A DNA stretch of 34,545 nt from Candidatus Thorarchaeota archaeon. GTDB lineage: Archaea; Asgardarchaeota; Thorarchaeia; Thorarchaeales; Thorarchaeaceae. The DNA lies in assembly GCA_016840825.1 (NCBI GenBank), contig JAEORN010000024.1:1-34545 (forward strand). Reading direction: 5' to 3'. A model generated the notes under the pieces. The model was not told the origin of the DNA and ran no database searches. It was given only the letters and a program-made list of their open reading frames with translations. The position numbers and the translations under genes are program-made. Below, in pieces: positions 1 through 34,545 of the stretch. Position 1 is the stretch's first letter, and each line of letters opens with the position of its first letter.

Positions 1-381
1 ACAACTTTACCCGCATACAAAGTCGTTCCAAGAAGAATGGATTGGAATGCTGTTCGAAAAGCGTACGAAACACAACCTTCAGATTATGAAAGCCTCCTAT
101 TTATTGAAGGAATAGGCCCAGCTGCGATAAGGGGATTATCTTTGATATCAGAGATGATCTATGGAGATGCTCCTTCATGGTCGGATCCTGTTCGCATGAC
201 ATTCGCTTTTGGAGGTAAGGACGGTGTCCCATTTCCGGTTCCAAGGAAGGCATATGATGAGGCTATCCAATTCATGGAAACTGCTTTACAGGAAGCAAAG
301 CTTGGAAGAAGGGAAAAAGTAGTAGGACTCCGAAGACTACAGAAATTTGCACCTCCAGTTCTACTAACTGGGACTATCTAA
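1..381 (+). CDS. DUF763 family protein, C-terminal part (cut by left edge)
   Basis: The reading frame is open from base 1 to the TAA at 379-381, so the gene starts outside the window; the ATG at 37 is internal. The visible 126 residues contain a helix-hairpin-helix-like stretch (FIEGIGPAAIRGLSLI), then the segment DPVRMTFAFGGKDGVPFPVP and a terminal amphipathic region. These are typical of the end of DUF763 (COG1415) proteins, which are widespread in archaea and of unknown function. The helix-hairpin-helix hints at nucleic-acid binding, but that is inference. It converges on the MBL hydrolase gene with only 4 bases between the two stop codons. Confidence 0.8.
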   Translation, partial: TTLPAYKVVPRRMDWNAVRKAYETQPSDYESLLFIEGIGPAAIRGLSLISEMIYGDAPSWSDPVRMTFAFGGKDGVPFPVPRKAYDEAIQFMETALQEAKLGRREKVVGLRRLQKFAPPVLLTGTI

Positions 382-385
382 CAAA

Positions 386-1153
386 TCAAACTCGCTTGTA
401 CCAACTGATTGCTGTTCGTTTGAACCATTTTTCAAGTTCTATTTTCGGAATTCTAGTGGATTGTTGATATACGAAGTTCGGAATTTCCATTTCTTTTGCA
501 GGAATTCCTTTTTCTCTGGCTTTGTGAATGACTTCAATAAATGACTGAAGTAATAGAATGTGTTTGTCAAGATCTTTGATACTTGTAAGTGGGGGACCGT
601 GTCCTGGAACTATGATTCTGGGTTTTAGTTCTTTGAACTCCTTAAGTGCATTCAGCCACTTAGTGGGATCACTTTGGTATCCTGCAAAGAAAAGATAATT
701 TTCAAAAACTAAATCACCAGCAAATATCACATCCTCGTTCCTATAGTAGAGATAACTCGAATCGGAGGTATGTCCTCCTGCTTTGACTATCCTAACTGAT
801 GAGTCATCTTCTTCTATCACATACTCCCTTTGAAAAAGAATAGTAGGAAATGTTTGTATGCTTGTTAGTGACTTTACCTTAGCTGCGGTTTTAATGGAGC
901 TTATAATTTCAATATTCGAAAAAGCATCCAACCCTTTTGCATGATCAGAATGATGGTGAGTCAGGAATAGATATTTCACAGGCAATCCAAAGTACCCTTC
1001 CAATTGTCTACGAAATTCTCTTCCCTTCCAAAGATTATGAGTTGAATCAATAGCAATACAGAAGCTATTGAAAGCAATACCACCTACATTACCACCACAT
1101 TCAGGTTCAGTGCATGCGACTACATGAGGAGATATCTCCGCAAGCTGAAACAT
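386..1153 (-). CDS. Metallo-beta-lactamase-fold hydrolase
   Basis: A 255-residue protein with the full MBL metal-site set. HHHSDH supplies His66, His68, Asp70 and His71; GGH gives His128; FAGD gives Asp147; PGHG gives His185. This is the B-lactamase/glyoxalase II-like superfamily, cytosolic because no signal peptide is visible. The substrate cannot be told from sequence; thioesters, quinones and small-molecule esters are all possible. A GGTGAT Shine-Dalgarno-like stretch precedes the ATG. It lies 13 bases downstream of the radical SAM gene on the same strand, so the two are probably co-transcribed. Confidence 0.85.
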   Translation of the reverse strand: MFQLAEISPHVVACTEPECGGNVGGIAFNSFCIAIDSTHNLWKGREFRRQLEGYFGLPVKYLFLTHHHSDHAKGLDAFSNIEIISSIKTAAKVKSLTSIQTFPTILFQREYVIEEDDSSVRIVKAGGHTSDSSYLYYRNEDVIFAGDLVFENYLFFAGYQSDPTKWLNALKEFKELKPRIIVPGHGPPLTSIKDLDKHILLLQSFIEVIHKAREKGIPAKEMEIPNFVYQQSTRIPKIELEKWFKRTAISWYKRV

Positions 1154-1166
1154 GTTATCACCAAGA

Positions 1167-2063
1167 TTAGGAATCTAATGGAGGCCTCCTTTGAAGGACA
1201 GACTCCTCTCTTGAAGTGATTGTGACACCAGTGACATCCTCACGGCCCACTGCGCGAAGACGAACGAGAGCATGAGGATATGGGTCAAGATTCTCCTCTT
1301 CTACTTGTCGAGTAATCGACCTATCAATCATAGATAGCTTGTCATAGATTGTTTCTTTCTCCTCATCTGTTGTGAATCGAGGATCTACTACCACAGCGAC
1401 ATGAAATGATACCCCAGCGTTCCATAGTCGTTCTGCGGCAACGAAAGGAAGCTCCATGAATTCTCTTGAACAACCGGTCTTTTCCTCAAAGGAATCAGGA
1501 AATCCTCCTCGAATCGATAAGCGTACATGTCCTACAGTTTCGTCCCTCCGATCTCGAGAAGCATATTTTTCTAGGCGCTTAGCGAGTCCTGCATCTTGAG
1601 ATAGAACCACACCATTCGTTTCGATTACGAAAAGATCGAATTCATCCCGGTCACGATGCACTAATTCAAGTACACTACAAAGATGATCAGGACAAAGAGT
1701 TGGTTCTGCACCACTTATTCGAGCTCTTCTAAAGCTGAGTTCTTTCATTACAGATCGCAGTTTCTCATATACTTGGATTGGCGAGTAAAATTCACCATAC
1801 CTCTCGGGCCAATCTCGGCTCCAATCGACCCAACAGAAAACGCATCTATAGTTGCATCCAACGGAGTATGCAGTCGCAATACCTCCATAGACTCCAACAC
1901 CATAAAAGCTGGTGTACTTTCTGTAAGGTATGCCATCCACAATCTTGCACACTGATTGACGTGTCTTAGTGGTCAACATAACTGGATCGACAGGGAATGG
2001 AGGTAGCAAATTCCCATCACTGTCACGAGTTGCATAGCGAATGGGTGTATTCTCATCTGACAT
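1167..2063 (-). CDS. Radical SAM protein
   Basis: A 298-residue protein. The Fe-S motif CX3CX2C is at Cys70, Cys74 and Cys77 (CNYRCVFCW) and should hold the SAM-binding [4Fe-4S] cluster. It is followed by ISGAEPTL, equivalent to the GGEP strand of radical SAM TIM barrels, and by IETNG. No SPASM or B12 domain is visible; the remaining ~100 residues look like the end of the barrel plus a short tail. It resembles archaeal pyruvate-formate-lyase-activase-like or MoaA-like radical SAM proteins, but the specific reaction is not recognisable. It leads a probable two-gene unit with the MBL hydrolase. Confidence 0.85.
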   Translation of the reverse strand: MSDENTPIRYATRDSDGNLLPPFPVDPVMLTTKTRQSVCKIVDGIPYRKYTSFYGVGVYGGIATAYSVGCNYRCVFCWVDWSRDWPERYGEFYSPIQVYEKLRSVMKELSFRRARISGAEPTLCPDHLCSVLELVHRDRDEFDLFVIETNGVVLSQDAGLAKRLEKYASRDRRDETVGHVRLSIRGGFPDSFEEKTGCSREFMELPFVAAERLWNAGVSFHVAVVVDPRFTTDEEKETIYDKLSMIDRSITRQVEEENLDPYPHALVRLRAVGREDVTGVTITSREESVLQRRPPLDS

Positions 2064-2105
2064 ATTAGTAAGCCATACAAATGAAAGGGTTTGAAGGTTC
2101 CGATT

Positions 2106-3314
2106 TCATTTCCGCTTCAAGATAATGATCCAGTATCCGAAGGCGATAGCTATCGGTGCGATTAGAACAACTGCTAGTATGGGAACAATATCTAATGTTG
2201 TTTCAGTGGCAGCACCATCTGCAGCAAGAACGTAATTCACTACCAAGCTCTCATGAGGATAAGGATCATTGATTCCCATAGATGATGTGAATGCCACGAC
2301 TATGTCATTCTCAGGGATGACGTAGATATATTGCCCATACAGACCAGCCGCATAATACATATCCAATTCAGGATTGGTATGCCATTGATAGCCATAGCCA
2401 TGATATTGATTCAGCAGCGAGTAGCTTTGAACAGATGCTTGCACCCAATCTGCTGATATAATCTGCTCTCCATCCCAGGTACCATTGTTGAGATAAAGAA
2501 AACCGAACTTAGCCATACTTTGAGTCGTGAGATAGAGATCAAATCCGCCTCTGTACCAGCCTGCTGTATCTCGATACCAGGTAACTCTGTCGATTCCTAG
2601 TGGACCAAACAGGTTTTCCTCTGCAAACTCTAGCGTCGACATACCAGTGGCCTGCCATACGATTGCTGCGAGTAGATGAGATGCTCCAGTATTGTAAAGG
2701 AATTCAGTACCAGGCTCAGACACCATGTCTAAATTGAGTGTATAGTTAACTCCATCGCGATTCATTAAATGATAGATCCCGTTTGCTGGATTTGAGAATG
2801 GTGCGCTCGTCTCATCCCAGAACAGTCCAGACCGCATTGTGAGTAAGTCCTCTATTGTGATTCGTTCTCTTCGTTCATCAACATTGACAATTTCATATTC
2901 AGGAAAGAATGGGAGAACAAGCTGACTTACATTATCGATGTAGCCTTGGTCTATTGCGATTCCAACAAGTGATGAGGTGAAGCTCTTTGTGACGGAGTAA
3001 AGAGGATATGTAGTATTCTCATTGTGAAATGAATAGAAATACTCCTCAAGCACGACATACCCGTTCTTTACGACGATTACAGATTTGATAGGAATATCCT
3101 CATCCTCAATGTAATTGATCATTCCATGTAGCTGAGAAGAGTCCATACCTTGCTCCTCTGGAGTCGAATTCAGCCATCCATTCGTGGGCCAATAATCCCT
3201 ATCACTTACACTGTACTCCTTCTGGTATCCCATCTCGAATCCAGTGCTAGATAGAATAGGATTCAAAATCAATAGAATGCTAAGGATGGAAAGTATGGAT
3301 ATCTTCAACTTCAT
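2106..3314 (-). CDS. Secreted, membrane-anchored serine hydrolase (beta-lactamase class C/esterase family)
   Basis: A 402-residue protein with a hydrophobic N-terminal signal segment (about residues 4-24) and one C-terminal membrane helix (about 376-398) ending in LKRK, so the catalytic domain should sit outside the cell. The nucleophile motif SxxK is Ser107-Val-Thr-Lys110. A Tyr-Asn-Thr-Gly motif near 207 matches the Tyr-containing second motif of the class C/NylB-like family. Many members are esterases or peptidases rather than beta-lactamases; the substrate is unknown. AGGTGATT precedes the ATG. The length is normal for the family. Confidence 0.85.
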   Translation of the reverse strand: MKLKISILSILSILLILNPILSSTGFEMGYQKEYSVSDRDYWPTNGWLNSTPEEQGMDSSQLHGMINYIEDEDIPIKSVIVVKNGYVVLEEYFYSFHNENTTYPLYSVTKSFTSSLVGIAIDQGYIDNVSQLVLPFFPEYEIVNVDERRERITIEDLLTMRSGLFWDETSAPFSNPANGIYHLMNRDGVNYTLNLDMVSEPGTEFLYNTGASHLLAAIVWQATGMSTLEFAEENLFGPLGIDRVTWYRDTAGWYRGGFDLYLTTQSMAKFGFLYLNNGTWDGEQIISADWVQASVQSYSLLNQYHGYGYQWHTNPELDMYYAAGLYGQYIYVIPENDIVVAFTSSMGINDPYPHESLVVNYVLAADGAATETTLDIVPILAVVLIAPIAIAFGYWIIILKRK

Positions 3315-3462
3315 TGAATCACCTGATTATGGGATTGATTAGATTTTAGTATTGTTACAGATATCATGCCTTGTACACCCGCAGGTTACTAATGCATCCT
3401 TTCTGTGGTAGAAATGAACTCATTATCTAACTAAGTAGTTGAGATTGACGCAATGAAGGAAT

Positions 3463-3478
3463 GAGAATCTTTATTCTC
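3463..3478. promoter_or_regulatory. Palindrome overlapping the AT-rich promoter element of the Lrp-like gene
   Basis: GAGAAT-CTTT-ATTCTC is a perfect 6+6 inverted repeat, 22 bases upstream of the GTG start at 3501. The central TTTATT lies where a TATA box for a leaderless transcript would be expected. The arrangement suits autoregulation by the encoded Lrp/AsnC-type protein. That role is inferred; the palindrome itself is seen. Confidence 0.4.
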
Positions 3479-3500
3479 TATCCCATAGATTCTAAAATCG

Positions 3501-4418
3501 GTGTTCATCGTGGATCGCATTGATCGAGGAATCATCCTCGATTTGCAAAGGAACTGCAGGACAAGTTACAGAACACTTGCAGACAAACATGGTGTGACGC
3601 CTACTGCGATCAGAAAAAGAATCGCATCTCTCGAGAAGAAGGGAGTCATAAGGGAATATCTAGTTCAGATAAGTCGTGCAATGACAGGGTCAGAGATTTT
3701 GTTCTCACTACTATATACCGACAAATCCGTAGATGATGACAAGTTCGCAGAGATGGTCTTTGAACATCCCAATGTCCATCGTGTCCATTATGATTCATTT
3801 GGAACCTGCATAGTCTTTTCCGAATACAAGAATGCAGAGGAGATGATGGAACTCACCTCATTCTTTCGACGCCTAGATAGTGTAGTAGACTTAGAGACCC
3901 ATTCACTACCTCTCGAAAAAGGGGAGAAGAAAGACCTCTCAAATATTGAATTACGCGTGCTGGCTGCATTGATAGATAATCCCAGATTAAGAGTGTCAGA
4001 CATCGCACGACGCTCAGGCCTAACTGCAAAACGGGTTCGAAAGACCCTATCGGATTTGACAACAAGCCGAGCAGTGTCTTTCACTGTCTACGTGTTATTG
4101 ACAGCTGCGGACCCTTCCTTCATTGCATATAGAATAACATGGGATCCAAAAACGATTAACCCCGATGCGATTGACACGCACCTATCTGAGAAATTTCCAA
4201 ATGAATATTGGAGAAGTATCTATTCTGCCATGGAGCCCATCATGTGGTGCGACTTCTTAGTTGAGCCTGTGAAAAAATCAGAAGAGATTGTTCGGGAATT
4301 GAGAAGAATACCTTCGGTTGACGTTCGGAATACAATACTGGTCTACCCTCCAAAGAAGATTAGACATCTTAGGCGTGAGGCTCTCATAAAAATGATAGAA
4401 AATGCTGGAATCCTTTAG
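3501..4418 (+). CDS. Lrp/AsnC-type regulator with two winged-helix domains
   Basis: A 305-residue protein starting at GTG; a second GTG three codons in is an alternative. Residues about 5-55 form an AsnC-like winged helix (RIDRGIILDLQRNCR, then TPTAIRKRIASLEKKGVI). A second winged helix is at about 147-195 (LRVSDIARRSGLTAKRVRKTL). Two alpha/beta segments between and after them resemble RAM or ligand-sensing modules. It is a DNA-binding regulator; effector and targets are unknown. A paralogue of the same layout lies at 27470-28480. Its TAG overlaps the TAA of the convergent Fe-S gene. Confidence 0.8.
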   Translation: MFIVDRIDRGIILDLQRNCRTSYRTLADKHGVTPTAIRKRIASLEKKGVIREYLVQISRAMTGSEILFSLLYTDKSVDDDKFAEMVFEHPNVHRVHYDSFGTCIVFSEYKNAEEMMELTSFFRRLDSVVDLETHSLPLEKGEKKDLSNIELRVLAALIDNPRLRVSDIARRSGLTAKRVRKTLSDLTTSRAVSFTVYVLLTAADPSFIAYRITWDPKTINPDAIDTHLSEKFPNEYWRSIYSAMEPIMWCDFLVEPVKKSEEIVRELRRIPSVDVRNTILVYPPKKIRHLRREALIKMIENAGIL

Positions 4419-5404
4419 GACATGTCCCCAGAATCGTGCTTCTTCTTGATATCATCATATCTGCTACGATTGAAAGGACACACCTTAATGCAAATGGAAC
4501 ATCCATAGTTTTCAACGAAATACGGAAAACAGAGATCTTGACTGATATGTGAGATTCGCCCAGATTCGTAGGAAATTGGAGCGTCAAGGATTGCGGTTGG
4601 AGGACACCGCCTAATGCATACACCGCAATTTGTGCAATAAGCGTTTATCCAAGCATGTTGATTGTTTTGTGAGAAAGGCAAGTTCTCAATGCTTGTGAAC
4701 ACTGCAGCTAATCGAACTCGAGGCCCAAATTCTGGAGTTATCAAAAGCCCACTTCTGCCAATCCAGCCGAGACCAGCATTCTGTGCAAGTGGAGGATAAA
4801 GAGCTTGACCTCCAAGAGGATGTCCGGCCATCGCCGAGAATCCATTTTCTCTGAGAAATCTTGCAATCTTGTTTGCTGCAATACCTAGAGCATCATAGGT
4901 TTCCATTATCATGACCTGAGTGGATCTGCTTGGGGAAGCTTCGATTTTATCCCAATCCATTTCCATGGCAAGGATGATGGCATTAGCATGAATAATCCCC
5001 TTATCTTGGAAAATTAGATGACGAGGTAGGTGAGTGTATCCAATGATTCCCACGCCTAAAGAGAATGCATAATCGACCAGATCATTCAGGAATTCTATGT
5101 CTGCGTCTTTCAGTGCATCAGGAGGATTATCTTTGAGCGATGTGATAGCTTTCTTCATATTACCAAGAAGAGAAGGAAGAATCCTCACTGGGGGTAATGA
5201 TTGGAAAGGTATCTCAGAATTGCTTTTCACTCTCTTGATCATCTCCAACGGTATATCAAACCGTGGAGGTGAGGAATCAGTCGGTAATATTGCATCCTCA
5301 TAGTTAGCGACATTACGTTCTAGCTCAATCAAACTCATGAGTTTCGGGATACCTATTCTATTAAGAAGAGTGAACATGAATTTCCTCTTGATTCCCATAT
5401 TCAT
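4415..5404 (-). CDS. QueG/reductive-dehalogenase-like 4Fe-4S dicluster protein
   Basis: The segment NAGLGWIGRSGLLITPEFG followed by RVRLAAVFTS is characteristic of the epoxyqueuosine reductase (QueG) and reductive dehalogenase superfamily, whose N-terminal part binds a corrinoid. The C-terminal ferredoxin-like part has CTNCGVCIRRCP (CX2CX2CX3CP) and a second set ending CSICIKVCPFN. I chose the ATG at 5404; an in-frame GTG at 5443 would add 13 residues. True QueG usually carries a C-terminal HEAT-like region that is absent here, so this is more likely one of the many uncharacterised archaeal relatives than the tRNA enzyme. Its upstream region of about 80 bases faces the second MBL gene. Confidence 0.75.
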   Translation of the reverse strand: MNMGIKRKFMFTLLNRIGIPKLMSLIELERNVANYEDAILPTDSSPPRFDIPLEMIKRVKSNSEIPFQSLPPVRILPSLLGNMKKAITSLKDNPPDALKDADIEFLNDLVDYAFSLGVGIIGYTHLPRHLIFQDKGIIHANAIILAMEMDWDKIEASPSRSTQVMIMETYDALGIAANKIARFLRENGFSAMAGHPLGGQALYPPLAQNAGLGWIGRSGLLITPEFGPRVRLAAVFTSIENLPFSQNNQHAWINAYCTNCGVCIRRCPPTAILDAPISYESGRISHISQDLCFPYFVENYGCSICIKVCPFNRSRYDDIKKKHDSGDMS

Positions 5405-5483
5405 TATCCTTTGAATACCCAGTACAAAACAATTCCTATTCACCGAAGAATCCTTTTGAGGGACTTGCTACTAGGATACTACC

Positions 5484-6290
5484 ATGTTTGAGAAAGAAGT
5501 CTTCGATGAGCATATCACCGGATTGAAAACAGCTACTGCAGGTCCAGATGGGACAGCAATCATGTGGGTTTATGCCTATCAGATTGATGATGCTCTGTTT
5601 GATGCAGGATGTGCAAATGCGAAATCAGAGCTCGAGAACCATGTTTCCATGGAATCCATACAATCCGTCTATATCACACACGCGCATGAAGATCATTTTG
5701 GCTGTGTCGACCTCTTCGCTGGTAGTGCTGATATCTATGCTTGGAAATCAGGCATAGATTTGTTGAAAGAACCGATAGAGATTGGAGAATTCTTTCAATA
5801 TGTCTGGGGACAGCCTCAGCCAACACAAGATGTTAAACCAATACCAAAGGAGTTCAGGATTGCTGATTTCAGCTTCAGGGTCATTGAGGTCCCAGGACAT
5901 ATGAAGGACATGGTCGGATTTCTCGAACCGGATAGAAAGTGGTTCTTTTCGGCAGACTCAGTCCCACTCCCAACTCGAAAGTACATTGCGATGCCTGATG
6001 AGAACGTCCCTCGAATGATCAGGTCGATGGAATATATCCAGACACTGGGGATTGAAGTCCTCTTTGATGCACATCGAGGACCGATCAATTCTCCATATGA
6101 ACACATACAGCGTAGGATTGACTATCTCAAAGAAACTCAACGGTTCGTAAACGAGATGTATCGTAATGGGCTTGGCTATGCTGAAATGAAGCAGCAACTG
6201 GATGTTGAGCCACCATGGTATCTCGAGATGACAAAGGATCGGTTCAGCATTGACTTCTTTCTTAGATCGCTTATTGAAGATGAACCATAA
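5484..6290 (+). CDS. Metallo-beta-lactamase-fold hydrolase (second copy, different subfamily)
   Basis: A 268-residue protein. The metal-site motif HAHEDH gives His66, His68, Asp70 and His71. It is followed by PGH (His139), FFSAD (Asp158) and DAH (His196), so all ligands of a dinuclear zinc or iron site are present. It is only distantly similar to the MBL protein at 386-1153. The substrate is unknown; glyoxalase II-like or lactonase-like activity is possible. AGGAT lies 7-8 bases before the ATG. It is convergent with the TPR gene. Confidence 0.85.
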   Translation: MFEKEVFDEHITGLKTATAGPDGTAIMWVYAYQIDDALFDAGCANAKSELENHVSMESIQSVYITHAHEDHFGCVDLFAGSADIYAWKSGIDLLKEPIEIGEFFQYVWGQPQPTQDVKPIPKEFRIADFSFRVIEVPGHMKDMVGFLEPDRKWFFSADSVPLPTRKYIAMPDENVPRMIRSMEYIQTLGIEVLFDAHRGPINSPYEHIQRRIDYLKETQRFVNEMYRNGLGYAEMKQQLDVEPPWYLEMTKDRFSIDFFLRSLIEDEP

Positions 6291-6299
6291 GGAACATGT

Positions 6300-7451
6300 C
6301 TATCGCTTTCCCTTCCGAGGTTTGTGCCGATCAGAAAAGGTTCGGGTGGCCTTCTCATGTTCCCTTTGTGCCTTCAAGGCCTTCTTCATTCGGGAGCAGT
6401 TGATTCGTGCGGCTCTGCCCAGGTCTGTCACGCGAGAAGCATCGACGTTCTTCTCCTGTTTCTTGAAGAGTTTTCGAGCCGTTTCCCATGCATCAGCTGC
6501 GCAGCAAAAGTCTTCTAAACGTGCACATACAGTTCCTAACGCATCATATGACTCAGGATCATTCTTTACTAGTTGAATGAATCTCTCCCAAGAATCACGA
6601 GATAAGACCCATTCTTCCAATTCCATTGCAACTAGTGCCATGTTCCGATAGGCCCTTGAGTTATTTCGATCCCTAATGGTAGCACGTCTAAAATGTCTAA
6701 TCGCATCTTTAAGCCGACCTGATTTATACTCTACCATACCTATGGTGAGCTCAACCTGCGCATCTTCTGGATTAATCCTTGCAGCTTCCTTGAGCGCCTT
6801 TAATGCAGAACGGTTCTTGCCCGCACGGATGTTTACGTCACCGAGTATCTTCCATGCTTCTACCTCGTCAGGTGCATGCTTACATGCTTCTTCAGCACTC
6901 TTAATCGCGTCCTCCCATTTCTCCATCATAGAAAGAGCTATTGCACGATGAATCAATGCAAAAACATTCTCTTGCTCTAATTCCAGGACCTTTACAAAGC
7001 TATCATTAGCTTTCTTGAAATCGCCAGCCTCCAAGTAGATATCGCCGATTCTCATCCAAGCATGCCATTCAGTCGGAGCGTCAACAACAATTCTCTGAAG
7101 ACATCGCTTCTCTTCATCAATTCTACCAAGTGCCCTTAATGCGAAAGCTTTGTCCTTAAGGGCATCCAAATCATTTGGTTTCAGATGAAGTGCGGCATCA
7201 AATGACTTCAATGCTTCTGTAGCTTTATCAGATCCAAGAGCAAGGAGAACTCGACCCTTGTTTGTGTGTGCTTGATGTAATTCTGAGTTTAGTTTTATCG
7301 CTTGGTTCAGCGCTCGCAAGGCAGGACCAAAATCCCTCAGTGTTGCTAACAAGACCCCTTTAGTATTCCATGCCATTGCGTCGTCTGGATGATCTTCCAG
7401 ATATGCTTCAACATCTCTCAATGACTGTTCAGGGGAACTCATAGTAACCAT
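6300..7451 (-). CDS. Tetratricopeptide-repeat protein
   Basis: A 383-residue protein made almost wholly of TPR units of about 34 residues. Repeats are visible as AWNTKGVLLATLRDFGPALRA, then AHTNKGRVLLALG, DALKDKAFALRALGR, AWMRIGDIYLEAGDFKKA, ALIHRAIALSMMEKWEDAI, AWKILGDVNIRAGKNRSAL and further ones. It has no signal peptide, so it is probably a cytosolic protein-protein scaffold. The last ~40 residues are strongly basic. An ATG three codons later (7442) is an equally possible start. No partner is evident from the neighbours. Confidence 0.85.
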   Translation of the reverse strand: MVTMSSPEQSLRDVEAYLEDHPDDAMAWNTKGVLLATLRDFGPALRALNQAIKLNSELHQAHTNKGRVLLALGSDKATEALKSFDAALHLKPNDLDALKDKAFALRALGRIDEEKRCLQRIVVDAPTEWHAWMRIGDIYLEAGDFKKANDSFVKVLELEQENVFALIHRAIALSMMEKWEDAIKSAEEACKHAPDEVEAWKILGDVNIRAGKNRSALKALKEAARINPEDAQVELTIGMVEYKSGRLKDAIRHFRRATIRDRNNSRAYRNMALVAMELEEWVLSRDSWERFIQLVKNDPESYDALGTVCARLEDFCCAADAWETARKLFKKQEKNVDASRVTDLGRAARINCSRMKKALKAQREHEKATRTFSDRHKPRKGKR

Positions 7452-7520
7452 AATGAGTAGGTAAGTAGAGATTCAAAAGGCTTCACATTCATGACATGAG
7501 ATAGCAAAGGCTAATCAGGG

Positions 7521-8297
7521 ATGTCTTCTCCTGTAGTGCGGGTAGCAATGATGCAAGGAGAGATAGACACCATCATTTTCGATTTGGGAGGGACTCTCTA
7601 TAAACCTCAGGACCAATTGCTAGATGTCGCACGCAAACACCTCATCGATGCAGGTATACATGATTGCGAGAAGATAACCAACGAGCAGATGGAAAGAGAG
7701 CTAGATTGGCAAAGGAATGACTTCCTAGTGAAGTACATGTTCGAGCATGACGTGGATTCCCGCTGGGAGCCAACTCGAGAACTTTGGATTCAATATGATC
7801 GAATCCTTCTGGAGAACCTCTGTATTGATGGAGATCTTGATACTCTTGCAGAGGCATACCAATCCAAATGGGATGAATACATTGCTGCTACAAAACCAGA
7901 ACTTGTGGATGGATGCAAAGAAGGTTTGGAAAATCTATACTCAAAGGGGTATAAGCTAGGGATAGCATCTAATCGTTTCGGGGATCCTTCAAGATACCTC
8001 ATAGAAGATGGAATTCTCGATTTCTTTGGAGCGATTGAATATTCAAATGTACCAGGATATGCCAAGCCCTCTCCCTATATGCTCTTAGCAGTAGCAAAGG
8101 AATTACAATCAAACCCTCTCAGATGTGCATATGTTGGGAACCTTGTTTATGATGATGTCATCGCGGCTAAACGTGCTAGTATGCAACCAGTACTTCTGAC
8201 TTGGTGTGATCCCGAACAAAGAGAACTCGCACCTGAAGGTACTGTGGTTATTGAGCACATCAATGAGCTGGAGAGAAAAATAGGAGAAGCCAGGTGA
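7521..8297 (+). CDS. HAD-superfamily hydrolase
   Basis: A 258-residue protein. Motif I is FDLGGTLY, with the nucleophile Asp but Gly where most phosphatases have the acid/base Asp, a variant known in some HAD subfamilies. Motif II is LGIASNR, motif III is the Lys in GYAKPSPY, and motif IV is YVGNLVYDDVIAAKRA. A helical cap of about 90 residues follows motif I (C1 type). It probably acts as a phosphatase or dehalogenase-like hydrolase of unknown substrate. ATG at 7548 is an alternative start. The stop overlaps the GTG at 8294. Confidence 0.8.
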   Translation: MSSPVVRVAMMQGEIDTIIFDLGGTLYKPQDQLLDVARKHLIDAGIHDCEKITNEQMERELDWQRNDFLVKYMFEHDVDSRWEPTRELWIQYDRILLENLCIDGDLDTLAEAYQSKWDEYIAATKPELVDGCKEGLENLYSKGYKLGIASNRFGDPSRYLIEDGILDFFGAIEYSNVPGYAKPSPYMLLAVAKELQSNPLRCAYVGNLVYDDVIAAKRASMQPVLLTWCDPEQRELAPEGTVVIEHINELERKIGEAR

Positions 8298-8356
8298 AGG
8301 GATATCTTCATTACTTGAAGAGCATCAAAGAATCAAAGGTAAAGGTGTGCAAAGCA

Positions 8357-9109
8357 ATGCGGTCTAGTCATACCAGAAAGTCTGCAATACTTCTTCTTCT
8401 AACCATGATTATGGTTTCACCTTCCATTTCTGCCGCACATACATTTGAATGGGGAGTGGATATTGGAGATGAGTTCACCTATGCACTCCAGAGAAGGATA
8501 CTTGACCCTGCGTATGTTTCGATTATCCCATATTGGATGAGATTCATTATTGATATTGATGAGGGAACACTGTTCAATGCGACAATCACTGAACTAGAAG
8601 AGATTCCAGAAAATCTCTCTCTCTCAGATATACTTCCATATTCGCATGCTAGTCTGACCTTGTTAAATGATTCCTCGGAATTTGCTGCCGACTCAACAGT
8701 CTTCGCAATCCTCATTGGTGATTGGGATTTTCAGGGGGAATTCTTGAACTTCTCACTAGAAGACCCATCGGTCACCATCACCGATACAGAGAATGAATGG
8801 GGTCTTGCTGAGGATTCATCATTTGCATATGGTGGACGAATCTACGATTACTACTATGAGTGGAAATATGAGAAGACGCAAGGTACTCTCCTTTATAGCA
8901 GATACAGAGTGACTACTCTGGGATCTGATGTGATTGACATCATCTTATCGCAATGGGAAGAAGGTGATCCAACCATTCTACCGCCAGAGCTGCAATCGAC
9001 TACAATTCTGATAATAGCGATTGGTGGCTCAATTGGAGTCATTGTCGCTTTTCTTGCCTATAGATGGGTGAAGACACCAAAAGGGTTAGCAGCAGAGCTT
9101 GGGAGATAG
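8357..9109 (+). CDS. Secreted protein with C-terminal membrane anchor, function unknown
   Basis: I chose the ATG at 8357, which puts a clean signal peptide at the N-terminus (RKSAILLLLTMIMV, then SAAHT). The GTG at 8294 would overlap the HAD gene by 4 bases and add 21 charged residues. The ~200-residue ectodomain is rich in Tyr, Trp and acidic residues. A single helix (TILIIAIGGSIGVIVAFLAY) precedes a short basic tail. This signal-ectodomain-anchor layout matches other surface proteins in the window (18931, 30530), but I do not recognise the domain. Confidence 0.65.
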   Translation: MRSSHTRKSAILLLLTMIMVSPSISAAHTFEWGVDIGDEFTYALQRRILDPAYVSIIPYWMRFIIDIDEGTLFNATITELEEIPENLSLSDILPYSHASLTLLNDSSEFAADSTVFAILIGDWDFQGEFLNFSLEDPSVTITDTENEWGLAEDSSFAYGGRIYDYYYEWKYEKTQGTLLYSRYRVTTLGSDVIDIILSQWEEGDPTILPPELQSTTILIIAIGGSIGVIVAFLAYRWVKTPKGLAAELGR

Positions 9110-9113
9110 ATAC

Positions 9114-9461
9114 ATGAAACCGCCTCAAGAGAGAATCTTTGAGATAGATTGGAAATCTGCAGATGCGCCAACGGAGATCGGCGTTGGAGATATCGTAAGA
9201 TGCCGATTCCATAGACATGGCTCTGTGGGCGAAGATGCAGAATTTGAGATTGCAAATGACTCAATTCTGGTCCACGAGGATACGAAGGCAGAGTATGTCA
9301 ATCCAGAGCATATGAAAAAGCCGGGATGGACTGGAGGAGATGCCGAACGCGTATATTGGGACTTCAGGGCGACAGCGAGAGGAGAAACAACTCTTACCAT
9401 CAGGATACTATTCAGGTTTGATGTAGAGAGTGAACATGTGGTGAGAATCAGAGTAGCGTAG
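9114..9461 (+). CDS. Small beta-sandwich protein, possibly chagasin-like (I42)
   Basis: A 115-residue protein starting at ATG 9114, four bases after the previous stop; a TTG at 9099 is an alternative. The C-terminal half (GWTGGDAERVYWDFRA, then ARGETTLTIRILFRF) resembles the late strands of chagasin/I42 cysteine-protease inhibitors, where a Gly-rich loop precedes F-x-A-x-x-x-G-x-x-x-L. The diagnostic NPTTGY loop is not evident, so inhibitor function is a weak inference. It is probably co-transcribed with the surface protein before it. Confidence 0.55.
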   Translation: MKPPQERIFEIDWKSADAPTEIGVGDIVRCRFHRHGSVGEDAEFEIANDSILVHEDTKAEYVNPEHMKKPGWTGGDAERVYWDFRATARGETTLTIRILFRFDVESEHVVRIRVA

Positions 9462-9466
9462 TCTTG

Positions 9467-10204
9467 TTACTTCGTTGCCCATACAAAAGAGTAGCCTGCA
9501 GAGTAGTCAAGCCAAGACCTGTTCTTCAATGCGTTCCGAAGGTTGTTGAGTCCTTCCTCATACTCAGCATCTGAGATCTTATGAAGCATGGAATAACCTC
9601 GTTTTTCCACTGTTTGGAGATAGTCATCTCCAAGACGCACCGGTTTGAAGTGATAGGAGTCAGTGTGGACTTTAGAGAATCCGGCATCTCGGAGACTGTT
9701 TTCAAGGCTGATGATTGAGGGATATCGAGATTGGTCTATTGCAGTAGTAGAAGGAAAGAATCTCGAGGTCATACGACCCTCAATCTGTTTGTGCGACTGT
9801 GTTACGATGCATGAGATTCCACCTTGATGAAGCACATGATAGATCTGCCTTAGAGCCTCATCAATGTCAGGTAGGTGATGTACTACTTCAGTCATGAATA
9901 CAAAACCAAAGGAGTTTCCAAGAAATGGGATTGCATCAGCAGGAGCCTGAATGAAGGAAAGAGTAGTTGCTTTTCCGCAAGCTTCGCATAGCATCCCAAA
10001 AGACAGGTCTAGTCCTAATACCTTGGCACCGGACGCCTTTGCGAAAAGTAACGTGTTATTTGCTGTACCGCACCCTACATCGAGTACTCTTAGGGAGGGG
10101 GTAGGTTCAATGCCAAGCATCAGTTGATGAACCATTTCAGGGTCCCCAGTTCGGACTTCATCATAGATTGCAGATACTCTATCATAGTCAATGGATTTGT
10201 TCAT
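9467..10204 (-). CDS. Class I SAM-dependent methyltransferase
   Basis: A 245-residue protein with the Rossmann motif VLDVGCGTANNTLL, the ribose-binding acidic residue in LGLDLS, and the later motif FVFMTEVVHHLPD. It belongs to the UbiE/methyltransf_11 group; the substrate is unknown. I chose the ATG at 10204 because a TATA-like box (CAATATTTAT on the minus strand, 10231-10240) lies about 31 bases upstream, which would give an almost leaderless mRNA. Starting at 10243 would place the TATA box inside the gene. Confidence 0.8.
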   Translation of the reverse strand: MNKSIDYDRVSAIYDEVRTGDPEMVHQLMLGIEPTPSLRVLDVGCGTANNTLLFAKASGAKVLGLDLSFGMLCEACGKATTLSFIQAPADAIPFLGNSFGFVFMTEVVHHLPDIDEALRQIYHVLHQGGISCIVTQSHKQIEGRMTSRFFPSTTAIDQSRYPSIISLENSLRDAGFSKVHTDSYHFKPVRLGDDYLQTVEKRGYSMLHKISDAEYEEGLNNLRNALKNRSWLDYSAGYSFVWATK

Positions 10205-10230
10205 CGTGTCATTGCTGGTCCATCGATTGC

Positions 10231-10240
10231 ATAAATATTG
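10231..10240 (-). promoter_or_regulatory. TATA-like box of the methyltransferase gene
   Basis: CAATATTTAT on the minus strand is centred about 31 bases upstream of the ATG at 10204, the usual archaeal spacing for a leaderless or very short-leader transcript. Confidence 0.4.
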
Positions 10241-10311
10241 CACGTATATTCCTGCGTTGTAAGTAACAGATAATACCTATTCTTGGTCTTTCTGAGAGCG
10301 GGAATCTATCG

Positions 10312-10563
10312 ATGCCAGCATTAAGGACCAATTCCATTGATGATGACGGGCAATATCAAATTGACCACAATCGTCGAGCTCAAGCAGATTGCTTGAAGCA
10401 GAGTAGCTATTGCCTAGGGTCAATCGCACTATTCATTCTGGCGGGAATGATAGGTAATCCAGAGGTGGCAGCAAACATCCCTGGCGGCGCTGTAACTTCA
10501 GCGTTGATTACCATTGGTATAGTGATCGGCGTGCTAATTCTTTGCAGGCTTCAAATGAAATGA
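10312..10563 (+). CDS. Small two-helix membrane protein
   Basis: An 83-residue ORF. A polar N-terminus of about 30 residues is followed by two hydrophobic helices (CLGSIALFILAGMIG and GAVTSALITIGIVIGVLIL) and a short basic end. I do not recognise the family. It lies 39 bases before the PH-like membrane protein gene on the same strand, and the two may be co-expressed. Confidence 0.55.
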   Translation: MPALRTNSIDDDGQYQIDHNRRAQADCLKQSSYCLGSIALFILAGMIGNPEVAANIPGGAVTSALITIGIVIGVLILCRLQMK

Positions 10564-10588
10564 AATCTCACGAGTACATCTTCTTAAG

Positions 10589-10609
10589 GTTTCATTCCAA
10601 GAATGAAAC
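10589..10609. promoter_or_regulatory. Perfect 9+9 palindrome covering the first ATG of the PH-like gene
   Basis: GTTTCATTC-CAA-GAATGAAAC is a perfect inverted repeat with a 3-base centre, and the ATG at 10603 lies inside the right arm. As RNA it could form a hairpin hiding this start codon; as DNA it could be an operator. If the true start is the second ATG (10615), it is a leader or operator element. The structure is seen; the function is inferred. Confidence 0.5.
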
Positions 10610-11085
10610 ATACCATGACAATAGAAGAAACTGTTCTAACTGATTTCCCACCGTATGATAGCACGTTCATACGAGCAATAGCCTTCGGATGTTTCTTCGT
10701 TCTATCTCCTGTCTTCATTATGATATTTCTTTTCGAGCCCGACTGGGGCTATTGGGGGCTAATTCTTTGGATTATCGTGCCAGCATTTGTCTATTCGATT
10801 CCATATCTTCTCGCAGTACCAACTAAGATAGTATTAACAGACGAGAGGCTTAGAATCAAACATGGAAAGCTCTGGACAATTGATATCCCAGTTGAGAAAA
10901 TAACCTCATCAGAAGTGATGGATCATGCTCCGTGGTGGGCGAACTTCCAGTATTTCTATCCTTACGCTCAATGGGTTCATATCACTAAATCATCAGGTTT
11001 TTTGAGCTGGTGGTATGTCCCAACAACGAGTGCAACGCAGCTTGTACTGAAGATATTAGAAACAAAGAGTGCTGGGAGGTACTAG
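10603..11085 (+). CDS. Membrane protein with bacterial-PH-like domain
   Basis: A 160-residue protein. Two hydrophobic helices (about residues 24-44 and 50-72) are followed by TKIVLTDERLRIKHGKLW, the start of a PH-like beta domain of the bPH_2/YdbT type, continuing IDIPVEKITSSEV to the C-terminus. Such proteins sit in the cytoplasmic membrane with the PH-like domain facing the cytosol; their function is generally unknown. The ATG at 10615 is a possible alternative start, four codons in, just outside the palindrome at 10589-10609. Confidence 0.7.
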   Translation: MKHTMTIEETVLTDFPPYDSTFIRAIAFGCFFVLSPVFIMIFLFEPDWGYWGLILWIIVPAFVYSIPYLLAVPTKIVLTDERLRIKHGKLWTIDIPVEKITSSEVMDHAPWWANFQYFYPYAQWVHITKSSGFLSWWYVPTTSATQLVLKILETKSAGRY

Positions 11086-11095
11086 CCTCCCATAT

Positions 11096-12469
11096 CTATC
11101 GTTCAAAGAAACTACCATGTACAGCAGCAATGGCTGATTGCATATCCTTCTGCGCTACAATGAAGTAATATGCGACATCTGAAGCTCCAGCTGCAAACAT
11201 CTCTACATTGATTGATTCTTCTGCCACAGCGGAGAACACACGAGCAGCAAGACCCTCCCTATTGATGAGTCCTTCACCAACTACTGCAATAAGTGCAACA
11301 TCATTCCTTAGCTCGAGCCGCTCGATTACCCCACCTACGTGAGGTCTAAGAGCGTCGATTCCTCGCCCCGCATCCAGATTATCCAGCAAGAGATTGATAC
11401 ATGTCTGAGAGGTCAGGACAGAAAAGATGTTGATCTTTGCATCTGAGAGGGTTCTGCCTATTGCACCAATGATGCCAGGTTTATAGCCAACTCCCACACC
11501 ATGAATTCTTAGCACAGCAATCCCATCATTGTATGTAACGCTCTTGATGATATCCTTCTCCTCACGGCCTGATTCCTCAACGAGGGTTGCAGAATTCTTG
11601 GGAGCGTTGATATTCCTGATGTATATCCTGGTGCCAGTCCCAATAAGTGGCTCTACAGTCCTCGGATGTAGAATCCTTGCACCAAAATATGATAGCTCTG
11701 CTGCTTCCATGTAAGAGAGATGTTTGATTCTTTTTGAACTATTCACCAACCTAGGGTCAGCGGTCATGAAACCATCCACATCTTTCCATATGTGAACTTC
11801 TTTGGCTTCAAGTGCATGAGCGATCACTGCAGCACTGTAATCAGAGCCATTGCGACCAAAGGATGACGTCTTCCCATCCTCAGTGCACCCAAAGAATCCA
11901 GTGATGACAGGAATCACACCTCTTCGAATTAGAGGCGAGAGCTTTCCTTGGAGATTCTTCTTCACTTCAAGAAGGTTGGCAGTTGCATTCTCACAAACAG
12001 AATCAGTGATTATTCCTATCTTATCAGCTTCAAAATCACGAGCATTCTTCCCATGCTCGGAGAGAACTGCAGCAAGTATTAACGCAGATATTCGTTCCCC
12101 TTGACTCAGTACGATTACTCGAACCGTTTCAGTGATTTCTCCTGTGTAGGAAATGCCATAGAGAATGCGTTCCAGAGCTCTAATCTTCGATTCTACTAGC
12201 TTCGAAACATGTTCTTGGGTCTTATCATCTTGAATTGCACTTCGAATGATATTCTCGTGAAGAAAGCGAATCGCCTCAATGCATCGAGGTATACTTCGTT
12301 CAGACTCTAATGCCAATCTGGTCGCCTCTTCGAGAGAATCTGTGACTCCATAGACAGCAGAAACAACGACTATAATCTGTCCAAATGGCTCATCTCTGAG
12401 TAGACTTGCGATTCTTTTGAAGCTCTCACCCTCACGAAGACAACCGCCACCAAACTTCATCACCTTCAA
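11096..12469 (-). CDS. lysC: Aspartate kinase
   Basis: A 457-residue protein catalysing ATP-dependent phosphorylation of aspartate to aspartyl-4-phosphate. The N-terminal kinase motif is KFGGGCL (KFGG box). SFGRNGSDYSAAVIA is the conserved G-R-x-G-S-D substrate loop, and VHIWKDVDGFMTADPR is the ATP-site region. The C-terminal ~150 residues contain two ACT domains (IHGVGVGYKPGIIGAIGRTL and VGEGLINREGLAARVFSAV), suggesting feedback control by an end-product amino acid. It is the last gene of the operon and overlaps asd by 4 bases. Confidence 0.95.
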   Translation of the reverse strand: MKVMKFGGGCLREGESFKRIASLLRDEPFGQIIVVVSAVYGVTDSLEEATRLALESERSIPRCIEAIRFLHENIIRSAIQDDKTQEHVSKLVESKIRALERILYGISYTGEITETVRVIVLSQGERISALILAAVLSEHGKNARDFEADKIGIITDSVCENATANLLEVKKNLQGKLSPLIRRGVIPVITGFFGCTEDGKTSSFGRNGSDYSAAVIAHALEAKEVHIWKDVDGFMTADPRLVNSSKRIKHLSYMEAAELSYFGARILHPRTVEPLIGTGTRIYIRNINAPKNSATLVEESGREEKDIIKSVTYNDGIAVLRIHGVGVGYKPGIIGAIGRTLSDAKINIFSVLTSQTCINLLLDNLDAGRGIDALRPHVGGVIERLELRNDVALIAVVGEGLINREGLAARVFSAVAEESINVEMFAAGASDVAYYFIVAQKDMQSAIAAVHGSFFER

Positions 12470-13530
12470 GCAATCACCTCAGCTAGGTATCCTTTTCGAA
12501 GAGCATATTCAGCATTCAAAACCGAAGCTCCTGCCGCACCCCTCATCGTGTTATGAACTAGTAAGAGGAAAGAGAGATGAGTTCTACTCTTTCGGATTCT
12601 GCCAATCTTGACACTCATCCCAAGTGGATCTTGAAAGTAAAGGTCTCTTGCTGGTTGTGGACGGTCTTCTTCAGTCAGCAAAAGTATTGGTTTCTTCGGA
12701 GCTGATGAAAGACCTAAAGATGATATCTCTCCTGAGAATTCAGAGAATGCCTCTATTGCTTGGTCTATAGAGACTTCCTCATTCAGCTTGATTGAGATGC
12801 TCTCCAAATGTCCTTCTTGCACTGGGACTCGTGTACATGTAGCATTGATATTGAAGTTCGCAGGATTCACTTTTCCTTCTGCGATAGTGCCTAAGATCTT
12901 CAGGGTTTCAGATTCCAACTTTCGTTCTTCATCGCGGATATGCGGAATGACGTTTCCTAAGATATCAAGAGATGCAATACCCCTACGACCTGCCCCAGAA
13001 ACCGATTGCATTGTGGTCACAGTTACTTCTTCAATACCAAAAGGTAGCAAGGGTTTTAGTCCGAATACTAAACCTGAAGTTGAGCAGTTCGAATTCGTTA
13101 TGATGAAACCTCTATCATAGTTCTGTGCCCTCACTAATTCGATATGATCAGAATTAATCTCAGGAATTAGAATGGGTACATCCTCTCTCATCCTATGAGC
13201 GCTTGCATTGGAAAAGACAGGAATACCTGATTCTGCTGCAGCGTCCTCCATTGGGCCTGAAATGCCAGAAGGGAGTGCGCTGAACAGGATACGTACTCCT
13301 TCATCCTGGATATCACCGAGATCTGATTTTTCCAGTATAGAATCCGAAATCGCGTAAGGCATCGCTCCATGAACCATCCATCTAGTTGCTTCTTGGTAGC
13401 TCAAGCCACGGGATCTATCAGATGCTGCTATGAACCCGATCTCAAACTCAGGATGGTTGGCTAAAAGTTGAATGAAGTTTTGTCCAACTAGACCGGTCGC
13501 GCCAAGGATACCTACTCTAATCTTTCCCAT
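12466..13530 (-). CDS. asd: Aspartate-semialdehyde dehydrogenase, archaeal/fungal type
   Basis: A 354-residue protein reducing aspartyl phosphate to aspartate semialdehyde with NADPH. The nucleotide-binding motif GILGATGLVGQNFIQLL is at the N-terminus. The catalytic cysteine is in NSNCSTSGLVFGLKPL, and the substrate-binding stretch is SVSGAGRRGI. The length and sequence type are those of archaeal and fungal enzymes. It lies three bases after UPF0280 and overlaps lysC by 4 bases. In this operon its product is the presumed substrate of the DUF39 protein. Confidence 0.95.
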   Translation of the reverse strand: MGKIRVGILGATGLVGQNFIQLLANHPEFEIGFIAASDRSRGLSYQEATRWMVHGAMPYAISDSILEKSDLGDIQDEGVRILFSALPSGISGPMEDAAAESGIPVFSNASAHRMREDVPILIPEINSDHIELVRAQNYDRGFIITNSNCSTSGLVFGLKPLLPFGIEEVTVTTMQSVSGAGRRGIASLDILGNVIPHIRDEERKLESETLKILGTIAEGKVNPANFNINATCTRVPVQEGHLESISIKLNEEVSIDQAIEAFSEFSGEISSLGLSSAPKKPILLLTEEDRPQPARDLYFQDPLGMSVKIGRIRKSRTHLSFLLLVHNTMRGAAGASVLNAEYALRKGYLAEVIA

Positions 13531-13533
13531 TGA

Positions 13534-14256
13534 TCAGTCCTCCCAAGCCTTGGAGATTAGCTCATAATCGACATTCGCTCTCACAATCTCCGGTAGACGT
13601 CCACATGTTCCAATCGCGTCACCAACGATGCTCATTACTCCGTCAATATGATTGAACATCACAGATCTCATAGCAGGCATGAGAATGTCAGGGTCTCTCG
13701 ATACTATGAGGTTGCCAAGCCTTGTAGCCACTGCATCTGCTAATGTAGCATCGGAAGAATAGACGATAGCAGCATCAGCAACACCATAGCTGAATGAATG
13801 GCCAACGGTACCAGAAGAAGTGCAAAGACCGATGAGCTGCCCTAAGTCGGTTATCCTAAGTCCCAATCCTGAGATTGACTCTGGTCCTGCATAGATTCCC
13901 ACAATCAAAGGTTGTTGGAGATACATTGCGATATCTCCACCATTATCAAATACAACATGCTTAGCACCAGAAGAAACCAATCCTTCAACTACGTATTGAG
14001 CAATGCCTCCGGCCACAGCAGCCATCGGCCCCACTCCAGCGACGGTACTCGCGTGCGCCATCCTTCTAATGATATCTGGAGTTTTCGCGGATACTTCAAT
14101 AGGAGTGAGGCTTGACTCAAATTCAGGATTCTCTTCTAGGTATCCAAGTATCATCTCACGTGATTCTCTGATCAAAGGTACGACATCTGGAACGAATTCC
14201 TGAGAAACCGTTACCGTTGCGATTGTTTCTTGTACTCTGACTCTCTGGCGCTTCAA
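13534..14256 (-). CDS. UPF0280 (COG2122) ApbE-like protein, likely sulfide-assimilation factor
   Basis: A 240-residue protein. ASTVAGVGPMAAVAGGIAQYV, then FDNGGDIAMYL, HSFSYGVADAAIVY and DATLADAVATRLGN are hallmarks of UPF0280, a family distantly related to the flavin transferase ApbE. From memory of the literature, the Methanosarcina homologue (MA1715) is needed for efficient sulfide assimilation at low sulfide. Its place between the DUF39 gene (4-base overlap) and asd (3-base gap) supports the same job here. The biochemical reaction is not known to me. Confidence 0.85.
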   Translation of the reverse strand: MKRQRVRVQETIATVTVSQEFVPDVVPLIRESREMILGYLEENPEFESSLTPIEVSAKTPDIIRRMAHASTVAGVGPMAAVAGGIAQYVVEGLVSSGAKHVVFDNGGDIAMYLQQPLIVGIYAGPESISGLGLRITDLGQLIGLCTSSGTVGHSFSYGVADAAIVYSSDATLADAVATRLGNLIVSRDPDILMPAMRSVMFNHIDGVMSIVGDAIGTCGRLPEIVRANVDYELISKAWED

Positions 14257-15629
14257 CTAAAACCACCTCCTTGCTTAATCCCAATGGCATTGTGTGGACA
14301 AATGTCGACACACTCGCCGCACTCTGCACAGAGTTGTGGATTATCAGAGATGAAACCATCTTCATCAAGTTGAAACACTCCTGCCTTGCAATATGTCGTG
14401 CAAAGTCCACAATGCACACATCGTTCTGCCATTCTGTTTACAAATTGACCATGAGGTACAGTAGGTGGTAATCGCACCTTCAATGAATGCTGACGTGCTT
14501 CTCGTTGAGCCATCGAATTGCATGCTTCTTGATTTGGAAGAGTAATGACTGGTGAGGTGAGAAAGAATCTACCTGAGAGTATCTCACTCTTCAGTTCCAA
14601 TCCAATCCTCTCTGCAACCCTGAAGCTTGAGATTGGCGCAGTTCGAATCTCTCTACCACTAATCTCGATAGCGCCTGACTTCAGCTCGGCGTAGCTGACC
14701 TGTTTCAATGATTTGCGACTTCGAGTTGGTTGCGAGTAGTCATAGACATTAGTCACTATCGCATCATCGGATATCCCTGTACTCCTTGCGATATCAGCAT
14801 CTAGAACTGGGATTGGTACTCCCAGTCCTACGAAGAGTGTTGTGCCATATTTGGCCATAGTTGCTCCTTTGATGAACTCAGGGCTCATGTCCTTGGCATT
14901 ACCCTGTACCATTAAAGTACCAAAACCTGTCATGGGACTATGTTGAGTTCCGCTTCCTACAATGTAGCCTTGACCACCACCAAGGAAAATCCTTGTGCCC
15001 AGCCCAATTGTGCGATAATTTGGATCATTCAGAATTGGAGCGATTTCCCCTGCACCTGAGAAGGTAGCGTTCCCAAAATCAGGAAGTAGCTTGCCCATGT
15101 ATGTATAGATTGGTTTCCCACTTGAGTTAACTGCGACAGCATATCGCTCGTATCCATTACGGGGATTGGACAAGATCGCTTGATTCATCTCATCAAGAGT
15201 GATTTCAACGGATAATTCGGTTCGTGGATAGCAATCAGTACCATAGGCTTCAGCTCGTAGATGGACTGCTTTGCCATCTAAGAGGTCCTCGATGACATGA
15301 CCACCGCCGTATGCCATACCATGTGTTTCAGATAGCTGTGTCGCTCCGATGTATGCATCAACAGCTGCAACTCCTGCATATGCTTCGATATCATTCAACC
15401 AGACTCTTGACATTTTCATAGGAGGTTCCGAATGACCAAAGTTCATCCACATGCCAGAGGAACACATAGCACCGAATGTACCAGTTGTAACAACATCAAC
15501 TTCATACACAGCCTTCTCAGCTCCTAGTTCAGATACGATACCCTTCATCTCAGAAGCTGTAACAACATTGGCATCTCCGTTCCTAATCCGCTCATTGATT
15601 TCTTCTACAGTTCTTACTTGTTCAATCAT
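14253..15629 (-). CDS. DUF39 homocysteine biosynthesis protein fused to a 2[4Fe-4S] ferredoxin
   Basis: A 458-residue protein. Residues ~1-385 are the DUF39/HcyBio domain, known from methanogens (MA1821) to make homocysteine from aspartate semialdehyde and sulfide. Cys56 (MCSSGMWMNFGHS) and Cys133 (TDCYPRTELS) match in spacing the cysteines I recall as important in MA1821. The C-terminus is a ferredoxin with CVHCGLCTTYC and CAECGECVDICP. In Methanosarcina, CBS domains follow DUF39 and the ferredoxin is on a separate NIL-domain partner; here the ferredoxin is fused directly and no CBS domain is seen. A perfect AGGAGG precedes the ATG. First gene of the operon. Confidence 0.9.
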   Translation of the reverse strand: MIEQVRTVEEINERIRNGDANVVTASEMKGIVSELGAEKAVYEVDVVTTGTFGAMCSSGMWMNFGHSEPPMKMSRVWLNDIEAYAGVAAVDAYIGATQLSETHGMAYGGGHVIEDLLDGKAVHLRAEAYGTDCYPRTELSVEITLDEMNQAILSNPRNGYERYAVAVNSSGKPIYTYMGKLLPDFGNATFSGAGEIAPILNDPNYRTIGLGTRIFLGGGQGYIVGSGTQHSPMTGFGTLMVQGNAKDMSPEFIKGATMAKYGTTLFVGLGVPIPVLDADIARSTGISDDAIVTNVYDYSQPTRSRKSLKQVSYAELKSGAIEISGREIRTAPISSFRVAERIGLELKSEILSGRFFLTSPVITLPNQEACNSMAQREARQHSLKVRLPPTVPHGQFVNRMAERCVHCGLCTTYCKAGVFQLDEDGFISDNPQLCAECGECVDICPHNAIGIKQGGGFS

Positions 15630-15636
15630 TCTTTAA

Positions 15637-15642
15637 CCTCCT
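15637..15642 (-). promoter_or_regulatory. Strong Shine-Dalgarno of the homocysteine operon
   Basis: AGGAGG on the minus strand lies 7 bases before the ATG at 15629. It is the best ribosome-binding site in the window and fixes the start of the DUF39 gene, whose mRNA therefore has a leader, unlike several leaderless genes here. I see no recognisable riboswitch between 15643 and 15900; that stretch holds only a small CCTAC/GTAGG hairpin near 15760 and an ATTCGT/ACGAAT repeat at 15817-15846. Confidence 0.7.
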
Positions 15643-15913
15643 AAAGACGAGTCACAGAAGTTCAAGAGTTAAGCAAAAGTAGAGTCCGCGAATCTAGGTA
15701 CCTTCTATGAACCTCTACCTAATACCCACTAGTTGATGATATTATGGACTAAATCTAAGAACCTACTACAAGTAGGCTGCTGCTTCCCCTACTCAAGCAA
15801 ATACTAATCAACTTCGATTCGTCTGGCGTGCGCTTGCGAAACGAATTCCAATATAACCTATTCCCGAAGATTCCGAGTATGAAACACGGGCGCGGCAATT
15901 AGAAAAATGGGGC

Positions 15914-15990
15914 GACTCCAGCAGGGAATGAAGGAGCGTGCACGGAAAGGGCACGGTTGTTTCAATATCTCGAATACAGCTGCTGGAGTC
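15914..15990. other. Isolated structured element with 11-bp perfect stem (terminator or ncRNA)
   Basis: GACTCCAGCAG (15914-15924) pairs perfectly with CTGCTGGAGTC (15980-15990). Inside, CGTGC (15937-15941) and GCACG (15951-15955) form a second hairpin with a 9-base loop. On the minus strand the closing arm is followed by GCCCCATTTTTCT, so it could end transcription of the methyltransferase gene whose stop is at 16003. The 77-base size and the nested hairpin also fit a small structured RNA. No family is recognised. Confidence 0.5.
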
Positions 15991-16002
15991 AAGGTTTCTA
16001 GT

Positions 16003-17064
16003 CTAAGTAGAATTGTTTGAGGGTCCCTTTATCACTCGAAACACACCTGCAGGAGTCACTGAACTGACATCTTCTGCTCCTGCATCATATACCCATTTGA
16101 AGAAGTCCTCCTTCTTGATCGATCCATAAGCTCCTTCATTCAGCAGAATGTACAGCTCAACATAGGAGTCCATCGTTGGGTAAAACGCTTCAGTTCCAAA
16201 AAGGAGACCATGGGGCTTTAAGACACGCATCATCTCTTTTGTAGCCTTCTCAGCGTCGCACCAATGAATCACTTGAGAGGTGTAGACCATATCGAAGAAT
16301 TCGTCTTCAAAGGGGAGTTCTTCGGCATTACCATGTACGAAAATCGGGTGGTGTTCTTCAAGTGCATCGATAACAGCTCGGTCTACTTTTAGAAGACGAG
16401 CGGCAGAGTAAGTGAATTCCTCTTCTGCGATCCGTTTTAGATTGGGATCATATTCCAACCCGTAAATCTTTACAGGGTTATCAGATTGGAAAGATCCTTT
16501 CTTGTAGTAGTAGCCCCAGATTGCCGCTGTGCCAACTCCATTACCACAGCCCACATCAATAAAGTTACCACCTCGCTTGAGTGCGTCCGTATATTTGAAA
16601 GCAGCTTTACGAATAGAATCGTACATCTTCATACGGAGAGAGTCATCCCAGTTGAAAGTGCTCATCTCATCAGAAAAGGTTGTGTAATGACCTCTCATGC
16701 GATCGGGAATTCCTGCGGAGGCATCTGTTGTAACCTCGATAAAACTGGGGCCAAAATCTTTGGGGGCTACCAATGGAAATTCATTTACAGATCCATTCGC
16801 TCTAAATGTACCATCCTCTTTGATGATTATCTCGTCACTAGCATAGACCTCAAGACATTTGGTCAGATATGCCATGTCGGTATATCCGAAGTGATCAGCA
16901 ATATCTTGGATAGTTCGAGGGGCAATCAAGAAGTCGAATAAGCCTTCTTTTCGTAGGGCATTTACAGAAAGTGCTCGATAATACTCTCGCAACACTTTTG
17001 CTATATCTCGAGCTCCTATCGCTTTCATAATTTCAAGCCAAGCACTTATTGTTGAAATCATCAT
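16003..17064 (-). CDS. SAM-dependent methyltransferase with N-terminal winged-helix-like domain
   Basis: A 353-residue protein. The first ~100 residues (ALSVNALRKEGLFDFLIAP, then TIQDIADHFGYTDMAYLTKC) look like the dimerisation/winged-helix part of O-methyltransferases. The catalytic Rossmann fold follows with FIDVGCGNGVGTAAIW, IYGLEYDPN, HGNAEELPFEDEFFDMVY and VIHWCDAEKA. The substrate is unknown. I took the ATG at 17064, with AGGATAGG upstream; a GTG at 17070 directly adjoins the previous stop. It is the last gene of a three-gene unit led by a small GTPase. Confidence 0.8.
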   Translation of the reverse strand: MMISTISAWLEIMKAIGARDIAKVLREYYRALSVNALRKEGLFDFLIAPRTIQDIADHFGYTDMAYLTKCLEVYASDEIIIKEDGTFRANGSVNEFPLVAPKDFGPSFIEVTTDASAGIPDRMRGHYTTFSDEMSTFNWDDSLRMKMYDSIRKAAFKYTDALKRGGNFIDVGCGNGVGTAAIWGYYYKKGSFQSDNPVKIYGLEYDPNLKRIAEEEFTYSAARLLKVDRAVIDALEEHHPIFVHGNAEELPFEDEFFDMVYTSQVIHWCDAEKATKEMMRVLKPHGLLFGTEAFYPTMDSYVELYILLNEGAYGSIKKEDFFKWVYDAGAEDVSSVTPAGVFRVIKGPSNNST

Positions 17065-17070
17065 ACTCAC

Positions 17071-17988
17071 CTATCCTAAAATGCGTCGTCTATTAACAAA
17101 GTCAATAAGCTCAAAGACCTCCTTGTATCTTGAGCCATGTTCTCCCTCGAGCACCTCTATCAGTGTAAGATATCCACGTAAAAGCGGACCAAGAATCTCC
17201 TTGGCAATCGGATGCATCGTTATGGTCCTCTCTACAATACTCGGGATTCTTTCTTCATAGGGAGTTTGAAATGTCGTGAAGAGCATATCCTCATTCATAA
17301 TCTTCGAGAGCATTTCAGGGGACAGATTAGGATCCTTCTCAAGTATCTGGAATAGGAGATTCAATAATCTGCGGCGAGGGATTATACTCTCATCACTCTC
17401 TATCACAATATGACTAGCAATAGAGGCTATGGAATCGAGTAAATGTGGATTGTTGAAACTGACACATAGAACGCGCTCATCTGATGTCCACACATAGAAG
17501 TCCCTGTCAGCAAAATGAGTTTCCATGGGTTGAGGGATGTCATTATAGATACGCCAAGCTTCTTCTACTCGATCGAGTATGAGCGTAGCGATCTCAGAGG
17601 CATTCATACGACTTGGGCAGACAATATCTACGACCCATCTCTGATTTCTGCTGATAAGAAGTGCAAGCCCAATTCCGTTCGTTGGTTCACCAGATGTATC
17701 ATCCTCATGGTAGACCCAATATCTTCTCTCTGTTGTCGGATCAAGGGTGTGTAGGGGTTCTGAATAGGCATCTCGGTGCCCTCTGAATAAACCCATATGG
17801 TCAACTACAACGGAGTTGTAATGACGCTCTCTCTCATCATCATGAGAAACTCGGTAGGTAGTTAGCTTCATACCAAAGAAGTCTTCATGCTCGGTCTTGG
17901 AGATGAATGTCTTCTCATCCGTGATATCAAAGGATATAGCTTTGCCGCATACCTTGCATATGAATTCGGTTGCTGTCAATAATGTCAT
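17071..17988 (-). CDS. Unknown protein with N-terminal Cys pair, GTPase-operon partner
   Basis: I do not recognise this 305-residue protein. An early CKVCGK knuckle (half of a zinc ribbon) is followed by an alpha/beta domain with a repeated aromatic pattern (RRYWVYHEDD, GIGLALLISRNQRWVVDIV), then a helical C-terminal half (RRRLLNLLFQILEKDPNLSPEMLSKIMNEDM). No signal peptide or membrane segment is visible. I chose ATG 17988, 20 bases after the GTPase stop; a GTG at 18039 would overlap that gene by 31 bases. Its tight linkage to the GTPase suggests an effector, regulator or target, which is inference. Confidence 0.6.
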   Translation of the reverse strand: MTLLTATEFICKVCGKAISFDITDEKTFISKTEHEDFFGMKLTTYRVSHDDERERHYNSVVVDHMGLFRGHRDAYSEPLHTLDPTTERRYWVYHEDDTSGEPTNGIGLALLISRNQRWVVDIVCPSRMNASEIATLILDRVEEAWRIYNDIPQPMETHFADRDFYVWTSDERVLCVSFNNPHLLDSIASIASHIVIESDESIIPRRRLLNLLFQILEKDPNLSPEMLSKIMNEDMLFTTFQTPYEERIPSIVERTITMHPIAKEILGPLLRGYLTLIEVLEGEHGSRYKEVFELIDFVNRRRILG

Positions 17989-18008
17989 TGAATATTCGTT
18001 CTCCTGCT

Positions 18009-18629
18009 TCAGTCTTGATGTGTAGTTCCAATAAGCCACTGCTGTAGCTCGTCCAGCCCCTCACCATTCCTACAGCTGACCTGAAAGGAGGCAACAATCA
18101 TTGGCTCTGATTCTACGAATTGATCAACTAGACCTTTGTCAATGCAGGAATCAAGGTCGCATTTGTTCATGATCAACACAAATTGCAGAGATTGCTTCAT
18201 GCTATGTTGAGTTTTGATAATTGAAACCCAATCCTTAAGGTCAAGCAATGATTGAAGATTGTCTGCTGAGAACATCAGCATCACATACTCTACACTGCCG
18301 AGTGCAAGATTGCTAAAGTCACGCAACGCATGAATTGGCAAGTCAAGCTGTCCTGCAACATCTACCATCAGGAAGATACCTCTGGACCCTGTTCCTCCAA
18401 TCCGTTCAACACTAATCGTCTCAATGTTGAGGAATGGTGTCCGATGATACTCCTGTGAGAGATTGGTTATCTCAAGAGGTCTGTTGTCCTTGAGTACCTG
18501 CAATAGGGTCGTCTTCCCCACGGCACCAGAACCAGCAACTAGTATCTTTGTCACTCCAGCTCGTCGTTGCCCTGTGGAAGCGCTCTTTGTTTGGTCCTTT
18601 AGATGAGGCGTATTCATGGAGTTCGTCAT
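18009..18629 (-). CDS. Ras/Arf-like small GTPase
   Basis: A 206-residue protein with all G motifs. The P-loop is GSGAVGKT (33-40), followed by TT; G3 is DVAGQ (90-94); G4 is NKCD (155-158); G5 is SCR (185-187). The switch region contains a Thr in EYHRTPFLN that may serve as G2. The Gln after DVAG matches the catalytic Gln of Ras, Rab and Arf proteins. There is no C-terminal prenylation Cys or N-terminal myristoylation site, so membrane attachment, if any, needs a partner. Such GTPases are greatly expanded in Asgard archaea. AGGAC precedes the ATG by 6 bases. Confidence 0.85.
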   Translation of the reverse strand: MTNSMNTPHLKDQTKSASTGQRRAGVTKILVAGSGAVGKTTLLQVLKDNRPLEITNLSQEYHRTPFLNIETISVERIGGTGSRGIFLMVDVAGQLDLPIHALRDFSNLALGSVEYVMLMFSADNLQSLLDLKDWVSIIKTQHSMKQSLQFVLIMNKCDLDSCIDKGLVDQFVESEPMIVASFQVSCRNGEGLDELQQWLIGTTHQD

Positions 18630-18930
18630 TGTGTAGTCCTCGCTAAGTCGCGCCCTTCAGAATTCGGATGGTCGTGCTATGGTATACTTGTAAAAATCAT
18701 TAATAATAGATTGCGTTTTCTACCAAGCCTCTATTTCGCATCTACTTGGCATTTATGACGTTCTCTGAAAGGGAAGGTGGTCGTTGAAGCAATGAATGAC
18801 TAGTCCTTCCACAAATACGCGGGCATTGTGATAGAATAACTTAACAAACGGTCAGTGTCCATGAAATAGAACGTGTTTCTGGGAATTGTACAAAAAATAG
18901 AATCTAATCACTTTGTGAAAATAGGATAGT
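18630..18930. other. Divergent intergenic region between GTPase operon and surface protein
   Basis: No gene is seen in these 301 bases. On the minus strand TCTATTATTAATG around 18697-18708 is a plausible TATA region for the GTPase operon. On the plus strand an A-rich CAAAAAATAG (18891-18900) lies about 33 bases before the ATG at 18931. No strong repeat or RNA structure is visible. Confidence 0.4.
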
Positions 18931-19548
18931 ATGAAAAAACTAGAAATCGTAATAGGACTGCTCTTGATTATTGCTTTGCCATTGATCTCAAGCTCCCAAA
19001 GTGGTCAGAGAATGTTGAATGGGCGATTCGTAGCATCTTATGAGAACGAAGGCGGCCCAATCATAGAGTGGTGGGACACTAATGAAACCGTGGTGATTGC
19101 CTGGGATGGTGCATATATTGGCCAGACGGTAGAAGTGTGTGATTACACAGCTTGGATAAACGATACTGATGGTGTTTCATCAGTTATTTTTCGATACCAA
19201 TGGATGGGGGAGTCTGGGTGGATGAATCGATCTGCTATTAGAATTACAGGAAATAGTACTAATGGGCAATTCCGGGGGAATCTAACATATGCAGTCTGGT
19301 GGAACTACACTAGTGGATATCCTGAAACGGAAGGGAGTGGTGGTAACTTCTACTTCAAGATATGGGCGAACGACACTCTTGGGAACTGGTCCGAAACGTC
19401 TGCAATGGAATATACTGGGGGATACATGATAGTTAGCCCGCCTCTAGATTACATCCCATGGTCGGATCAGTTGGTTCTCACTATAGCAAGCGGGGGCATC
19501 ATTCTCGTGGTAATTCTTCTTCTTGTTCTCTTCAAGAGAAGAATGTGA
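18931..19548 (+). CDS. Secreted protein with C-terminal membrane anchor, Ig-like appearance
   Basis: A 205-residue protein with signal peptide (EIVIGLLLIIALPLISSS), an extracellular domain rich in Trp, Tyr and N-x-S/T sites (NRSAIRI, NLTYAVWWNYTSG, NDTLGNWSET), and one C-terminal helix (VLTIASGGIILVVILLLVLF) ending in KRRM. The strand pattern (TVVIAWDGAYIGQTVEV, VSSVIFRYQW, FYFKIWANDTLGNWS) resembles an Ig/fibronectin-type fold, as seen in many archaeal surface proteins. Function unknown. AGGAT precedes the ATG. Confidence 0.65.
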   Translation: MKKLEIVIGLLLIIALPLISSSQSGQRMLNGRFVASYENEGGPIIEWWDTNETVVIAWDGAYIGQTVEVCDYTAWINDTDGVSSVIFRYQWMGESGWMNRSAIRITGNSTNGQFRGNLTYAVWWNYTSGYPETEGSGGNFYFKIWANDTLGNWSETSAMEYTGGYMIVSPPLDYIPWSDQLVLTIASGGIILVVILLLVLFKRRM

Positions 19549-19566
19549 GAATATAGTCAAAGACGA

Positions 19567-19713
19567 ATGTTCAAATCTCAGGATGCTCTCGTACCTCGCC
19601 AAGTTTCGAGAGACAATATCACCTTCAAAATCTTTCTGGCGATAGCAATTGTTATCATCTATGGGTATAGGGGAGTGAAACGAGATGGAGTTGTTTCAAG
19701 AGCGGAGGACTAG
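19567..19713 (+). CDS. Small 48-residue single-helix membrane ORF
   Basis: An ATG at 19567 opens a 48-codon frame ending at TAG 19711-19713. It encodes a basic/polar N-terminus, one hydrophobic helix (FKIFLAIAIVIIYGY) and a charged tail (RGVKRDG). The stop lies 3 bases before the TTG of the CPBP gene, and the GGAGG used by that TTG lies inside this ORF's end, which suggests translational coupling. There is no strong ribosome site of its own. It could instead be leader sequence that happens to be open. Confidence 0.4.
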   Translation: MFKSQDALVPRQVSRDNITFKIFLAIAIVIIYGYRGVKRDGVVSRAED

Positions 19714-19716
19714 AGA

Positions 19717-20643
19717 TTGAAAGATGAGGAAACATTAGATGAGAATGAAGGTCAAAAACCCCTTATACAGAAAGTTGTAGCCCTAGTAGAGGTCGTTGTT
19801 GTACGACATATCATCTATGCGTTCATCGCAATAGGACTACTAATCCTAATCTATGGAACGATGAATCCCGACCCATTCCCACTTGAGGCGTCATATGTAG
19901 TGGGTTCACTTTGGTTTATTATCCCAGCTCTCATGATATTTGGATTGAGGAGAGATGCGGCAGGCTATGGACTGACAGCGAAGAAAGGTGCAGAAAGCAT
20001 AGACCTTGCGTTCAATGCGTTCCCATTCTTCATTCTTACATTCATAGGATACATTAGTCTTATGATTCTTGGATGGTCGTTCTTGGAACCAATTGGTGCT
20101 TTAGTTATGACAGGCATCTTTCTTCTGTCAACCCTTCTTATTGTCAGACTCATTTCAAAGAAATATCAAGATTTCAAAGAGATGCAGATTCCTAAAACTA
20201 AGCATAGGAACAATCTGATTGGTTTGGTAATGCTTCTTATGTTCCCAATCCTCCTCGGTCTTGCCTTAGGAAGACTCTCTATTGCAGTGATATCTACAGT
20301 TGTCTGGCAGTTCGTGTTCTCAGGTTTTGGAGAGGAACTGTTCTTCCGAGGGTACATTCAGTCAAGATTGAACCACGCGTTTGGACGCCCCTATGAATGG
20401 AAAGGCATCCAATTTGGACTCGGTCTGTTCTTTGCAGCGGGATTGTTCGCAATTAGTCATATGGTCAACACGGCATCCATCCTAACTGGTGATTTCACCA
20501 TCAACTGGTGGTACGGGACATTCACCTTCGTTGGAGGAATACTATTCGGGTTATTGCGAGAGAAGACCAGATCAATTGTGGCTCCTGGAACACTTCATGG
20601 ACTGGAAGCGATTGGTGAGGGAATCGGAGCAATCATTGCATGA
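19717..20643 (+). CDS. CPBP-family intramembrane metalloprotease (CAAX protease/Abi)
   Basis: A 308-residue polytopic membrane protein. The active-site signature is GFGEELFFRGYI (Glu206, Glu207, Arg211), followed by the His of FAISHMVN and a final LHG near the C-terminus, as in Rce1/CPBP intramembrane proteases. Roughly seven to eight hydrophobic segments are visible. The TTG start is supported by GGAGG at 19704-19708, 8 bases upstream; the first 30 residues are charged and cytosolic. The archaeal substrate is unknown. Confidence 0.85.
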   Translation: MKDEETLDENEGQKPLIQKVVALVEVVVVRHIIYAFIAIGLLILIYGTMNPDPFPLEASYVVGSLWFIIPALMIFGLRRDAAGYGLTAKKGAESIDLAFNAFPFFILTFIGYISLMILGWSFLEPIGALVMTGIFLLSTLLIVRLISKKYQDFKEMQIPKTKHRNNLIGLVMLLMFPILLGLALGRLSIAVISTVVWQFVFSGFGEELFFRGYIQSRLNHAFGRPYEWKGIQFGLGLFFAAGLFAISHMVNTASILTGDFTINWWYGTFTFVGGILFGLLREKTRSIVAPGTLHGLEAIGEGIGAIIA

Positions 20644-20697
20644 CCGAGATAAGGTCACTCAGTTCTAACATATCGGTAAGCAAATGAATATTGGACA

Positions 20698-21216
20698 TCA
20701 TGGTCTCAGGTCATTTGCTTCTGACATATGCTGCTGACAAATCCTCCAATCACCTTGTCGTTTCTCAAGAACACCGGTCCAGCGAATATCCTTCGCGCCC
20801 CACGGAACTCCATTGAACTCCCCTTCATCATCTACGAATGCCGAGAACCAAGCTACATCACCACTCCTGGAGATAGTAATTCGTAGGTTTCTTATCTCGA
20901 ATCCGGAAGCTTTGTTTCGGGGATCCATCCAACCATCCAGAACTCCTTCGAACTGCTTCCACCCTAAAACAGTGCTCTTCGAGTCAGGAAAATAGGAAAA
21001 GAAGTCCTCATCGTTTGAGAAGACACTGACAAAGAGATCTCTATTCTTTGTAAGAGCCCAGCCGAAGGCATCATGGAGAACTTTTCGAATCACTTGCTCC
21101 TCATTCGATTCGTTAGATCCTGTCAATATTGCTCGGAGGATGACGTCCACTTGAGAAGAATAAGGCTTCTTATCGACGTAGGAGTCAGTTAGATATGTGA
21201 AATAGTGATAACACAT
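20698..21216 (-). CDS. SnoaL/NTF2-like protein
   Basis: A 172-residue protein. EEQVIRKVLHDAFGWALTKNRDLFVSVFS, then GWKQFEGVLDGW, ISRSGDVAWFSAFVDD, WTGVLEKRQGDWRICQQHMS is the pattern of SnoaL_3-type NTF2-fold proteins, usually cytosolic with a conical pocket binding a small molecule. About 25 extra residues precede the fold. The role is unknown. GGAG lies 4 bases before the ATG. It diverges from the Mg2+-ATPase gene with 53 bases between starts. Confidence 0.75.
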   Translation of the reverse strand: MCYHYFTYLTDSYVDKKPYSSQVDVILRAILTGSNESNEEQVIRKVLHDAFGWALTKNRDLFVSVFSNDEDFFSYFPDSKSTVLGWKQFEGVLDGWMDPRNKASGFEIRNLRITISRSGDVAWFSAFVDDEGEFNGVPWGAKDIRWTGVLEKRQGDWRICQQHMSEANDLRP

Positions 21217-21269
21217 CTGCTCCGCTAGACTGATAGGGGAGTTAGTGGGAGGAGTAAGGCGAGTCTATC

Positions 21270-23786
21270 TTGAGTGATGTACAATCCTATTGGTCAATGG
21301 ATGAGAAGGAGGCTCTTGAATCCCTAAGATCGAGGGCATCAGGATTATCGAGTGAAGAGGCAAATGAACGGCTTGAGGAGTATGGTCCGAACTCATTCTC
21401 CACGAAGAGAGAAGCTGGTTGCATCACGAATTTCCTGTCACAGTTCAAAAGTCCAATCACAATCATCCTTCTCTTCTCGGCCATTCTAGCATTTGCACTC
21501 AGTGATAGCTTTGATGGTTTGATAATAATTGTAATCGTAATCTCTAGTAGCATTTTAGGCTTCTATCAAGAACATATGGCATCGAATGCAGTGAAGGAAC
21601 TTCTCTCAATGGTAGAGGTGAAGGCAACTGTAGTTCGAGATGGTATAAGAACTGATATTCCTATCGATATGATAGTACCCGGAGATATCATTATTCTTTC
21701 TGCAGGGGATATCATTCCTGCAGATTCTCGAATATTGGAATCAGATGACTTGTTCGTCAATGAGGCGTCCCTAACTGGAGAAACCTTTCCTGCCGAGAAG
21801 CAACCGGGAATTTCTGAAACTGACAGCTCACTTACCCAAAGAGCCAACATGCTCTTCATGGGAACATACGTTTCCTCCGGTTCTGGAAAAGCATTGGTCG
21901 TGCAGACCGGAAGCAACACAGAATTTGGAAAGATCGCTCACAAACTCTCAATCAGGCCTCCTGCAACGGACTTTGAAATAGGGATTCGGAGGTTTGGATA
22001 TCTCCTAATGGAGATGACCTCGATTTTCATGATCGGAATCTTTGCCTTCAATGTATTCCTTCAGAGACCTGTCCTTGACTCATTGCTGTTCTCACTAGCT
22101 CTAGCTGTCGGTATAACACCACAGCTTCTTCCAACGATTGTTAGCGTGAATCTATCGATGGGTGCTAAGGTCATGGCTCAGAAGAAGGTCATAGTAAAGA
22201 AACTGAATGCGATTGAAGACTTTGGAACAATGAATATCCTGTGTACCGATAAGACAGGTACCATTACTGAAGGTGTGATGGAAATCCATGCAAGCATAGA
22301 TATCGAGGGCAAGAATGACGAGCATATTCTGACTTATGCCTTTCTCAACGCCTCCTTCCAAGCAGGCTATAGGAACCCTATAGACCAAGCAATCATAGGA
22401 AAATATACCACTCCACTTTCCTCAAAGTACGAGAAGGTTGATGAGATCCCCTATGATTTCATCCGTAAGCGATTATCCGTCTTCTTGAAGGAGGATGACC
22501 AGTATATCCTGATTACTAAAGGAGCGGTATCTTCTGTTTTGGAATGCTGTAGCAAAGTCCTCGTAGATTCGAAAGAAACGGACATCAGTGGTTTTCTGAA
22601 GAGAATCAATACAACATACGAGAGTAATAGTAGGCTGGGATTTAGAGCCATTGCAGTAGCATACAGGATTCAGGCACATCTTGAGCAAATCAACTACGAT
22701 TCAGAACGTGATTTGATTTTTGCGGGATTCCTTCTTTTTAGTGATCCACCAAAACAGAATATCTCTGAAACATTATCGACTCTCAAAGAACTAGGAATTC
22801 ATGTGAAGATTATCACGGGAGACAACAAACTAGTCGCATCTCAAATAGGTCAACAGATAGGTATCAAGCACCCTGTGATAATCACAGGGACAGACCTTAG
22901 AAAAACCAGTGATGATGCCCTGCTAATCAAAGCGAGTAGTGTAGATATCTTCGCAGAGGTCGAACCAAATCAAAAAGAAAGGATTGTTAACGCTCTCAAG
23001 AAAGGTGGTAATGTCGTTGGATATATGGGAGATGGAATCAATGACGCACCAGCTCTGCATGCAGCAGATGTTAGCATCTCAGTGGATACAGCTGCTGATG
23101 TTGCAAAGGAGGCTGCTGAGTTCGTCCTCTTAGAGAAGGATTTGAACGTGCTCATCGAGGGAGTCAAGACAGGAAGGCAGACCTTCGCGAACACGATAAA
23201 GTACATCATGACTACCATGAGTGCGAATTTCGGAAATATGTTCAGCATGGCAGGAGCGTCACTCCTCTTACCGTTCCTCCCATTGCTCCCGAAGCAAATC
23301 CTAGGTATCAATTTTATGACTGACTTTCCAGGGATGACCATCGCTACTGACAATGTTGACGAAGAGCTTATCCATTCACCTCGCAAGTGGGACCTGAAGT
23401 ACATTGTGCGATTCATGGTAGTATTTGGTTTCCTAAGTACAATCTTCGACTACATTTCCTTTGGTGTTCTCTTGTATATCGGTTCCTCACAGCCAGATGT
23501 CTTCAGGACAGGGTGGTTCATTCTCTCGATCATCACTGAGGTCCTAGTCATGTTTGTCATTCGTACACGACGACCGTTCTATAGAAGCAGACCAAGTAGA
23601 TCGCTACTGTGGTCTAGTATTCTGGTATTGATTATCGCGCTTGTGATACCCTATACATTCCTTGCGGAGATATTATCCATAGAACCACTTTCATTGATAC
23701 TCATGGGAATCCTGTCAGTGATTGTTGTTGCATATCTGGTACTCAATGAGGTTGCGAAGAGATTCTTCTACCAGCACATCGAATAG
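21270..23786 (+). CDS. mgtA: Mg2+-transporting P-type ATPase (P3B, MgtA/MgtB-like)
   Basis: An 838-residue membrane pump. The actuator loop has TGE at 169-171 (EASLTGETFPAEK). The phosphorylated Asp327 is in CTDKTGT. The hinge motif is MGDGINDAPAL. Membrane helices are visible at about 60-100, 240-300 and in the last ~180 residues. The segment NFMTDFPGMTIATDNVD near the end is typical of MgtA/MgtB rather than Ca2+ or heavy-metal pumps, so Mg2+ uptake is the best call. Translation appears to start at TTG 21270; ATG 21297 is an alternative. Confidence 0.9.
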   Translation: MSDVQSYWSMDEKEALESLRSRASGLSSEEANERLEEYGPNSFSTKREAGCITNFLSQFKSPITIILLFSAILAFALSDSFDGLIIIVIVISSSILGFYQEHMASNAVKELLSMVEVKATVVRDGIRTDIPIDMIVPGDIIILSAGDIIPADSRILESDDLFVNEASLTGETFPAEKQPGISETDSSLTQRANMLFMGTYVSSGSGKALVVQTGSNTEFGKIAHKLSIRPPATDFEIGIRRFGYLLMEMTSIFMIGIFAFNVFLQRPVLDSLLFSLALAVGITPQLLPTIVSVNLSMGAKVMAQKKVIVKKLNAIEDFGTMNILCTDKTGTITEGVMEIHASIDIEGKNDEHILTYAFLNASFQAGYRNPIDQAIIGKYTTPLSSKYEKVDEIPYDFIRKRLSVFLKEDDQYILITKGAVSSVLECCSKVLVDSKETDISGFLKRINTTYESNSRLGFRAIAVAYRIQAHLEQINYDSERDLIFAGFLLFSDPPKQNISETLSTLKELGIHVKIITGDNKLVASQIGQQIGIKHPVIITGTDLRKTSDDALLIKASSVDIFAEVEPNQKERIVNALKKGGNVVGYMGDGINDAPALHAADVSISVDTAADVAKEAAEFVLLEKDLNVLIEGVKTGRQTFANTIKYIMTTMSANFGNMFSMAGASLLLPFLPLLPKQILGINFMTDFPGMTIATDNVDEELIHSPRKWDLKYIVRFMVVFGFLSTIFDYISFGVLLYIGSSQPDVFRTGWFILSIITEVLVMFVIRTRRPFYRSRPSRSLLWSSILVLIIALVIPYTFLAEILSIEPLSLILMGILSVIVVAYLVLNEVAKRFFYQHIE

Positions 23787-23993
23787 AGCTGCTTGTCTAA
23801 ATAAGACTCCAACACGCTTGGCATAGATTTTATGCGGATGCTTCAGGATTGTGTTCACTTTAGTGGCTTGGTGGTTAGATAGTAAGAGGCGCGTTGTTGC
23901 AGATCGGGTTTGAAGTGATTTAGAAGGTAGTGCATCAAGCGTAATGACAAGAATCTGTTTGCCCATCATGGACAGTATAGCAAAAGCCTCCAT
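23715..23993 (-). CDS. Doubtful small ORF behind a TATA-like box
   Basis: A 92-codon frame on the minus strand whose end overlaps the 3' end of the ATPase gene by 72 bases. The protein is basic with no recognisable domain. The reason to list it is TCTTTATAGC (24021-24030, minus strand), about 32 bases before the ATG, which is right for a leaderless archaeal mRNA. It may equally be chance or a decayed gene. Confidence 0.25.
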   Translation of the reverse strand: MEAFAILSMMGKQILVITLDALPSKSLQTRSATTRLLLSNHQATKVNTILKHPHKIYAKRVGVLFRQAALFDVLVEESLRNLIEYQICNNNH

Positions 23994-24067
23994 GCGAACC
24001 CGTAAACATAGTACTTGCTAGCTATAAAGATGCTCAACTGTTTGAGAAAGGAACTTACATCAGTGCC

Positions 24068-24475
24068 TTAGGTCCCAGCTGGATCAGAGAAGTCCTCATC
24101 CCCTGATGATATGAGCTCCTCACTTGCTATTGCGTTCTCTATCAGCATAGCAGCAGACTCCTTATCCTCGACCTCGAAGATAATCTTCTTGTATCTCTCA
24201 TGGTCAAGCGATATCGTGATGCAGTTCTCTGGGTGATGCATCTCAAAGAACAGCCTTCCTTCCTTTGAGAGGAACAGGCCATCCTTAACGACATGAGGAA
24301 GGTCCGCACCGATCAACTTCATCGTCTTGAACTCATTCCAAGGGATTGTTTCAGTGGAAATAGAAACAATGTGCTTGAGGGGTATGTGGATGCTCCGTTT
24401 TATACTGAGAAACTCATCGATACCATGTAGTTCTAACACGAGGGCATCGCCCTCGATACGTACAGTTCCAGACAC
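24068..24475 (-). CDS. Small PH-like-fold protein
   Basis: A 135-residue protein starting at GTG; an upstream in-frame ATG is followed at once by a stop and is excluded. The sequence VRIEGDALVLELHGIDEFLSI, then IHIPLKHIVSI, GADLPHVVKDGLFL, RLFFEMHHPENCITISL, ERYKKIIFEVEDKESAAMLI matches a compact family of PH-like proteins common in bacteria and archaea, recognised by the order strand-IPL-HIV, GT/ADLPG, FxDVHDP and ERYxKLVVEVEDP. Function unknown. It diverges from the acyl-CoA dehydrogenase gene. Confidence 0.7.
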   Translation of the reverse strand: MSGTVRIEGDALVLELHGIDEFLSIKRSIHIPLKHIVSISTETIPWNEFKTMKLIGADLPHVVKDGLFLSKEGRLFFEMHHPENCITISLDHERYKKIIFEVEDKESAAMLIENAIASEELISSGDEDFSDPAGT

Positions 24476-24647
24476 CTTGGTTCACATGAGATAGAGGGCG
24501 AGTTCTTTAGATAAGGCTTGGTTTATAGCAGAGAACGGGTCCAGCTTTCCCATTCCTTTGGTTCATCCTCAGTCGAAGGAACTATAAGCAGGGCACTTTC
24601 CAAACAACCCCGCTGGCAAGACCTTAGCAGTCTAGAGGTTGTTTACG

Positions 24648-25889
24648 ATGCATTTTGAAGAGTCGGATGAAGAACGAATGTTCCGCGAGGCAGTGCGTGA
24701 GTTCGCTCAGAAATACGTCGCTCCCGAGTGGAAGAAGTATGATGAAGAGTCTCACGAGATTCCCAGGAGTCTCGTGAAGAAAATGGCAGAGCAGATGCTG
24801 TGGGCACCTACTGTGTCAGAGGAGAATGGTGGAGCCGGGCTCTCATGGGTAATGGCTTGTATTGCCGCAGAGGAACTTGCGAAGGCAGACCTCTCCATTG
24901 CGCTTCCAGTCATGTATCTCGTCGAGGCCTCATGGGCATTCATTTTCGACAGATACGGTACAGATGAGGCAAAGGCTGAGATCCTTCCAAAGGTCACTAG
25001 TGGAGATCTATTCTTTGGTATCGCTACTACCGAGCCTACTGGTGGATCAGACCTTGTCAACTCGACCAAGACCACTATCAAGCCAAAGGGTGATGGATAT
25101 GTCATCAATGGTGAGAAGGTGTATATCTCAGGAGTCAATGAGTCAGAGAAGTATGGTGGTGTCTACTGGACACTTGCTAAATCAGACCTGAAAGGCGACC
25201 ATAAGGCGTTCGACGCATTCATCCTTCCATTGAACATGGGTAACGGATTGAATCCGGGCATTACGACCACGCTCTTTGAGGACATGGGTCGAATGGGTGT
25301 CTCATGCGGTGGCTTCAATATCGAAGATGTCGAGATTCCCAAGCACTACTTGATCGGTGAACATGGCAAGGGCTTCTATCATGCCATGGAAGGCTTTAGC
25401 GCAGCCAGAGTGTTGATCGCTGCCACTTGTCTTGGTGCTGCACAGGCCTGCTTCGATATTGGTGTCGACTATGTCAAGCAACGCAAGCAGTTCGGTCGTC
25501 CGCTAGCAGCCTTTGAAGGAATTCAGTTCGAGGCTGTTGACTCATGGATGGCATTACAGGGAGATAGGCACTTGACCTATCACGCAGCTTGGATGATGGA
25601 CGAGGTATACGGTAAGGGCAACAAGGCTTACAACAAGCTCGACATTGCCAAGTACACCGCTGCAGCCAAGTACAAGGCACCTCACGATGCGCTTGATATC
25701 ATCACTCGTGCGATGACCTGGCATGGTGCGTTCGGCTACTCCAAGGAGTGTCCGCTCGAGGCTTCCTACAGAGGTGTTCGCTCATACACCGTTGGTGCTG
25801 AGGGTGGTAGCCATGTGCAGAAAATCGTTATGGCTAGGGAAATCTTCGGACCTGATTACTTGCCTTACAGACAAGAGAAGCAGATGTAG
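24648..25889 (+). CDS. Acyl-CoA dehydrogenase; its 3' end recurs downstream
   Basis: A 413-residue flavoenzyme that desaturates acyl-CoA thioesters. The N-terminal helical domain carries FREAVREFAQKYVAPEW; FGIATTEPTGGSD is the FAD/substrate loop; FSAARVLIAATCLGAAQ and QRKQFGRPLAAFEGIQF are the C-terminal helical signatures. The catalytic Glu is probably that in VGAEGGSHVQK, aligning with the YEGT Glu of MCAD. I chose ATG 24648 over TTG 24639. The last 22 codons (25824-25889) are the parent of at least five downstream copies. ACTATAAGC near 24583 may be the TATA box. The precise substrate is unknown. Confidence 0.9.
   Translation: MHFEESDEERMFREAVREFAQKYVAPEWKKYDEESHEIPRSLVKKMAEQMLWAPTVSEENGGAGLSWVMACIAAEELAKADLSIALPVMYLVEASWAFIFDRYGTDEAKAEILPKVTSGDLFFGIATTEPTGGSDLVNSTKTTIKPKGDGYVINGEKVYISGVNESEKYGGVYWTLAKSDLKGDHKAFDAFILPLNMGNGLNPGITTTLFEDMGRMGVSCGGFNIEDVEIPKHYLIGEHGKGFYHAMEGFSAARVLIAATCLGAAQACFDIGVDYVKQRKQFGRPLAAFEGIQFEAVDSWMALQGDRHLTYHAAWMMDEVYGKGNKAYNKLDIAKYTAAAKYKAPHDALDIITRAMTWHGAFGYSKECPLEASYRGVRSYTVGAEGGSHVQKIVMAREIFGPDYLPYRQEKQM
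25824..25889 (+). repeat. Repeat copy 0: 3' end of the acyl-CoA dehydrogenase gene
   Basis: The last 22 codons, ending REIFGPDYLPYRQEKQM and TAG, are the in-gene version of the dispersed repeat. Other copies start to resemble it exactly at the ATC codon at 25824 and share nothing upstream of it. Confidence 0.9.
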
Positions 25890-25904
25890 TTTCAAGTTTC
25901 AATC

Positions 25905-25925
25905 GAGAGAGGGTCTTCCTCTCTC
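25905..25925 (+). terminator. Terminator hairpin of the acyl-CoA dehydrogenase gene
   Basis: GAGAGAGG and CCTCTCTC form a perfect 8-bp stem with loop GTCTT, 15 bases after the stop and followed by a T-rich run. Hairpins at the same offset follow repeat copies 2, 4 and 5. Confidence 0.6.
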
Positions 25926-25973
25926 TTTCATTCTTTGGTCAGTTAGGAGATTCTAAGAATGCAGTTGAATAGG

Positions 25974-27251
25974 CTAAGACCGCTCCCTGATGAACTCCTC
26001 GAACAAAGGGCGAATCCTTTCATCAAGCATATCAGACGTGATTCTCATACGGAAAGTATACTCCTCTTTGAACTTCCAGACCAGTTTCCCCTTTACCTTA
26101 ACATAGTCAGTTTCATCGTGAGGCATCTCCGTTGAGATGTTGAACTCCATTGCTCCATCTTGATGTACACGCTCCAATTTGATGTGTGACGGAAAACGCC
26201 CCCTGAACCTAACGAACTCTACCAGTTGAGATGTCAGAATATCCACCGCCTCACTCTTCGTGATCGGAACGAGCCCATTGTGGTGTACTCTGAAATAGCA
26301 GATTTCAGACTCCTGTTCCCACAAACTCGCAGTTATGACAACGGCATCAACAGGAACACTGACATTTTTCACCTCTTGCGGCTTTCCCATGAGTGGTACA
26401 TAATAACCTAAGGCTTCCTCTCGAATGTATTCAAAGGATTGCTTGTCAATATAGACGAAATCGAATACATCAACGCCTGAAGGAGAGGAGATTTCAACCA
26501 CCTGCAGGTTATCCGTTACGGCAGGATCCTTCTCTTCATCGAATAGTACCTCCAATCCAAGTGGACCGTATCCCGGATAATCGGTAGGGACTTGAAGTTT
26601 GATGACATAGAGACCCCACCAGTCCATTATGTAGGGGCCCTTCTTCCTAATCAGCTGTGAATTAATGGTCCACCAGAACGGTAAAACGCCTTTGTCATAC
26701 AGTTCCTTGATTCGATTTTGGAAGGTTCGCCAGTCCATAATCTCCGAGTTCGACTCATAGCAATTCTTGACATCTCTGCAGATTGATATGTAGTTCGTTA
26801 GTTTCCATTGGCCGCTCTTGTTCTTAGCCACCTGCAATGCTGTGGACTCGTCCCTACCGCCGCTCTTGATGTGTATTGTTGTCAGCCCAAGGTCATCCCT
26901 ATCTTCGCTCATAACAGTCATTGTGAGCTTGCCCCTGTCAATCTGATAGTTGTTCTCAGAAGTCCCGCCGATATAGGAGCGTGCGATGTTCTTGTTCCCC
27001 CGGAAATGTCCTAGGCAGTTCTTGGCGATGTCGTCAAGCTTGAAACCAGAGGGAAACGAGCCATCCTCGATACAATGCCACTCGGCGATAACAACGGACA
27101 TCATGGCTTCTGAAAGCTTGGGATCCTCCTCAGCATTGAGAGCAGCAATCAGGTAGTACATGATAGACTCCTCAGGAGAACCTGCGTCCTTCTCCCACTC
27201 ACTCTTGAACTCCGAGAAGGAGGTGATCATCTTCTTGATGACTTCGGTCAT
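25974..27251 (-). CDS. Unknown cytosolic protein with bacterial DUF6935-like N-terminal region
   Basis: A 425-residue protein in the first cassette. Residues ~20-150 (ESIMYYLIAALN, then ARSYIGGTSENNYQID, LTTIHIKSGGRDESTALQV, SGQWKLTNY) resemble a domain I know from Firmicutes proteins, I believe DUF6935, with its A-R-S-Y-F-x-G-A-T-P-E-N-N-Y pattern. The remaining ~270 residues, with paired Trp motifs and alternating strands, are unrecognised. I chose ATG 27251: CTTTTATATTG (27282-27292) lies 36 bases upstream, and ATG 27266 would precede the predicted transcript start. There is no signal peptide. It converges on the dehydrogenase. Confidence 0.65.
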   Translation of the reverse strand: MTEVIKKMITSFSEFKSEWEKDAGSPEESIMYYLIAALNAEEDPKLSEAMMSVVIAEWHCIEDGSFPSGFKLDDIAKNCLGHFRGNKNIARSYIGGTSENNYQIDRGKLTMTVMSEDRDDLGLTTIHIKSGGRDESTALQVAKNKSGQWKLTNYISICRDVKNCYESNSEIMDWRTFQNRIKELYDKGVLPFWWTINSQLIRKKGPYIMDWWGLYVIKLQVPTDYPGYGPLGLEVLFDEEKDPAVTDNLQVVEISSPSGVDVFDFVYIDKQSFEYIREEALGYYVPLMGKPQEVKNVSVPVDAVVITASLWEQESEICYFRVHHNGLVPITKSEAVDILTSQLVEFVRFRGRFPSHIKLERVHQDGAMEFNISTEMPHDETDYVKVKGKLVWKFKEEYTFRMRITSDMLDERIRPLFEEFIRERS

Positions 27252-27281
27252 CTGACAAAACCTCATTTACTGATTATCCAG

Positions 27282-27292
27282 CAATATAAAAG
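27282..27292 (-). promoter_or_regulatory. TATA box of the DUF6935-like gene
   Basis: CTTTTATATTG on the minus strand is a strong archaeal TATA box, placed to start transcription near 27261, ten bases before the chosen ATG. Confidence 0.55.
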
Positions 27293-27306
27293 AATTCCTT
27301 CCAAGG

Positions 27307-27336
27307 TCTAGGTCACGATGTCATATAGGACCTAGA
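27307..27336. repeat. Inverted repeat abutting repeat copy 1
   Basis: TCTAGGTC (27307-27314) and GACCTAGA (27329-27336) form a perfect 8-bp inverted repeat with a 14-base spacer, ending 2 bases before copy 1. It could be a recombinase arm site or a terminator. Confidence 0.4.
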
Positions 27337-27338
27337 GG

Positions 27339-27383
27339 ATCGTCATGGCACGGGAAATCTTCTGCCCTGACTATCTGGAGTAG
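27339..27383 (+). repeat. Repeat copy 1 (decayed): acyl-CoA dehydrogenase 3' end
   Basis: It encodes the start of the repeat (IVMAREIF), then CPDYLE and TAG. Relative to the gene it has Gly to Cys and a 12-base in-frame loss before GAG. The downstream terminator is not recognisable. Similarity starts at the same ATC codon as in the other copies. Confidence 0.8.
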
Positions 27384-27469
27384 GATTTGAATTATAGTGC
27401 AGATCATTGCAACAAGTATAGAGCCTTGCAGGATGGTTATCAATGTCGAGTACAAAATGACAAAGGCTC

Positions 27470-28480
27470 TCATAGGACAGACTCAGTTCCGAAGGAGCTT
27501 CGTCGAATTATATCAGAATCATCTAGTAGACCAGATTCAATCAGTATATCTTCTAGTTTTAGGCGCAGTGGGAAAATATTGCCAACAACTCTAGGATAGG
27601 AAACAAAATCCTCGATTGATTTGATGAAAGATGCTTCCTTTAGATCCCTTATAACCGGAATCACTTTACCTGGGTGATCAATAATCAGGCCTACATCTAC
27701 GACTGGTTCGTTGGTGGTTATGCTAGACCACCAGAATTCCTCTGGGTATTTTTGGTACAAATCCATAATAATATCCTGTGCACTTGCTTGTGATGGATCA
27801 AAATGGATTTTCAATCGATATTCCATGTCTCCCAATGCGAATATATTATAACCAACAGTAATGTGGATGCCTTCGCCTTCTTCTAACTCGCGTAGGATTT
27901 TTCGGACCCGCCTTGGAGTAAAGCTTGTTCTCTGTGCAATTTGTGCAACTGGCATTCGAGCGTTTTCATATAAGCACCTCAGCACTCTTAACTGATGATG
28001 TGTGAATGTAACCTTCTTTCCTCGCGTATTCAAATGATAGTTGGGGGACTTATTTGGAAAAAGAAAGATAATAGGCCTCATTTCTACATCAACTGTGCCT
28101 TTGAGCTCTTCAAGATACTTCTTGAGACCTAATGCTTCAGAAACACCGGACACCATTGCCCAGTATTCATAACGCATATCACCAGTACGGTAAATCTCAC
28201 ATACAATACGTTGCTTGGCGACTTCTCTCATGAATTCCACTACTTTCTCAGTTCCATCTGTAGAAATCACACCATGTACATGTTCCGCGCCTAACATTTC
28301 CATGCTCACAATAACCACAAAGCCCACAAGCAATTTCTGCTCGAGAAGCCTATGGATTCGATTCTTGACAGTATTTGGTGAAGCACCGAGTTTTCGAGCT
28401 ATCTTTTGGTAGCTCATCCGTCCATTGCCGCACAATTCGCAGATTAAGGCCCAATCCATCGAATCCAAACTACTCACCAC
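27470..28480 (-). CDS. Lrp/AsnC-type regulator with two winged-helix domains (second paralogue)
   Basis: A 336-residue protein with the same plan as the one at 3501. A first winged helix (MDWALICELCGNGRMSYQKI, then SPNTVKNRIHRLLEQK) is followed by an alpha/beta segment, a second winged helix (LRVLRCLYENARMPVAQIAQ, then TPRRVRKILRELEEG) and a C-terminal alpha/beta segment. The start is GTG 28480; ATG 28459 is possible. An inverted repeat lies directly upstream, and GTATATAAT (minus strand, near 28570) is a probable TATA box. It is the regulator in the second cassette; its target may be the neighbouring DUF362 gene. Confidence 0.75.
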   Translation of the reverse strand: MVSSLDSMDWALICELCGNGRMSYQKIARKLGASPNTVKNRIHRLLEQKLLVGFVVIVSMEMLGAEHVHGVISTDGTEKVVEFMREVAKQRIVCEIYRTGDMRYEYWAMVSGVSEALGLKKYLEELKGTVDVEMRPIIFLFPNKSPNYHLNTRGKKVTFTHHQLRVLRCLYENARMPVAQIAQRTSFTPRRVRKILRELEEGEGIHITVGYNIFALGDMEYRLKIHFDPSQASAQDIIMDLYQKYPEEFWWSSITTNEPVVDVGLIIDHPGKVIPVIRDLKEASFIKSIEDFVSYPRVVGNIFPLRLKLEDILIESGLLDDSDIIRRSSFGTESVL

Positions 28481-28501
28481 GTTTCCGCTGACTAGGGAAA
28501 C
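28481..28501. promoter_or_regulatory. Operator-like inverted repeat at the Lrp-like start
   Basis: GTTTCC (28481-28486) and GGAAAC (28496-28501), separated by 9 bases, adjoin the GTG start. They are spaced about two helical half-turns apart, as expected for a dimeric winged-helix regulator. Autoregulation is inferred. The rest of 28502-28831 holds a TATA-like box and the hairpin at 28716-28755, and no other gene. Confidence 0.35.
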
Positions 28502-28715
28502 GAATCCAAGTTGTCAGAGAGATTTGAAAAGCATGTAAGCTACCTTGTTCCCAACAGCTTATGCAATTATATACGACGTTTTGTTAATAAAACTCCCTTC
28601 TAAGTGAATATTTTGCAATGAGTAATAGCTAATGTTGCTAATGTGCCCAGTTTTCTACCGTTTTTGCTACTAACGCCTCCCCATCCCTGATATTCTAGAT
28701 GGTGGTACAATAGAT

Positions 28716-28755
28716 TGCAATATACTAGTCGCAGCAAGCGACTTGGGGTATTGCA
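28716..28755. other. Two-tier hairpin upstream of the small membrane ORF
   Basis: TGCAATA (28716-28722) pairs with TATTGCA (28749-28755). Inside, AGTCGC (28727-28732) pairs with GCGACT (28738-28743) around the loop AGCAA. It could be a terminator, a leader structure or a small RNA; no family is recognised. Confidence 0.4.
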
Positions 28756-28831
28756 TGAGTTCGAAACAACAACATTTGCAGATTTTCAGGAGAGGCGAGC
28801 CTGACAAGTACATAGCATATCCAGGTGATAC

Positions 28832-29077
28832 ATGATGAGTAGACAGGAAGAGCTTAGCAGCATCAGCCTCCTTGCAGGAGTGATACTGGTCATGGACTGG
28901 TCCCCTACACCAGAGTACATTATCGCAGCGACAGTCACTGTCTGCGTCCTGCTGATGCTCTATATAATGGTATACGGTGGTGGTGATGGAAAACAAGGAG
29001 TTCGCTCTCAGGTTCCACCGGCGGGTCCTGAAACCGCAACAGATTTTCAATGTATGATGGTTGCAGTGCCCATATGA
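28832..29077 (+). CDS. Possible small two-helix membrane protein
   Basis: An 81-codon ORF with a short polar start, a weak hydrophobic stretch (LLAGVILVMDW) and a strong helix (YIIAATVTVCVLLMLYIMVYGG), then a Gly/Pro-rich tail. AGGTG lies just before the start; a second ATG is the next codon. It has no recognised family. The helix content argues for a real gene, but the tail may be non-coding. Confidence 0.4.
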   Translation: MMSRQEELSSISLLAGVILVMDWSPTPEYIIAATVTVCVLLMLYIMVYGGGDGKQGVRSQVPPAGPETATDFQCMMVAVPI

Positions 29078-29348
29078 GCGGCGAGACTATTTGGTACGAG
29101 TCAGTACCATTTTCAGGAGCTCCTCATTACGAACCAGGAACCTTCAGAATCAACTAGAACCAACCAAGTTGCAACGAAATGCGAAGCTCGGAGGCGCATG
29201 GTGTAAATCAAGATGCCTCTCCTTTTTTCCCACTGCTGCGCTCAATTGCTCCGAACCAAACCTAATTTGTTATAGGAGAGGAGTGTATGTACTTGGTAGT
29301 ATTGCCAATAAACCACGCCATGATTTGAAGTGCTGGTGAGCAGTGATA

Positions 29349-30335
29349 ATGACCATTGTATCCATTGTACAAAACGATCATATTAGGACCGCTGTTGAAG
29401 AATCAGTTAAATTGCTTGGCGGGGTTGAGAGTTTTGTACAACCTCAGGATAAAGTGGTAATTAAACCAAACCTAGTTTTCGGTTTGCCGCCATTTACAGG
29501 ATTCACAACGGACCCACCAGTTGTTCAAGCCATTATTGAACTGTGTCAAGACGCGGGCGCTTTTGATGTGACGATAGCTGAGGGGTCAAGTTGTATTGAT
29601 ACCAAGCTGGCATTCAGAGTATGTGGATATGTAGAGTTAGCTGAGAAATATGGTGTGAAGTTAGTAGACTTGAATGAGAGTCCGACAAGAGATGTTGCTG
29701 TCCCAAAGGGTCAGTCTATCCATGAGCTTCAAATTCCAAGAGTCATACTTGATTGCGATGCGCTAATCAACATGCCAAAGCTCAAGCTATACAAACCGGT
29801 TTCAGAAAAGAGTGAATGGGCTAGCTTGGCAGTCAAGAATCTTATGGGAGCCCTTCCTGGTAGGGGAGAATTCTCACACAATCGGCCTTCGGGATTCTGT
29901 CTTCAACTCTCCCAGGAGTTCTTGAGCACGGAGGGTAAGTACTACCATTCCGCCTATCGTCAATGGTGGAGTCCAAGTGGAGAAAAAAAACGAATTCATA
30001 GGAATCTTGGTCAAGGATTGGTCGACCTTAACATGGCACTCAGACCAACTCTCAACATTATTGATGGCATAATTGTAAGCAGTGATGTGGATATGACAAA
30101 GACGGTAGGTCAAGAGCCATTTGATCTCAGTACAATCCTTTGTAGTCAGGATCCTCTTGCTCTTGATTTCATCGCAGTAAAAATCGCTGGGTTGAATCCT
30201 TTTAATATATCATATCTCAAACACGCAGCAGAGAGAGGGTTGGGCGAATCAGACTACAATTGCATTCAAGTGCTTGGAACTCCAATAGCTACAATAATCG
30301 AGGCTTGGGAAAAAGAACTGAAAATTCATGGATAA
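29349..30335 (+). CDS. DUF362 family protein
   Basis: A 328-residue protein. VVIKPNLVFGLPP with TDPPVVQAIIELCQDAGAFDVTIAEGS, then ALINMPKLKLY, ASLAVKNLMGALPG, and LNIIDGIIV with QDPLALDFIAVKIAGLNP are the signatures of DUF362. Many members also carry a C-terminal ferredoxin; this one does not. The function is unknown; the family is often linked to iron-sulfur or redox metabolism. I chose ATG 29349, with GGTGAG 10 bases upstream; GTG 29343 is an alternative. It is the last gene of the second cassette. Confidence 0.85.
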   Translation: MTIVSIVQNDHIRTAVEESVKLLGGVESFVQPQDKVVIKPNLVFGLPPFTGFTTDPPVVQAIIELCQDAGAFDVTIAEGSSCIDTKLAFRVCGYVELAEKYGVKLVDLNESPTRDVAVPKGQSIHELQIPRVILDCDALINMPKLKLYKPVSEKSEWASLAVKNLMGALPGRGEFSHNRPSGFCLQLSQEFLSTEGKYYHSAYRQWWSPSGEKKRIHRNLGQGLVDLNMALRPTLNIIDGIIVSSDVDMTKTVGQEPFDLSTILCSQDPLALDFIAVKIAGLNPFNISYLKHAAERGLGESDYNCIQVLGTPIATIIEAWEKELKIHG

Positions 30336-30452
30336 CCAAACCACAGAAAAAAGAGCCAGTTCGGTTTTGCGTAATTATTGACACAATGAATATCATCATC
30401 ACGACTTCCTCGGTCCTGATGATTTGCCATTCCAACCAGAGGAACAGATTTA

Positions 30453-30518
30453 GTTGTCACAGGCAGAGAAATCTTCGGACCTGACTGCCTGCCGTACAGA
30501 CAAGAGTAGCAGATGTAA
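30453..30518 (+). repeat. Repeat copy 2: acyl-CoA dehydrogenase 3' end with internal stop
   Basis: Full-length 22-codon copy: GREIFGPDCLPYRQE, then an in-frame TAG where the gene has Lys, then CAG ATG TAA. Two non-synonymous changes near the start (Thr, Gly for Met, Ala) and one Tyr to Cys show decay. The terminator hairpin is kept. Confidence 0.85.
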
Positions 30519-30529
30519 TTCTGATAGTT

Positions 30530-32095
30530 TCAAGGGAGCGTAAGAGCTCCCTCTTTCTTCTTTCGCAAGATGACGAAGGCTCCTAAACAAAATACCAAAG
30601 TTGCCAAAATCACGGGGGAGATAAATACTAGGAAATCGTCAACCTGTGAATAACTCTGAGTTAAATTGCCAGCAATAACGATCACACCGGAGCTTCCTGT
30701 AGTTTCGAAGTAAATTGACGAAAATGATTCATTATGGCTTTCAGAGAAATCGAGAAGGTTACCATCGATCATGACCCTGTATGGATTTGGTAGAATCTCT
30801 CGCGGGAAGGTCACGTTGCAGTATCCTAGAGAGTTGTCACTGCTACTTATTATGAACCTGAGTTGATTCGCAGATTCGTTCATTGTGAATTCATGAACGC
30901 TAAGGTTTGTATCTATACTATTGAAGATGCATAATTCTGAATGAAATTTCCTAAATTCCTTCAAGGAGGGTTTTGCATCATAATCATTGTGAAAGACAGA
31001 GAAGTGAGGAAAAATAGCAGATTCTAAATCAGGTCGAGTTTCTGGAAGATGATAGTCAGGTGCATAGTAGAAGGCGCCCACAAGATTCTCGAAATTGTAA
31101 ACCCATCTCAGAAAATCCTCAATGAATCTAGCTTGGCCTTCATCAGTTAATGGATATTCATCAACAGCTTTGTTATATTCAGCCATTGTAGAGCTAGGCG
31201 CACTAGGATATGCGTATTCAGTGATCAGAATATCCAAATCAAGTCTAGTGAGCTCTTCAATGCATAACTTGAGACTAGAGAATGTAGCCTGCTCATTATC
31301 TCCTTGCCAAGTCGGATAGAAACTGAGACCTGCAAAGTCGAAAGGGACACTCCTATCAAGCATAAATTGAAAGAATTCTCGCACAAATGAAGGGCGGTTA
31401 GATATTGCCATATGCAATTGTATCTTAGCATCAGGATCAGCTCGCTTTATCCCTGCAATTGCACCTTTCAACATCGTTGCTTCACTAGCCCATGTGTTGC
31501 TCTTCAGCCAATTAGTATCAAACCAATCAACGGAACCATCAATTGGAGGCCGCTCATCCACAATACCAAAATCAATCTCATTTCCAGCATCATATAATCC
31601 GATTTCTATCCCTTGACTCTGATAATAGTCAACAATAAAGAAGCATGAATCATTCAATGCTTGAGCTTTTTCGTTTATCGACATATTCTCCATCCAAGGA
31701 GGACACGGCTGCTGACCAGCGTGAGCAGGCATATGACTTAGAAAGAAGAAGAGATTTGAATTCATGCCATTCTCCTGAGAAGCTCTCAAAACTTCAGCTG
31801 AGTAATAAACACTACACCATGAATCAGTCGATTGAAGGTCTGAATTGTTGTCAAATCGTACGCCAACACGGTTCCATGACACACCATTAGTTGAAAGTGC
31901 TTCTAGAGGATCTACTTGACTCCAAAATCCACCCCAGTTCTTAAGCCCTAACCAATCATCTGCTTGAACACCAATAAAGAAGTCCTTCGGACTCTCAAGC
32001 GGACCATGAGAAGTAATTGTGTTGGAGATAGATGTGAGGTTAGTGAGCGCCAGCAGAATAATCAAACATGTTGACAGGTACTTCAACTGATACAC
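30530..32095 (-). CDS. Secreted, anchored GH53-like glycoside hydrolase (endo-galactanase family)
   Basis: A 521-residue protein with N-terminal signal segment, catalytic TIM barrel and C-terminal helix (VFISPVILATLVFCLGAFVIL) followed by RKKK. Hallmarks of GH53 or a close clan GH-A family: acid/base Glu173 in YDAGNEIDFG, nucleophile Glu293 in ITEYAYP, and FAGLSFYPTWQG. GH53 enzymes cut beta-1,4-galactan. Residues ~390-480 look like an accessory beta domain. The start is GTG 32095, with GTCATATAAC 25 bases upstream (leaderless). The stop lies just before the terminator stem of repeat copy 2 and the last codons run through it. Confidence 0.75.
   Translation of the reverse strand: MYQLKYLSTCLIILLALTNLTSISNTITSHGPLESPKDFFIGVQADDWLGLKNWGGFWSQVDPLEALSTNGVSWNRVGVRFDNNSDLQSTDSWCSVYYSAEVLRASQENGMNSNLFFFLSHMPAHAGQQPCPPWMENMSINEKAQALNDSCFFIVDYYQSQGIEIGLYDAGNEIDFGIVDERPPIDGSVDWFDTNWLKSNTWASEATMLKGAIAGIKRADPDAKIQLHMAISNRPSFVREFFQFMLDRSVPFDFAGLSFYPTWQGDNEQATFSSLKLCIEELTRLDLDILITEYAYPSAPSSTMAEYNKAVDEYPLTDEGQARFIEDFLRWVYNFENLVGAFYYAPDYHLPETRPDLESAIFPHFSVFHNDYDAKPSLKEFRKFHSELCIFNSIDTNLSVHEFTMNESANQLRFIISSSDNSLGYCNVTFPREILPNPYRVMIDGNLLDFSESHNESFSSIYFETTGSSGVIVIAGNLTQSYSQVDDFLVFISPVILATLVFCLGAFVILRKKKEGALTLP
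30533..30552. terminator. Terminator hairpin following repeat copy 2
   Basis: AGGGAGC and GCTCCCT form a 7-bp stem with loop GTAAGA, followed by CTTTCTTCTTT. The stem is identical to that after copy 4, although the loops differ. The minus-strand GH53-like gene ends inside it. Confidence 0.6.
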
Positions 32096-32115
32096 CCTAA
32101 ATGCTTCCTAAAGGA

Positions 32116-32125
32116 GTTATATGAC
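32116..32125 (-). promoter_or_regulatory. TATA-like box of the GH53-like gene
   Basis: GTCATATAAC on the minus strand is centred about 25 bases before GTG 32095, predicting a leaderless mRNA and supporting that start. Confidence 0.4.
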
Positions 32126-32164
32126 GATGCATACGAATAAATTTTCGGGAATAAGAGATGAATA

Positions 32165-32230
32165 ATTGTCATGGCAAGAGAAATCTTCGGACTTGACTAT
32201 CTGCCATACAGGCAAGAGAAGGGAATGTAG
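32165..32230 (+). repeat. Repeat copy 3: acyl-CoA dehydrogenase 3' end, open frame
   Basis: All 22 codons stay in frame (AREIFGLDYLPYRQEKGM, TAG). Against the gene I count nine synonymous and two amino-acid changes (Pro to Leu, Gln to Gly). The usual terminator is replaced by a T-rich stretch (GCTTTTTCCCCTTTTC). Confidence 0.9.
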
Positions 32231-32380
32231 TATGATTGCGGAATAGTATGCTTTTTCCCCTTTTCTTCCTTCGCATCCAATATGATTCTGCGATTTTATT
32301 GGTTGATGGACCTGAAGAGGAAAAATTAAGATAAGTTAAAAGTATATTTGACCTAAAGCAAAGAAGGTGGAGTGAGATTA

Positions 32381-32800
32381 ATGTCAAAGATTGAGAATCC
32401 GCCCAGAATTGCTGTATGCCCTTATTGTGGAGCTTCTATCTATGGGTCTCAAGTACCCTTCGGTTGGACAGAATGGAATTGTGATAATGCTAAATGTCAA
32501 AGCAAATGGCATAGAGGTGTTTTCATGGTTCTTTCTTTTATCGTCGCGAGTCGTGATAAAAGGGGATTAGGAAAAAACAGAGGTGTCATGTGGAATATAA
32601 GATATAATACGAATGAGAATGAAGGGGTTGTTAGTTTCAAAACATTCAATAGAAGCATCCTATTGAAACACAAAGATGTATTGCTTCTATCATTTAAGAA
32701 ACACTCTAAGGGATTATTCGATAAGCAATGGACAGGCGAATGGAAAAGAGAACCCGGCAAACTAGTCAATGTCAACCTAAACACTACATGGAATATATGA
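32381..32800 (+). CDS. Zinc-ribbon protein, function unknown
   Basis: A 139-residue protein. The N-terminal zinc ribbon has CPYCG and, about 20 residues later, CDNAKC. The rest is a basic region with strands (VMWNIRYNTNENEGVVSF, LLKHKDVLLLSFKKH) of no known family. I chose ATG 32381, with GGAG 8 bases upstream; GTG 32372 is an alternative. AAAGTATATTTG near 32340 is a plausible TATA box. It is the only clear gene in the fourth, ~0.75-kb cassette. Confidence 0.6.
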   Translation: MSKIENPPRIAVCPYCGASIYGSQVPFGWTEWNCDNAKCQSKWHRGVFMVLSFIVASRDKRGLGKNRGVMWNIRYNTNENEGVVSFKTFNRSILLKHKDVLLLSFKKHSKGLFDKQWTGEWKREPGKLVNVNLNTTWNI

Positions 32801-32913
32801 TCAGTGAATCATGCTGTTAATCATAGCTCGACTTCAGGAAATTCGTAAAGAAACCACGATGAAGTTGCGTAATGCAGAATACTCACGGTTCAATTGGGAG
32901 TGTGTACACCATG

Positions 32914-32979
32914 ATCGTCATGGCACGGGAAATTTTCGGACCAGATTATTTGCCTTACAGACAAGAGAAACAGAGGTAA
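32914..32979 (+). repeat. Repeat copy 4: acyl-CoA dehydrogenase 3' end, open frame
   Basis: All 22 codons stay in frame (AREIFGPDYLPYRQEKQR, TAA). Against the gene there are seven synonymous changes, one amino-acid change (final Met to Arg) and TAG to TAA. The palindrome GTGTACAC (32902-32909) lies just before it. The surrounding 32801-33152 has no other supported gene. Confidence 0.9.
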
Positions 32980-32995
32980 AGAATATTCAGTTTCA

Positions 32996-33014
32996 AGGGA
33001 GCTTCGTGCTCCCT
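32996..33014 (+). terminator. Terminator hairpin following repeat copy 4
   Basis: AGGGAGC and GCTCCCT form a 7-bp stem with loop TTCGT, 16 bases after the stop of copy 4 and followed by pyrimidine-rich sequence. Confidence 0.6.
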
Positions 33015-33152
33015 CATTCCTCTTTTCATACAACAATGGTCTTTGATACCCAAATTCATTCCCATTGTATGCCTAAAAAAGATGGATTGATATCCATTCA
33101 TTTCATACACTCTATCTGAATTCTTACATGATATTATAAGAAGTGATTGAAG

Positions 33153-33371
33153 ATGGGAAAGAGAGGTGTTGCCAGTGGCGTTTTGGTTCTCTTATTCGGT
33201 TTGCTCCTAGTTATCGACGACCTCCACGATTTTGTAGCAGGTACGGACTTTCTGCACTTTTTGCCAGACTTCGATCCGTACTTCATCATGGGATTTCAAT
33301 TGCACCATCTCTACATTGGTGCCCTGATTATGATCATCGGACTAGTGATAGCAGCCAAGTATCGGGACTAA
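33153..33371 (+). CDS. Small two-helix membrane protein
   Basis: A 72-residue protein. A basic start (MGKRG) is followed by helix 1 (VASGVLVLLFGLLLVI), an acidic, aromatic and His-containing loop (DDLHDF, LPDFDPYFIMGF) and helix 2 (HLYIGALIMIIGLVIAA) ending KYRD. Family unknown. TTG 33147 is an alternative start. It is the sole gene of the fifth, ~0.5-kb cassette. Confidence 0.6.
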   Translation: MGKRGVASGVLVLLFGLLLVIDDLHDFVAGTDFLHFLPDFDPYFIMGFQLHHLYIGALIMIIGLVIAAKYRD

Positions 33372-33430
33372 TAGGTCAAGTCAAGCATTCCTCATCAGTA
33401 AGTGGTTACTACAGATTGAACCAATAATAA

Positions 33431-33467
33431 GACTACTCTACTGTACAGGCAAGAGAAGCAGATGTAA
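33431..33467 (+). repeat. Repeat copy 5 (5'-truncated): acyl-CoA dehydrogenase 3' end
   Basis: Only the last ~12 codons remain. GACTAC, with a one-base insertion, leads into YRQEKQM and TAA. The first ten codons are gone or unrecognisable, but the terminator is very well kept. The rest of 33372-33723 holds no supported gene. Confidence 0.8.
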
Positions 33468-33478
33468 TTCTTATTTTC

Positions 33479-33507
33479 AAAAAAGGGGTGTTATGAGCCC
33501 CTTTTTT
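33479..33507 (+). terminator. Strong terminator following repeat copy 5
   Basis: AAAAAAGGGG and CCCCTTTTTT form a perfect 10-bp stem with a 9-base loop, followed by a T-rich run. It lies 11 bases after the stop of copy 5. Confidence 0.75.
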
Positions 33508-33690
33508 CTCTCTTTTTCTTGTGCCCATTTATCAAACGTCGGACATCACGTACATCTATGGTATATCCATATTCGTCATACAATGATGAATATTACTGGA
33601 TTCCTGTTCCCTCTACTGCGATATGGGATTTTTTGAAAATGAACAAGCTCTTTGTTCATAAAGCTACCATTATCCTTATAGACTTCATTA

Positions 33691-33700
33691 GCATATATTT
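33691..33700 (+). promoter_or_regulatory. TATA-like box of the CHAT-like gene
   Basis: GCATATATTT is centred about 28 bases before the TTG at 33724, the spacing of a leaderless archaeal transcript. Confidence 0.4.
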
Positions 33701-33723
33701 TGGAGGTACTTCGGTACCGGTGG

Positions 33724-34545
33724 TTGGAGATAAAAAAAGATAGAAGAATACTCGTTGTAGTGTACTTCATGGTTCCCATGTTTATCATGACGATGTTCCT
33801 TCCCATACTTGTGAACATCCAACAGATGGAGTTGGCGAACCAAAACGAAAAGAATGTATTGCTCTTTCAAAGAGTGATACAGAGAAAAATGGGGTTGATG
33901 ACTCCTGTTTCAACGTCAGATGCCGTTCACGTAGATTACGATGCGGTAATGGAAGTCCTAGATGATATCCCAGTTGCATACCTCATCAAAGATACTGCTA
34001 CTGGCTCTGCTGCTACCATTAGCAAGTTACAGAGCTTCTTGAGTGGTACAGACAGAGCGCATATAGCGGCTCATGGCTCTTGGACTTCAGGGTATTCAGT
34101 CGTTGACTTGTATGGTACGGATCTAAAGTACTCAGTTGTACACCTATGGGGAAATCAAGGCTTGAGATGCAAGGTACTTGTCCTCAGCGCATGTAATAGC
34201 ATGGGCCATGATGGAACACAAAGCAATACTCTTGCAGCAGAGATTATCGCTAAATCCGGAATTCTGCAAGTCATCGGCTATAAAGACGTTGTCGATGCAG
34301 GAGGTGCTGCGATATATGCTGGAATCTTCTGGCAGCAACATCTCTGGGCAAATGGAGCGAGTGGTGGAGTTTCGTCAGATGATGCATATGATGCTGCAAA
34401 GAATTCGTTACTTGAAGTGGTTGAGAATCAAGCCATTGAGATGCTTTGGGTGGCACTTCTTACAGGAATCATAATTGGAGTCATAGGTACAGTCCTTGAG
34501 GGTTTGGGCTTTCCAGGTCTTCAAGTTAGTATTTTCCTTCTGGTG
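33724..34545 (+). CDS. Membrane-anchored CHAT/caspase-like (clan CD) protein, cut by right edge
   Basis: An open frame of 274 codons running off the window. I chose TTG 33724, which gives a basic N-terminus (EIKKDRR) and then an anchor helix (ILVVVYFMVPMFIMTMFLPILV); ATG 33769 is an alternative. The catalytic pair of clan CD proteases is visible: His117 in AHIAAHGSW and Cys157 in KVLVLSACNSMG, followed by AAEIIAKSGILQVIGY as in CHAT domains. A further membrane helix begins near 243 (LWVALLTGIIIGVIG). Such proteases often act in defence or regulated cell death; that role here is inference. Confidence 0.65.
   Translation, partial: MEIKKDRRILVVVYFMVPMFIMTMFLPILVNIQQMELANQNEKNVLLFQRVIQRKMGLMTPVSTSDAVHVDYDAVMEVLDDIPVAYLIKDTATGSAATISKLQSFLSGTDRAHIAAHGSWTSGYSVVDLYGTDLKYSVVHLWGNQGLRCKVLVLSACNSMGHDGTQSNTLAAEIIAKSGILQVIGYKDVVDAGGAAIYAGIFWQQHLWANGASGGVSSDDAYDAAKNSLLEVVENQAIEMLWVALLTGIIIGVIGTVLEGLGFPGLQVSIFLLV

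Follow-up and report, generated by a model that had tools for sequence, protein, structure and literature searches.

The analysed window, the whole stretch of 34,545 nt, carries an acyl-CoA dehydrogenase (ACAD) gene whose 3' end is repeated downstream, with cassette genes lying between the copies (Table 1). Orthologues of this gene were found at 19 archaeal loci with 78-91% identity in the best segment. The preliminary description had reported six copies of the gene end, all on the + strand; each of these is real and in that orientation, but the one at 27339 is a 5' half copy only, and a seventh, diverged copy lies directly in front of the first full displaced one. Ungapped comparison of the 66-nt ACAD tail with the downstream sequence gave matches at 57, 53, 52, 39, 36 and 34 of 66 positions, compared with a best value of 33 in 40 block-shuffled sequences and of 30 on the reverse strand. 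All full copies have the same first base (ATCGTCATGG...), and nothing clearly ACAD-like precedes them in the window. The likeness does not stop with the coding part but takes in a terminator-like hairpin behind the stop codon and reaches about +115; the information content of the repeat persists equally far. A known RNA element was ruled out, since Rfam families were not matched anywhere in window positions 24500-34000, even with E values of up to 0.5 allowed.

Table 1. Genes and repeat copies at the ACAD locus (window coordinates).
Feature	Position	Strand	Remarks
ACAD, host gene with repeated 3' end	24648..25889	+	Pfam Acyl-CoA_dh_1/N/M
Attached (functional) copy	25824..25889	+	last 21 codons and stop of ACAD
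Terminator-like hairpin and T-rich run	25890..25948	+	part of the repeat unit
Cassette 1 ORF, DUF6935 domain protein	25974..27266	-	Pfam PF22043, 2.3e-15
5' half copy	27339..27377	+	+1 to +39 (39 nt)
Cassette ORF, Lrp/AsnC-type regulator	27470..28480	-	Pfam HTH_24, HTH_AsnC-type
Cassette ORF, DUF362 protein	29343..30335	+	Pfam PF04015, 1.2e-42
Extra diverged copy	30404..30449	+	model positions 17-62; immediately 5' of the 30453 copy
Full displaced copy	30453..30518	+	one internal stop; hairpin then to about 30567
Cassette ORF, glycosyl hydrolase family 53-like	30530..32095	-	Pfam PF07745, 1.1e-31
Full displaced copy	32165..32230	+	
Cassette ORF, 142 aa	32372..32800	+	Cys pairs; without Pfam match
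Full displaced copy	32914..32979	+	hairpin to about 33035
Short cassette ORF, 72 aa	33153..33371	+	membrane-like; by-eye reading of sequence
3' half copy	about 33431..33470	+	then hairpin to about 33520

Gene-end arrays in Thorarchaeota

At least three matches to a model of the tail were present in 24 of the 47 genomes of the class (Thorarchaeota), with a maximum of 33, and the arrays are either led by ACAD or orphan. Our main set comprises 134 closed and 48 cut cassettes (median 1.35 kb for the closed ones), which mostly hold a single gene and are mostly genome-specific in content. Cassette genes are mixed in orientation (93 + and 118 -); the repeat copies nearly all point the same way. G024, with a contig of 3.16 Mb, has an array although ACAD was not matched there (E up to 1e-150), so arrays can exist without the host gene. 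Since arrays recur across many independent assemblies and in this 3.16-Mb contig, an assembly artefact was ruled out. The earlier expectation that relatives would show more copies and different cassette contents was borne out on both counts, and of the two patterns named as contradicting insertion neither was seen: no full-length tandem ACAD genes were found at the copies in relatives, and the cassettes, exchangeable units sharing one repeated sequence, include common ones whose order differs between arrays. The DUF362 cassette gene has 66% DNA identity to a stand-alone cassette in G010 and G011. PADLOC matches were scattered among 145 ORFs (a raw count, no control set), and defence enrichment is not claimed.

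Displaced copies have one common start base (exceptions in 2 of 125), and 123 of the 125 have no upstream ACAD body above the null maximum, the other two carrying extra ACAD body. They contain the terminator hairpin and vary mainly at third codon positions, a pattern which the test, made on full gapless copies drawn from a coding-copy profile, may favour. The single start base, the hairpin and the third-position variation together suggest that each displaced copy was once a working ACAD end. Tandem ACAD duplicates with overwritten bodies would likewise leave copies that resemble gene ends and lie nearly all in one orientation, and the two copies with slightly more upstream ACAD sequence fit such an origin; however, the lack of a body in all others, the same start base across species and cassettes that differ between genomes argue against it, and we reject this explanation, which the sharp copy edge all but refutes. 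Retro-insertion of ACAD mRNA 3' ends would account for a repeat unit which, running from the gene interior to the terminator, resembles a transcript end, but a reverse transcriptase (PF00078) was detected in only 1 of 17 genomes examined, so that this route is disfavoured; the common start base and the DNA-level exchange between arrays also speak against it, and we regard it as extremely improbable.

Shared cassettes finish at copies yet adjoin different neighbours. At one junction the exchange fell inside a copy, and in one cassette pair it fell at the copy centre on both sides; breakpoints differ from one shared cassette to another, those on the left lying at +4 to +64 or, in others, beyond +99, and those on the right at -12 to +69. 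Clustering of half-copy breakpoints is not claimed, since detection requires about 28 matched bases. Of 94 copies, 76 had their nearest neighbour in a different genome and 18 in their own, the latter versus 5.9 expected. Copy quality showed no gradient with distance from ACAD in the pooled data (rho 0.04, n = 43), and the values for single genomes conflict (-0.83 in G010, +0.71 in G004 and +1.0 in G016, the last with 4 copies). A general signal of tail replacement was absent, the ACAD tail being less similar than the body in 50 of 91 genome pairs. The tails of G016 and G001 do show lower between-genome similarity than the bodies, and for these two genomes only a probably foreign origin of the attached end is supported. 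The replacement of gene ends followed by displacement and decay of the old ones is supported by the copy anatomy, the codon-position pattern and the genome comparison, and with it the original proposal that DNA has inserted repeatedly at the 3' end of a protein gene, each time restoring the end and displacing the former one.

Recombinases and endonucleases in the arrays

Circular cassettes with one copy each as attachment site, joined by a tyrosine or serine recombinase acting in trans (integron-like or as accreting islands), would produce discrete, exact-edged cassettes in shuffled order, as observed, and the cassette pair exchanged at the copy centre is in line with such a process. So are the first bases of the displaced copies, which are synonymously more conserved than those of attached ones, as a DNA-level site would be (C at +3 in 46 of 67 displaced versus 7 of 19 attached copies, p 0.016; C at +6 in 62 of 67 versus 11 of 19, p 0.0009). 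A tyrosine recombinase occurs on the same contig as a copy in two cases, at a distance of about 22 kb in G010 C51 and 49 kb in G038 C1. However, conservation upstream of the copy start barely extends beyond 3 nt, the breakpoints vary, and the copies are under codon constraint rather than site constraint. Tyrosine recombinases (PF00589) were undetected in 29 of the 47 genomes of the class, including the array-bearing G004, G001, G011 and G024, and the same search detected them in 14 of 14 control genomes; of 16 genomes searched for serine recombinases (PF00239), 9 gave no detection, compared with detection in 10 of 14 controls. Neither family was found (E up to 0.001) in seven array-bearing genomes (G001, G003, G004, G011, G017, G024 and G034), an absence weakened by the incompleteness of MAGs and drafts and by possible unknown recombinase families. 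A crude search for the motif pair of attC-type sites (RYYYAAC ... GTTRRRY), made without an attC folding model, returned 0 of 174 copies with flanks versus 1.0 expected from shuffles. Mobilisation by a site-specific recombinase in trans, as suggested in the preliminary description, is therefore not supported, and we consider it unlikely.

Among recombination-related enzymes, the one that does recur across the examined arrays is a homing endonuclease of the LAGLIDADG type. Seven genomes have its gene or a remnant of it within an array, invariably on the opposite strand and 3' of a copy wherever a copy is visible. The G006 protein shows the LAGLIDADG fold with two acidic motifs, and its gene is flanked by a 67-nt duplicate (82%). 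Relatives of the endonuclease lie at four further gene ends, with partial duplicates on the flanks. With no consistent recombinase, no attC-like pairs and this recurrent endonuclease, the arrays are integron-like in outcome and are not integrons by the features tested; of the integron-like capture proposed earlier, the array outcome thus stands, but the integrase and the attC sites do not. A viral vehicle was ruled out: a pattern search of viral contigs for relatives of the endonuclease gave 18 hits, of which 0 were confirmed, and the 23-base repeat core had no exact match there.

Homologous recombination alone could also shuffle such arrays if, after one or a few founding events, the copies of 66-115 nt served as homology islands that swap relatives' DNA, with no dedicated enzyme and the endonuclease as a mere passenger. 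Chimeric copies, variable breakpoints, nearest neighbours mostly in other genomes and the absence of the endonuclease from most cassettes examined all agree with this, but it leaves unexplained the common +1 start, the choice of ACAD, the constant side and strand on which the endonuclease is located and the gene-end duplicates beside its relatives at four other genes; we hold it to be rather improbable.

Proposed mechanism and comparison with known systems

Endonuclease-driven replacement of gene ends, carrying cargo and building an integron-like array, is the best reading in our view, with slightly better than even chances; the cleavage itself is a prediction. On this reading, former 3' ends of ACAD have accumulated one behind another in the array. 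Each incoming segment starts with a variant ACAD 3' end and terminator of its own, followed by cargo, and becomes joined to the ACAD body, the resident end being pushed downstream where it decays. The trigger would be a free-standing LAGLIDADG endonuclease, encoded on some segments, that cuts the ACAD 3' end, and repair would proceed by homologous recombination from donor DNA with the ACAD body as left arm and a copy of the 3' end as right arm. Any cassette between two copies would then be copyable, so that cargo could be mobilised in trans and cassettes reshuffled. The endonuclease gene itself would decay and be lost between invasions.

Several observations count against this reading: the presence of the endonuclease in arrays of only seven genomes, compared with 134 closed and 48 cut cassettes; the lack of a pooled quality gradient; the intact G006 gene, which follows an ordinary ACAD end and not a recoded one; the variable breakpoints; ACAD tails not generally less similar than bodies; the two copies with body; the G024 array without ACAD; and 15 of 19 endonuclease loci without a clear flanking duplicate.

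In a wider form, homing endonucleases that cut conserved gene ends may have made the ACAD 3' end a docking site for DNA flanked by end versions, with arrays of up to 33 copies built by break repair, without a recombinase, as a capture system unlike integrons; this we put forward tentatively, at somewhat less than even chances. Among routes by which Asgard archaea might acquire foreign genes, PMC9931769 names integrons as a possibility only. The ACAD 3' end is a recurrent, class-wide and superintegron-like insertion hotspot, and several array-bearing genomes show no enzyme of integrons. If the process is endonuclease-driven, selfish DNA would provide a general route of gene acquisition, and past insertions could be read from each array as from a fossil record; a single protein and a single 66-base target make this cleanly testable.

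Among the titles and abstract openings listed, mostly from outside subscription journals, none describes such arrays or archaeal gene-end duplicates beside endonucleases. As in integrons and CALINs, including archaeal and Asgard ones described in Ghaly 2022 (PMC9668308), mostly single-gene, mostly strain-specific cassettes lie between repeats; unlike there, what is repeated is the end of a protein gene that evolves under coding constraint, genes occur in both orientations, and attC-like pairs and a consistent tyrosine recombinase are lacking. Thaumarchaeota elements, among them casposons inserted in tandem into elongation factor 2, are reported from protein-gene 3' ends (PMC6563490) and share the archaeal target, the restored frame and tandem integration, but have short att/TSD sites and tandem pairs, whereas the repeat here is about 115 nt and the arrays are far longer; no Cas1 family was among the Pfam matches of 40 proteins. 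HeimM2 of Heimdallarchaeum is likewise an Asgard mobile element with a homing-endonuclease-like gene and a cargo gene; its neighbours are a 16S rRNA gene on one side and a tRNA gene on the other, and the portion of PMC8813620 consulted mentions no repeated gene end or array.

Fungal mORFs are endonuclease-gene elements at a gene's 3' end that bring their own C-terminus and displace the native end downstream; in Glomus mitochondria they are reported at atp6, atp9, cox2 and nad3, with LAGLIDADG in three of the four (PMC3630166), and Allomyces atp6 is also such a case. In Thorarchaeota, too, a foreign 3' end would replace the native one and displace it downstream, its foreignness being supported in G016 and G001 only. 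Unlike in fungi, the setting is an archaeal chromosome, arrays hold tens of units with mostly unrelated cargo, the endonuclease gene points towards the host gene, in convergent orientation, and the new end has a terminator of its own behind it. The arrays work like mORFs but, since most cassettes lack an endonuclease gene, are not classed as members. As with free-standing phage homing endonucleases and SegB (PMC13096335), an endonuclease would cause genes next to it to be copied, in trans as well; the segmental amplification reported for SegB concerns a phage and the same segment, whereas here unrelated genes are captured at a recoded gene end.

Copies in the window and their boundaries

The last 66 nt (tail) of the acyl-CoA dehydrogenase (ACAD) gene recur on the + strand at every site listed in the preliminary description, where the copy at 27339 had been counted among the fuller ones and proved to be a half. 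Ungapped matches to the tail amounted to 57, 53, 52, 39, 36 and 34 of 66 positions, the best among 40 shuffles being 33, and most fuller copies in the window carry a terminator-like hairpin on their 3' side. The genes between the copies are unrelated, as had been proposed: Pfam assigned DUF6935, AsnC-type regulator, DUF362 and GH53-like products, and a small protein received no assignment. Past the last detected copy, a CHAT-domain ORF (33700-34545) continues off the window edge.

Positions of tail copies, of a shared cassette end and of partial gene duplicates beside the endonuclease family (names of the four duplicated genes were read from the sequences)
Feature	Location	Position	Strand or detail
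ACAD tail copy, half	window	from 27339	+; 39 nt
Extra tail copy, adjoining the 30453 copy on its 5' side	window	30404-30449	+
ACAD tail copy	window	from 30453	+
ACAD tail copy	window	from 32165	+
ACAD tail copy	window	from 32914	+
ACAD tail copy, 3' half	window	from 33431	+
~250-nt cassette end	L091	3350	
~250-nt cassette end	L094	1227 and 5833	
~250-nt cassette end	L119		
~250-nt cassette end	L082	15139	
Carboxylase-like gene, 5' end duplicate	G042, L127		254 nt, 91%
Glycine-cleavage T-like gene, 5' end duplicate	G026, L132		140 nt, 78%; two extra ORFs between duplicates
Urocanase-like gene, 5' end duplicate	G015, L134		158 nt, 69%
Electron-transfer-flavoprotein-like gene, region past 3' end duplicated	G043, L122		41 nt, 95%

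Across genomes we collected 123 copies, 19 attached to ACAD and 104 displaced downstream; a larger set, excluding copies cut by contig ends, comprised 15 attached and 163 displaced copies. When 67 full displaced copies were compared with ACAD, identity stayed at background as far as position -4, was 0.52, 0.49 and 0.37 at -3 to -1, and was 0.79, 0.96, 0.69, 0.91, 0.99 and 0.93 from the first base of the tail (+1). Information content was about zero upstream, high across the 66 nt and modest in the hairpin, up to about +115, beyond which it was zero. A gapped check found upstream ACAD body above the null maximum in 2 of 125 displaced copies (G011 L011 5378 and G007 L118 7909), so that the common start with nothing shared upstream, noted earlier for the window, holds for 123 of them and the edge is common, not absolute.

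Former gene ends and their spread among relatives

Third codon positions accounted for 57% of mismatches (bootstrap 54-59%) in 80 gapless full displaced copies, for 68% in 13 attached ends and for 33% in the value without coding constraint; gapped and partial copies were excluded, and the profile used to find the copies, seeded with four window copies, may bias toward this pattern. Internal stops occurred in 7 of the 80. Such a pattern is not what a site of DNA recombination, or a duplicate in decay, would be expected to give. Judged by its substitutions, every displaced copy was once an end of the ACAD gene. The first six bases are an exception: synonymous sites there were more uniform in displaced copies than in attached ends (+3, p = 0.016; +6, p = 0.0009).

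An ACAD protein scan of genome contigs gave 23 loci, of which 19 were archaeal (by record title 16 Thorarchaeota, two 'archaeon' and one Lokiarchaeota). At least three + strand copies (E <=0.02) were present in eight (L001-L004, L006, L010, L011 and L017), and some of the remaining loci stop shortly past ACAD. A covariance model of the tail (R1), built on sequence only, matched in 19/19 host genomes and in 38 of the 47 genomes of the class (E up to 1e-3), a lone match being the ACAD end itself in some; 24 had at least three matches, with a maximum of 33 in G004, bearing out the expectation of more copies in relatives. Phylum-wide, 35/227 genomes matched at 1e-6, and one of these (G062) lies outside the class's 47. 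Its array (C126, L142) contains cassettes 94-99% identical to some in G013, G014 and G005, which reflects either bin contamination or very recent transfer.

Copies were confined to one strand in 47 of 48 main-set loci, the exception being L104 (G016:C366; two + and one -), and in G010 they span about 31 kb from ACAD in a single orientation. In G038:C1 (L095, L096) they are scattered round a 2.58-Mb contig and do not form one array; ACAD was not matched in this genome at E up to 1e-150. Nor was it matched at that threshold in G024, which carries an array (C1, L082-L083) and a 28% paralogue within the stretch examined.

Cassette content and exchange

Closed cassettes (n = 134) had a median length of 1.35 kb (10-90%, 0.62-3.6 kb); exactly one ORF of at least 90 aa was found in 79 and none in 13. 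ORFs used both orientations (93/118). Among 182 cassettes (134 closed, 48 cut), 54 fell into 14 single-linkage DNA families and the rest were unique in the set. Pfam was run on 145 of the 211 cassette ORFs, and the 25 commonest of 132 families were diverse (beta-helix, flavodoxin, ABC, PIN, DUF362). Sporadic hits among the cassette ORFs were to models of defence proteins (AriA-like ATPases, mad3, HEC and PDC candidates, AbiLi), and PIN proteins occurred there too.

Cassette content and order vary among relatives, as had been anticipated. G002 and G016 share a 680-bp cassette at 92-93% identity, set between different neighbours; the common sequence starts at +31 in the left copy and ends at +29-32 in the right one. 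A 99%-identical cassette links G062 and G013, where its final 86 nt and the right copy to +76 are identical and different cassettes follow. G014 has the same cassette without the following copy, and about 3.9 kb of other DNA, containing a cassette located elsewhere in G062, precedes the next shared one. G010 and G011 are 91% identical across 3 kb ending at the ACAD end and at chance level past the copy. Shared cassettes terminate at copies in differing contexts. For 11 with comparable left copies, the left-copy score was 0.76-0.88 in seven and 0.75, 0.70, 0.63 and 0.62 in the others (unrelated copies: mean 0.66, 5-95% 0.58-0.76). The most similar copy lay in another genome for 76/94 copies and in the same genome for 18, versus 5.9 expected. 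G004 has three occurrences, and G017 and G024 one each, of a cassette end of about 250 nt that meets a copy at the same base; in G024 the first copy comes after a cassette that G004 and G017 also have, junction included.

The endonuclease family and the proposed mechanism

The data support repeated displacement of the ACAD end, turnover of cassettes and exchange inside copies. Among 40 array-locus proteins, Pfam detected a recombinase or transposase catalytic domain in none, LAGLIDADG_3 in two and HNH in one; the AsnC-type regulator in the window hit generic HTH models, one of them the resolvase HTH_7 (25.5 bits against a cut-off of 23.8).

The LAGLIDADG endonuclease would make the initiating break, repair would use the copies as its right-hand arm, and cargo may be mobilised in trans. 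At 20 further loci the family ORF was present in 19, and a clear partial gene duplicate spanned it in four; the ACAD duplicate in G006 (67 nt) brings the genes with a duplicate beside the family to five. In the remaining 15, some with flanks cut by contig ends, no clear duplicate was found (one 13-residue match). The ending RQKxQ replaces RQEKQ in seven copies, among them 3 of the 6 adjoining the endonuclease versus 4 of 166 others (p = 0.0008; p = 0.0002 without the lone-copy genomes G012 and G019), in a test set up after the pattern was noticed; G006 is an exception to this link. Counting against this endonuclease-repair model are the presence of the gene in few cassettes, the absence of a decay gradient, variable breakpoints, the incompleteness of the MAGs and arrays in genomes where ACAD was not matched at E up to 1e-150, such as G024.

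Among the systems compared, the fungal mitochondrial mobile ORF (PMC3630166) is the nearest precedent for the proposed mechanism, and the likeness of archaeal integrons (PMC9668308) and of Thaumarchaeota 3'-end integrations (PMC6563490) to the arrays lies in outcome. An HNH endonuclease ORF occupies the first cassette past ACAD in L003 (3353-3694) and is a possible second type of driver.
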